In this document: positions 1 to 64,000 of the stretch, one piece after another | Layout of the letters: every line of letters starts with the position of its first letter | Position numbering within the stretch: the first letter of the stretch is position 1 | NCBI GenBank assembly: GCA_014905825.1 | Contig: JACGCN010000012.1 | Coordinates: forward strand, 1,364,001 to 1,428,000 | Origin: Lyophyllum atratum | Taxonomy: Eukaryota; Basidiomycota; Agaricomycetes; Agaricales; Lyophyllaceae | Direction of reading: 5' to 3' | DNA: 64,000 nt | The notes under the pieces: model-generated | What the model was told of the DNA's origin: nothing | The model's input: only the letters and a program-made list of their open reading frames with translations | Databases searched by the model: none | Position numbers and translations under genes: made by a program

Positions 1-98
1 CTACAACCACTCCCACCTCGCTCCGCTTCCCCTCTCTATTTTCCAACGATTTCGGTCCCGCTGCTCTCCTGTATCCTACTCCCACACTCACGACCCCC

Positions 99-2115
99 AT
101 GAACTACGGCGAAGGGCTCAACCCCTCCGCCTCTCATGACCGCTTCAGCATCTCCCGGCCCACGATCGAGGTCTCCCTCGATGAACTCCTCAAGAACGTC
201 GACTCCGGTCCCAGCGACTACGACTCCTGGAACCTCTCATACCCCGACGCCCTTGCCAACGATACCGAAGACCCCAAGGCCCACCAAGACGTCATCATGC
301 ACTCCATCCCCCCCACCACGTCCTCCATCTCCGCCCCCGCCCCCCGAAAAGCCGCCTCTCCCGTCGTCGCACAGGAAAGCGAAGACGAGAGCAGCGCGGA
401 CAGCGACGACGAAGACTCCGACTTCGACCTTCGCGCCATCACCCACCAGCCCGCCAAAGTCTCGCGCAAGCGCCTCCCCCCCGTATCGCAGGCGGCCAAG
501 GAGGTGCTGCCCGAGACTGTGGTGCCCTCAAAAGTCAACCTCCTCTATGACACCCGCGCCAACACACCCGTCGGCCGCCCGGCGTTGACCGTCAGGACGT
601 CGGGGACGTCGGGGAACCGCTCGTCGGGCCCGGGTGCGACTGCCACCACTATCAACTCGGCGGTCCTGCGCAGCACGGGTGCCCTCAACAACGGCAACTC
701 CGCGCCGGGGGGTGTCAAAGCCGAGTGTACGAACTGCGGGGCGACCCACACGCCGCTGTGGCGCCGTGGGCTCAACGACGAGCTGAACTGTAACGCCTGC
801 GGGCTGTATTGTAAACTCGTGAGTATCCTCTCCCTTCCTCGCTTTCACATGCAACATGTTTATTGACTGGCTTGTTTTCGTTTTCGTAGCATAAACGCCC
901 CCGCCCTAAATCCATGCGTAACACCCACGGCGAAGGACGCGCACAGATCCCCCCTCGGCAAGAAACCGTCGACGTTATGGGTTTGTCGTCCCCCATCCCT
1001 AAACTCCCCCCTCGATGCTCATCCCCTGTGCACCGGATAGCGCAATGTTACAATTGCCATACGACCGCGACGCCGCTCTGGAGGAAGGACGACGAGGGGA
1101 AGACGGTTTGCAATGCGTACGTTGTCTTTTCTTTCTTTCTTTTCTATCCTTCTTCCTTCCTTCGTTCGATGCCCTTGCTTACGCGTGGATGATTAGGTGC
1201 GGGCTCTACTATAAACTACATGGCTCGGCCAGACCGATCTCCATGAAATCAGACGTCATCCGCAAGCGCTCGCGCCACGACGCCCGTCGCGGCGGCAACA
1301 ACCTCTCCGACACCCCCTCCGCCAGCCCCGGCGTCTCCCGCCGCGCCTCCCCCGCGCGCGAAGCCTCCCCCACCCTCGCGCCCGACTCCTCCACCGCACA
1401 GATGAGCTACGACTACACCGAGGAGCTCGACTTCCGGCACACGCAGTCGGAGCTGCTCGGCGCGCTCGGGCAGGACCTGAGCCAGCAGCAGATGTTCCAC
1501 TCGTTCAACTTCCAGTTCCCGGGGCCGTACCACCCGGATTATCTTACGCAGGTGTATACGATGCCGGCTGATCCGCTGCCGTTCCCGCCGAGTGACGGCT
1601 CTGACCACGATCGGGAGCATGAGTATGGGATGAGCCCGAGGACGAGCAAGCGTCGTCGGATGAGCACGGACTCGGCGTCGGAGCCGCCGTCATCTGCTAC
1701 GTCGTATTCGTCGTACAATGATGGATACTCTACCCCCGCGTCGTCTGCGACGTCGCACTCCCAGCGCTCCTCCATGGACTTCCCCTTCTCCTCCTACCTC
1801 AGCCCCTCGTCCTTCAACTCGGGCCCCGCGCTAAGAGGGTCCGGGAACACGTTCTGGCACCCACCTATGATGCCGCAGGGGGACAACTCCCCGCATGTGA
1901 TTCACCCGCCGATGCTGCCGCCGACGACGGACGACTCGCCGATGGACTATTTGCATCAGCCGATGGGGCATGATGAGGAGCTGTTTTCGTCGTTTTTGCA
2001 CCCGCCGATGGCGATTCCGGAGGAGGGGGGGATGTGTATGGGGCAGGTGCATCCGCCGATGATGGTGGAGTATGGGGGGCATGATGCGTATGAGTCGGCG
2101 ATGAGGGTGTACTAG
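99..2115 (+). CDS. Two-finger GATA-type zinc-finger transcription factor
   Basis: Predicted nuclear DNA-binding regulator of 601 residues. Exons read as 99-818, 890-980, 1041-1116 and 1197-2115, and the frame closes exactly. Finger 1 (about residues 211-250) is C-X2-C-X18-C-X2-C with TPLWRR and CNACGLYCKL, followed by a basic tail (HKRPRPKSMR). Finger 2 begins only about 30 residues later (CYNCHTTATPLWRK, CNACGLYYKLHGSARPISMK) and has an AreB/Dal80-like basic tail (DVIRKRSR). Introns interrupt both fingers. The N-terminus carries an acidic Ser/Asp run (about residues 90-110); the C-terminus is Ser/Pro-rich and ends in five HPPM-like repeats. Two closely spaced fingers occur in SreA/Urbs1-type iron regulators, but the long Cys-rich linker of that family is absent, so the regulated pathway is left open. 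The first ATG after a pyrimidine-rich leader was taken as start. Confidence 0.88.
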
Positions 2116-4448
2116 GTGGGCTGGCTGTCTGGCGGTCTTCGGGGTACCGGGCCGGGTGGGACGCGAGCCGGATGACGCTGCAACATATTCCATGGACGTT
2201 TCAACAACGCACACGATTCTTCTCTCCTCGTTTTGGGGTCACGCCTTCGCTTCATCAACATCTTTTTCGACTAGATGCTTGCTTCCCATCCTTCTCTCCT
2301 CGCATTCTTGCTGCTCTCAATGTTCTCGGGTCTCCCACACGCACACGCTCACTGTTCATTTCCCCTCGGTCCCGTCGACGTGTTTCTTGCAACGCTTGTG
2401 CATACGCATACTTACACTCCCTCTCATCATCATCACTCATCACCATCACTCATCATCATCCCCTCCTTTCTCTCCTGTTCTTGGTACCTCTTGTCCGCGT
2501 CCGTCATATCATCTCACTGCATATCAATACTGACACCCGTATATACACCATCACTTCCATGTTAGTGTACACAGATTCCACGCGAAGGGCTGGCGCGTTT
2601 CTCAGCCTCCCAAATCAATAATTTAAATGTCTTGGCTGTACAATACCTCCTGGCGCGCATTCGTTGAGCGATTTCGAAGTCTTGGGTGAGCGCCGACCCC
2701 AGTGTCCTCTCCATCGGGACGTGTATTTGGGAAGAGTGGATATCTCATTCATTTGGTATTCTGGAAGCGTGGAAGTCTCATTCATTTGGTACTTCGGGAC
2801 TATTACATGTTCTATCTGCTATCCTATAGGAAGAAGACTACGAAGGTCGTCTTCTCTTGGAGACGAGTCAAGACCCGGTGTGTACTTCGTGCTATCTCTA
2901 CTTATGATAGATATCTGACGGGGTGGTGATTTCATTATAAAATTGACGGCGTTGATTGTTGGTCCGGGACAAGAAGAACCTGGATCTACGCGGGTGTATT
3001 TCGGGACTCAGATACGGCCGAGCGACAGAAGGTTTTGCCGATGGACTGGGGGGCCTGGGCCCTGATTGCTCTGATGGGAACCTGAGGAACCTTGGTGACC
3101 AGAACGAAGACATGATTGGCGTAGGTTCTTCTTTTTGTGTTATCATTGACGAGTTATCCCACCAACGCCGGACACGTCGTGGCGCAGAAGTCGTGCATCA
3201 AGACCCATGGTCTCGACCAAGAAGCGGGTAGGGACGCCGTCTGGAGCATGGACTCACGACTTAGAGAGATCTGCGCGCAGGTATAATAGGCAATGAGGAG
3301 TAATGGCAGACAGAAACTGGGTGCCGTTGGACCGGATAGAGAGGTTGGAACAGGTTAGAATTGAGATACGAGCCGATTCCGGTGGGGAACCATGTGCACC
3401 ATGTTGAGTGATGGGCCACGACCCGCGGGTTTCGCGTTGGCGAAGCACACAGGGTGCTCGCATCGCTGAGGCTCCGGGGCATTTCGTTTCCTGTCGACGT
3501 GGAGGTGTCTAGATGTGGCTTCGAACTGTTCGAAATCCTGCCGGGTGTTCTGGCGCTGGGACATGGATGAGGCGTGTACGTGGTAACGGGCAACATCAGA
3601 CGCCTGTGTAACCTTGCAAAGATCAGAATCGCCTGCACTGTTCGAAACCCTTGACCTGTGCAGAGAACTTAGAAGACAACAAAACGAGGCGGCAGTTGTG
3701 GAATATCTCCTTTCTGGAAGAACTTGGGCGCTCCAACGAAAAAAGAATTGTGACCATTTTATTTTGTGCACTGAAGACAAATGAACAGGGTCAGCTGGGA
3801 CGCTCTGACGCCTCGAGGCAAGTAAACCATCACGATTGTCTGGCTACCTATCCCCGACGTGCCGAAGGTGCCCATGCTGAACCGCATTTTTTCTAGCGTC
3901 CCACATGAGATGCCACAATTCTTGCACCCGGGGCGCGGATAGAGGGAGAGCGCGAACAGTTCCGCTGGATCTAAGGAATCAGGCGACGCGACGCGCAACA
4001 CCTTGTCAATGGTCACCTTATCAAGGAGCTAAGACGTATGCGGCACAAGAAGTACGCCCTTATACTGTTAGTTATCTGTCTTCGGCGCGGAATTCAGCCA
4101 TCTCGAGTGAACGAACAGATCAACTGACCAACGATTGATTCGCGAGGAAGAAGTTGAACTTCGGAACTGACAGCGTACAGGTCATTTGATGGAAGACGGA
4201 GAGAGCTATGCAGCGCTGCACCATTGAGGATACTTTCTGATTGAGATGAAGGATCGTCGGTGAACCATGCATGGATGAGCAGAAAGTTCTTGGTTCCGGC
4301 GGAAGGGCGACTTCCTTGTTTGCTTGTGCTTGGATGCGAAGCTGTTGCCTTCCATGTACTTTACACACCTTGCATGGCTCCTTCGCCGATAAAGCCGAAC
4401 GATGACGACCGGGGAATATATCTCGAGATACAAGGAACGTCAATATAC
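2116..4448. other. Gene-poor interval after the GATA gene
   Basis: The first 500 bp are pyrimidine-rich with CATCAT/CATCACT runs and are probably 3' UTR. Around 2750-2800 the string TCTCATTCATTTGGTA occurs twice, 31 bp apart. Several open frames of 70-150 codons lie on both strands between 2.6 and 4.4 kb, but none shows a recognisable domain or a plausible intron-joined extension. I see no supportable gene here. Confidence 0.6.
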
Positions 4449-4526
4449 GTGTACAATACACACGTCCCGATAGGTAGTTGTACAATGTGTGTACAATACA
4501 CACGACCCGATAGGTAGTTGTACAAT
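4449..4526. repeat. Two-copy 40-bp tandem repeat containing a short palindrome
   Basis: Copies at 4449-4486 and 4489-4526 (40-bp period) differ at one base. Each starts with the near-palindrome GTGTACAATACACAC and ends TAGGTAGTTGTACAAT. It lies outside any credible coding frame. Function unknown; a regulatory array or a slippage duplication are both possible. Confidence 0.8.
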
Positions 4527-5084
4527 GGTATTCGCCGGATACGCATGAACGCTGGAGCAACCATAGAGTGGTTCTTCCAGCTTCCAGGGCGGACTCATTG
4601 ACTCTTGAGTCTTATGACGGCCTGGATCGACAGTCTTTTCCCTGTAAGAGTCGAAGTAGCAGGATATAAAGAGGAGCCGAAGCTAGTAGAGCATGGAATA
4701 CCTGCCAAAAACCATCAGCAGCGGCGGCCTGAGGTCTCCTGAGGTCTGCTTGAGGCGAATACGAGATCACGGCGCAGTCGATGAACTGCGTCCCCGAGCC
4801 CCGCGAGTAAGAAGCAACATTCCAATGTAATGCACTAGGATTACTTGAGGGGTTCGATGGCGGCACAACATAGTAGGTGGTGTAGTAGTGGAAGATAGAA
4901 GTTTGCTGGGCCGCGATGTCAAATTGATGTCATAGACGTCAAAAAGTTGTTTGCACCACAAATGAGTTCGGAGGACCAGAGGCGAAAGCTGGTCTTGTAT
5001 TGGCGTAATCGCCTCCACGATCGGGCCGCAGGCTATGTACCATATATTATATGACCTGATCACATCTGATAGACTTCGCATTTC

Positions 5085-5577
5085 AACGCACCGGCCCTTG
5101 CCCTTGCCTAGCTCGTCGCCAATGGGTCTCGAGAGTTTCTTGAACTGACGTTTAGCGTTAGCGGTGTCGACCGTAAAGTTCTGGAGATTCCAAACGCAAA
5201 CTCGAGTTTTCGAGTCGCTGGCCCTGTTCAAGGTAGCTCACGACTTTGGTGCAGACCTAGACATATATTGTAGCACTGTAAGGCAAGAGATTAGACACGA
5301 AACGCACCTTCCAGGTCTTGGTTAAGAACTGAGTGCCACACAAATTACTGAACACGCCAAAATATTTGCTTCCCGGAGTCCCTAGCTCTTCCAAACTCCT
5401 GAACACCGTGACAACGTCAGGGTCTGAGGTTTTATGGAAGAAACAATGCAAACGCACCGGATCCCCCACCTCTGCAGAAATCTCCCTCGTTGCTCCCGTC
5501 AGGAGCTCGGCATTCTGACTGGAGATGTTGCGACGCATGCTTGTGACGCGTCGAATCATATGTGAGCGCTTGAGCAC
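5085..5577 (-). pseudogene. Frameshifted relic of an AreA-type (DUF1752-like) protein
   Basis: On the minus strand a frame contains LCGTQFLTKTWK. A likely intron follows (donor GTGCGT, acceptor ATGTCTAG), then VVSYLEQGQRLENSSLRL. This resembles the short 'GATA-like' domain of nitrogen regulators of the AreA type, in which a core like RLENxSWRLW follows a segment ending in LWK or TWK. Directly after the motif the frame is lost. The continuation (WNLQNFTVDTANAKRQFKK) sits in another frame, as expected if two bases of the Trp region had been deleted, and no clean downstream exons are evident. I read it as a decayed gene fragment; an assembly error at this spot is the alternative. The family assignment rests on recalled motif resemblance only. 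Confidence 0.42.
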
Positions 5578-6197
5578 TAACGGCCCCTACTATTGATCTT
5601 CGTCTGCAGTCTGTGCTTCACAAAACTGAACGGAGGGTTCAATGACGAATTATCAATTTCAAGCTTCCAGTTGTTCCTGGAGCTGAAACTTCAGATCTCT
5701 TCGCGAAGTAAAAACCTTTGAGGTGGTGCAGGTCGCTGCGACACGCGCATGAGACCTTGTAAAGCTTTCAAGTATAGGTCTGCTCACTTCGTGCGGCCCG
5801 ATGTCAGACTGCGAGACGGGGTAAGCTCGTGGATGATGTCTGCCGTCGAATAGACAAGATGTTATGAGTTTATGGGTAGATCATGAAGATGTAAGCCGAG
5901 AGGTTGTGGATCGAGCGTGAATTGGAGATTTTCACTGGCAGTGGCAATTCCATTAGAAACTTAATGACCGTGGGAGATTACCAACATATCCTTTCATCAC
6001 AGTGACCTGTCACCAACCAAGTGACAAGTTGAAGTAACTCAAATGAAGACGAAAGCCGAACAGTGGCAGGACGTTTGCCTCGTGCATTCTAACCGGCAAC
6101 ACTGCCTCGATATTCCACTCCTGCATAGTTTTAGCCTTCGACTACCAAAGTTCAACTTTCGCCACCTCTACAGACGCCTTTCCAAGTCACCAAGCTT
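5578..6197. other. Intergenic, upstream region of the first NACHT-WD40 gene
   Basis: No credible open frame. The final 150 bp before 6198 presumably hold the promoter and 5' UTR of the NACHT-WD40 gene. I could not identify a specific regulatory site. Confidence 0.5.
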
Positions 6198-9100
6198 ATG
6201 GCCACTAAAGACGCACCTCCATGGGAAAAGTGGGAGCTCGATGCCAACTTCCTCGAAGCCCTGGACCACTGGACGCGTGCAAATCCGGAAAGCTCATTAG
6301 ACCGCATTTTACGCCTGGTCTGCATTCAAATTGAGCGGGGACATGAGTTTTTTGAAGTGATCCCTGATGGTGTATTCCCAGCTCGCGGCCTCGTCAAAGC
6401 TTTGGCGCATCTCGTGAAGCTCGGTCATGTCCGGGAGTCCAATCTCCTGCTAAATGTAGCTGACGACGATTATCTTGTTTCAGACTATCTCAACTGCAAA
6501 TTCAGATGTCCAAAGATTTGCCGAAGATGTGATCCGTTGGGTCACCCAGGTCAGCGCGACGTTTGCGTCAGGAAGGACTAGTTGGATAGGCGCTCATTTC
6601 ACGCAAACAACCTGGACAAATCTTTCTGATATGCGGTATGTGGCCTCTTCCCGCTTCAGCATAGTTAATGACAGCTGCCATCCAGTGATCTGATCGACGA
6701 CATTTGCCAATGGGCAACCTCTCGGCTGGTAATGTTTTGTCACTGCTGATACACCAACCATTCACGGCCTCCCGTTAGTCAGATAAATGGTGGTCTCTGA
6801 ACAAAAAGCTGAATGTCAATAGAGATATCTTGGACTTCAAAACACGCATAGCTGAAGTTCGGGCAATATTTAGTGTAGGAGCCTCTTGGCCTGCATAGGC
6901 AATTGCTGAACGTGTACCTTCTCCCAGGACCGCTCACTTGTTTGCCAAGCATCGGCGATGGACACCATTCTGCAGGTTATTTGGAAGACTCGGCAAGAGC
7001 AGAGGCGGATCAACGCGACACTAAGAAAGATTCGCGCGACACAAGCGGAACAATTCGTGAGTTGTCTCTCAAGGAAACTCAGCCCTAAGTAACGCTCTAT
7101 CCAGGAACTCATGAATGGAAGATTAGATGCAGCCAAGGAAGAGGATGCTCGACATCGCGAAGAAGAGCAGCAGCGCCGTCAAGCGGAAGAAAGGCGGGAA
7201 TATGTTTGGCAAATGCTTTCAATGCACGCCATTGGGAACACATCTTACGACAAACAGGGCAAGCCTCCATGCGACAAGGAGACGCGGGTCGACCTCCTGA
7301 AGGAGATCATGGGATGGGTGGAGGATGTCTCGGCAAGCTCGCGGAACTTCCTTTGGCTTACAGGCGACCCAGGAAGCGGGAAGTCTGCCATCACCGCTTC
7401 CATCGCCAGAGCCTGCAAAGATAAAGACATCCTCTGGGCTCAATTCTTTATCAATCGGAACAGTGTCGACACCACGAATCCCAATGCCTACTTTCCTTCC
7501 ATCGCACGCCAGCTTGCAGAACGCTCCGAACTTGTTCAACTCGAAATTCATGAACAGTTGAAATCAAAACCGTCTCTGATGGATGAAATGTCGTCCGAGC
7601 AAGCCACCTCACTTTTTATAGATGCCATACGCGTCGCGTCGAAAATAGATCAAGCGAAACCCGTCGTCATCGTTATTGATGGCCTGGATGAGACGGACAG
7701 AAACCATTTGAGATCTACTGCGGATATCTTCTCCCAATTGTTTGAAGAGCTGTCGAACCATCGAAATGCGAAGGTTTACATCGCCAGCCGTACCGAGGAC
7801 GATATCAGAACCCCCTTTGCGCGTACCATGAGCGACAAACGGGTCAAGCATTTACACCTCGACACCGCTTCTACATCATCCGTTGAAGACGTTTCCAGGT
7901 TCCTTCGGCGACGACTCGTGCAGATTGTCTTGGACAACGACCTGGACTGGAGGGTCTGGCCGGGGAACGAGCGTTTTGATATGCTAGCCATCAAAGCTGC
8001 GGGTCTCTTCATTTGGGCGGTCACGGCCGTCAAGTTCATCCAGGAGCAACTTGATTATTGGGGGAAAGAGTGCCTCGACGACATTCTCGACAAACTCAAT
8101 TCAAATGGGATGGGTGATATCAACACCCTTTACGGTCTAATTCTCTTAATCACGTACAGAAAGGCAGATGAATGGGCATTCGAGTCCTTCCGTCGAATAA
8201 TCGGAGCCGTTGTCGCTCTACATGAACCGATGTGCATAAACGACATCAGCTTCCTATTGGACCTACGACGCTCTCCGTCCAGCTCCCAAGTCGACGTGTT
8301 GAGGTTCGTGAAGCGGCTGCGCACTGTTCTAGTCGCTGGCGCAGGGGCCATTGACGGCGAAACTGTACCCCGACTCCATAAATCCTTTTTCGAGTTTATC
8401 ACAAGCGAAAACCGTGTTGAATCACGCTTCCGAGTGGATCCAGATGCATCCCATCTCGAGCTCGGAGTCCAATGTCTCCGTCAACTTGCCCTCGCAAGGT
8501 CCGCAACCTCGAGCTTTAGGATTCCTGCTGTCTTTCGTTACGCATTTAGATTTTGCTCCCAGCATTTTTTACAGGGATCGGGGACGGCAGCAGGCGTCGC
8601 GATACCCACGGGTACGTGGAACCTACCAGATTTCCAAAGCATCCTCCAGCAATCGTCAAACAGCGACTACGCGGCTCCATTGTTTGTTACATATTCATCG
8701 GAGAAGTCTAGCATCCAGGCTTCCTTAGGAAACGCTAGCAACACTAATGCTTGGGATATTACAACTGGTGTTATGCAGACCACCTTGACGTCGGACGCCA
8801 TTTTTTCGGATTTTATGCCGTCATGCTCCAAGGTGGCGTTTCTGCCTGACGGAAAGCATCTTGCTCTCGCATCTCATGATCGGTATATCCGCCTCTTGGA
8901 CACGAAACTCACATGTACAGCCAAGCAGCAGTTCATCACGACTGATACCAAGCTTAGAGCTATCTCCGGTTGTTTTTCTTTTTCTCCGGACAGGAGTACT
9001 TTTGCCGTCGTGGGAAAGGATGGGCAACTTTGCCTTCGGGATACTTATACTGGCGAGGCAGTCGGGGCTCCTTTCTTCGGGCACACCCCTCTAATAACAC

Positions 9101-10287
9101 ATGTCTGCTTCTCTCCAGTCGGTCATCGTTTACTTGCAGGTTATGACGACGGGGTCATCCAAATATGGAATCTGGAGAATGGTGTGCACCTTGAGAAGCA
9201 CTTTCGAGGTCATATATCTCGCGTGTCGGCCGCTATAATTTCGCATGACGGAAAATATAGTCTCTCCCGCGCATATGAAGACAGTGCATGTCTGTGGAAC
9301 CTGGAAAGCGGGGAGATGCGTCACCTTCGACATCCTTCCAAACGTTGGGAGACGCACGTTGCGGCAGTCGCGTTTTCTCCTAACGGAAGGTTAGCCGCCA
9401 TTTCGGGCGATTACCCGGGTACAATTTCCTTCTGGGACGTACAGGTTGGGGAGATAGTCGGACAGCTTCTGGAGGGACACAGTGGCACCATATGTTCCAT
9501 TGATTTTTCACCAGACGGGACCCATATTGTTTCCGGTTCCTACGACAAAACCATTCGTATATGGGATGTGGAAACGCGGCAACTAATTGGAGAACCCATG
9601 GCGAGCCACAAAACTGCTGTTAGTTCAGTCGCGTTTTCACCAGATGGAAATCAAATCTGTTCTTTTTCTGGGGACTATACCCTCAGGATTTGGAACAATG
9701 ACCTTCGGGATACTTTCGACACGAGGATGAGTGGCTTCTCGCCGAACGGGGAACTGATATTTTCAGTCTCCCAAGATGACCATATTCGGTTATGGGACCC
9801 CAGGGCGGGACGACACGACGGACTACTGTTGGAAGGCCAAGCTCGGGACCTGCGCTTCATCGCGCTCTCCCACGACGGATCACGGCTAGCTGCCTCATCT
9901 TCGAACGCCATTAGTATATGGGATACCGGTACTGGACGCCATCTCGCACAGTCAAAAGCCACACCGGGGTCTACCATCGATTCCTGCTATTTCACGCCTC
10001 ATAGCCAAAGTCTCTTCACCACGCTCAGCACCGGGAATATGGTTGTGTGGGAGGAACAGAACGGAGAACTTGAGATTTACACCCCATCGGATATCTCACA
10101 ACTACATACCGTGACGGCGCCCCCCTTCTTTGACGTCAAGGCAGACCACTACTTCGATGGGCTGGGAGGCACGCGATGGTTTCCATCCAACAATCCCGAC
10201 TCCGGCTTGTGGGCGTTCGTCGACAGTCACATCATCAGAATTAGGAAAGACGGATCCATGACGATCGTTCCAGTGACACAAACATAG
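6198..10287 (+). CDS. NACHT-WD40 STAND protein, copy 1
   Basis: Predicted STAND-class NTPase of 1277 residues, a type linked in fungi to non-self recognition and heterokaryon incompatibility. Exons: 6198-6428, 6484-6635, 6686-6728, 6779-6874, 6928-7056, 7105-10287; the frame closes and the structure matches copy 2 on the other strand exon for exon. Residues 1-217 form a helical N-terminal region starting WELDANFLEALDHWTRANPE. A charged probable coiled coil lies at about 224-250. The NACHT domain follows, with Walker A GDPGSGKS near 304 and Walker B VIVIDGLDETD near 405. From about residue 750 to the end there are roughly ten WD40 blades (FSPDGxxIVSGSxDKTIRIWD type). The first donor is GTCCGG, weaker than GTACGG in copy 2. 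No effector domain (HET, patatin, PNP) is seen at the N-terminus, so the downstream output is unknown. Confidence 0.87.
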
Positions 10288-10865
10288 ACTCGAGAGAAGG
10301 ATAATCTGTGAGTCCACAGAAGCCAACAGATATTCCGCCCTGTGCCAATGCTCGTTCCTCAGCGTTCCAGAGGACATATACGATAACCTTAGGCTAAGGA
10401 ACATAAGAGGGCGCATTCCTATTGGCGGAAAGAGTGGTCGTGCATACGAAATCTGCCTTGCAGTTTGGCGATTATCAGAGGACTTGCAACGAGTTGGACA
10501 AGTTTACTATTTCTGTCGCTTTCTCGCTATTTCTGTCGCTCTTTCTTATCCTAAGTTAAGAAATTCGTGATGACCAGAGGCCGCCAGGGTAATGGCACAC
10601 CGGTGGTAATTCAGTGACGACGGGATGACATTTATAGAAATTGCCTCCCATGTAAGGTGTTTGCAAACGTCGTGGGCCGTCAAGAAGGTCAAACATACCG
10701 TACTGCACCATGATACCATGATATCAGCTCGTGTTGTTGATCCTGTCACATCATTCCAGCCGCAGAGTAGTCACCGGTGACTAACACCCGGACACCCGAG
10801 AGCTCAAACGCAAAGCTGTCAATCGCAGGTACACTAGGTGTTCTTATGGCTCTGTCAGAATTTAT
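10288..10865. other. Intergenic region between convergent genes
   Basis: Lies between the 3' ends of NACHT-WD40 copy 1 (plus) and the acyltransferase (minus). It includes a near-direct repeat TATTTCTGTCGCT (10507-10540). No gene supported. Confidence 0.5.
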
Positions 10866-12075
10866 TCATCTATTGGCCGCTGGTCCCATAATATACGCAG
10901 TGAGCCTCAGATATCGAGGAAGGAATGTACCGCTCATAAACCCCTTCACTGCCCACGCCTCCACAAGAAAGTGCCCCCACCCAACGATCCAAATATATGT
11001 CCAAATCCTGCCGCACCACCCGCCAACTCTCCGCCCAGTAACAGACCTCCATATGTGCTCCAGGAGTACTCCTATGCCGTTCACGATGAAATATCCACCG
11101 ACACGCATAAAGTCCGTGCCACGACCCATACCCCAGAACGCGAAGGAGTGAAGGATGCTGGACATGAAGAAAGTGCCCAGGACAGCACCTGCGCGCCCCA
11201 CGAAAAGGAGAAGCATGGGATATCCCCCAAGCGTGAAGAAGGGGTCGCGGAAGAACTGATGCCAGCGTTTGGACCAGAACTCGTTTAGCGACGTTGAGAG
11301 CCACGGGGCCTCAAAGGCGGGTGGCCAGAGGGAGATATGCTGTCGAAATATCAGGACACCTGCTAAGGTGTAGAAAAGGTATCCTGCTTGAAGAATGGAG
11401 TATGTGAACATGCCCGTTAGAAATGTGAGGAGGATGGCCTTGGCGTATCGCAGAGATGGTTTTAGGTCGGCTTCGAAAATGCTGCCCCCTCGTGCAGAAC
11501 CAACGGTGGTGGGTGCTAAGGACTGTATCGCGTATATCAAGATATCAATCATCACCACATGAATTACGAGCTGTGTCGCGGTTGCGATTACGAAGGCTCT
11601 CTTCGAGCGCGTAGGTCGCGTTTCGCGTGGTATGTGGAGGTTTTGTGACCAGCTCCATCCGATTCCACGGAGGTTGCAACAAAGCTCGAAAGCGGCGACG
11701 AATAACTCCTTGGGACGTAGTGTTGGAGGACTGGTAGTGTAGAACTGCGAAGTGACTTCCCCCAAGGTACTGACGCGCCAGATTGGTTTCATCTTGAATG
11801 TCCATACCATCATCCGCATAGCCAGCATCGTGAACATGCCCTGTGATGTATCAGAATAATAGACAAGGCGGTGTCAAAAAAAACATACCACAAGCCCTTG
11901 GTTGATATACATCAGCCCCTCGTTATCATGCGGTTTAACGAGGTCAAGTCGCGTCGCACCATGGAAACACGCCCATAATGAGAAGGGCAGAATCGAAAGG
12001 CGAATGGAAAGGGTGTTTGGGAGGAGAACAAGAATTGCAGTCACGTAGTAGCAGAGCAAGGCTGGTACTACATTT
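10866..12075 (-). CDS. Wax-synthase-type membrane-bound O-acyltransferase, 5' end unresolved
   Basis: Multi-pass membrane protein of the MBOAT/wax-synthase family, which transfers acyl groups from acyl-CoA to alcohols; several fungal members acylate terpenoids. Two exons are clear: 11889-12075 (VVPALLCYYVTAILVLLPNT, then LDLVKPHDNEGLMYINQGLV) and 10866-11840. Key motifs are FWSKRWHQFFR and ILHSFAFW, with the usual catalytic His in the latter. Seven or more hydrophobic segments are visible and the C-terminus GPAANR ends in TGA. The start is not settled. The obvious splice upstream (donor GTGAGT near 12193, acceptor ATTAG at 12076) would create an in-frame stop for the best ATG. The gene may be 5'-damaged, or use an exon I cannot see. 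About 386 residues are covered, close to family size. Confidence 0.72.
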
Positions 12076-12758
12076 CTAATGAACGAGAGGCGGGTTAGTT
12101 GCTCTCGGGAGTCCGGAGGTGGTACCAGGTTCGTGAGCCTATCGAGTTTGCCATTCGGCCTCAGTCTCAGCTTGTCTCTGGATACACCGACCGACTCACC
12201 AGGACATCCCGAAGCCCAGTTGCGAATCAACAAGCAGCTTGCGATGTGTTGAATCCGACCTTGCAACAGCTGTTGAAGCGAATATGCATGACAGCCAACG
12301 GAAAATTCCAGACGTCACCATCTCGGACCTCGGACCTTGTCTTAGTCCTAGTTAGTCGATCTGACATCTTGTAAATTGTCATTTGTTTTGTGCCGCCGTG
12401 ACTATGAGGAGCCCTATCGTCAAACTGTTCGTGCTTGCATTTTCGCATACCCAATCACCGTATTGAAGAAGACAAGGAAAATTGAGGAAAGGAATATCAT
12501 CGGCGCCATCACCTTCAAGATGGACCATTGGAACGGTTATCTCCGAGATTAGATGTAATCTGATGCTTAACCAATTTGGGACAATCTGGCAAGCACCAGC
12601 CCTCGCACTCACATCCTTTCAGCATATGGGCAATTCTCGACCTTACACTGACGGCCGGGGACTTTTATCTTTTATTTGTGCCGTTACTCACGTAATTGAC
12701 GTCATATACCCGTCTGTACCAGCCGAGTCTGCAACCTTGCCACTACCAATTGCTCGAC
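12076..12758. other. Interval between acyltransferase and peptidase
   Basis: Should contain the missing first exon and promoter of the acyltransferase and the 3' end region of the peptidase, both on the minus strand. Short open frames are present, but none joins convincingly to either gene. Confidence 0.45.
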
Positions 12759-15277
12759 TTAATTCGGGAATTGCACCACCAGCGTCTCGGCCCACTTGAA
12801 AAAGTCCCTCCCTGCCGCCCACACCACCCTTCCAGCCTCAACCCCCTCCAGCGGGTGACTCTCCCCTTCAAACACCAACATCTCCACCTTGGACCCCTCC
12901 CGCGCTCTATCCTTCAAGGCATGGTAGTACTCGATCCCCTGCGTCGGCGCCACGCGCCGATCGGACAGCCCAACGAGGAGGAGCACGTTCGCGCGTACGG
13001 CGTCAATGTGGGAGATGGGCGAGGCGCGGTGCAAGCGCTCGAAGGTTTCAGGGGTCATAATGGGCGTCTTCTTAGACGCGGTCGGGGACTTCGTCTGGGA
13101 CTCGGCCTCGGTGACGGAGGGTGAGGAGAAGACGGGGTAGTCCATCCCGAACTCGGCGTAATACCAGTCTGGAATATCAGAGTCGGAGATCTCGCCGGCT
13201 GACATAACAGGGTTGCGAATGACGGCGGCGGAGAACATGTTGGGGTACTGCCCAATGACTGTTGGCGTAACGTTAGCCTTTATCACAATAATGTATTGGA
13301 TAGAGGAACTCACGATGTCCGGAGAGGAAGCCACCATGGCTCCCGCCCATAACGAGCTGCTTCCCCGGTCCTTCGACGGAAATACCTAGCTTAATGAGGT
13401 GCCGCGTGGAAGCGATACAATCCTCGACGTCCACAGTCCCGCATTTACCGATGAGCGCATGAACAGCGGATTCTCCGAATCCAAGGGAGCCCGTGTAATT
13501 GGGCTGGGAGATGGTGTCTATCAATTATCCAGGGCATCATGAATATAACGAACGCGCTCGGATAAAGAAGGAAATGGAACTGACATCGTTCCAACGCAAG
13601 GGCAGCAATCGCAGGCGAGAATGCCGTCAAAGTAGTGCCATGCGGGCCTCCGTGAGGTATCGTGATGCATGGCCGGATGTCCCTCACTTTTTCCGGTGCA
13701 ATTGCAGATTGGATGACGATGGTCTCTGTCGGATATCGATCTGGAATGGTGATGACCGAGGCACGCAAGGCGGACAGCTCTTCCTCCACTATATACCATT
13801 CAGTGAGCCCACTGAAAGTGACAAGGAAGGGGGTACTTACCGTTAGAAGGCAGGGTGGGCTTATATAGTATCCGCCAAGACACCTCCCCTTCCTCATTGA
13901 ACTGTCCGAGAAGGATTTCATGAGGCATCGTGGGCGTACTCCTAGTACACAACACTCGCGACTTCCCATCCGTGTTGAGGACCCTCCAACTATGCAACTT
14001 CCCATCTTCAGGCGTTAGGTCCTTCACAGCCCCATCCGCCGTAGATATCAGCACAACCGTCGAACGCGATCCCCATATAGAAGATGTGATGAGATATGGC
14101 GCTGTGGAGGTGGAGAGACGGAGAATTGGAGACGAATTAAAGTTGAAATCGGGGTATAAACCGGGGAAGGCGCCCTTTTCGGGTTTGAAGACCACGTCGA
14201 CGAGGGGTGAGGAAAGGGTTTTGAGATCCGGGGTGGAGGTGATGTCAAGGGAGTATACTAGAGATGTCGCGGCGTGGGGCCCTCCAGTGGGATGGGAGAG
14301 CCACACGAGGGTTGCTTTGTTGTCCTGTGTAAATATACGAGGGGAACGACAAGCCAGGTTTGAAGGAGTCAGCTTGCGCGCGGTGCTCTGCAGCGGCTCC
14401 GCGTCGTCCCCGATTTGGTCGGCTGACATGCTCGAGGGCGTGATTTCCCAAATGCCAGAGGGCCGGTTGAGGCAGTACTTGACCCCGAGAAGGCGGTGGT
14501 CCGGGGTGTATTCGTAGCCCGTTGCGTACAAGACATCCCCCTTAGGCCCAAAAATGGTTTGGCCGAATAGGGCAGTAGAGGGTGTAGAAAGCGAGGTCAG
14601 TTTCCGTGAAGGTTCGCCAGGACCGTTTGACCAGAAGAAGACGAAGGTCGTAGGTCGGCTTTTGCCTCCGAAGCCTTCTCCAAACGAAGGCGTGTATCTG
14701 AATTTCTGATACGGATCCTCTTCAGATGGTTTGGGAGGGTTGCTTTCCGCGATGTAGAGCAAAGACGTCTCCGAAGGCGAAAAGGACAGGGATCCAACAA
14801 AATCTGTCGAGCACGCGTTAACCAAAGAGATAAGCGCTTACGATACGAAAATTACCGTCTGCGTAGAATGCGCCGTGGCTCTCTGTAACTTCGATCGAGG
14901 CCTCGACTTTGTTCAATTTCTGATCCCAGACCTCCACAAATCGCGTTGTTTTGCCTTGGTCCTTGATCTCACGCAAAACTGCACGACGCGTACCAGACGG
15001 CGAATACGCGACCATCTTCTCCGAATCGCCGATATCTTGTAGAGGCGAAGCGGTGACCGAGGACTCAGTCACAACCAGCGAGTTGGTTACGGTCCTTCTG
15101 ATGTTTCTTACATGGTCTTGTATGTTAGAGGTTACTTGAATTACTGTATGGTCCGAATGTCAGTCGTTTAGATAGGATGGATGGTAGGTAGGGTTTCAGT
15201 TCAGAGACTTATGTACCATCTTTTTCAACGAACTGCGCGGATGCGGGCAATGGAATTTCTGTGAGGAGTTCGTACAT
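12759..15277 (-). CDS. Acylaminoacyl-peptidase (prolyl oligopeptidase family S9)
   Basis: Predicted cytosolic serine peptidase of 748 residues that releases N-acylated amino acids from peptides. Minus-strand exons in order: 15277-15217, 15143-14856, 14803-13837, 13811-13585, 13517-13314, 13258-12759; the frame closes. The start MYELLTEIPLPASAQF lies in a short first exon. The N-terminal two thirds is the beta-propeller part (FVGSLSFSPSETSLLYIAE and similar). The C-terminal hydrolase has HGGPHG, the nucleophile elbow GGSHGG (Ser near residue 574), Asp in GLSDRRVAP (about 681) and His in GESHPLEG (about 716), a complete triad. The donor at the end of exon 3 must be GTACCC rather than the neighbouring GTAAGT, because only that choice keeps frame. 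Length matches animal APEH (about 730). It is one of three minus-strand genes enclosed by the two NACHT genes. Confidence 0.9.
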
Positions 15278-15971
15278 CGCGGTGTTGGTGTACCTGGTGT
15301 ACCAACGCTGTGCTATCCGATTATCACGATAATGGTGTTTGTCTAAACCCCTCTGTCAAAACATCTATGTTGAATGAAAACCGTCGCAGGCGGAAGAAAA
15401 GAATGTGATTCGTACTGTGATTCCAGCGGCAGTGCCAGCGAGGCGGTGTATGTTCCAACGAGATGCCGTGAAGCCTACGATGGAGCAGACGCGTGGTGTT
15501 ACCATACTGCTAATCTGCCCTGGCAGTGGTCAGGCCAGAAAAATATTGCGTTGTCTTTTTGAAGGAGCTCGAACAGAGAGGGGAAACCAGGGGGAAAGCG
15601 CCAGCTGATACTGAGTTTACGTGTTGGGAGTGACGGCCCTGACATGCATTTCGGAGCCTCGGTTCGCGCTCACGCCAAGTCATTCAACAACTTCTAAGTA
15701 GCCCTGGCAGCGATAGCATTCAGGACTCGGAAACACACACTACCATGCTGCCGCTGAAGCGCTGACGTCTGACTTGGATAATTGTGTAGAGCCAAAATGT
15801 CCTGTATAAATATCAATCCCTTATCCAGTTTAGTGGGCGATCTCAGTTCAGAACAGGGCATAGGAAACGGTGTACATGTCAAGGCTGGCTGGTGGGTCTT
15901 TCCAAAGTATTTTTGGGGGCCGCGGTAAGAATACAGCGAATGGAATGAAATATATAGAGGGTAAGAAGCGA
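15278..15971. other. Intergenic region
   Basis: Holds the promoter side of the peptidase gene and the 3' side of the P1 gene, both transcribed leftward. No open frame of note and no repeat. Confidence 0.5.
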
Positions 15972-16571
15972 TTAATCGAAGAGACCGAAGCCCTGTCAGA
16001 AGAATGTACAATGAGTCAATTATCCAAGTCTGCGAATTGGGCTACGCACCATGTCATCATCAGATTCCTCCTTCTCTTCGGGCTTCTCCTCCGCCTTAGG
16101 TGCCTCAGCAGCCGCGCCACCAGCAGCAGCTGCGGGTGCAGCAGCACCGGCAGCAGGTGCTCCGCCACCAGAGCCAACGTTCGACAGGAGCTCCTTCACG
16201 TTCTTTCCCTCCAGCGCCTTGGCGAGTAGTGATGCCCAGATAGGCTCTAGCTCAACATTGGCCGCGTTCGTCAATGTGAGGAGCTTGTCCGACTGTAGAA
16301 AGACTCCTCCGTCAGAAATCTGTGCCCGATCGATTAAATCAGGTTCGTACTGTGATTTCGATGCCTTCATCGGCGAGGATAAGTGCGGCGTATGTTGCGG
16401 CGAGGTCAGTTGAGGCCTACGAAGGTGGGTGAAAAATCGTTAGCATTCGAGTAACAAGCTGGCAGAGTCATCTGATATCACAAGTCCGCATCCACCCCAA
16501 GATAAGCTCTTGGGACGAATGAAACTGGGCATATCGATGCATGATGGAGCGTAGGTTCGGATTCTCACCAT
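15972..16571 (-). CDS. RPP1: 60S acidic ribosomal protein P1
   Basis: Ribosomal stalk protein of 110 residues that pairs with P2 on P0 and recruits elongation factors to the large subunit. Exons on the minus strand: 16571-16569 (only the ATG), 16416-16351, 16292-16050 and 15992-15972. Together they give [19 protein letters not shown], then [20 protein letters not shown], a Gly/Ala hinge ([17 protein letters not shown]), an acidic stretch and the family's terminal EESDDDMGFGLFD. The last exon supplies just GFGLFD and the stop. Sequence and length fit the family well. The CACGTG box at 16670-16675 may lie in its promoter; that is only a guess from position. Confidence 0.95.
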
Positions 16572-17461
16572 TTTAGAAGACGGGACGGTCGAGGAGGTCG
16601 TAGGGAACGGCGAGCTGGGAGATATGCGTTGATACAAAACCTTGTCAACACAGTGGCCGAAATTGGCGCCACGTGCCTCCCACGCGGGAAATTTCCAAAT
16701 ATGGAACCCATTCGCCTTGATACAAACTTGATACAAACTCTTAGCTCAGCTTGAGCTCAGCTGCCTCCATCTCATTTGTCTTCGAAATAAAACATCATCC
16801 CGGAATAAGTACCTCGTGCTTATTGGGCCTCAGATCATAGGGTCTAGCTTCAGACCATAAGTTTCAAACGGCGCAGCAAACTCGCTATGCGCTTGATTTC
16901 AACGTGACAGCAGTCTCTTTGCCATATTGATCCAAGTGCGTCTGTTGCTGAACATCAAGTTCGACAGGTTTAGAAATCTTGATGGTTCGTTTCGTTTTCC
17001 CAAGGGATATCATTTCTTAAGAATCCGCATGCGGACTCAGAAATAAGGATGATATTCCTTACCAGCTCGCGAGTCGCACCTCGAGGCTGAACATTCTCAG
17101 CTAGATCGTAATTATATTCTTCTATATCTCATGGAAGGCTGCATCTTATGGTACTATGCCATTCCTTCGTGATCTAACTTATTATCCCTACCATTTTCAG
17201 AGACATACATGATCAGGATAGAATATGCTATGAAACCTGCTTGAACTTTCAATTTGACGATAGCACCTTTGCGCCGCATAATCCAAGGGTTCTGATGTTG
17301 CGCAACCTTCGTACTGTCCCTATCTGCTTCTTGTATCGTTCAATGCGCATCATGAGTGACGCTCAAGTCGAATTCGCCAGATGACGGTCCTGTTGTCAAA
17401 AAAAATACTAAGAAACAAAACAGGGGCGCAGCGCAACGCTGACTTACAAATTATCCCTTCT
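16572..17461. other. Intergenic region upstream of P1
   Basis: About 890 bp without a credible gene, containing the P1 promoter at its left end and the 3' flank of NACHT-WD40 copy 2 at its right end. AT-rich from about 16.9 kb. Confidence 0.5.
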
Positions 17462-20400
17462 TCACTTTCGTCTCCGAGTCCCTGGAACAATCGTCATATG
17501 TCCATCTTTTCGAATCCTGATGATGTGGTCGTCGATCAGCGCCCAAATTCCGCTCTCTGGATCGTTCGAGGAAATCCACATGTTGCCTGATGCGTCGAGG
17601 TATTGGCCTTCATTGTGCTGCAGATTGAAATTGAAAGATGGGAACGACGCAGCGATGCCGGACGAACAGGGACGGCTGTCAATTCGATCGTCGGAAGGTG
17701 CTCCAGACATCTCCTTCCACATCACTGTAGTCCCGGTATCGAGCGCAGCAACGACCCTGCTGCTACCGGCCACGAAAAACAATGAGATGATAGTCGACCA
17801 GTAATCCACCCTTGACTGGGCGACAAGTCTCCCATTATGCGTATCCCAGAGGTAGACGGCATCGAAAGATGATGCGGCCAGTCGCAATCCGTCGGAGGAG
17901 AGCGAAATACACCGAAGCTCGCTCTCCTGACCATCTAATAGATGTCCTTCATGTCGCTCCAGAAGGAGTCCCTCATCGCCTGCGACTTTGGCGTCCCACA
18001 ACCGGATACGATTGTCATTGGAAATTGAAGCAGTCAACTCTCCATTCGGGGAGAAACCGGTCATTTTTGCCTTGGGACCGTCGACGAGACTATTAATCGG
18101 AGTCCAGATCCTGATACTATAATCCTCAGAAACGGAACAGATTTGGTTTCCATCTGGCGAAAACATAACCGAGAGAACACCGTGGCTGTGGCCAACCAAG
18201 GGCGGTCCTATCAATTGCCTCGTCTCGACGTCCCATATGCGAAGGCTTTTATCATGGGAGCCTGAGACCATTTGTTTCCCGTCTGGTGAAAAATTGAGGG
18301 AGCATATTGCGCCCTTGTGTCCCTCCAACAGCTGTCCAACTTGCTCCCCACCCTGCACATCCCAGAAGCAGATTGTACCGGTTGAATCACCAGAAACAGC
18401 TAAGCTCCCGTCTGGGGAAAATTCGACTGCCGTCACACGTGTCTTGACACCTTGCGATGGATGCGTAAGATGACGGACCTCCCCAAGTTCCAAATTCCAA
18501 AGATATGCTCTGTCGTCATTTGCGCATGAGAGACAGTATGTTCCATCAGGAGAGAAACTGACAGCCGATACGCGGGACACATGGCCAGGGAAGTGCTTCT
18601 CCAGCCGGGGACCATTCTCCAGATTCCATATTTGGAGGATGCCATCGTCATAGCCTGCGATCAACAAATCGCCCAATACTGAGAAAGCGATGCATGTCAC
18701 TGGATGAGTGTGACAGAAAAATGGTGTCCCGATTGCTTCCCCAGTGCATGTATCCCGAAGGCAAAGTTTCCCATCTTTCCCTCCAACTACAAAATGACTT
18801 CTATCCGGAGAGAAAGCGAAGCAATCAGAGACAGTCGCGAGGTCACTATCGCCAGCTGGGAACTTCTTCTCTTCAGCTATACACAAGAGCTGTGAGTCGT
18901 ACAGGCGGATGTATCCATCATGAGATGCACAAACAAGCCGCTTTCCGTCCGGCAGGAATGCAACTTCGGAACATGATGGAATGAATTCCAAAAGGGTGAC
19001 CTTCGATGTGAACGTGGCTGAGTCGATCCCAGTCATAACATCCCAGGCACGCACCCCGCTGCCTAGCGATGCTTGGATATGGGATTTCTCTGGGGAAAGT
19101 GTGAGAAATAATGGGCCGACATTCTCGTCGTTCGATGATTGATGAAGGACGCTCAGCATTATATCCATGTCTACAGTACATCCCTTCATCGCGATGCCTG
19201 AAGCAGTGCCCGATGCATGCAGGAAATGCTGGGAAGAAAATCGGTAGGCATAGCGGAACAGTGTGGGCATCCGAAGGGTGGCAGTTGCAGACTTGGCAAG
19301 AGCTAATTGCCGGAGGCACTGGAACGCAAGCTCCCGGTGTGAGCCGCTCGAATCAACGCGGAAGCGCGAAGTCACACGGGTGTCGCTTGTGATGAACTCG
19401 AAAAATAATTTATGTAGGCGGGGTACGGTTTGGCCGTTGATGGCACCCGCTCCGGCCACCAAAACGGTTCGCAGCCGCTTTACGAACCTCACAGCGTCAA
19501 CTGGGGCATGGGATGGGGAGCGTCGCAGGTCTAGTAGCCGACTGATGTTGTTGAGGGACAGAGGTTCATGTAAAACGACAATAGCTCCAATCATTCGACG
19601 GAAGGACTCGAATGCCCACTCATCCGCTTTCCTGTACGTGAAGGAGAGGATCAGGTCGTAGAGGGTGTTGATATCACCCATCCCATCCGAATTGAGCTTA
19701 TCGAGGATGTCATCGAGGCATTCTGTTCCCAATGTATCGAGCTGTTCCTGGATAAACTTCACGGCCGTGACTGCCCAGATGAAAAGACCAGAGGCGTTGG
19801 TGGCTAGTATATCAAACCGTTCATTTCCTGGCCACACCCTCCAATCCAAATCGTTGGCCAGAACAATCTCCACAATCTTTCGTCGAAGGAACCTGGAAAC
19901 GTCATCGATAGACGACGGGGATGTGGTGTGTAGATGTAAATGTTTGACACATTTGTCGTTCATAGTGTGTGCAAAAGGGTTTCGTATGTCGTCCTCAGTA
20001 CGGCTGGCAATATAAACTTTCGCGTTGGGATGGTTTGAAAGTTCATCAAATAAACGAGAGAAGATGTCCGCAGTGGACCTCAGGTGACTTCTGTCCGTCT
20101 CATCCAGACCATCGATGACGATGACAACCGGCTTTGCGGGATCGAGCTTTGACGCAACACGGATGGCATCTATGAAAAGAGCAGTGGCTTGTTCGGAGGA
20201 AACTGCGTCCATCAAGGACGGTTTCAACTTCAAGCGGTCGTGGATTTCGCGTTGCACCAGTTCTGAGCGTTCTGCAAGCTGGCGAGCGATTGAAGGGAAG
20301 TATGAATTAGGGTCGGTGGTGTCCACGCAGTTGCGATTGATAAAAAATTGTGCCCAGAGTATGCCCCTGTCCTTGCAATCTCGGGCGATGGAAGCGGTGA

Positions 20401-21615
20401 CGGCGGATTTTCCGCAGCCAGGGTCGCCTGTCAGCCACAAGAAGTTCCGTGAGCCTGGTGCAACGTCCTCTACCCAGCCCATGATTTCCTTCAGAATATC
20501 GACCCTCGTCTCCTTGTCGCAGGGAGGCTTGCCTTGTTTGTCGTAAGATGTATTCCCGATAGCATGCATGGAGAGCATTTGCAAAACATATTGTCGCCTT
20601 TCTTCTGCTTCACGGCGTTGACGTTCTTCTTCGCGATGCCGAATTTCCTCCTCTTTGGCTACTTCTAGCCTTTCGTTCATGAGTTTCTAACAGACATGTT
20701 GGTTATGTTACGTCGAGTCCGTCGATGTACAACTCACGAATTGTTCTGCCTGTGTCGCGCGGATTCTTCGCAGTGTCGCTTTTATCTGTCCTTGCTCCTG
20801 CCGGGTTTTCCAAATAGCGTGTAGGATGGTATCAATTCCCCATGCTTGGCAAACGAGTGAGCGGTCCTGAGAAGCAAAATTACACATCATGAAGACGCTT
20901 ATGCGCTCTAGAAAATGCTTACGCTGAATATAGCCCGAACTTCGGTGATGCGAGTCTTGAACTCCGTAACATCTTTGTTGACGTTGAGCTTTTTGTTTAG
21001 CGACCACCATTTATCTGACTATGGCCAAAAATGAATCGTCGCTTAGCCTGAAACGATGAAAAGAATTACCAGCCGAGAAGTTGCCCATTGACAGATCTCG
21101 TCAATCAGATCACTGAAGGGGAGCTGCCCTTAGCTCGGTATGATTCAACACGAAGTGTGGACATACCGCATATCAGCAAGGTTTGTCCAAGTTGTTTCCG
21201 TGAAGTGAGCGCCTATCCAACTAGCTTGTCCGGAGGCGAACGTCGCGCTGACCTGGCTGACCCAGCGGATCACGTCTTCTGCAAATCTTCGAACATCTGA
21301 CTTTGCAGTCGAAATAGTCTGAAGTAATGCAATTATCACCAGACGAATCATGGAAGAGTCGACATATTTCCGTACGTGACCAAGCTTTACAAGGTGCGCC
21401 AAAGCTTTCACAAGGCCGCGGGCAGGGAATGCGCCATCAGGGATCACTTCGAAAAATTCCCGCCCCTCGTCGATTAGCAGACAGACTCGGCGTAGGACGC
21501 GGTCTAGTGAGCTTTCCGGGTTTGCATGCGTCCATCGGTCAAGAGCGCCAAGGAAATTGGCATCGAGCTCCCAGTTTTCCCAAGGAGGGGACCGTGAAGT
21601 GTCTTTGATAGCCAT
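17462..21615 (-). CDS. NACHT-WD40 STAND protein, copy 2
   Basis: Close paralogue of copy 1, 1294 residues, on the opposite strand so that the pair is tail to tail. Minus-strand exons: 21615-21376, 21318-21167, 21112-21070, 21018-20923, 20866-20738, 20686-17462; all junction phases equal those of copy 1. Exon 1 has three extra codons (SRS). Walker A is GDPGCGKS, one residue different from copy 1, and Walker B is VIVIDGLDETD. The WD40 region again has about ten blades, for example LNFSPDGKQMVSGSHDKSLRIWD. Divergence is strongest in the first blades and at the C-terminus, while the NACHT domain is nearly unchanged. This is the pattern expected of a duplicated recognition gene whose propeller diversifies. 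Both copies look intact, so both may be functional. Confidence 0.88.
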
Positions 21616-22117
21616 ACACCAGGTGTGGGATTACGATATCCTCTGTGGAGATAGTAGAATTCAGTGGGTGGGTGTCGTTAGAGTGTGAAAGCTGTGCAGG
21701 GATGAGGGCAGGCACTGTATGCCACTACTTACATGGCGCCTAAAATGCACGAGGCAAGCGTCCTACTACGGTCCGAAGCTCTGATCGACCGGAATCAAGG
21801 GCGTCAGCTAATGACCCTCGTGTGTTGCCACCTTCTGTCAATCCTCGGCAACGTGACTGTGCGGGCTCGCGGTGTAAGTCAAGTAATTCAGGCCTAAAAT
21901 AATTAGATAGGACCTTACCTGCACATTCCTGAAGATTTTATGGTTACAATGCAGGGTCGGAGGGACACAGTACTTATGCTCGAATGCAAGAACGACGCCA
22001 ATAAATTGAATGGCAAAACCAAGGCATGTTTGATTACAGCCTCGTGGAGTGTGGGAATCTTCTTCCGTATCCAGCCTCCCAGCGAGTCAGACTCACTGTG
22101 CATTGCCCATCATCATC
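21616..22117. other. Divergent intergenic region between NACHT-WD40 copy 2 and VMA13
   Basis: About 500 bp between two divergent start codons, so it should carry both promoters. No recognisable element could be assigned. Confidence 0.5.
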
Positions 22118-23967
22118 ATGTCCGATGCTCTGGTCTCAAATACATATCTCGGCGAGGTCTCCTCCAAGATCAGATCCAAGCCGATGCCATGGGAGGTTTG
22201 AATCGCTCTTTTTATGCCCTCTACGTTCACGCTCATCTTATGGTCAGTGAAACAGGGATACCATCGCGCAGGGCTGATCACTTCCGAAGAGCTAGCTCTA
22301 ATCAAGAAGGTAGATAGAAGGCCCCGATTTTCGGTCAAGGCGATACTGCTCTCAGATGGCCATACATACGCACGTCTCTATATCAGTTTACTAGACAGGC
22401 TCCAGCGTCTTGATGCGATACAATATCTACTGGTCCACATATGGGATGCACTTACAGGTTTGTTCGCCTGACTATTCACTACAGACTCATTAAATAAGAT
22501 TCGAAAATAGAAATAGGCCACGAAGAGAGAATTTCTATGTTTTTGAAGACCTCGGACGCCAATCCGGACTATCCCTTTCTTCCCCTGCTACGGTAGGTAA
22601 GAAGCCTAAGACCCACAAATACATTGCTAATGAGTCATGCTCCAGGGCACTTGACACACAAGATGAGTTCGTTCAGCTGAAGGCCACCCTGATCCTCACA
22701 ATTCTCACCAGGTTTGCATCCAGAATACTACAATGCACAGCACCATTTTGACTGCCGCTCAGCTCGAACCTCACTCCCGTATCATCACAGCAATTTGAAT
22801 CATTCTTGAAAAATCTTGCCACACTAGTTCAGGGCACATCGCAAAACGGCCGAGATGTAGCTGTTCAATGTCTCGAAGTACTACTTACACCTCGTGACTG
22901 GCGGCAGGCCGTCTGGGCTGTCCCTAGTATCGTTGCGGCGTATGCTCTCGTCTCATCTTTCGATGCCCTCTAATCAATGTCTACCTAGATTATTGGAAAT
23001 CCTTCAGAATAAGCCTCGCCCTCAAATGAGTTACCAGGTAGTCATGTGCTTTTGGCTTTTGTCATTCGAACAGAACGTTGCGGAAGAGCTCAACAAGTAC
23101 CTCGCACCCAATCCAGTTCCGTCATCACGATTGACATGGTTTTTTTTCACCAGGAAATATGATGCGGTACCCCTTTTCATCAATGTTGCTCAAGCCGCGA
23201 GAGAGAAGGTGCTTAGAGTCGTCGTAGCCACTTTCCGAGTTGCGTCCATTCCCTGTCGTTGATTCGTCCGGAAATGCTGATCAATTCCGCAGAACCTTGT
23301 TGCGAAGGCCCCAGTAATAACCATTCCAGATATGCTAGATGCACAACTCCTCCCGTTCCTGAAAAACCTTTCTACACGGAAATGGCAAGATGATGACGTG
23401 CTTGAAGATGTTCAGTTCCTTCGGGACGAACTTAATGCCGATTCCCAGATCCTCGCGTGAGTTTTGCATCGTTTCTGGACATTCGTGACTTTATAACATG
23501 CCTAGAACATATGACAAATACACCTCCAAATTATCGTCCGGGCATCCTTTGTGGATGTCTGGCCGTGAATCAGAAAGATTCTGGAGTACCAATGCCGAAA
23601 GGTTGAATGATAATAACTGCGAGCAGCTGAAGTGAGTCGTATGTTTGTACCGACTACGTGACGGTCCTCGAATCATTACAGAACTCTTCTCGGCCTCCTG
23701 AAAGACTCTACTGATCCCTTAGTCCTCGCCATTGCTGCACATGATGTTGGGCAGTATGTGAAATACTGTGACAAAGGGAAAAAGTATGTACACTATGACT
23801 GTCTCCCTTCGCTATTCAAGTTGATCTCCCTGGCCGTCAGGTTGATGACAGACCTTGGGGGAAAGGAAAGGGTAATGGAGTTGATGACTCACGAAGACTC
23901 GGATGTGCGGTATCATGCAATGATATCTGTGCAGCAGCTCGCTAGCCAGTCTTGGCGGGTAATCTGA
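22118..23967 (+). CDS. VMA13: V-type proton ATPase subunit H
   Basis: Regulatory subunit of the V1 sector of the vacuolar H+-ATPase; it couples V1 to Vo and silences free V1. Eleven exons: 22118-22195, 22256-22457, 22499-22592, 22646-22711, 22763-22939, 22989-23096, 23154-23238, 23293-23456, 23506-23631, 23682-23783, 23841-23967. They close to 442 residues, close to the yeast protein (478). Family landmarks are the start MSDALVSNTYLGEVSSKIRS, GLITSEELALIKKVDR, PQMSYQVVMCFWLLSFEQN, LRVVVATFR, the C-terminal helix HDVGQYVKYCDKGKK and DLGGKERVMELMTHEDSDVR. It is built of HEAT/ARM-like helices. All introns are about 40-60 bp. The donor after exon 7 is the weak GTTGCG. Confidence 0.92.
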
Positions 23968-24350
23968 GTCTGTCCTTCCTTTTATTGACGTTTCCTACTT
24001 CCGTTGTTAAATTCGTTCCGGGACTGACTCAAGCGTGATCCTTGTACGTCTTGTAGTGATCTATTTCATGTTCGAATCTACAACATGGCCATTGAATTCA
24101 GACTTTGGAAGCTATATCGCATTCTTTCAGCACATGAGAACGACTAGCGCCGCTACGATATACGTGCTATCAATAGAGTCGCTGTCTGTCCCGAAAATAT
24201 CCTCAAGAACAGATACGCATCTCGTTTATCGATGTAAAGCCCATCATCTGAACTCGTAAGGTTTTCAAAGTGTCGTGGGCCCATCTTGCAGTTGGTCCAG
24301 TCTGCCTACGCCCTACATGTTATTTATGTCGCCCGGGGATCTCAACATAT
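23968..24350. other. Intergenic region after VMA13
   Basis: Presumed 3' flank of VMA13. No credible open frame. The last part leads into the NACHT gene relic. Confidence 0.45.
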
Positions 24351-24678
24351 CAGACCCAACGAATCACGTCCTCGGCGAATCTTCGGACATCAGCCTTTGC
24401 AGTCGAGATGGTCTGAAAGCAAGGCGGCAGGCATCGGTCAAATTATAGAACATGGCGAAGTCAATTGCGTACATGACTGAGATTCATGACATGTGCCAAA
24501 GTTTTCACAAGGCATCGAAAAGGGAAACCACCATCGGGAATCACTCCAAAAAATTCTCGTCCTTGGAGGATTGACTGGCAGACCTGGGGTAAAACACAGT
24601 TTAGCGAGCTTTCGGGGTTTCCACGCGTTCATCCGTCAGAGGCACCCGGAAATTCGGCATCGAGCTCCCATTGATCAC
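24351..24678 (-). pseudogene. Relic of the N-terminal exons of a third NACHT-WD40 gene
   Basis: The minus strand matches the exon 1 to exon 2 region of the two NACHT-WD40 genes: WELDA, then NPESSLN, a GREFFGVIPDGGFPFRCLVK-like stretch, and LAHVMNLSH before the former intron. It also retains the exon 2 start region (compare plus-strand 21260-21330 with 24360-24420). The copy has in-frame stops and frameshifts; for example the HANPESS segment is interrupted by TGA. Nothing of the NACHT or WD40 portion is seen beside it. It lies about 2.7 kb beyond the start of copy 2, on the same strand. It is best read as a decayed partial duplicate. Confidence 0.8.
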
Positions 24679-25096
24679 ATGTAGCACAGACAGAAATAAT
24701 CTCGGAGTCATACAGAGGATTGGGGAAAGCTTCAGCTTCCCGGCGCAAGTTGAGAAAGCATTCAGCTGAATTTGAACGTCATTCTCGTTATATTATGTCG
24801 ATGCATGGGGTAAGAATGAGAAGGGCAAGAATCATGACTCCTGCATTGTACGTCGATAGTAACGAGATGAAATGGATTGTCGGATATGTATACGTTTAGA
24901 AACAAGAACGAGTGGGAGCCTGCAGCCAGCAAGGCAGAGATTCCCACGGTCAGTAAGTTTCTGATCGAATCGAAAGTCCTATCTTGAAAGTCCCATTCAC
25001 TTTCATTCACTCTCACCACGACTTCTCAGCGCTCAGCGCTCAGGTTCTCTATCACTATCCTATCCACTCAGAAATCAATAATACCTGGTCCCTACG
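24679..25096. other. Upstream region of the karyopherin gene
   Basis: No gene. The segment 25000-25096 is pyrimidine-rich and probably the 5' UTR of the karyopherin gene. Confidence 0.45.
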
Positions 25097-28000
25097 ATGG
25101 CCGACACCAGCTTTCTCCCAGTTCTTTCCCAGTTTGACATCGAACGGGCCGCACAAGTCAGTTTGTCTCAACTTCAAAGGTTTCCACGCTCATAGGCATT
25201 TTATAGCTGATCCAGCAGGCCTACGCGCCCCCAACAGCATCCACATCGGCCGAAGATCTCAAGAGACTCCAACAGGAGCTATTTGAGCTCCAGAAACGAC
25301 CGGAAGCTTGGGGGCTGGTGATTCCATTGTTGGACCATCGAGATCAGAATGTGCAGTTCTTTGGAGCACACACGGCGCAAGTGAAGATTGCGAGGGATTG
25401 GTGAGTGCTGATTTACGATTCGACGCGTCCGTGCGCTGACCTACGGTAACACTTATGCAGGGCACTTTTCCCAGAAGAACACGCTATACGGCTTCGAGAT
25501 CTCCTTGTCCAGCTCACATCGCACTCGATGGCAACCGGCCGGAGTAAAATCATCCTTCGGAAACTATTCGTCGCCGTAAGAACTCCCCTTTCGCGACGCG
25601 CCATCTTCTCATGCGATGCACGTCCAGCTCTCGTCTCTCGCGCTCAAACTCGTTCCGGGACACCCCAGCCGGTGGCCAGACTGGATCATGGCATGCGCCA
25701 TGTCGTTCTCGGGCCACAGGGCTCCCACGGAACACATTCATGATTTTCTGGCCATTGTTGCTGAAGAAGTTGGGAACGCTGATCTCCTTGGCCCGAGTAA
25801 GTGAGTTGTCACGTCGACTTCCTCATTTGCCTATGGCTCAACGCAAGTACAGGGTTCAGATGCAGCAGTCCACGAAAGACGCGACACCGATGGTGGTTCA
25901 GGCAATCCGTTCGTCACTGGAATCGTTGGAGCATATTCCCTCCGCATTGCGGTGTCTGCAGGCCTGGATGCCCTCAATTCCAACCAGCGACATCACGCCA
26001 TTGATCCCACTCCTAATATCTTTACTCGATCGCGCTGAATCAGACAGCGAGACGTTCGAAGTTGTGTCGGACGCGTTGCAGGAGGTCATGGCGAAATCCG
26101 CATTGTCAGATGGATCGGGCAGCCGAACACTCACGGAGCCACTCTTAATCTGGATGGACACGCGTGGTGGCAAGATCATTGAGGCGACGCTCAGCTCGGG
26201 GAACGTCGATGAGATCTCGCATTCCTTCTGCAAGCTCCTTGTCGCGCTGGGTGATCACTCAACGTCCTACATCGCCTCCAATATCACATCATCCCAATCC
26301 GTCGAGCCTCTCGTACCATCTCCTGCAGGCACTCCCGCGCTCCCGCCGAAGACACGAGGGCAGTTAACGCAGTCGTTTCTTCGGCTTCTCCTGGCGTACA
26401 CAGGTCTCCCAGGATACTATGGTGTAGATGAGGAAGAGAGCGAAATGACCCTCGGATTCTGGTACCTCTTCCAGGAGGCGCTCTGGAGCACGGAATACTA
26501 CATTCCAGAAGGGGAAGAGCAGAATGGTGACGCAGGTGGTGTGGATGTGGGTGCGGAGGCGATGGCGATGGCAAAGGCAGTTTACAGCGAGCTCGTCAAG
26601 GTGCTGCGGAGGAAGGTGGCCTTTCCTGGGAAGGGTGTTACGTGGCCGAAAGGTCCGTCTTGTCCGCTGCCTTTATCTTCGATGATGCTAATCGTAATCC
26701 ATATTAGATCAGGTTGACAAGTTCCAGGTGTAAGTCTGCATGTGGGCCTGGAAGATTCGTCAGTTCAATCGGCCATCATTATTAGGTACCGCAGAGACGT
26801 CGGGGACACTCTGATCAACGCGTGAGGGTTCTATTCTGTTCCACACGAGACCTTTGCTCATCCACTGGCTCTCTAGCTACTACGTCCTCCGACATGACAT
26901 GCTGGCCTACTATGTGGACGACGTCGCTCAACGACTTGCCACGAGACAGGAAAATGAAGGCTGGAATGTTCGTGATCGTCATTCTGCTTCGTCTTCAAGT
27001 ATCCTGACGATAGAATACCAAAATAGGAAATTGAAGCAACGTTACACTGCATCACATCCATCCAAGAAGCTTTAGATCTTGAGAAAACCCCACACCTTCC
27101 GCGAATATTCAGCGCTGAGATTCTCGGGCGCCTGCCGTCCACTGGTGCCAGCCGGATACGACGCACGACTCTCGGCCTTATTGGTACTCGCCTCCCTTTC
27201 CCCTAGATTTTCGAGATGCAATTGACCACTTTTCCGTAGGCACCTACTCCTCTTGGTTTGCCAGCCAGCCGTTCGAAACCTCGGACCTGCTGATGAGCGT
27301 CTTGACCTACGTCGCTTCCGCACTTACAGACCCAGCACTATGTCTCCAAGCTGCTAATGCACTGCGTAACCTTTGCGATGCTAATCGGAAAGCACTGGCG
27401 CCTCAGATTGGAGCATTTGCTGAGCTGCATGCTGCTCTGGGAAGTATTCCCGTAAGTGCTGAAGTCTGTCCAAAACGGTCTGTCTTACAATGGGAATCCG
27501 TCCGTAGGATTCGGAGAAGGGGAAGGTTGTGCAGTCTATCGCTAGTGTGATCCAAGCTCTGCCTGCGCACGAGGAAATTGCACCAATTGAGGTATGCCCT
27601 TGCCCCGCCCCGCCCCACCTCACCTATCTCTGAAAATAGTCCTAGGCGATCGTCGACCCTATAGTGCGGAAACTCGCTGAAGCTCTACAATCCCCTACAT
27701 TGGTACGTCAACCCTGACCCATCCTTGCTTTGCATCATCGAATTTTCTTTTCCAGCTCCCGGACGAAGCTCGCACAATCACGATCCACCAGCTCGAAACC
27801 CTATCTGGCGTCGCGAAGGGGCTGACAAGATCGACGGATGGCCTGGTCATTCTGGGAGAACGTGATTCGGAGTCGCAGGCCAAGATGGACGAGATGATGC
27901 GGGCGAGGGACGACCCCCGGACTGTCAAGCTGCGCGAATCGATATCGGCGGCGTTGCGCGGGGTGGTCGATCTTTGGTCTACAGATGCAGGCATCAGTAA

Positions 28001-29293
28001 CGTAGGTCTCTTCAGCCCCTCTCCCTTCACCTGCCTCAATCAATGTCCATTTTGCGTCGAACATACAGGCCCTAAGTGACCTCTTCAAATCCATAACATG
28101 TCTTCCTAGTGACACGACACTCATCACCCTCCCTGCTGGGCCCCTTCTAGAGCTCGTATGCCTCGCGACGAGACGGCAGCTGACGGCGGCATGGTTGTCG
28201 CTTGCTGCTATTCTGATTGCACAGCTCAATCCACCACCACCGGTGCTGCTTAGCGGGCCGAACATCAAGCTGGGGCCGACGCCGGAGGCCGAATCTCTCG
28301 TGTCGAGTGCCTTGCCAATCTTGCTGGAGTGCTCCTTGAATATGATGGCGGCGCCTGGAGCTATGGAGGGCGTGAGTCATCGTTGGCTGCTGTCTCTAGG
28401 CGTGTGGATGACTGATATCACGCTTTCCTTGCAGAATCCGGATATAGTCCAGGAGTTCTTCGTTTGCATGGATAGGGTAGGTGATCCTTGACTTTCTGTT
28501 TTCGCGCATGACTAATGGTCCTGCATTGCAGGTAGCGCAAGATTTCACGCGGTCGTTCTTTACTCTACCACCTGGAGCCTTGGATGCGTTGGTGAATTGT
28601 GCGATCACAGCACTCTCACTTCAGGAGCGATATTCACTGGTGCAAGCCTGTAATTTCCTCGTATGTGGTCCCCTCAAACTGCTGTGGACCTATGATTTAC
28701 CCTGTTACTACGCAGTGCACTCTTATCCATCGAAGCTCCATAGATGACGCACTGGCTGCACAAAAGGAACAATTGCTGCAGGTTCATGGGAGACGGATAA
28801 TGAAAGCAGTTCTGGAAGGCTTTGCGAGTGTCGCGCCACGGAGGTTGGTTCTCCTTCCATCACCGAAAAAGTTGCCGTAACGAAATGTACGCGTTATAGC
28901 GTCGTGCCAAATCTTATAGAGATACTTGGGACGCTTTTGGGCAGAGGTGGTGGTGGGATTGGTGGTGGTGGTGGAGCAGGAGGTGCTATCGCTGCTGTTG
29001 GGATAAGAGAGATCCTCTTCGCTGTGAGTTTGCTGTTAGCCCGTTATGAATGATTACTCATCAGCACTAGGACGATTTCATCGCATCCAAAGCGACGCCG
29101 GAAGTGAAAGAGAAGTTCGTCACGGCTGTCATGAGGTGCATTGTTCTCGTGATGTCCTAGTTATACGCTGCTGACGTTTTGCTTGACTAGTTCACGTTCA
29201 CTCAAGAGAACCAGGGATGCGGCAAATCAGTTTACTCTCGTGGCGAGAGGTTTGGAAGGCTCTGGATTTGGATACGCCTCGGTCTCGATGTAG
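25097..29293 (+). CDS. Importin-13/Kap122-type nuclear transport receptor (importin-beta family)
   Basis: Predicted karyopherin of 1043 residues built of HEAT repeats, moving cargo through nuclear pores with Ran-GTP. Twenty exons close in frame: 25097-25156, 25216-25400, 25461-25575, 25628-25800, 25853-26652, 26708-26729, 26786-26821, 26877-26967, 27027-27183, 27240-27451, 27508-27591, 27646-27702, 27756-28001, 28069-28371, 28435-28476, 28532-28660, 28716-28843, 28900-29023, 29071-29135, 29191-29293. The N-terminus shows an importin-N-like pattern (AWGLVIPLLDHRDQNVQFFG, then HTAQVKIARDW). The middle has LINAYYVLRHDMLAYYVDDV, and the end FTLVARGLEGSGFGYA is typical of the IPO13/Kap111 group. 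Exon 6 is only 22 nt. A Gly-rich loop (GRGGGGIGGGGGAGG) near the C-terminus looks like a lineage insertion. TNPO3/Mtr10 is a less likely alternative. Confidence 0.83.
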
Positions 29294-30020
29294 AGCAGAA
29301 CTAGAGGCTGAGCTTGATGTACATATTATGAGGGCGCTACGCTATGTTGTACAATCAAATTGCATGCATGCGCCAAATGGGTATCCGGTAACTGATCGTT
29401 GCATTTCAGCCTCGTGAGTAGGTGAGTCCGGGTTTGTAGGCTGCGGATCAGAAGTAATGATTTATTTTTAGGGAACCGAGGACAACGTGGGCTACATACT
29501 TTTCACGTTCCCGCAGTAACGCGCACGTTCCCACAGATTGCATACGTTACCGTTCCCGCGTTACGCATGCGTAACATACCCGCCCTATGTAAAGCAGAAA
29601 TTGGCATCCCAGGCTTTAGATATCATAGATATTTTTCACGTACCGTGTGCTTCGTGTGTTGTTCAAAATGGGGGGTGAATACGAGCATGATAGGCTTGTG
29701 TTCGGTGACGGAAAATCTCTGGATGCATCACGTGATCGTCTGATCCGGGCACTCGGGCTGGCACAGATGCCTCAATAATACTCGGGGGGTCAACCACTAA
29801 GCTCTGAATTATGTACAATGCTTTTTTATGCATATTTGCGAACCTGTACATGTAAAAATCAGATACGTCCCGCATGTTGAAGCTACATAATTGTGAGCTG
29901 GGGCTACGTGCGAAGCCGGCTAGCCCAAGTGGTAGATAAGGCAGAGCATACCAGGGATCTACATCCGCAAAGTGGCTGACTCAGCTTCAGGCCTCTTTGG
30001 TGATGCGTGCGCGGCTTTGA
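29294..30020. other. Intergenic region left of the retrotransposon
   Basis: Contains the left GGAACG-type array (29507-29576). The stretch 29911-30020 appears to continue, after the inserted retrotransposon, at 35266. No gene supported. Confidence 0.5.
29507..29576 (-). repeat. GGAACG-motif array, left cluster
   Basis: Degenerate array in which CGTTCC (GGAACG on the minus strand) recurs at least three times within 50 bp together with CGTTAC/GTAACG variants. Similar arrays occur at 36.1 and 43.2 kb in the opposite orientation. It probably belongs to a mobile element terminus or a subterminal repeat. Confidence 0.6.
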
Positions 30021-30246
30021 TCGAGTTTAATCGAGTGATTACACAAGTCCAATGAGAATTCGCAAGCCTCTGCCTCACGCATCACGTGTACCCCTTGCCT
30101 AGGAAAGAGCGTTCCAGCGAGACACCCCCTAGGGACCTCGCTTCTACTGCAACCTCTTCCTAGGTAAGACCGGAATCATTAGAGACCTCGGTTCGTTCAC
30201 TGAACCTCTCTATAGATTTTGCAGAGGCTTGTGAGATTTTTCGAGT
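30021..30246 (+). repeat. Split direct repeat A1 (left terminus)
   Basis: 226 bp, starting and ending with TCGAGT. It appears identical to A2. It contains two short internal repeats of the type CCTAGG..AGACC and probably acts as the 5' leader and promoter of the element. Confidence 0.9.
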
Positions 30247-30319
30247 AATCACGAACACAGTTCATCGTCCTATTACCAGTCCTCACACAAGCCATCAAAG
30301 CTTTATCCGAGTGATCCCC

Positions 30320-31690
30320 ATGAGTTTAGAACCCAATGCGCCATCCCAAACAGCCGGATCATCCTCCAACGCTCCTGGATCGCCTCTCCAAGGAGGGCCT
30401 GACGGACCTTCCGGACCAGGGGGTACCCCTAATCCATCGAATTTGGGGGGAGGCGTCACTCTCAATGCCGAATTGCTCAAACGACTTGAAGAGAAAGTCG
30501 ACGAGTTCAGAAACCGGACCATCCAAAAGGGTCAGGCATCTTTCGACATCATCAGGCTCATTGAAGCTAGCAGAGAGACCCATGAAATCAAAAGGCAGGC
30601 CTACGACCAATACATTAATATCCTCGACAACATCTCGGCGCAGCTTGTTGAGCAGACTCGGCGAGGCGCCACTGCTGCACACGGATTGGGCGCACCCGGA
30701 GCCGGAGACAACGAGCCGGATAACAGAGGTGCTGGAGCCGGAGACCCTCCCAGGAACCGATCACGTACCAGATCGCGATCACCCAGAACGGTCAACCGAC
30801 ACATACTCAACCTTGCAAAGAAGTCAGCTGCTCGCCGACGACGAAGCAGATCAGTTTCTTCGGGCAGCTCGTCAGACCGCGGGGAATCAAGGTCCAAGAA
30901 ACGGAAAATCGACGTCGGGAAGCTCCCTTGGGCTAAAAAGGATGAGCTTGCTGAGCAGACTGGGGACCCAAACATCATCGAGACGCGTCGCCTCCTTGAA
31001 TACTATGGACGGGACCCCTCCGAAGTCAAGAGACACATCCGGCTCTCACCCACTGCTCCACCAGGCTTTCCCTCTGACCAATGGGAAAACATCATCAAAG
31101 GTAACGCGGTCAACCTCGACCTCGTCCACCTCTCCATCCATCACCTCTCAGCTCCTAAAGAGAGCGTTAGCCACATCGGAGATACTGAAATCAGGTTGGC
31201 AAGAGTCGCTCCACCGCGCCAGATCACCAAAGCAGGGCAGTGGGTCTCGGCCTGGAACGTTGCCATGCGCGCCGTACGATTCGCCTTCCCACATCGCGAG
31301 GACGAACTTCGTCAATACGCGGAATATATCCAGGACCTTTTCACAGCTCGAATCGAGTCCTCTCACCTCCGTGTCATCATGTTCGACAAAGCCGTCCGCG
31401 AAGAGGTCAGCGGAGGGCAACGTCTCTCTCTGCTCGATCCCCGGACCCATGCGAAGTTCGCTTCCTCCATCCTCATGCCAGACGGTGTCGAAGCCGATCA
31501 CGGATCCAGCAAATCCTCCGGCAAACGGTCACGTCCGTCGGGTTCCTCCTCCGACATCTGCAATCGTTTCGACAGCAAGAGGTCCTGCCCCTATAGCGCC
31601 AAGGAATGCCATTACGAACACGAGTGCAAGAGCTGTGGATCCAAAGCCCACGGGGCTACCGCGTGCAAAGGCCAAAAGGACGGGAATTGA
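30320..31690 (+). CDS. Ngaro ORF1: gag-like nucleic-acid-binding protein
   Basis: Predicted structural protein of 456 residues that would package element RNA. The N-terminus is Pro/Ser/Gly-rich (residues 1-55), followed by a helical segment (LLKRLEEKVDEFRNRTIQKG), an Arg/Ser-rich basic block (RNRSRTRSRSPR) and a globular middle. The C-terminus holds Cys-rich CNRFDSKRSC and a classic zinc knuckle CKSCGSKAHGATAC (C-X2-C-X4-H-X4-C). The ATG at 30320 is the first in-frame methionine. The frame is fully overlapped by the 5' extension of ORF2 in the +1 frame. Confidence 0.85.
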   Translation: MSLEPNAPSQTAGSSSNAPGSPLQGGPDGPSGPGGTPNPSNLGGGVTLNAELLKRLEEKVDEFRNRTIQKGQASFDIIRLIEASRETHEIKRQAYDQYINILDNISAQLVEQTRRGATAAHGLGAPGAGDNEPDNRGAGAGDPPRNRSRTRSRSPRTVNRHILNLAKKSAARRRRSRSVSSGSSSDRGESRSKKRKIDVGKLPWAKKDELAEQTGDPNIIETRRLLEYYGRDPSEVKRHIRLSPTAPPGFPSDQWENIIKGNAVNLDLVHLSIHHLSAPKESVSHIGDTEIRLARVAPPRQITKAGQWVSAWNVAMRAVRFAFPHREDELRQYAEYIQDLFTARIESSHLRVIMFDKAVREEVSGGQRLSLLDPRTHAKFASSILMPDGVEADHGSSKSSGKRSRPSGSSSDICNRFDSKRSCPYSAKECHYEHECKSCGSKAHGATACKGQKDGN

Positions 31691-33551
31691 GGCCGAGAGG
31701 GCGTTATCGAGAGAGGAGGTAGTACGGGGTATGTACCCGAGATTCATGCGGTACAACATATGGGACATCGACGCTCCCCTGTCACGCACGGCGGCTGACT
31801 GGACGGAGACAGCGAAGCCAGTACCTAGTCCCCCACAACGCGAGCTCAACAACGTCGTAGCCACACGTACTATAGCAGACAATCCGAGCCTTTTCAAGAT
31901 TGTCACCCCCATTAAAGTGGATGTCCTCGAAAGCATGCTCACCACGCATCCTAACCCCGCCTTTGTTAAGTCCGTATGCCGTTCCCTACGGGAAGGCTTC
32001 TGGCCGAACGCGAACACACACCCAGGGGTCTATCCTGACATTTTCGACGCATCACTCGGGATGCCAAAGGAACCAGACGAGGCCGACTTTCTAAGGTCCC
32101 AACGGGACATAGAGATTTCCAAAGGTCGTTTCTCCGAATCCTTTGGCACCGACTTACTGCCTGGAATGTACAGTTCCCCAATTCACGCCGTTCCCAAAGC
32201 TAAGGGCGACGGCCTCCGCATGGTAACGAATCAATCAGCGGGGGAGTTCTCCTTGAACTCTATGATCTTACACAAGGACATCGCAGGTATGCCGCTCGAC
32301 AACATGCGACACCTGGGCGAACGCTTACTGGCGATTCGCGCGACATCAGATCGTCCTTTGACTCTGTTCAAATCGGACGTGGCAGAGGCATATCGCCTCA
32401 TTCCTCTGCACCCCCTGTTTCAACTGAAACAGGTCAACACCATTGACGGTGCCCGACACATTGACCGCAACAACGCTTTTGGCGGCCGGTCCTCATTGAA
32501 CAACTGGGGCTCCGTGATGGACCTCATTTGCTGGATCGCTGAGCACGTCGAGAACATCCCTGACACTCTGGTCTTCAACGACGATGTGTTCGGCATCGCA
32601 GACGAGGGCGACATGGTCACATATAAACCATATGCCATGGACTTTCCAACACCACAGGCAGCGCTTCTCTCCCTATGGGATAGACTGGGGATACCTCATA
32701 AACAGACCAAGCAACTACATGGGTCACCCCTTGTGATCATCGGGATTCTGGTCGACGCTAATCTCATGACGATGACCCTCCCGACAGAATCTCGCGACGA
32801 ATTAGTTGCCGAAATGCGTGATTTTGCACGTCTACACAACGGGAAATCTCGCCATTTCTATTTGAAGCAGTGGCAGAAGCTGGCGGGCTGGATCAATTGG
32901 TCCCTGAATGTCTTCCCGCTTCTGCGTCCCTGCCTCAATAACATCTACCCGAAAATCACCCGCAATTTGGATAAGCCGAGGGCCAAGATCTATTGCAACA
33001 ACGCAATCCGCAGCGACCTCCTTTGGGCCGCAACTCTGATGGAGAACTCCACTGGAGTCCATCTTCTGAGCTCGAAGCGGTGGCAGACTAACGAATCTGA
33101 CTTCGTCATTTACTGCGACGCGTCGTTAACGGGCATGGCATTCTGGTACCCGGACAACAGCAATGGATATCAATCGGACATCCCGGCCGATACCCCGTCG
33201 GATCTCATATTCTATTTCGAGGCTCTCTGTGTTGCATGTGCCATTCTCAATGCCGTCGACGCCGCTCACTCCCCCTCGAAAATCCTAATCTACACTGATA
33301 ACTCAAATACCGTCGACATGTTCAATTCTTTTCACGCGAGCCCGATCTTCAATCCCTTGCTTCGCGCTGTGGCCGACGCGATGATCAAGAATGAACATCA
33401 GGTCCGCGTGCTTCACGTTCCTGGAAAGGAGAACACGATTGCGGATATGTTATCACGTGGGAGGTTTGGTGCCGCACTTGAATATGAACCGAGCCTTCTC
33501 ATTAACCCCTTCGAACCTCTTCCCGAACTACTTGGACCCCTGCAGAAATGA
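30336..33551 (+). CDS. Ngaro ORF2: reverse transcriptase / RNase H
   Basis: Open for 1071 codons in the +1 frame relative to ORF1. The recognisable protein begins only near the end of ORF1, with a possible ATG at 31731. Reverse transcriptase motifs: SPIHAVPKAKGDGLRMVTNQ, FKSDVAEAYRLIPLHP (first catalytic Asp), then VFNDDVFG in the YxDD box position. RNase H motifs: YCDASLTGMAFW (Asp), FEALCVACAI (Glu), IYTDNSNTVDMF (Asp) and NTIADMLSRG (Asp). The order and the absence of protease and DDE integrase fit DIRS-order elements. The protein may be made by frameshifting from ORF1 or by internal initiation. The first 450 codons may be open only by chance. The stop overlaps the start of the recombinase gene. 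Confidence 0.85.
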   Translation: MRHPKQPDHPPTLLDRLSKEGLTDLPDQGVPLIHRIWGEASLSMPNCSNDLKRKSTSSETGPSKRVRHLSTSSGSLKLAERPMKSKGRPTTNTLISSTTSRRSLLSRLGEAPLLHTDWAHPEPETTSRITEVLEPETLPGTDHVPDRDHPERSTDTYSTLQRSQLLADDEADQFLRAARQTAGNQGPRNGKSTSGSSLGLKRMSLLSRLGTQTSSRRVASLNTMDGTPPKSRDTSGSHPLLHQAFPLTNGKTSSKVTRSTSTSSTSPSITSQLLKRALATSEILKSGWQESLHRARSPKQGSGSRPGTLPCAPYDSPSHIARTNFVNTRNISRTFSQLESSPLTSVSSCSTKPSAKRSAEGNVSLCSIPGPMRSSLPPSSCQTVSKPITDPANPPANGHVRRVPPPTSAIVSTARGPAPIAPRNAITNTSARAVDPKPTGLPRAKAKRTGIEAERALSREEVVRGMYPRFMRYNIWDIDAPLSRTAADWTETAKPVPSPPQRELNNVVATRTIADNPSLFKIVTPIKVDVLESMLTTHPNPAFVKSVCRSLREGFWPNANTHPGVYPDIFDASLGMPKEPDEADFLRSQRDIEISKGRFSESFGTDLLPGMYSSPIHAVPKAKGDGLRMVTNQSAGEFSLNSMILHKDIAGMPLDNMRHLGERLLAIRATSDRPLTLFKSDVAEAYRLIPLHPLFQLKQVNTIDGARHIDRNNAFGGRSSLNNWGSVMDLICWIAEHVENIPDTLVFNDDVFGIADEGDMVTYKPYAMDFPTPQAALLSLWDRLGIPHKQTKQLHGSPLVIIGILVDANLMTMTLPTESRDELVAEMRDFARLHNGKSRHFYLKQWQKLAGWINWSLNVFPLLRPCLNNIYPKITRNLDKPRAKIYCNNAIRSDLLWAATLMENSTGVHLLSSKRWQTNESDFVIYCDASLTGMAFWYPDNSNGYQSDIPADTPSDLIFYFEALCVACAILNAVDAAHSPSKILIYTDNSNTVDMFNSFHASPIFNPLLRAVADAMIKNEHQVRVLHVPGKENTIADMLSRGRFGAALEYEPSLLINPFEPLPELLGPLQK

Positions 33552-34549
33552 TCAACTCAGGCGTCCCATCAAGGCAGCCCAACCGCGTGGCCTGGCCTCT
33601 CGAGCGACTTCTCAGGGAGCGGTCGCTCGCACTCGGGTGTGCCATCGACACATCTACCTCGAAAAATTACGGTTCTGCACTTAACTCCTATCTCAACTTT
33701 GTCCACTTGCACGAGCTCCCTGTCGAGCCCACCCCCGACACACTGTCTTTTTTCGTTGTCTACATGTCCCACCACATCCAACCGAGCTCGGTCACTACTT
33801 ACCTCTCAGGTATTGTAAATCAACTTGAACCCTATTTCCCCGATGTGCGCGCGACAAGGAGCGCCCCATTGGTAAAGAAGACCCTCGCCGGCTGTCTCCG
33901 TCTCCGAGGCGTCGCTACGACACGCAAACGCCCTTTGTCACGCGGCGACCTTTGCGAGGTCCTGCGGCATTACGCCGGGTCCACCGACCACGATGACCTC
34001 CTTTTTGTGACTCAGCTCCTCACGGGTTTCGACGCCCTGCTGCGTTTAGGGGAGTTGACTTACCCAGATGACAGAGCCTTGCACGACTTTAGGAAGGTCA
34101 CCAAGGTCACATCTGTCGTCGTCTCCCACGACCAATATGAGTTCTTGCTTCCTGGTAACAAGACTGATCACATATTCGAAGGCAACAAGATTATCGTGAG
34201 AGCGAATGCTCACGAGTCGAACCCCTACCCCCATTTCCTCGCCTATCTCCTCTCTCGCAACACTCGTTTCCCCCTATCACAGGAGCTCTGGTTGATGAAG
34301 GACGGTCGTGTTCCGACCCGGAGGTTTTTCATCAAGCGGCTTCGCGCCTTTTTTGACAAGAGCATCGCGGGACAGTCAATGCGGGCGGGCGGGGCGACGT
34401 TCCTGGCGGAAATGGGTGTTCCACCCCATCTCATTCAGGCTCGAGGCCGTTGGTCGTCAGATACCTTCCAGATTTACGTCAGAAAGAGCCCGGTTCTGAT
34501 ACAGGCCCTTCTGTTTGGAAGCCGGCGGGGAGCTCCCGTCGTGACTTGA
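33548..34549 (+). CDS. Ngaro ORF3: tyrosine recombinase
   Basis: Site-specific recombinase of 333 residues predicted to insert the circular DNA copy of the element. An N-terminal SAM-like DNA-binding part (SKNYGSALNSYLNFVHLH) precedes the catalytic domain. Visible active-site elements are Arg in LLRLGEL, QSMRAGGAT, GRWSSD and the nucleophile Tyr in FQIYVRKSP. The box-II His usual at the first place of HxxR is Gln here (QSMR). The start ATG at 33548 overlaps the ORF2 stop in the string ATGA, suggesting termination-reinitiation. No introns. Confidence 0.88.
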   Translation: MINSGVPSRQPNRVAWPLERLLRERSLALGCAIDTSTSKNYGSALNSYLNFVHLHELPVEPTPDTLSFFVVYMSHHIQPSSVTTYLSGIVNQLEPYFPDVRATRSAPLVKKTLAGCLRLRGVATTRKRPLSRGDLCEVLRHYAGSTDHDDLLFVTQLLTGFDALLRLGELTYPDDRALHDFRKVTKVTSVVVSHDQYEFLLPGNKTDHIFEGNKIIVRANAHESNPYPHFLAYLLSRNTRFPLSQELWLMKDGRVPTRRFFIKRLRAFFDKSIAGQSMRAGGATFLAEMGVPPHLIQARGRWSSDTFQIYVRKSPVLIQALLFGSRRGAPVVT

Positions 34550-34745
34550 TTTTCTTCTTATCATCTTGGACTCTAGAGCCGAACTTGGACTCGAACATCG
34601 ATACTTATATTACGGACTCTCTCAGAGCAGCACCACCTCGGACATTTCTTCGGACTAGTATCTCGTCTCACGCTACGTAGTACTCTTTTTCTTTTTTTTC
34701 TTTTCTTTCTCCTCCCATCGCTACGCTCATCTTTATAGGATTTTA

Positions 34746-34870
34746 GCCGTACCTAAAGTTCAGAAAAATACATAAGCCGGACCTGGACAGGCTCCCAGAG
34801 CTATCCCGTCGCACGGTCCGGTTTTCACCTATCCACTTGTGCCTCTGATCCACGCTTGCCCGATCATTGG
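34746..34870 (+). repeat. Split direct repeat B1
   Basis: 125 bp, starting GCCGTACCTAAAG and ending CGATCATTGG, immediately followed by A2. It appears identical to B2. Confidence 0.9.
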
Positions 34871-35096
34871 TCGAGTTTAATCGAGTGATTACACAAGTCC
34901 AATGAGAATTCGCAAGCCTCTGCCTCACGCATCACGTGTACCCCTTGCCTAGGAAAGAGCGTTCCAGCGAGACACCCCCTAGGGACCTCGCTTCTACTGC
35001 AACCTCTTCCTAGGTAAGACCGGAATCATTAGAGACCTCGGTTCGTTCACTGAACCTCTCTATAGATTTTGCAGAGGCTTGTGAGATTTTTCGAGT
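34871..35096 (+). repeat. Split direct repeat A2
   Basis: 226 bp, apparently identical to A1. It is followed by a 44-bp T/C-rich spacer (35097-35140) before B2. Confidence 0.9.
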
Positions 35097-35140
35097 CCCA
35101 CCCTCCACTTCCCTTTTTTGTGTTTTTCTTAAGTACACGT

Positions 35141-35265
35141 GCCGTACCTAAAGTTCAGAAAAATACATAAGCCGGACCTGGACAGGCTCCCAGAGCTATC
35201 CCGTCGCACGGTCCGGTTTTCACCTATCCACTTGTGCCTCTGATCCACGCTTGCCCGATCATTGG
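35141..35265 (+). repeat. Split direct repeat B2 (right terminus)
   Basis: 125 bp, apparently identical to B1. It ends ATTGG, after which host sequence AGGCATTG begins. Confidence 0.9.
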
Positions 35266-35343
35266 AGGCATTGTTCTCAGCCGCGCCATATCATCTCGTC
35301 GACCCACCCTCCCTCCTCTCGACGATCTGGAAATTAAATAAAT

Positions 35344-35620
35344 GATGTCATTGTTTGAGGGGTTTTCTTGCGGACCATTGCGTCTGAATTGCCCCTCATG
35401 TTTTCAGCCGTTGTCAGCATAGTAACGGACATCGATATATTACTGAACGGGGACACCCGATTATCATATCTCAGCTACTCTTCTGGTTGGATTGTTCCCA
35501 TCAATTTAAAAGCGAGTGCTTTTTCCTGCGGCGAGTCACGTTTTGCCGCAGAAAAAAGCACTCATGGAAATTTCACGTGACAGAAGAATATCATTTGACG
35601 ATGTCATTGAATGAGGGGCA
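35344..35620. repeat. Compact inverted-repeat cluster, possibly MITE-like
   Basis: Within 280 bp there is a 10-bp perfect inverted repeat (TGCCCCTCAT at 35390-35399 against ATGAGGGGCA at 35611-35620). There is also a direct repeat GATGTCATTGNNTGAGGGG at 35344-35362 and about 35600-35617. A strong hairpin lies between, with 18-bp arms (35515-35532 and 35545-35562, one mismatch, 12-nt loop). No coding frame. This could be a short non-autonomous DNA element or fused element ends. Confidence 0.6.
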
Positions 35621-36057
35621 GATTGCATCCATGTTGGACCAAAACTGCCCTCATATTTATTTGGCTCAAGCCATGACTTCACACTTGGAATAATTGATTG
35701 ATCCAGCACCCTATTATCTGACGGTCTGACACGTGCCGGAAACACTGGTAAACAACGCGCCAATGATTATGTTGGCACGAGGTCCGTGTTCGCGACGCGC
35801 CGACGCCGACGGAGACTCGAGCCTGGGACCCTATTGGGGTTGACTGCGGCCCACCATCCCTTTCGGTCTATCATACAAGGTATCCTTGAGCTCAGGTATG
35901 CTCTATATCTCTAAATAGTTCTTGGTACGCAGGTCCACATTTTGGTCTCCTACGTTGGTAAGCACGTTCTTTTAGAAATGAACTATATATTGACGTAAGA
36001 CATAGATCTACATTTGAGGGGCTATGGTTAGGAGGGGAATAAGGGAGCAAATTGCAT
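35621..36057. other. Interval between repeat cluster and GGAACG array
   Basis: No credible open frame or domain. Probably degenerate mobile-element sequence. Confidence 0.4.
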
Positions 36058-36233
36058 GTAACGTAGGAACGTAAGGCTGGAACGCATACGTTCCGAAGTG
36101 GAACGGATGGAACGTGAGTGTAAACTTGGAACGCGAGCGGAACGCGAGCGGAACGCAAGGCGTAACTTGTACGATATCTGGAACGTAAGTGGAACGCGAG
36201 CTGGTAACGCATCCGTTCCCAACGTTCCCAATC
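36058..36233 (+). repeat. GGAACG-motif array, middle cluster
   Basis: At least nine GGAACG units, separated by 4-20 bp of variable sequence, over 175 bp; the array ends in inverted CGTTCC units. It starts about 320 bp upstream of the transposase ATG and may be its promoter region or a transposase-binding subterminal array. Confidence 0.7.
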
Positions 36234-36375
36234 GAAGTACAAAGCTCACAACTTGCTGATGCCAGGTTCCTTACACGGAAGTGATCGAGAATGTCGATCA
36301 CCGTGAAAAAATTGAAGCACACCTGCAATTTTTTTACCTTTTCGCCTATTTACACGACTCCCTCAAGTGTGCATT

Positions 36376-39300
36376 ATGCTAAAGGTATTTATGACTCATT
36401 TGTTGGTCCTATGAGAACTCTATGTTCTTAATTGTGTATCATAGCGGGCTTTGCGACATGTTTACCGCTTATTTATCGGAGATTCCGACCGCGAACTTGC
36501 TGAGTCTTCGTCGGATAAGAGAAAAACGAAGAAAAGGCGCACGTCCCTCGATGGAGAGGACTTTCCGATGTTTGATGTCAATGGTACGTGTCTGATATAT
36601 CGATAACATATGTCATCGGCCTTCATTTGCTGGCAGGCAAGCTTATCGGCTTCAAACGCGTTCCGAAGACTGAGCTACCCCCCGCCCCCGCTCAAAGTCA
36701 ACCCAAATCGGTGGATGGTATGTGTTGGTGAATCAACGACATTTCTGCTTTTCTAACGGGTTCAACACCTCAAAGTGCCAGCTATCGACATCGAAAAGCT
36801 TTTAGAAGCCGTGGTTGATCGAGTGATTGCGTCCAAGCCGAACGGGGCTGAAGAACTCAAAGTTGACTCTGTCCCAGCACGCTCCGGCGGCTCCGCTGAG
36901 GTCATTGACGTAGATGCCCTTGCTCAGCGTGTTTTGGACGCTGTTTTAGCCAGGTCCAGTCAAAGCAACACACTTTATCCCTCTAAAAATGTCCTACCCT
37001 CCGCCACTGCGCTTCCACGTGTACCTCCTCTGCCTCCACCTCCGCCTACTTCCTCCGGCCCTTTCCCTCACGGTACCTCCTCCCTTGTCGGTATTGAAGC
37101 TCGGTTGAATTGGGATGGTCTGCCGGATGGTGATGTCACTCGGACTTTCTCACGAGAGGAACGTACCTTGATGGGGAGGCAGTTTCTCCTTCACTGGGCG
37201 CATACATCTGGTGGTGCTGGAAGGCGCGCAAAGGGAAAAAGCCGGGACTCACTGACGCTGGAGGATGGGAATGTTCTCAACTATAAGTGTCTCGGTATCT
37301 TGAACTGTGAAGACGAAACGTGCAACGTCTACACTCGACCACACACCGATAAGAATAGATTTCATCTGCAACTGGGGTCTCCTTGTCCTGGTACCGAGAA
37401 TCGACCCTGTGGTGACCCTCTAATTCACTTCCCATGTTCAGCTCACGCTTTGCTCATCGAATGGCGCCAAGGCTTTACATTCACACATCACGGCTTTCAT
37501 ATGCATAACCCTCCATCCCGTCCCTTACATCCCACTCCTGATGGTCGGCGCCGTTTTGAAGATACTGTTCTCGCACACCCTGACGCTGGTCCGAGGCAGC
37601 TCATTCAAGGTCCTCGTGGGATTGCTGGCCCTAGTCAATCTGTGGCTGACTTTGACCCCATCTACGAGAATGTCGATCGTGTGGGTCGTGATCGATCTCA
37701 CCTCAAGCAGAGTCTTGTTGGGGATGGAGGTGATGCCTTGATTGCAGGATTGGCCAATTTTGAGCGTCAGCATCCCGGGTTCATTATCAAGAAGGAGATT
37801 GGCGATATCACTGTTATATCAATGCAGACACCATTCATGGCTCGTCATCTCATCAACACCGAGTTCCACGAAGATCCTGTCAATGGGATTAACAATGATG
37901 CAGCTCATGGCTTCTGGATGACGAGAACAGCCTTGCTCATGGTCTCCTCAGTATTTTGCGAGGACCTTCGGTCGTGGATGCCTGGACTGTGGTCATACAC
38001 GAATGGCGCAAGTGCTAAACATTTTGAATTACACTTTTTAGCGCTGTTTGAAGGCATTGGTATTGAGGCAAATAAACAAGGCATAGGGATTAGTGACTTG
38101 CTGTTCATCTCGGTACGCCCTTCACTTCTCTATTTATTACCCATATCACTCAGACTTCAATTCTAGATGATGGACTTCAGTGATGCGGAAAAAAGAGGAT
38201 TCATTGAGGCGTTTGTGAAGTTCTGGCTTGCTCGCGTTGATGACTTCCGTTCCGAGGAAGAACTTCGAACAGCCGCATCAACACTTCTACGTGGCTGTAA
38301 GGAGCATTACCGCGCAAGTGTTACTCGTGTTGGGAGAAACGGAGCAGTTATTCCATCCGAACAGCAGGAGGACTTCAAACAGCGTGCTCTCGGGCTCCTG
38401 AGGGCTACCGATGTTGCGCAGTTTCGTAAAATGGCCCTTCTCCTTATTCACGACTTTCCTAATTGTCACAGCTGGATCATCTGGTGGCTACGAGAGGAAC
38501 ATGCGTCTATGTTATTCCAGAGTGTCTGGAGAATGGACCCGGCAATCTGGGCAAAAATTCCTGAGACCAACAACGCTCAGGAATCCTTACACTGGGTTAG
38601 CTATGCTCACTGTGGACGACTCCACAAGATGATTCCTGGACTCTTTCAACTCAAGCGGTTGGCCGAAACATTTGAAAGGCGGTGGATTGCTTCAGAGGGT
38701 GATTCACGACACTAACTAAATGTTGTTTCGAGCTAATTGACGCCCTTTCTCAGCCGGCTTGCGGACACGGTGGGGAAAGGGAAATCGTCCCCATGTACGC
38801 AAAGGCCCCGAGGACTTGGAACCCGAATCTAATAAGAAAGACGAGATGGGAAGACCACCAGATACAACCAAAGAACTTGTTGGGCGCAATGCGGCTGCAG
38901 TTCAACGTAAGCAAGAGGCTTCCGGTCAGTTGCTTGCTGCAGGTCTTGACGGCGCCATCCCTCCAAAACTTCGGAAGTCAACTAAGGTAAACAGGCTATT
39001 CCCCAGTTGGCGGTGGGACGATAACTCCTGTTTTCTTGATACCTCTCTGGAGCTCCTGTACACGGCGATAAGTCTTGATCAAGCGGGCTTTATTTCCACG
39101 TTTACAACACTCGACGCAAGGGTATACCGGATTTAAACTCCGACACCCCGGCCTGGTAGGTTAGTCCAAGCCTGGGCCTCGAAAAAAAAAAGTGGAGGTC
39201 ACCAAAAAAAACTCAAATTTGGGTGACCAGTGCCCACATATTGTACATTGACAGCTTGTAACCCTAACAATACTCTAAAGCCGGTTTTTGAATGCTTGGA

Positions 39301-42243
39301 GTCACGACGGGAGCTGGAGGTACAAAAGGATATCGCTGATCCGGACCTCCAAAATGGCATAACTCGTGCACGAGATGACTTACGCAAGTATCTTCACACC
39401 GCAAAATTTGTACGAGGGCTGGATACTCCGGAATCACTATGGGTTCGTTTATTTTATTGATATACAACACCTACTTATACCTATCAACTAGGGGTGGCTT
39501 TGGTCACTTGTCCGCAATGCAACTGCAATGGCGGATAAAGAAGGTGCTGATGGTGCTGAGGTATACAGCCCTGCATGTGCATACTTCGATACTTTGATGT
39601 CTGAAGTTCATCGATGCAGTGGCTGCAAGGAGACCCATGGGCAGCATATACAGATTATATCTCCCGCACGAAGGCAATGGGACCATGTGCTCTCCCAAAA
39701 TGACTTCCGAACATGCAATGGTCGAGTTGCGGACTGGTTTCGTAACTTCGTATCTGTGCATTCCACTTTTCAGCTCCAACCGAATGGCTGCTTCCGGCCA
39801 TCCTCCAAGTGCTCTGGGACTCGAAGCGATGTTCGCACCATCGTGATTTCGCTTCCTGTCATTCTTGTTCTCGAGATCGAGGATTTGGCATCCATCGAAC
39901 ACTCCTGGAATATCCCATCGACTCTTATTCCTGCCTCGAAAACCCTGGCCGATAGTGCTGGCCTTATTTATGATCTTGTTGGCCTCGCATTCCACAAACC
40001 CGCCACGTCCACCACTATTGGTCATTTCACGGCTCGCTTTTCTTCCCGAGATCGAACAGTTGTTCAGAACTATGACGGTCTAGCCCACGAAGGATTTGTA
40101 ACGGAAGAACGGAACGCAAAGTTCTCTACTCACGTGGCTGGGAGTCGAGTACCCATTCCATCTGCTTTCAAGATGTACTCGGTGGTCTACCATCTTCGAG
40201 GAGGACAAAGCGCCCAGAAGGAGTTTTTAGAGCTTCGCAGCCGTGAACTACAACGCAAACTGCATCTCAAAACAGACGCTACGGATTTCAATGAACCGAT
40301 ATCATTATCCTATCACGCCAAAGGCTACACCGAGGTTTCCCCCACTGACGCAACATGGAAGGTTCGCAAGAACCATCGTGAATACATCATTCCACTGCCT
40401 CTCGCGTCTAAAACCCCTCGCCAAAGGCGCCCAGCTCCAACACTCAAACCTACCAATCCCAAAAAGAAATCAGGTCGTCCATCTGCAGATGCTAGCGAGG
40501 AAGATGTAGACGAGCTTACCACGTCCTCGGAATTGGAGCTCGATTCCAAGTTTGAGGTTGAGTCAGAGGACACAGACCTCGATACAATGGCAAGATTAAA
40601 GCCTTTCCTGGAATCCGAGCCAGCCTCCCACCACCTACATCGTGAGGACAGCCGTGACAGCCATAGCACCACCAGTTCAGCACCTACTTCGCTCTTTGAA
40701 CTGGACTGCCGCTGTGGTCGTGTTGGGAATGGAAATCTTAGATATGAAGCTGCTGTCGAAGGAGAAGCCATCCAATGTGAGGAGTGCGGCCGATGGTCGC
40801 ATCAGGCATGCCAAAAGAATGGCCAGGCCTTTCTTCTGAAAGAAGACGAGCTGTTCCTTTGCCCTCAATGTAGCCTTGAAGATGCCCATACTCGGATCGA
40901 AACGCCCAAGCAAACAAAAAAGCGGTGAGTATGTTAACTTGCGACCATCGTACACAGTTAGCTCACTTTTTTAATGTCTAGCTATGCAGACCGATGTCGA
41001 GAATGGCGCGAGGAAGCAAAGAAACTCCTGAAAGATAGGATTAGGTGCGAGGTTTCACATAAGACTAGAGCTGACAAGCACTTACTATCATTTTATGAAA
41101 GGCCGGGGATTGGCGCACTAGCACGTAATGGAACGTACTGGTATCCTGTTCGTCTCATCATTCCTGTGGAGGGTAGCGTCGATAAATGGGGGGTGCGGTG
41201 GTGGAGAGGCTGTACCTTCGAACCAGGTTCACTCATTGAACCAGATTCAGTAACTTCGGTTCGTGTCGAGGGCCTGGTGGATGGACTCTGGGGAGATACA
41301 CGCGGTCGGCGCCGTATTCGTGTGAGTTTCCCAGTGCAACTGCAGTGAATAAAATGCTTACAAAGGGCTAGCTGGGGAAATGGATGCATGCCAATGAAGT
41401 CCCTAGCGAGGAAGACATACTATCAAACCCTGATAGTGTTGCATACACGGAAGACATCCACGAAGCCCTTGCACCATCTATCCCACTTCTGAAGAAATTG
41501 ATGAACTCGCCAACGTCTAATCTCAAGGATTGGGAGATACCTGCAAAAACCTGGCTCGAAAACGAAGGGGCAAAGACATATGAGGGGAAGCGGAAGATGA
41601 TACCTTATGTTGGAGATCTCACCATTCAGCAGCGAGCGAGAGTCCACAACTGGTTCCATATCCATGTCGGAGAGAGGAAGGCGGCAAATTGCTTGAAGTG
41701 GATGGGTCGGCTTCCTCTTGCACATGCTATTACCATTCTTCTTGCGTCTCGACCGGAAGAAGAGTTGGTACTAGAAGTACCTGATGACGAAGAAGAGGGA
41801 GCGAACCGGGTAGAAGCAGAGGAAGCACCCAGAAGCTTGATGGAACGCGCTTGGAGCTTTCAGACAAGCTTGCACACTGCCACAAGGCCGCCAAAAGATC
41901 CCGACTTGGAATGTTTGGAACGGCTAGAGGAACAGATGTTCGAGCAATCCCGCAGCGCAGGCGTGGCAGGGAATCATCAGTGGGGCCTAGACGCAGGTGA
42001 CCATCAAGGCCGGTGGAACCCTTATGAAAATGTCCCCGAGGATTGGAACTACGAGAACCGAAAGGAAAAGGACAATGAGTTAGAGGTAGGAAACAATATT
42101 TCGACGCTCGTTGAATGTGCCTGATGGATTGGATTTGACAGCGTGGACCTGAATATGTGGAGTTGCCGGTCAAGGAGCTGACACCGGATGTCAGGATTAG
42201 GCCGAAGCCTCGCCCGATTCGAAAACAAAAGAAAAATGCTTGA
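36376..42243 (+). CDS. MULE-like DDE transposase fused to a USP-type protease and a PHD finger
   Basis: Predicted nuclear protein of about 1738 residues. Exons: 36376-36384, 36445-36583, 36637-36717, 36776-38112, 38167-38698, 38754-39121, 39281-39442, 39492-40924, 40982-41321, 41372-42085, 42142-42243; all phases close. Domains in order: basic N-terminus (KRKTKKRRTS). A Cys/His zinc domain follows at about 244-316 (YKCLGILNCEDETC, FPCSAH, FTHHGFHMHN), like the WRKY-GCM1 fingers of MULE transposases. The DDE core has DAAHGFW (about 450), DFSDAEKRGF (about 525) and TNNAQES (about 660). The USP-type protease has the Cys box DDNSCFLDTSLELLY (about 790) and His box GHFTARF with a following YDGL (about 1050). 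The PHD finger (about 1281-1337) is C4HC3. A 400-residue tail is unassigned. The acceptor at 39280 (AAG) is the least certain junction. Domain calls are motif-based. Confidence 0.72.
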
Positions 42244-43191
42244 ATTACTGACAATCTGTACACAGTGATCACTTAATGTCATTTAATTAAATACAGTAAA
42301 CTTAAATAGGGCTGCATCTCCCCGAGGCACCACAAATCGAAATTGGCCCGTCTACAGTCCAACGGACGCGATGCAACGTGTTCGGCATGTTTGCGTTTTC
42401 GCCTAGGGAGGTATCGGCATCAGTGAATGCCCGGGATGAAAAAAACTTTCAAGGAGAACTCACGAGACAGGGCTACATACCCCAGATGTACCACAAACCA
42501 GAATGGGGCCTCCTGTACTCAAACGGCGTGATGGAACACATTCGGTGTATCTATTCCTTCGTCTGCGAAGGGTCCCCATCAGATAACATCGAGGATGAAG
42601 CAAAGCGAAGCTGAACTCACGAAAATATACCCAGAGAATGATGACGTCAGAGGGGCGCGCATCTGGCTCGAATGCGCGGTTGTCTGACGTCATACCAGAA
42701 GAGGCCTCGACGACTCGAGGTTGTCTTGCAGGGAGTAGGGACGCCACCAATGAGTACTGAGAAGACGGCGCGAGGGAGGAAGGTGGCGACAGCGTATTAG
42801 GTTACGAGCAGGCCCCTATGGATGTCAAGTTGAAAAAGAAATATTTATTCAGCAACTCCGAGGGGAGAAGGACAGGAAGTAGGACTTACTATATGTACCC
42901 TAGTGCCAGCTTAGACCTGCCGATGTCCCATCCTCTCAACTGTCCAACAGATGCATGAATTGAGGGGTCAATAAGTTCGTGAAGTCTGTAGAAGATGGAA
43001 GTCGGAGTCAAAGCAACATGGACCGTCGCACATTCCCACGTACCATTCTCGTGACTCGGATGCCCGAGGCACTGAGACTCGGTCAGAGAGCGATACGCTG
43101 CTTACGCGCTACAACCACCAGCCATTTACTATCAATAGCAATCGGCCAAATAGCTTTTTCCTGATGAAAATACATCTGTAATCGAACATCT
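42244..43191. other. 3' flank of the transposase gene
   Basis: About 950 bp without a credible gene. It contains a pair of CRE-type palindromes (42641-42693) described separately, and leads into the right GGAACG array. Confidence 0.5.
42641..42693. promoter_or_regulatory. Inverted pair of TGACGTCA palindromes
   Basis: ATGACGTCAGA at 42641-42651 and TCTGACGTCAT at 42683-42693 form an 11-bp inverted repeat. Each arm holds the full TGACGTCA site bound by CREB/ATF-type bZIP proteins. There is no obvious adjacent promoter, so function is uncertain; the arms could equally be short element termini. Confidence 0.45.
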
Positions 43192-43312
43192 GGAACGCAT
43201 CAGGAACGTGGAACGGGAACTTGGAACGGGAACGGGAACGTAGTCTGGGAACGGGAACGTAGCCTGGGAACGCGTAACGCGTGCCGGAACGCAAAAAGCT
43301 GGAACCCCGGAC
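43192..43312 (+). repeat. GGAACG-motif array, right cluster
   Basis: At least nine GGAACG/GGGAACG units in 120 bp, same strand orientation as the 36.1-kb array and opposite to the 29.5-kb array. It ends about 250 bp before the ABC transporter start. Confidence 0.7.
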
Positions 43313-43558
43313 AACGTAGATCAGTGGATGGCAAAATGACCCTTATGCAGACTATCTTCCCTGAAGTCTGCGGCATGCGGGCATTGATGCCCGTGACAAG
43401 CCTTCTCAAGCGACATCTTTCCGCAGCAGCGCAGCAGAGGCTTGGCAGACACTCGGTTAACGCGTTGGTTCAAAACAAGCACTTCGAAGTGTTTGACATT
43501 CAAGGCCACAAGTTCACGCGACGCGTTCAGACTTAAGTCGATTCTAATCTTCGCGACA

Positions 43559-46500
43559 ATGAGCCTCCTTAGGCAACAATTTCTGGCCCTCTTTCGGAAG
43601 AATTGGATCGTTCTTCTGAAACACCCTTTCGTAGGCACCGATTTTCTTTCGCGTTCCTAGTTTTCTTTGGCCGCTCATTCAAACTGTTAGTTGAATCTTT
43701 TGAGATGCCTTATATTTCCCCTCGTGCTTGGGGTCCTCCTGGCTTTGTCTCCTCGCTTCTTCAGCCGTCGACAAATTGTAAGGTTTCCCAGTCTAGGCTT
43801 GGTCTAATACTGACTCATATTTTGCTTCAAGTTCGGTCTTGGTTCTGCTATTCCCGTTTCTAGCATGAAAGACGTTTTTAGTGGCGAGCGTGCTCTTGTC
43901 TGGGTCGATTCGACTAACCAGACGGGGTTCTTGAGGTCGAAGGATATCATGTCCCATGTCACGAAAGGTTTCAACGGTGGTCAGTTAGGAGCGGTAAGAC
44001 AGCTGAACAACGCAAGCGACATATTCGAAGCCTGTCCTCCTAAGAAATGCTTTGCCTCTGTCACTTTCGAGGCTTTTCCAGCGTCACCCGACGATACCGT
44101 CAAGCCAGTCAACTATACGATTAGATCAGCATTTGGTGTTGGTTCATACTTCGTAGACATTCAAAATCACAATCTGTGGGCCGAAGAGACGCTTCTTCCT
44201 CTTCAACTAGCAATCGACCAGGTCTGTTCTGTGATCACTTTTCAGTGGGAACTCTGAGGTTGACTATCTTCGTAGGCCATCGTCGAACTCACGACTGGAG
44301 TGCAGATACCGACCCCCCTAGAGTGGCCCTTTACCGCTCCAACCACCGACGACTACGCGAAGAACAACAGACAAGGTCAGGTCATTTGTGAAAGATACCT
44401 TTTTTTGACTGCTAAAAAAGCCCTGCTCAGCTCTCATTACGTTGATCAAGAGCTTCCTTATATTTGCCTTGTAAGCCTTGGCTATCCTTGTTGAGATTTT
44501 TTTTTGACCACCGGTAAAGCATGCTCGCCTATGTTGGAGTTGGGTTTCATGTAGGTCGCCTCGCCATATATTTTGTTCGGGGTTGGTTCTAAGTCTTTTC
44601 AAAGCTTGCTGGCGCCGTTGCATTTGAACGCGCGACCCACCTTACGTCCCATATGAAAGCTATGGGACTTTCTGATTGGGCTGGAATTCTGTCAGTTCGC
44701 TTTGAACATAAGCACCCCGCAATTTACCGACTAACACGAAATTTAGGTCATGGCATGCCAGTTTATCTGTCGCCTACCTCCCCGGATGGATTGCCGTTTC
44801 CCTCCTCTGGTCCTACTTGATATTTACAGAGACCAGCCCAGCGCTAATCTTCCTCGTACACTTGCTCACCGGGCTGGGACTAGCTAGTTGGTCATTTTTC
44901 ATAGCTGTTGTATTTGGACGGAGCCCCCCTCTATCGTCGCTCTCGTTGGTGGGCTTGGCTTTGCAGTAATTGCCGGCAGTGCTTTCAAGACGATACAGAC
45001 AGCGACTGCTGCGGTTCTCTCCATACTTTTCCCGCCCATGTTCTATGTCTTCGCTATCCGATCAGTCTGTGGTTATGAGCTGTCAGGACTTGGCGCAAAT
45101 GCAATTAAACGTGATCCGATAGATGGATTGTTGTTGTTACCACTCCTGTTCATGGGAATTGTAAGTCGTGAGGCTACATCCAACAACAGACACTGACGAC
45201 GCATTACTAGGTCAACATTTTTCTGTGGCCATACCTTTCGGTGGTTTTGGAACGGTTTTTGTATGATGCGTACCCGCCTCAAGGGTTTTGGTCATATTTC
45301 ACGAAGCGCGTCAAGCCAACCTCCAGGCCTATTCCTGGACATGCTGCCATCTCGATTAATCATCTGAAAAAGACTTACCGCTCATTTCATGTCCGGAATA
45401 TGAAGATACAACACGTGGATGCAATCTCTGACCTGAGCATGAATATACCCAAGGGCGAGGTATTCGCTCTCCTCGGTCCCAATGGGTATGTCCATCCTGT
45501 TGTCCCTTTTGCGCGAGGCTGAACCACAACACTTGACAGGGCCGGTAAATCAACGATCCTCGACATTTTGGGAGGACTGAGTCGACCGACAAGCGGCTCT
45601 ATCACTTTCGAAGGGGGCTTGGCGCGTCCTCCTCACGGAATCATTGGCATCGTTCCTCAGAAGAACATACTTTTTTCCGAATTGACATGCCTGCAGACCC
45701 TGGAGCTGTGGAGGGACATCAAACGATCAGCGTCTTCGCCGGCTGACGAAGACCTCGAACAACTTCTGCGCGATTGCGACCTCGGCGATAGAATTCACTC
45801 CAATTCTGGGAAGTTGTCAGGTGGTCAGAAGCGAAAACTTCAGCTGGCAATTGGCCTCGTGGGAGGCTCTAAAAGTGATGCTCTTTCCTTACCGCTTATG
45901 ATGTGGACGCTAACGTTCAAACATGTATCTAGTCGTTCTCGTCGACGAATGCACCTCTGGTGTTGACCCAATAAGCCGGCGTGCTTTATGGAAGACTCTT
46001 ACGTCTCATCGAACTGAACGTACGATCGTCTTGACCACCCATGTTCGTACTCCTCTTTGCATATTTTATCGACTGATTGATCCTCTTGCGTAGTTCTTGG
46101 ACGAAGCTGACCTGTTGGCGGATGAAATAGTTGTCCTTGGCTCCCATGGAAAACTAATAGCTGAAGGGTCTCCAGTCGCCTTGAAATCTAACCTCGGCGA
46201 GGGATACACTATCCAGGTCACCTTCAGTCCTCACGCAACTGATCTATACACACTCCAACACGATCTCCTCGCAAAAATTCGTCGCTTCGCTCCCGAGGTT
46301 TACGTGACCTCGTCCTCGTCTCCTAAAATTTTCTATCATCTAAAGACGAAAGACCTTGTTGTAGTAGGGAACATTCTCCAGATCATTGAAGCCCAACAAG
46401 TTGATCTATGTATCAATACATGTGACGTCTCTGGAACTTCGATTGAAGAAATATTCTTGGACCTCATGGACGGGGAGAAGCGCCTGAAGGATGGCGGGGA

Positions 46501-49385
46501 AGAGGATCATTCGGATGTGCCGCTCCCCTCTCCGACCGCGATTATCTTGCCCCGAGGCAGGTCGCGAACCCCTTGGGCGCAGGCGCTCACGATATTTCAT
46601 AAGCGCCTGCTTGTCTTACGCAGGAGCTGGATAACTCCCGCACTGGCTTTCGTGATTGTCATCATTCTCGCCTACTTTCCCCTCTACTTTCAACTGGGCA
46701 GCATACCAAGCTGTGTACGAACAGACGATCTCTCATTTCGACCCACTCCATTTTTCCTGCCGCTCGACAGCTCATACATCTTTGAGGGCCCTGTCCTGCT
46801 CTCGCCGCCGAACGTGACATCCATCTTGAACGTTGTCACGATCGCTCCCGATTATGGCATTCCAAACCAACCCCTATATCGCAACTTCCCCGATAACGCC
46901 TCCTTTGTCAGTGAAATTCAATCCCAGTTTGCCAACACCTCCTTCGGCGGTCTCTCCGTGAATCTCGACACACGAGAGGCATTGATCGCTTGGCAGGCGT
47001 TTTCGAGATTTAGGGCGGTTGAATTACTCAGCGTTTCCAATAACATCTTCTACAACCGCGCTCTAAACACGACCACCACTCCGCGCTTTATTTACGGCCA
47101 TTACGCTCCTCTTCCTGACATTGACGACAACAATTTGTTTGCTCTTCAAGGGATCGTCGTCATCGCAGTGGCATTGGTGCGTGATTCAACTCTCAGCTCT
47201 GATACCGACCAGCCCCCGCTCACTTCTCCAACGATACTAGATCTTGTACCCGGCATTCTCCACCCTATATGTGGCACGGGAGCGGCGATCATCTGTACAA
47301 GCCATGCAGGCTTCCAATGGGTTATCTGATCCCATCGGTCTCTGGCTGGGCCATCTTTTGTTCGATTCCATTCCGAGCGTTATCGTGTCTTCCGTCATCG
47401 CTGCCTTTTTCTCCTTAAAAGGAGAAAGAGCCACAGGGCTCGGTTTCATGGTAAACATCCTTTCTCTTGCAAACATCGTCGATATATGGCTTACATGGCT
47501 TCAGTGGCTCGTCCTAGTATGTTACAATGTTGCCGCGACGCTTCTCTCATACTGTTTTGCGGTCCTTACAGCGTCTCCCATCGGCGCATTTGCCTGCGTC
47601 ATCCTCTATCAGCTTATTGTGTTTGTCGTATGTTTAAAGCATCGCGTTCGACTGAAAGTTCACCGCTGATGATATCAAATAGGTGACACTCTTGCCGTAC
47701 ATTTTGACGACAACATTCGCGGTTATCGAGCGCGCCTCGTTGATCTTGAATGCGTGCTATTTCACGCTATCCCTTCTTGCACCCATCGTCAGCTTGGTAG
47801 GCCCATCCTCGACGACCTGGGAAGTATACTGATCCTATGTAATAGATACGAGCATGTTTTGTCGCCACCAATTTGTTTCAACTTGACTGCGATCACACGA
47901 ACATCTTACAAGGCTCCGCTCTCGGCTCGATTACTCATTACGGAGGCCCAATTCTCTACCTTATATTACAGTCCTGCATTTTATTGGCGATTCTCGTCTG
48001 GGCCGATTCAGGATCGCTCGAGCCATGGAGACGATTATTCAGGCGAAAACCCATTGCTGGACAGGAGAAATTCCACGATGACGTCGCAGCGGAGGCTAAG
48101 GAGGTCTCATCATCCACAGACGTTCTTCGCGTCCTGGGCGTGTCGAAGTCATACGATGGGAGGAGAGTAGTCGACGATGTCAGTTTCGGTGTCTCCAAGG
48201 ATACTATCTTTGCAATGCTCGGTCCCAACGGTGCAGGGAAGACCACGACACTCGACATCATTCGTATGTGATTCATTACCGGTTGGTTCTGGAGAGATTT
48301 TGAGGCTAGATTATAGGTGGTTCTGTAACGCCTGACGCCGGAGACGTCTGGATAGACGGAACATCGATGATGCGCCATCGAAGCGTGACTAGGTCGTCCC
48401 TTGGCGTATGCCCACAGTCTACCACCATCGACGCCCAGCTTACTGCGCGCGAGCATCTGTTCATATATGGACGACTAAAAGGACTATACCGAGGAGAGGA
48501 GCTTAATAACAGCATAAATTTGCTTTTACAAGCGACGGCCCTTGAGCCACATGCCGACCTACTCGCGAATAGGCTGTCTGGTGGAACCCAGAGGAAGTTG
48601 TCGCTTGCCATAGCCCTGATAGGTTCGCATTTCTATCATCTCGCTTTGATATCAATCGACCTTGCCTATCGTCTACCACTCAGGAAACCCTTCTGTCATC
48701 CTCATCGACGAATTTTCTACTGGCGTTGATGCCGCCGTGAAGAGAGATTTATGGAAGCTGATCAAGGCGTTGGCACCTGGTAAAGCTTTCGTGATTACCA
48801 CACGTAAGCCCCTACATACACTATCTACGACCCGCCGCTGACAGCAGTCATTCAGACTCTATGGAAGAAGCGTCCTCTCTTGCCACTAAAGTTGGAATTC
48901 TCTCGAAGCGAATGCTCGGTACGTCTCCTGTCAAACTTCACCTCTCCTGCATATTTCTAATGCCCTCCTCCATAGCCGTCGGATCGCCTACGGAGCTTGC
49001 AGGACGCTACTCCACATACACCGTTCACTTTTCCTGCCGAACCCCGTCAGACTGGGTCAAAGTCCAACAACTCATGGCACAGATCCCGCAATCAAAAATG
49101 GCGCTGGATCTCTCTACGCGTTTTGATGTTCCAATAACCACGTCTCGCCGCGGCGCAAAGAGCGCCATACCCAAGGAAGAAGGGGAGAAGGTATTGTCGC
49201 TGGCAGACCTCTTCCATCTCTTGGCGCAACAGACGGACCTCCCAGATTTTACGGTGGAAACATCCGGCCTAGAGGCTACGTTTATCAAAATCATCAGGGA
49301 GAATGACGCGTTAATCGCGCAGTCGGAGCGGGAGGATCAGGTTGGTTCGAATGGTAAGAGTGCAAGGGCGTGGGGACTGTGTTAA
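43559..49385 (+). CDS. ABCA-type full ABC transporter, with a one-base frameshift
   Basis: Membrane transporter of the ABCA/ABC2 lipid-exporter type, about 1595 residues if the frame is kept. Exons: 43559-43630, 43691-43777, 43832-44221, 44276-44375, 44431-44470, 44520-44550, 44605-44690, 44747-45160, 45211-45485, 45540-45874, 45933-46042, 46094-47176, 47241-47450, 47505-47627, 47683-47796, 47846-48263, 48317-48622, 48684-48803, 48856-48918, 48976-49385. NBD1: Walker A GPNGAGKST (split by an intron), signature LSGGQKRKLQLAIGL, Walker B VVLVDECTSGVDP. NBD2: GPNGAGKTTTLD, LSGGTQRKLSLAIAL, VILIDEFSTGVDA. In exon 8 the frame shifts at a run of six C (44924-44929). Every other phase fits exactly if one base is missing there. 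This is either a recent pseudogene or a homopolymer sequencing error; the rest is open, which favours the latter. Confidence 0.85.
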
Positions 49386-50503
49386 CTTGGAAGTGCATCT
49401 CAATAGCTGGCTGGGGAAAAGCTGGATTTGAGAGGGCATACGATGCGACCAACGACTTCATGACCGACGACACATTTGATGTTTTATGTATAATTTATGG
49501 CCTGTAGCTCCAACGCTAGCTTCCGTTTTCGTTTCCAGTTTTGGGCTCATCCTCACTTCTCCCGCGCCTGATAAAATACCGTGTTCCCTATGGCTCGACC
49601 GTTGGATCAAGTTTCACTTCGTTCTTGGAACAACGATGTTGGTCTCTTCGACATGATCATCAACCTTGACTTCACCTGCCTCCTCCTTGTTGAGTAGAGG
49701 GGGGTCGAATTATGATCGAGTCCTAACTTCGCGATTCCGCAACTCTCAAGCCTGCCGTAGAAGTACATCTCAGACCTTGGACGTTAAGCGAGCGATGAAA
49801 AGCATTGCATTGCAAACTACGGTACCAAATCCATCATCGTCGCACAATCAAAAGTTGGACGCCGTCAGAAAAGTCCTAGCCCGTCCCTTTGTGTAAACAA
49901 GGTATGTGGTGCCGAACGGGCGATGTCAGCGCGCGACCCAGCCCGAAGGGGGTCGCGCTCATCTCTCTGCACCTCCGTTTATCGTCATTGGCGATTTTGA
50001 TTGTGGAAGAATCGAGGAGACAAAAAAGTTGGCCTGGGTGTTTATAAACGTTTTTCAAATGACCCACGGTCATGTGGTTTTACCATTCGCGCACGGACCG
50101 TCGTTGGGCTTGTGCCCATTCTGATTCACTTCCTTCCACTTCCCTCAGCCGCCTCACTCATTTCCATGGAACGGAATCAACCGCAAGAATCCTTTGTATC
50201 CTGCTACCGTTTAGAATATGATAAAATTTCGACTAATTTTCTAAATTCAATGATCGAGAAAGTACGGACGTCCAACATCGGAGCACCTCTCCGTCCGGAC
50301 CGTTCAGACACGCATTTTATTCCGGGGACCCAAAAATACAATCGAACAAGTTTCTCCTGGAGCTTCTTCGCGTCAGCTGGCCCGTCCAAAATGATCTCAG
50401 CTGTCCCAGACACAAGGCCCGTTGGACTCCATATACCAGATTGTCTTCTCGAAGGACTCGCAAAGCAGCCTCCACTCCCTGACCACGATCTTCGCAGTCC
50501 TCG
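49386..50503. other. Intergenic region between ABC transporter and SGNH hydrolase
   Basis: Over 1.1 kb with only short, unconvincing frames. It presumably includes the transporter's 3' UTR and the hydrolase promoter. Confidence 0.5.
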
Positions 50504-52050
50504 ATGAAGTTACTTGCCGTTTTTCTCTTAGGTTTCGCCCCGCAATTACAGGGAGCCATTGCACAGGATTTCCCTGTCGTCACGAATGTTACATCGCCTC
50601 TGACGCTCGCAATACAACCAGCCTGTGGGGCATTGAACTCTCCCCACGCGGCCGAAATCAACACCGGGATCAACCTCAGTGCTACGAGGTGCGTATGATA
50701 TTCTACCGTTCATACCTATATTGATTCGGTGTTCTAGGACCATCGTCGCGTTTGGCGATTCTTGGACTTCAAATGGAGGTGAGAGCGTGCCATCATAACG
50801 AATAGTCAGTAGTTGTTGAACCATGATTCTGCAGCAAATGGAACGGTTCCTGTCCCTCCGATCATGTGGCCCCCATCTCCTTCCGCTGGGTCGCGTGTGA
50901 CCTCTAATCGTAGAGCCACAAATGGATTCGTTTGGGTTGAAGATTTGGCGAATTCTCTGGGGGCAAAACTCCTCAACGTGAGTTTGCGACCTCATACCCT
51001 CATACGTTTTTCTCCCTGACGGTTCTTATTCAGTATGCCTGGGGTGGCGCGATAATCGATAATTTTGCTTGGAATACCACAAGCCCCCGCAATAGGACGG
51101 TATGGAGTTCTTCCATAAAAATCCGTGGACATCCTTGCTAACTCACCAAATCATGCAAGGCCGCTCAAAGGACTGACTTCGTTGCAGAAACCAGACTCTT
51201 TCTTCTCCAGGGAAAATTCCTGGACTCCCTCGTTCCAAGCCAAACACTGTATACAGTAGCATTTGGTATCAAGTACGTCTTACACAGGCGGTTTCCGTAC
51301 TTTTGTTGACCTATCTTTGTAGTGATGAAGGCCAGTTCGAAATAGGTGAGTCTACTTTTGATCCACAGGTCCTTCACGGGTAGATCAATTTCTATCCACG
51401 CAGCTGGTGGAAACTGGACTTTGGCGTACGAGACTTATGTACGTTCCCTGCGAGTCCTGTCTTGGCGAGTGTTCATTGCCAATCTACAGGTAACCAAACT
51501 CGGGGAGCTGCAGGCCAATGGAGCCAAGAACATACTTATTCATGGGGTCAGGGACACTGCGCCCTTACTTCTCTCCTCCTTGCGGATGCTTAGACGGTTT
51601 CTCAATATAGATGTACAAATCGCACCCCAACAGTGATATCCTGCAGGACAATATCTTTGCGTATCTCCGGGAGTCCCATAGGGTCAATGGCACTGCTATC
51701 GCATACGTGAACCTTGAACAGTAAGTGAAGTCTCATCACATAGGTGTCTCTTGTGTTATCCTGCTCATCACGCCATCATTAGCCTCTTCTCCGCAATCGC
51801 AAGCACACCAGGCCCCTTCGGCTACCTCGGTAATCCAACGTGTCTCGTCAGCACATCAACGACTGCAGGGGGTTGTTCTGATGCTGATCACAGCGTCTTC
51901 TGGATCCGTAAGTCTCCTTACTCTGGCCTGAGAACCGAGTTTCACGATAAGCTTCTTGCTTTCGGGTTAGCTGGGCATCCCTCTTTGACGACGCACAGGT
52001 TGATAAGCGAGTACACCGCAGCCGTCTTAAAGAACTGTTTGGTTCAGTAA
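50504..52050 (+). CDS. Secreted SGNH/GDSL-type esterase
   Basis: Predicted extracellular hydrolase of 325 residues acting on ester bonds, resembling fungal carbohydrate esterases of the CE16 type. Exons: 50504-50688, 50738-50778, 50835-50977, 51034-51099, 51160-51272, 51323-51345, 51404-51438, 51490-51546, 51611-51720, 51783-51907, 51971-52050; the frame closes. The N-terminus (MKLLAVFLLGFAPQLQGAIA) is a signal peptide. Active-site blocks are GDSWT (nucleophile Ser, about residue 71), the YAWGGA region (block II Gly), GINDEG (block III Asn) and DHSVFWIPGHPS (Asp and His of the triad). Several N-glycosylation sequons (NVT, NLS, NGT, NTT, NWT). Eleven small exons, two of them under 36 nt. Confidence 0.85.
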
Positions 52051-52307
52051 AGATGAAAGCGAAGGGAAACGTGATAACCGCCTTCTAGAGTATTGCCACA
52101 GTTCAATAAATTTAGTGTCTTGCGACCTCTGTCCTTGACATCGTAGTACTCTACGTTTCGGGGGTTCGTCGCGTCCCTTAATTGCTGTTACGACATCATG
52201 TGATGTGACATTGTGCCACCATGCATCCATATCGTGACGAATCGCATTTCTGAGCAGCAGCGCTCATCTACTGATCGACTCAAGTCTCCTCAAATCTCTT
52301 ACGCGGA

Positions 52308-54891
52308 ATGGATCATAACGAGGAAGACGATATAGCCAGGTCAGCACTACTTATCAACGCGAAGTTGATCCTACTTAGCAAGTTTCTCTAGGGCAATCGC
52401 TCTCAGCCTACAAGGACCGAGCAAGCCAGAGGTTATCAACTTGGAAAGTGATACTGAAGAAGACGAGGACGCGATATTTCAGGCACAACTGAAACAAGCT
52501 ATGGAGGCATCTGAGGCCGAGTCGTCTGGTCAAGCCAGCGCGTCAAGAGCTGTGGCTTCTTCGGCACCAGTCTCTCCACCTCAGCCACAGCCACAGCCGC
52601 AGCTGAATGTTGCGGGAGGATCTACTTTCCTTTCAGAACGAGCGCAAATGGAGAAGGAGCGACGGGAGCGTCAGAAGCGCCTCAGACCGGAGACTGTGGT
52701 GGAGGAGAGTTTTGGCGGAGACGACGAGGAAGATGATGATACAGAGCTCAGGGAGCCCCCTGCCAAGAGGCAACATATTTCCTCCTCATCTGGCGTACGT
52801 GCTAACGTCCGGGGGAATCACCCCATTCCCTCCTCCAGTCAGAGAAGTGGCGCATCGAGTCGAAATGGCTTCGCCAGTGTCCCATCCGGCGAAGACATGT
52901 TCTGGAATGGCGAGTTGCGGCAAACTGCTACGCAGTTTGGCGAACCCCGGAAAGACGGAAAGCCGACCTTTAGACTTACGGAAATACTGGGAAATGTGCG
53001 CCGTTTCCTCCTGGCATTTGTACCTTCCTCACGACTCGCATTTTCTGGTAGAAATCTGAGATATCTTTTGCGATTATGTCTTCGTATTCTCTGGATTTCA
53101 GCTGGATCTATCAATTTTTCGATCCTTCTGTACCTGTTATCATGGTTGCCCAGCCCGACGAGTCTGGTCGAGCCAGTCTGAAGAACGTCCTACCCAATTG
53201 GATTAGAACGACGCCATTTTTGAGGGGTGGTCGAGGATGCATGCACATGAAAGTAAGCTTACACACTGTAAGACGTTTTCGAGAAACTGATTCGATACCC
53301 GTAGTTCATGCTCGTGAGTAAATAATTAGTTACTCACATTGAAACCAGGGCTTTCCTACCTTCTATGCAGCTATTCTATAAAACTGGACGCCTTCGCATT
53401 GTTGTGTCTACCGCAAATCTTGTTTCCTATGATTGGCGAGAAATCGAAAATGTGAGCAGCAAATAGAATGCCTGTATCTGTCAAACTAAATAGACGATAG
53501 ACCGTTTGGTTGCAAGATTTACCATTACGCTCCAAACCTATACCGCACGACCCAAGAGCCCCACAGGATTTTCCTACAGTCCTGCAAGGCGTACTTCATG
53601 CACTAAACGTACAGCCAGCGCTGAAGACGATGATCAATGATAACGTTAGACACTCATCAGTAAGGTTCTACCTCTTCTGATTCTTACAATTTCTAGCACC
53701 CCGATCTGCCGTTGACATCTATTGAAGAGCTTAGGATGCTCTGGGATTGGTCGAGTGTCAACGTTCACCTTGTCGCCTCCCTCGCCGGCAAGCACGAGGG
53801 GTGGCCCAGTGTAGTCAAGTTCGTTTTTTGTCGATCTTGAACGTGGTCGTAAGCTCACGCCAAACAATACATCTAGAACTGGCCATCCGAGGATCATGCA
53901 GTTAGTGCGGAACATGGGCCTGCGTACGGGGAAAGGCAGAGGATCCAAAGATATCACGTTGGAATGCCAGGTTAGTTGTTCCTTTGCACGTGGTGCCTCG
54001 CTCATCGTCTCCTCCGATGGAAAATCAGGGTTCAAGTATCGGCATCTACACGACCCAGTGGATGAACGAGTTTCACTGGTCGGCACGAGGCGAGTCAGCT
54101 GAGGATTGGCTCGATGAACCCAAAAAGAAACGAGAGAAGCTTCCTTATCCTTCCGCTAAGGTCGTGTATCCGACGAAGGCGACCGTCCAGCAAAGTAGAC
54201 TCGGTGAACCGGTGGGTTCTCCGACTGGTATCTCAGGCGCCTGTTGAATGAACAATTAAACTAGGGTGGCGGAACAATGTTTTGCAGGCGGAAACAGTGG
54301 GCCGCTAAAAACTTCCCCAGGGACCATTTCTATGATTCGAAGAGCAAAGGCGGTGCCGTGCTAATGCATTCTAAGGTACCAAAGGGTCCTCCGGTGTTTC
54401 AGTCCTCGATCTAGCCTGACATAGGGTTTACGTAGATGATCATCGCCACCTATAAGGAAACATCAAAAGGGAAGCAGGCACAGGGTTCAGAAACGGAGGA
54501 GGACTCCGATGATGAAATCCAAGTTATCGAGCCTGCTATAGGCTGGGCTTACGTCGGATCACATAACTTTACACCTTCGGCTTGGGGCACTTTGTCAGGC
54601 TCTGGGTTCAATCCTGTTCTGAACGTGAGTAGATCATTCCTGTCTTGCGTCCTTTCTCCATCCACGGAATTTATCATATCATGTCAGATATCGAACTATG
54701 AATTAGGAATCATATTCCCTCTGCGCGACAAGGAGCACGCAGAGTCTGTAACGTGCTTCGAAAGACCGCCGAAGAAGTATAATCTGGGGAAAGATGAACC
54801 ATGGGTAAGACGGGTAATGCGTTGATCGTTTCTGGGGTACTAACTTTCTCAATAGATGCAGGAGGAATCAGCCTATCACCAGAACGAGTAG
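52308..54891 (+). CDS. TDP1: Tyrosyl-DNA phosphodiesterase 1
   Basis: DNA-repair enzyme of 645 residues that removes topoisomerase I peptides and other adducts from DNA 3' ends. Exons: 52308-52339, 52392-52995, 53052-53252, 53305-53313, 53371-53451, 53501-53659, 53697-53818, 53877-53970, 54029-54211, 54265-54375, 54436-54624, 54688-54804, 54856-54891; the frame closes. The first catalytic motif is HMKFMLLFY (about 277), followed by STANLVSYDW. The second is LMHSKMIIATYK (about 530), followed by GSHNFTPSAWG. The N-terminus has two ubiquitin-interacting-motif-like helices (EEDDIARAIALSLQG and EEDEDAIFQAQLKQAMEASE), then a disordered acidic/Ser region. Exon 4 is only nine bases. Family members share the PLD fold and nuclear location. 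Confidence 0.93.
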
Positions 54892-55798
54892 AGTTTTCAT
54901 TCCATGCCGGCTTGTATTTTTAGATGCCTTTTCGCTTTGCGCTATCGATCACATAGATTACGCTTGTTGGGGTTAACTTTTCCCTGACGTACCACGACTC
55001 GGATTTGACTGTGATCCACGGAGAGTCGCGGGCCGATGTGGGGATTGAAGAACTCCAATGCAGTTATTCGTGTACTTATTGCGGGCTTCGCGGTCTTGGG
55101 GCTGACCGCGAGGCCATGGATTGTTTGGAGAGTTGATGATGGTCGCGACTATGTCCAGACAAGCGGCGTAAAATGCTTCACGAGCGAAAAATGGACGGCC
55201 CCTGACTTTTTCATATGCGGCAGCTATGAAGTCAGGGCTCGACGACAGGCGTCGCCCAGCTTGATCGCCGCCGAAAGGTACACAGTTAATCACTCAACCT
55301 ACAAGTCCCCGCGACCTGGATACGACCCAGAGGATATGGGTTTTGTTCATCAAAATGAAAATGCACAGCGAATGCTCTGCGTATTGATCAATCTACGTCA
55401 GTCATGGTCACATTATATGATCACTTGTCTCCCTCCCCCCCTCCAAAAAGACAACGTGAGAATTTGGTCTGACTACGGGAGACTACGTATGATCAATTGA
55501 TCTTTCGTGACAAGTGTACTTTGGCAGACTGGCATTACATTTTATAGTGCTACGGATTAGACCTATATGTACGTGGCGTATGTAGAACAACAAGACTTTT
55601 GCTAATACAACTAACTAATGGGGAGGAGTATAGGTAATTATACAACAACTCTGAGTACACCTACGTGGATAGTGCGGAATAAAGATATGTCTAGGAAACA
55701 GTAGTATGACGGCGGCAAAATTATAGGTGAGTGATTACTTTCAATGATGTTAATAGGGTAAGTTAGACGAGTCAATTAAATGAACTAGACGATAATAA
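54892..55798. other. Intergenic region between convergent genes
   Basis: About 900 bp, AT-rich toward the right. It lies between the 3' ends of TDP1 (plus) and the adenylate-forming enzyme (minus). No supported gene. Confidence 0.5.
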
Positions 55799-57731
55799 TC
55801 AGCGCATGCGCACGAAGATCTGATCAATCTGAGATTTGAAGGCTTCCTCGACGGCCTTGCGCCGAATGTTGCCCTTGGTGGCAGTTCTGGGGAGTGACTG
55901 CGGTGGGACGACAACGATCATATCGGTGTGGGTGATGCGTTCGTGGAGGTAGCGCCTGGAGTGGAAGTGCCTGGTTTTGCGGATGATCTCCTTTTTGAGC
56001 CTTTCAACCTCCACGTCCGACGAGGGCTCGATGAACATGACTGGTGAAGGGCGCCCGGAGCCTACGACGACGCAGTGGGCGATGAGATTTCCACACATAG
56101 CAAGTACGTTCTCTTCAATAGCTCTGTGAGGTGAAGCACCGTAAGCAGACGATCTTTAACAGACTAGCTTGTCAATCCGCGTACTTTGTGTCACATCGCA
56201 GACTATTTTCAGATTTGATCCAGTCATCATCTCGTCCTCGGAAGATATACATTCCAGGAGACGCCTCCTGAAACAGATCTCCAGTGTGGAAGTCGCCATC
56301 AGCCTGTCTCAAGGAGGTGTGAGGGCAATCTGGTGACTCCGCAGGGATGATAAGCTCCATCAGTCGCGCAGTCGACTGGTGTCCAGACGAGGCAGCTGGC
56401 GCGATTGATACAAATCGATATGTGAATCCGTCTAGTGATCGAAGTAAACCAGGATTGGATCCAGATGCGCCAACGGAAAGGAGAATGGCCCCGCATTCGG
56501 TGCTCCCGAAGAGATTCTATGTCGTAATTTAGCTGAGAACTCAGGCATAATGATGAGAGACGCACCCGAAGTTTAAGGCCATTTTTATAAGCCCACTCTT
56601 CGTCCTCACGAGGCAAAGGCAGACCGCTGTACAGAATCTCGTCGAGACCGCCAAGGAGCGTCAGCAGCTTGGGATCCATACGAGAGGCCTTGAGATGGTT
56701 TGCGAGGAAAGTTGGAAACTGATTCAGCCGGTTGAGCCCAGCATGATGAATCATATGAACAAGCTCTGTCGAGGGGAATGAGATCGTCGTGGGCTGAATG
56801 ACGCATGACCCATGCTGAAGGCTGCCAAGGAACACTGCAATTGGCCGACGATGTCAGCGTGTGAGAAATAGCTCGAATTCTAAAAAAGAAAACTTACTGA
56901 AGGTTTGAGCAATATGACACATGCTTCCCCTATGAGTAACGTGGGTGCAATTAGATCTTTGTTCGTTTCGTTAGCAAGTGATCAGAGAGAACGTACATCC
57001 AAACAGTCACATCCTGACGGCTGGGGGTTTTAGGAACAGATATCTGATTTGACTTGTGGATTGCGGATTCGAGCCAAGAGAAACTGCACGGGACCAGCTT
57101 AGGGCTGCCTGATGTCGAGCCACTGGTGTGGAATATGAAAGCGATTTCCTCGGCGGTCGACTGCGAGATGTCTGGTAAGGCCACATCGGTGGTTTCGGAG
57201 ACCGTGAGAGCGGCGGAGGAGTGTAGGGGCACGAAGCAGTCGTCAAGGACATGCTCGTATGTCCGATCGTGGACGAGAGCCCTGGCACCGGACTTCTGGA
57301 GGAGCTCGTAGACAACGACTGGGTTGGGGAGCCGTAAACTGAATAGCTGAGGAATGTATCCGGCTCTGGAGATGCCGTAGATGTGAAGCACATCTACATA
57401 GGTGAATCCTCCAACCCTATACCGCGGAGAGTTCATTGGAGATCCAATGAGGCATACGCGGGGACACATACCATAAGCCTATCACGGACTTCGGGGGAAT
57501 ACCATCGCGCGTGAAAGTACGCGTCCAGTGTCGGGCGTAAGACTCGACATCTCTCCAGAACTGCCGATATGAGATAGGCGTCCAATTCTCTACGCGTCCG
57601 GAGGATTGATCAAGCTCAGGAACCTTAAAGACCGGAGACAAGGAATGACGAGCTGCGCTTGACTCAAGGACGGTGAGATGGGACCTGAGCATAGTAGGAG
57701 GAGCCAAGGGTATAAGGCAACGAATTGGCAT
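55799..57731 (-). CDS. Adenylate-forming enzyme (AMP-binding, acyl-CoA synthetase/NRPS-like)
   Basis: Predicted enzyme of 545 residues that activates a carboxylic acid as acyl-AMP; substrate unknown. Minus-strand exons: 57731-57472, 57416-56997, 56929-56898, 56834-56566, 56516-56185, 56123-55799; the frame closes. Motifs: the phosphate-binding loop FHTSGSTSGSPK, NLFGSTECG (aromatic/TE motif), HTGDLF, GRDDDWIK with hinge, and the C-terminal LPRTATKGNIRRKAVEEAF with the catalytic Lys. No carrier-protein or reductase domain follows, so it is a stand-alone adenylation unit rather than an NRPS-like reductase. Fungal A-domain proteins of this shape start near RSHLTVLESSAARHS. A second ATG at codon 14, directly before that stretch, could be the true start. 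Confidence 0.82.
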
Positions 57732-58737
57732 CGCATTGAAAGATGAGTCCTCTTATAAGTTAGGCAATGATCCAAAGTGTAAAATTTTGAAACACGCACC
57801 AGTGCAAGTTCAGGTTGCCATCCGTCTAAGTTGGGTAATTGGCCTTGATAGACGTCCGGCGCACTGGAGCCTGATGGCGCCAACGGCAGAAATCGACACA
57901 CCGAGAGGTACTGGTTAGGTACTGCCACTAGATGCCACGCGAGCCTGTTGGATGATAGTCGCCCGTTAGCTCCGACTAGGGCGGTAACCCCAGATGATGA
58001 CTGGTTGAGTGCTGAAACATCACCGAGACCAGAGCTGACCAAACATCGGGGGATCACTGAAGCCTATGCCTTCTTTGCTGCTTCTGTTCACTCACATCAG
58101 TTCGGCATCATGATGGCTTGGACCACGACGTACAGTTTGTAGATGCTGCGGTGAGAACTCTGACATTCGCTGCCGAACGCCAGTGATTTAATTTTGTAGT
58201 TGTACTTACGGAAGGGTGCTTCCAAAAGGTTTATTTTCCGCGGGTTTGAGAATACTGTTAATGACTCGTACCTTTCAGCACAGAAAGCCTACAAGTTCGA
58301 GTCGGAAAGGAGGATGGAGGCCTCCGATTTGGATCGGGAAGTGTCAGTAAACTTGCGCAAACCGGGAGTATTTCTTGGCCACGTGCGCTCTCAACCGTGT
58401 TGGTTTTATTTTCCAAGGCTATCCTCCAGAAGACATACCTGTCAAAGTTTCTCCTCATGTTGCCTGAAAACATATTTCTCCTTCATTTTGTCTCTTTTGG
58501 AGCATTCGCGATCAATACCTTCCGGTCCCGGAGTCCGATGAGGTTGGCAAGACTCAAGGGCCGCGCGTGGCTGACCCGACGAGAACGAAATCGAAGATGA
58601 CACAGGAATTCAGGGGGCTTTCGAGTGGCTGTCCTCTTCTTCACATTCTTCTACTACTTTTCTTCGTTTCTGTCCCTCGCAGGCCGAGATTTTTGTCTTT
58701 GTCGCTCTGGTAGCTGTTTCCTGCGCACTCGCACATC
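57732..58737. other. Divergent promoter region
   Basis: One kilobase between the start codons of the adenylating enzyme (minus) and the membrane protein (plus). The right 150 bp are strongly pyrimidine-rich, as expected for a fungal core promoter or 5' UTR. No further gene seen. Confidence 0.5.
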
Positions 58738-61008
58738 ATGGACCTCAGTGGCCTTGCACCCCAGTCGCTTGCCGCAGTGCCGTCGTCGAAGTCAAGCGAT
58801 GGACCTAATTTCATACTCGGGCCGGAAGGGGACATGTCAATCGTACACCCTACCTCAACCAGGTCAATTGTACACCATACCTCAACAGCATTCAAAACCG
58901 CACCGCTGGCGGTGCCCACCCGCCATGTAGCGTCGCAACACGCTCAATCGCTACTGGTACCAACTGGAACGGTGATGTCGCTATCAAGTCAGCCTCTCCG
59001 AACGAGCTCATTGCCTTTGCCGATTTCTTCCGGGTTGTACAGCCTCTCAAGTTCTTTGACGCATACGTCGGCTGTTCTTGCTTTGACGTCTGCGTCTATC
59101 CTATCATCGGCTCCTATTACGAGCGTCGTTTCCACTGCCAGTTCCACTCTTCCTACATCTTCTGACGATTCATTGCTGCTTTCGACGACCGTCACGTCTG
59201 CGCCGGTTTCCGTTTCTACGGCGGTGCCGACAGAAACGGCATTCTCCTTGTCGACTTCGTCTGGGGCAGAAGCGACATCGGACATACCAACAACGACGCT
59301 GAGCTCTCAATCAGCATCTCCATCACCGTCGGTTCCCACTTCATCTGAAGACAACGCGTCAGTTGACCAGGGCCACCATGCGCCATTCTACATAGGAATC
59401 ATTCTTGGAACGATCGTCACCATAGGGTTCATCGCGGCCATCATAGCCTGGGTAGTCCGCCTGCGAATGCACGCACGACGCCGGCGCGGAACCTCCATCG
59501 TACCATGGGCAAATCACCAGAGCGACGACGGCTTAGAGGAAGGTCACGAGGCGACATACATCGGGCAACCCATCGACAGGATAGGTTCGAAGGATATAAG
59601 CAGTCAAGACGCCATCCCCTGGGAGCCTCGAGGCGATCGCGACGTCGGTGAGCCGAAACGATCCAACAGCTACGTGCGCCGTTCAGCATACTCTGGCCAG
59701 GCTGCCGACCCCTTCGTGGACCACCACCCGTATCCCGTTCTTGCCGAGAGCGTCGCGTACCCGCTCCCACTCTACCACACCGACTCCACAAGACGGGACT
59801 CCTACCCAGACGCCGAAGGAAGCTTGGACGGCCATCGGAGCGTCTCGACCCTTGGCCCCTTACAAGTAGCGAACGTGACACCTGGCGATAATTCTGCAGC
59901 CTCGAGTCGCGCTTCGACCGCACTCGGCCTGAACTCTCCGCTCCCAGGGTCCAGTGAACACGAGTACCATGACGGCAGGCCGCGGGAAAACCAAGCCGGG
60001 TCTCGGCCCCCGTTCCTAGCGCTAGAAGACGAAGGTCTTCGTGTTCCTTGGAAGTCAACGAGGCAAGTAAGCTCAGCCAAACGGAGAATGGGGGGCTCGG
60101 GGAACTGGGAACGCTTGCCCGTGCCCGGAGAATCACAAGACCCCAGCGACGTCGCTGCGGACGATGACAGCTGGACTTCGTCTTTGAAATCGAACCTCAC
60201 TCACGCGTTCAATGCTGTGGCGGCAAGTTTACCTGCAGGTCCGGCCCTGATGCGAGGAACACACCGTGAGGACGCCAATGACATCCTGACACCCCGTCCT
60301 CACCAACATTCGGGACGCAGATCGACCCGGTCGAACTTCTCAGGCGTGGACTTCAAGGAGCCTTTGAGCAGAAACGACAGCGTCGCCTCCACCCCCTGGA
60401 CTTTAGAAGAGAACGATGATGGAACCGGAAGGGTACATTTCCACGGCCGTGAGCGCGACGCTTATGAGTATGGGACGCCTCAAGTCTACGGATCCTGCTT
60501 GACGCTCGACGCGCCTACCTCGGTTGGGACGTCCCTCCACCGTACGTCGACGCGCGGCTCCCACACGCCCCTTATCACTAGGCCACCTCAGTCGGCACTA
60601 CTGAGGCCCGAAATGCATAACAAGCGGTCGCGGTACGGCAGTAGAAGGCAGAGACAACCGAGTATGCGGAGCACAGTATCGCGCGCGAGCAGCGTCTACT
60701 CAATGGAATCTGCTGTTTCGGGCGCCACTTCGACGATTCAGTCGTCGGCTCCTCGTATCCCAGCGTTCTCCAGGCATAGCACGATGAAGATTGACGCTCT
60801 ACAACCCGTGCGGGAGAAAAGGGAGGAGGGTGCGGTGGAAGAAAGGCCCGGAACACTCGTGACGCGCTCGTCATCGTCGGGGTGCTCATTCAATTCTTAC
60901 TACTATGGTGCAGGTGGGGGTTCTGTCAATGATAGAGATATGAGCGAGGTGGAGGAGCCGGCGCGCCAGTCGCTCGTAGATAGGAGGAAGATTAGAAGAG
61001 TTGTTTGA
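58738..61008 (+). CDS. Ser/Thr-rich single-span membrane protein, function unknown
   Basis: Uninterrupted frame of 756 residues. Residues 1-215 are extremely rich in Ser, Thr, Pro and Ala and probably heavily O-mannosylated. One membrane span follows (about 217-240, FYIGIILGTIVTIGFIAAII), ending in a basic stop-transfer (RLRMHARRRR). The remaining 510 residues are hydrophilic, low-complexity and Ser/Arg-rich, presumably cytosolic. There is no N-terminal signal peptide, so the span would have to act as signal-anchor, or a first exon is missing. A short duplication (SIVHPTSTRSIVHHTSTAF) occurs near the start. The architecture resembles fungal wall sensors and Mid2-like proteins, but I recognise no family motif. 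It is intronless, unlike nearly all its neighbours. Confidence 0.7.
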   Translation: MDLSGLAPQSLAAVPSSKSSDGPNFILGPEGDMSIVHPTSTRSIVHHTSTAFKTAPLAVPTRHVASQHAQSLLVPTGTVMSLSSQPLRTSSLPLPISSGLYSLSSSLTHTSAVLALTSASILSSAPITSVVSTASSTLPTSSDDSLLLSTTVTSAPVSVSTAVPTETAFSLSTSSGAEATSDIPTTTLSSQSASPSPSVPTSSEDNASVDQGHHAPFYIGIILGTIVTIGFIAAIIAWVVRLRMHARRRRGTSIVPWANHQSDDGLEEGHEATYIGQPIDRIGSKDISSQDAIPWEPRGDRDVGEPKRSNSYVRRSAYSGQAADPFVDHHPYPVLAESVAYPLPLYHTDSTRRDSYPDAEGSLDGHRSVSTLGPLQVANVTPGDNSAASSRASTALGLNSPLPGSSEHEYHDGRPRENQAGSRPPFLALEDEGLRVPWKSTRQVSSAKRRMGGSGNWERLPVPGESQDPSDVAADDDSWTSSLKSNLTHAFNAVAASLPAGPALMRGTHREDANDILTPRPHQHSGRRSTRSNFSGVDFKEPLSRNDSVASTPWTLEENDDGTGRVHFHGRERDAYEYGTPQVYGSCLTLDAPTSVGTSLHRTSTRGSHTPLITRPPQSALLRPEMHNKRSRYGSRRQRQPSMRSTVSRASSVYSMESAVSGATSTIQSSAPRIPAFSRHSTMKIDALQPVREKREEGAVEERPGTLVTRSSSSGCSFNSYYYGAGGGSVNDRDMSEVEEPARQSLVDRRKIRRVV

Positions 61009-61465
61009 GAGCGGTATCCTCGTTGTTGTTTTATCAGGCACTCGACGGCCTTTCAGCGTATGTACTCTTGCTACACTAGTTATCCATTGACGTGGTGCAT
61101 ATGCGTTGTTTAGTTTATTAGTATGTAATGGATTATGTATATAGTAATCGTAGTTGTACAGCATCCACTGAATTATCGCGTCTCATACTCCGAGACGCGC
61201 TTTCGCTTTCGCTATCGGTTGACTCCGTTTCGTTGTACCAGGAATAGTCATCAAGTGGCTAGACGTATGAAGCGTGGGTCACACTGAACTTGCTGTATTA
61301 ACGTTGGTAGGCGAGCAAGGGAAATGAATCGGCTTTGACATGCGAGATTGCAATTCCTATCAGAATAGACTAGCGGCTACCCGTGCTACGCACGGGGCTT
61401 ATCAGAATAGATGGAAACTCCAGAACTTTATAATAACTAAAACCACGTTGGTTGGGTCAAAACGA
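61009..61465. other. Intergenic region between convergent genes
   Basis: 3' flanks of the membrane protein and the MYND gene. It contains the hairpin with flanking 12-bp repeats at 61358-61411; otherwise nothing. Confidence 0.5.
61358..61411. repeat. 12-bp direct repeats flanking a GC hairpin; possible Helitron 3' end
   Basis: TATCAGAATAGA occurs at 61358-61369 and 61400-61411. Between them lies a perfect 7-bp hairpin (CCCGTGC, loop TAC, GCACGGG) at 61380-61396. On the minus strand the hairpin is followed six bases later by CTAG and then T, the arrangement seen at Helitron 3' ends. It may equally be a small footprint insertion with duplicated flanks. Confidence 0.5.
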
Positions 61466-62319
61466 CTACAGAGGGACCTCCATATCACGGAATGAGTCGT
61501 GGCCGTTGAGCAATCTCTCATCTTTGTAGCCCCGACAATAACGGTTGAATGCAGCCTGGTTCATCGCCTTTCTCGCGATGTAAGGTTCGTCACCGAAAAG
61601 GTCAAGCAGATGATCATGGTACATCCATATCGTCTCGATAGACTCGGGGGTGAGCGGTTTGCCATCTTTGCGCATGACAGTGATCTGATAAACATGTCGT
61701 TGCAAGTCAATCAGCTGGTCAGTCAAAAGCCTGAGGTATCGCGCTTTAGTTTTCATGTACTTACCGTCCCTACTTGCTTTTGATACCTAAAACAGGGGTG
61801 TCATCATTGAATATATGAGGCTGTGGAAGAGTGTGGAAGCCATTACTCTGGGGGTGCAAATCCGTTGATCTTATCGATCATAAGATACGTGGCAATCTGG
61901 TTATCCAACGAGGCATCATCCGTTAGCTCCCCTCGCTTCATCCAAGGCTCTCGAGTGTGGCGATAAATGACGAGAGGAAGTTTGATGACCTTGGAAACTG
62001 AAGGGCTTTCTCCAAAACTGTGAATAGGATGATTGGCACGAATTTCGACCCGTTGGAAGAGCGCGCGGTCGCGGCGATCGCAATTGCAGTTGATCGTTAT
62101 ACCATGCACCAACTCTGGAATACAGTCGGGCTTGTGGTCTCTCCAAGCCTCGTTTTGGCACTCTACAGACTGCGCCAAGTCAAAAAGTGAGTGAGAGTAA
62201 GATGCGCAAGATTTTTCAGAGAAGGCCTGGCCACGTACACAGTATGCAGTGTCCCGGCAACGGGAGCAGAGTTTGGTGGCGTCAGCCTTGTTGCACTTTG
62301 CGCATACCCTATCCGACAT
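61466..62319 (-). CDS. MYND-type zinc-finger protein
   Basis: Small protein of 214 residues with an N-terminal MYND finger, a protein-protein interaction module. Minus-strand exons: 62319-62239, 62169-61847, 61785-61764 (22 nt), 61684-61466; the frame closes. The finger reads C-X2-C (CAKC), CSRC, YCSVEC and H..C (HKPDC), the full C6HC set. The splice into the finger uses the acceptor GCGCAG at 62170, since the nearer TAG breaks frame. The rest (GFAPPEYQKQVGTITVMRKD, IWMYHDHLLDLFGD, RCGYKD-like tail) matches a widespread but uncharacterised type of Agaricomycete MYND protein; function is unknown. Confidence 0.8.
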
Positions 62320-62527
62320 GTTGCTGTAGCAGTAGCAGTATCAGTAGTAGTAAGAGTCGTATAACTATAAGAGATCGGTCGGTGACGTAGAAGTTGAAAT
62401 TCAAAGACAACGTAAATATGTGTCAACAGCCCGCATGCCGAACTCGGATGTCCTCTGCGGACCGCCTTTCGAGGATGGAGGTAAGATTCCCTTGGTCTTG
62501 TGCATGGGTAAGAGTCTGTCTGATCTT

Positions 62528-62612
62528 TATATTCGCGATCGTGAGAGAGCCCTTGGATATAAGCATGCCCTTGCAAATGTCATCCTCCAAGGAACGATGC
62601 GGGATTCCTGAG
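62528..62612 (-). pseudogene. Cytochrome P450 relic
   Basis: The minus strand encodes GIPHRSLEDDICKGMLISKG and then SLTIANI. This is a clear but diverged copy of the segment GVPHRSMEDDTYRGMFIPKG of the P450 gene to its right. Neighbouring exons (I-helix, heme loop) are not recognisable within 62.4-62.9 kb. A fragment left from a tandem duplication is likely. Confidence 0.7.
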
Positions 62613-62886
62613 AGCGGCAGGCGGACTCGGATGAGCTTGCGTCCTGGACCTCACAGGCGGTAGAAGCATGTAATCTAGTTGAACAGCAAGACCCCAGCTG
62701 GATGAGGGTTGAGTGCCTTTATCCTCAATCGAAATTAAAGGTTTTGAATTTCTTGCACCAAGCCTTCGAGATATGGCAAGGACTCAGAGCTTCCTGGACA
62801 TTCAGGAACTGTAGCCGAGAACAGATACCATTATATGAGTAAGGCTCCGCTGCATCCAGATTGGTTATGCGTGGTTCAAATTGAAG

Positions 62887-64000
62887 CTAGTAATCATCCG
62901 AGGTATCCGCATGGATGATAAGAGACTTTGCTTGCTCGTTTCGAGGACGTATTCGGCATTGGAACGCATTCGGTTGGCTTGCAGGAGGATTCAGTTTGGA
63001 TCAACATTGACTCAGAGACGTGACTAGCGCATACCTGGTGATGCCACTCGTGACCGAAAGCTCGGGAGTAATTTCCATGCCATCCTTTCCAACGGCTTTA
63101 GAGATGGTAAATGTTGCGAGAATGGATACCATAGCGATCCAAAGGCTGGCGTCTGCGAGATGGAATCCTGGGCACATCCTAATCCGTGAGAGGACCACAA
63201 CAGTTACCGCTGTTCGACGTGGTCGACGAGCAGATCATACATACCTACGACCAAAGCCAAATGGGCCGCTGGGGTACGGCTCGCCATTTCCCTCCGGCTT
63301 AGGGAGGTAACGAGAGGGGTTAAAGCTATGTGGATCACGGTAGATCCTCTCGTCGAGAGTCATACCTCTACGCAGGGAAATGAGCTACTTTTCGTCGCAT
63401 TTTTAATGTTTACATACCTCGTATTTGCGATTATGACTGATCCTTTCGGAATGAACATCCCCCGATAAGTGTCATCTTCCATGGAACGATGCGGAACACC
63501 TAGTCGATGTTGTACAGTTCGGTGCCTTAAAAATACGAGTAGTAGCTCACCTAATGGAGAAGAGCTGTTCCATCTATCGACAGCGTGTTCAGAGACTTAA
63601 CGTATTGTGGGTGCGAAGAGACGATTACCTCATGCTTTCTTGCAATACACACTCGACATATGGTAACAAGCTCCTGTCACCGAAATCGGGAAGGCGTCTA
63701 GACCCAACAACTTCATCAATCTCTTTCTGAGCCCTTGTTTGTGCTTCAGGGTTGCTAAGCATGGCGAAAATGAAAAAGGACAGATTAGACCAAGTCTGCT
63801 TCAAAAGTAAGTCTGCGTACGATGTTGGGCGAAAGGGATGGCTGTACCGTATCCGCCCCGGCACAATACATGACGCCCATCGCACCCTTGATATCCGAGA
63901 CGGTGTCGCGGCCGTCGGGGCCTTCGAGATCCAAAGTCTCCAATTTATGGGATAAAAAAGAAGGTTTCGCTGTGCCATCTGCCTACAGATGTCACTTATC
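62887..64000 (-). CDS. Cytochrome P450, C-terminal part (5' end beyond the window)
   Basis: Heme monooxygenase of the fungal class II type, resembling the CYP5144 group. Visible minus-strand exons: 63982-63848, 63795-63629, 63573-63551 (23 nt), 63499-63418, 63367-63245, 63178-63035, 62977-62887; they give the last 209 residues. Landmarks: I-helix oxygen-binding AGADTTWSNL; K-helix VECVLQESMRWN (E-x-x-R); the segment GVPHRSMEDDTYRGMFIPKG; PERF-type region DPHSFNPSRYLP; heme loop FGFGRRMCPGFHLADASLW, split by an intron after GRR; and a late GITR motif. All essential residues are present. N-terminal exons with the membrane anchor lie past base 64000. Confidence 0.88.

Follow-up and report, generated by a model that had tools for sequence, protein, structure and literature searches.

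The question raised by this locus is whether a single gene of an agaric-like fungus joins a MULE-like transposase to a ubiquitin-protease-like (USP-like) domain and a PHD finger, and whether that gene belongs to an element that moves. Based on the window, which here means the whole stretch of 64,000 nucleotides that was analysed, and on its relatives in the same genome, we suggest with a probability of roughly 85% that the locus is a Mutator-superfamily (MULE) DNA transposon of autonomous type, to whose transposase USP-like and PHD domains are fused. The borders and main parts of the element are as follows.

29480..29488, no strand: left target-site duplication, GGACAACGT
29489..43308, + strand: complete insertion of 13,820 bp, nested retroelement included, delimited by the 9-bp duplication and the empty site
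29489..29892, + strand: 5' terminus and first subterminal part, beginning GGGCTACATACTTTTCACG, with 83-87% identity to the starts of eight shorter derivatives
29893..35700, + strand: nested tyrosine-recombinase retroelement, foreign to the original transposon, recognised from its open reading frames (borders approximate)
35701..36375, + strand: 5' subterminal part with a GGAACG array (nine GGAACG, three CGTTCC)
36376..42243, + strand: transposase gene of 11 exons and 1738 codons
42244..43308, + strand: 3' part with a GGAACG array (10 copies), 3' terminus ...GGAACGCAAAAAGCTGGAACCCC
43309..43317, no strand: right target-site duplication, GGACAACGT

The 9-bp duplication is perfect, being identical at both ends of the element. 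On a second contig the landing site is empty (C81:555322-555330); the flanks are the same, GGACAACGT occurs once and the element is missing, indicating that the element truly moved and that its insertion is not fixed. Both end regions are common to the eight shorter derivatives, and perfect 9-bp duplications surround six of these. The duplications, derivatives and empty site show that the element at 29489-43308 is real and mobile. Hence the unit originally delimited at 36376-42243 stands as a gene but not as the mobile element, which is larger and holds the nested retroelement. A transposase-gene exon is matched at 41% identity or more in at least five places of the genome, and so short a tally (five, as a lower bound) would suit a domesticated host gene instead of a transposon. 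Such domestication is scarcely credible given the target duplications, terminal inverted repeats (TIRs), derivatives and empty site, the last of which rejects it for the window copy.

The nested retroelement contains a split direct repeat (34746-34870/35141-35265), and the derivatives connect its two sides directly. We tentatively take it to be DIRS/Ngaro-like. Positions 42306-43143 in the 3' part of the transposon match another repeat family, and Rfam at gathering scores gave zero matches over 29000-44000.

Mutator elements generate target-site duplications of 8-11 bp, typically 9, and a length of 9 bp was found for the window copy, for the copies on contigs C64 and C65 and for the six derivatives. 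The C64 and C65 copies have perfect duplications of their own and both begin GGGCAC-AGTTTTTTACCGTGGCA; for the copies on C119 and C141, a TIR/TSD scan detected no exact pair of 9 bp. The TIRs of the window copy are short and match imperfectly, at 16 of 24 positions, in agreement with a Mutator assignment, as is the DDE core with its C-x2-H motif. The duplication does not fit the KDZ transposons (Zisupton group), being 9 bp here versus the 8 bp given for Zisupton (PMC12730594). Within the gene the following features were recognised.

37288..37506, + strand: GCM/WRKY-like zinc domain, aa 248-320 (C248, C254, C259, C280, C288, C297, H318, H320)
37897..38583, + strand: DDE core with D451 (NDAAHG), D525 (MDFSDAE), C566-x2-H569 and E661 (TNNAQES); intron 38113-38166 lies inside
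38754..39116, + strand: part of exon 6 that precedes the repeat insertion, bearing the USP-like Cys box NSCFLDTSLELLY (Cys792 at 39029)
39117..39271, + strand: dispersed short repeat in the USP-coding exon, accounting for most of the intron proposed at 39122-39280 (3' border approximate)
39281..40427, + strand: remaining USP-like domain, covering exon 7 and the beginning of exon 8 (His1054 at 40023, Asp1071 at 40074)
40707..40871, + strand: C4HC3 PHD finger, aa 1282-1336
40982..42243, + strand: conserved C-terminal region, exons 9-11 (GALARxGxxWYPVRL...VRWWR), from an alignment of four copies

All joins of the gene are GT...AG, no internal stop occurs over the 1738 codons, and exon 7 ends at 39442. 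The 11-exon frame of about this length in the initial annotation is thereby borne out, and the motif positions that it gave for the zinc domain, DDE core, Cys/His pair and PHD finger agree with those above. No protein homologue of exons 1-3 was found in protein searches. The stretch ATGCTAAAGGT, which includes the first splice site, is retained by four of the five derivatives examined (L034, L035, L036 and L039) and altered in L038.

Pfam GCM matches the zinc domain in 7 of the 11 members of the family (best E value 1.1e-4), the window copy itself being without a match. A 2OG-Fe(II) oxygenase match on the same domain (E 0.027-0.048, below cut-off) was rejected. By motif, D-A-A-H, the second D, C-x2-H and E of the DDE core are kept in all five copies, and C-x2-H between the second D and E is a mark of MULEs. 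Compared with a profile of six MULEs from the same genome, the DDE core scored 27.0 (P 0.0058), above the highest of 60 column shuffles (20.4) and the reversed control (18.0); in this alignment the first D was in register, as was the TNN stretch, but the second D and final E were not. Pfam MULE (PF10551) had no match in the family, a comparison of the single MULE L007 with the family found nothing, and the zinc-DDE exon had no match in a plasmid collection. The zinc-DDE part is kept in four divergent relatives in the genome, and the zinc-DDE half is under purifying selection: in all 10 pairs of five copies pN is 0.18-0.40 and pS 0.75-0.83 (465-467 codons), pS being saturated, so that no dN/dS ratio is derivable.

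The protease-like region and the PHD finger follow in order in three of the four relatives, the fourth retaining a remnant. The two halves of the gene are separated in the window by an intron (38699-38753), and a transposase gene and a USP-PHD gene might therefore have been wrongly fused. Such an error is very improbable, since two database proteins, P0010 (Agrocybe pediades) and P0012, run as single proteins across the junction, from the end of the DDE part into the USP Cys box; two separate genes were rejected on this ground. Moreover, a GRPPDT/GRPPNT linker lies at the same place in all four relatives, and their domain order is kept as far as it is preserved. In P0011 the USP His box is joined to the PHD finger, and the proteins that cross the joins thus comprise the one from Agrocybe and two from metagenomes. 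The claim that one gene carries all three parts (MULE-like transposase, USP-like domain, PHD finger) is upheld by these three proteins and by the relatives in the same genome.

The PHD finger is matched by Pfam PHD in all four copies scanned, with 25.0 bits on the C-terminal part against a gathering cut-off of 24 (23.6 bits on the exon alone). The conserved region downstream (40982..42243) had no supported Pfam match.

The ubiquitin-protease assignment is weaker than first claimed. It is favoured by the Cys, His and Asp motifs, which follow in the order Cys box, His box, Asp in the four alignment rows covering all three. In a profile comparison with host USP, USP4 and USP15, the His-box half scored 36.5 (P 8e-5) with the catalytic His and Asp in register, against a maximum of 18.7 in 100 shuffles and 13.6 for the reversed control. 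Pfam UCH matched one of nine sequences, the C64 copy (positions 7-231 of 254; E 0.013), at 15.5 bits versus a gathering score of 23.9 and hence below cut-off; the window copy was without a match. A genome search with PF00443 up to E 10 listed no copy of the family among its 62 places, and PDB sequence searches with the USP alignment found no USP. A scan for the Cys box without gaps gave no significant result, with the correct place best in two of four copies and equalled in 81 to 905 of 1000 shuffles. Structure prediction, which the initial annotation had proposed, gave poor AlphaFold models of the zinc-DDE part (mean pLDDT 46.4) and the exon 8 part (mean pLDDT 45.6), and yielded no reliable USP fold; Foldseek with the latter model returned 0 matches at E <= 0.001. 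The PAN2 pseudo-ubiquitin-hydrolase stood at rank 36 (E 2.1) among the best 50 of 284 weak Foldseek matches, which is not evidence.

The weak profile scores, and finger cysteines that are not all kept, would also fit a papain-fold module that lacks catalysis or has another specificity and only aids complex assembly. Ubiquitin- or SUMO-like binders and pseudo-peptidases are examples of such modules. However, the Cys is present in all four rows covering its site and the His and Asp in five of five, despite only 32-36% identity to the window copy, whereas a pseudo-enzyme would be expected to lose at least one catalytic residue by drift. We consider a module of this kind unlikely, and from its sequence the USP-like domain is predicted to be catalytically active. 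In Ulp1 proteases, which act on SUMO, the catalytic order is His-Asp-Cys; unlike the Mutator elements with Ulp1, the basidiomycete element has the USP-type order Cys-His-Asp, C-terminal to its DDE core.

One part of the protease region may be damaged in the window copy. The repeat from 39117 to about 39271 has nine other matches (81-96% identity) and is missing at the same place in relatives, and the proposed intron 39122-39280 also takes out NTLK residues that align with them. The join is not an ancestral intron. Perfect exon phases had been taken to argue against decay; this is not supported, because the intron consists for the most part of a dispersed repeat inserted into the exon that codes for the protease. 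It is an even question whether the window copy is decaying, its protease exon broken by the repeat and its open frame a chance of GT/AG choice; the 1738 codons are free of stops and frameshifts elsewhere, and the lack of fixation indicated by contig C81 also speaks against decay.

Neither SUMO/ubiquitin proteases nor PHD fingers are new to transposons. Mutator elements with Ulp1 domains, for which PMC2836005 cites examples from plants, hydra and lancelet, likewise have a cysteine protease from the sphere of ubiquitin-like proteins in a Mutator transposon. Ginger1 resembles the present element in its DDE protein with a C-terminal OTU or Ulp1 domain, and one listed family, Ginger1-9_HM, has Ulp1 and PHD; it differs in its Gypsy-integrase-type transposase with a GPY/F motif and its occurrence in animals (PMC2836005). 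Trichomonas XP_001314237.1 shares a transposase with a USP-class Peptidase C19 domain, but belongs to the transposase_11 family of a protist, and the account in PMC2836005 mentions no PHD finger. Rehavkus is similar by description only (kinship with MULEs, a PHD finger, duplications of 9 bp and a minisatellite ahead of the 3' TIR), whereas it is found in arthropods and annelids and has TIRs of 26-400 bp, with no protease mentioned in that description (PMC6446971). Helitrons with VTD or OTU deubiquitinases are also transposon-borne cases, with activity measured in the Helitron domains, yet they are rolling-circle elements and VTD is another deubiquitinase class; their authors speculate that deubiquitinases help to overcome limits on transposon inheritance (PMC9741609). 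The fungal DNA transposons with TET/JBP, KDZ among them, similarly carry an enzyme that may undo silencing, in their case a dioxygenase gene (PMC12730594), and the words 'protease', 'peptidase', 'PHD' and 'ubiquitin' are all absent from the main text of that paper. The combination of MULE, USP-like domain and PHD finger did not turn up in searches of the open-licence literature of PubMed Central.

The mechanism that we regard as most likely, and put forward tentatively, combines a PHD tether with USP-like deubiquitination. The GCM-like zinc domain would probably recognise the subterminal GGAACG arrays through a putative DNA-binding activity, and the DDE core would cut and rejoin, giving the 9-bp target duplications. 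The PHD finger, by presumed histone binding, would tether the transposition complex to chromatin. The USP-like domain, if active, would take ubiquitin off the transposase or off proteins at the donor or target site, as candidate substrates, and the complex would then be neither degraded nor silenced.

Proteases of the ubiquitin/SUMO world occur in unrelated transposons (PMC2836005, PMC9741609), and the element described here adds a USP-class example to the Mutator elements, for which these sources report Ulp1 or OTU. Since the catalytic protein itself carries the protease, contigs with and without the element are present and a compact relative exists (C64), a benefit of the protease to transposition is testable. 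A broader possibility, which we hold to be doubtful, is a distinct agaric Mutator lineage with a self-contained chromatin-editing transposase, in which one protein would find a chromatin state, strip ubiquitin (for example from histones, repair or silencing factors) and transpose. The presence of a protease in the fusion suggests that elements of this kind control ubiquitin tags, either their own or those on chromatin.

Spliced as the initial annotation described, the transposase gene of the window copy keeps a frame of 11 exons and 1738 codons with zero stops:

36376-36384, 36445-36583, 36637-36717, 36776-38112, 38167-38698, 38754-39121; plus strand; exons 1-6
39281-39442, 39492-40924, 40982-41321, 41372-42085, 42142-42243; plus strand; exons 7-11

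The predicted protein comprises a Cys/His domain (aa 248-320), DDE-core residues D451, D525, C566/H569 and E661, USP-like catalytic residues Cys792, His1054 and Asp1071, and a PHD finger (aa 1282-1336). Database relatives from Agaricales were found in Laccaria amethystina (P0008), Collybia nuda (P0009) and Agrocybe pediades (P0010), besides the further relatives P0001-P0007, P0011 and P0012. The end of the DDE core is joined to the USP Cys box in the single proteins P0010 and P0012, and the USP His box to PHD in P0011; hence the proposal that one gene unites the three parts holds, and the fusion is a feature of the family. The C-terminal region (40982-42243) is conserved at 45-47% identity, no Pfam match to it is supported, and its GALARxGxxWYPVRL...VRWWR stretch resembles, judged by eye, Tudor/PWWP.

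The protease region is very probably USP-like (we put this at about 0.85). In hhalign, a profile of the His-box half, made from seven family sequences, scored 36.5 (P 8e-5) against the host USP, USP4 and USP15, with the catalytic His and Asp in register; none of 100 shuffles exceeded 18.7, and reversing the profile gave 13.6. The Cys motif NSC(F/W)(L/I)DT(S/A)L(Q/E)LL(Y/F) is kept in all four rows covering this position; the Cys box alone was not significant. Pfam UCH matched one of nine sequences scanned (some partial), and on the C64 copy, a relative in the same genome, it aligned positions 7-231 of 254 with a score below the cut-off (E 0.013). The family loci were not among the 62 places listed in a genome-wide PF00443 search, PDB sequence searches with the USP-like part found no USP, and neither a structure model nor Foldseek recovered a fold for this part.

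A MULE identity fits the 9-bp target duplication, the presence of TIRs and the motifs D-A-A-H / D / C-x2-H / TNN-x-x-E, all of them traits of such elements. Neither Pfam MULE nor comparison with one single MULE sequence gave a match to the family, and a profile of six MULEs from the same genome, some pieces approximate, scored 27.0 (P 0.0058; maximum of 60 shuffles 20.4), with the first D and the TNN stretch in register and the second D and final E out of register. The C-terminal part of the window protein exceeds the Pfam gathering score for PHD, and the top PDB profile match was Bye1 (7.4e-6), the other 32 names being, by reading, mostly PHD proteins with NblA as an exception. GCM was matched in 7 of 11 family members, the window copy not among them.

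An intron at 39122-39280 had also been proposed. GT and AG are available, but nine further genomic places (L051-L059) match 39117 to about 39271 at 81-96%, relatives are uninterrupted at this site, and NTLK just 3' of the repeat, lost with the proposed intron, aligns with P0008; the segment is therefore a repeat insertion whose GT and AG are fortuitous. Splicing may remove it as an intron, or it may represent damage to the protease exon of the window copy. This short, dispersed repeat begins CAAGGGTATACCGG, CAAGGG opening 10 of 10 copies, and most other copies extend on the 3' side beyond where the window copy stops.

Searches of the 64.8 Mb genome (151 contigs) give copy counts that are lower bounds. 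The zinc-DDE exon found at least six places, namely the window, four relatives at 41-44% identity (contigs C65, C119, C64 and C141) and C57 at 29%; at least eight matches to the USP/PHD exon were spread over five loci, those of the window and of these four relatives, with none on C57. The C57 locus (756163-756963; L014, L030) is a distant relative with similar zinc and DDE parts, and no USP-like motif was seen in plus-strand ORFs of at least 70 aa in L030. In spliced alignments, C64, C119 and C65 have the domain order of the window copy, and C141 retains zinc, DDE and Cys box with protease and PHD parts reduced to remnants. Long nested insertions are present in C119 and C65, and one stop interrupts the zinc-DDE half of C65. 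For C64, C119 and C65, the gene models hold 1-6 stops and 0-2 frameshifts in total, several of these lying in what look like unspliced introns. Across 465-467 codons, all ten pairs of five copies show pN of 0.18-0.40 against a saturated pS of 0.75-0.83, which we read as purifying selection acting strongly on the zinc-DDE half.

The window copy spans 29489, well left of the gene, to 43308, with GGACAACGT flanking each side. On contig C81, which by our reading is the homologous haplotype, counterparts of the flanks (95% and 98% identity across about 1 kb each) join with an overlap of exactly 9 bp (gaaccga-GGACAACGT-agatcag); hence C81:555322-555330 is the empty site. It can be seen because two haplotypes are apparently present in the assembly, where a number of loci come in nearly identical pairs (contigs C24 and C81; USP matches in the PF00443 search). 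Eight derivatives of roughly 1.4-1.8 kb share both end regions, seven beginning GGGCTACATACTTTTTACG and finishing GGAACGCAAAAAGCTGG-ACCCC; the duplication is perfect at six and 8/9 bp at L034, and at L039, whose first bases are missing, no target duplication was found. Two derivatives (L032 and L033) are 99.3% identical across 1825 columns at different target sites, so this movement was recent. The C64 (6,922 bp) and C65 copies have their own perfect 9-bp duplications, each the sole exact pair in its TIR/TSD scan, and a terminus nearly that of the window copy; scans of C119 and C141 gave only one-mismatch pairs (2 and 3) with poor TIRs.

Inside the element lies a nested element (29893-35700) whose ORFs resemble gag, reverse transcriptase and tyrosine recombinase and which contains a split direct repeat; we take this nested element, by recognition rather than by a tool, to be DIRS/Ngaro-like. 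Between the two copies of its direct repeat (34746-34870 and 35141-35265) identity is 100%, which points to a young retroelement. In the 3' part, some 840 bp (42306-43143; L041-L045) match another repeat family, with 89% identity to four copies at C141:1.70-1.73 Mb and 76% identity to a single copy on C61, and are perhaps another nested repeat. GGAACG/CGTTCC is dense near both ends, with 12 within 675 bp and 10 within 1065 bp, relative to the sequence outside the element (17 within 29,479 bp and 14 within 20,683 bp) and the gene (7 within 5,868 bp), and we infer that these arrays are a putative binding target of the zinc domain.

Comparable associations appear in published work: Mutator elements with Ulp1, Ginger1 elements with OTU or Ulp1 and once PHD, and a Trichomonas protein with transposase_11 and C19 (PMC2836005, whose authors suggest a repair role); Rehavkus with a PHD finger and minisatellite, and a cnidarian MuDR with OTU (PMC6446971); active VTD deubiquitinases, many in Helitrons (PMC9741609); and fungal transposons bearing TET (PMC12730594). 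No report of MULE, USP and PHD combined was found in searches of open-licence PubMed Central. Our best guess is that PHD would act as a tether, that the transposase, or local chromatin or repair proteins, would be deubiquitinated, and that the DDE core carries out transposition. The family is of interest as a system built on one protein and open to test, more than for any new principle.
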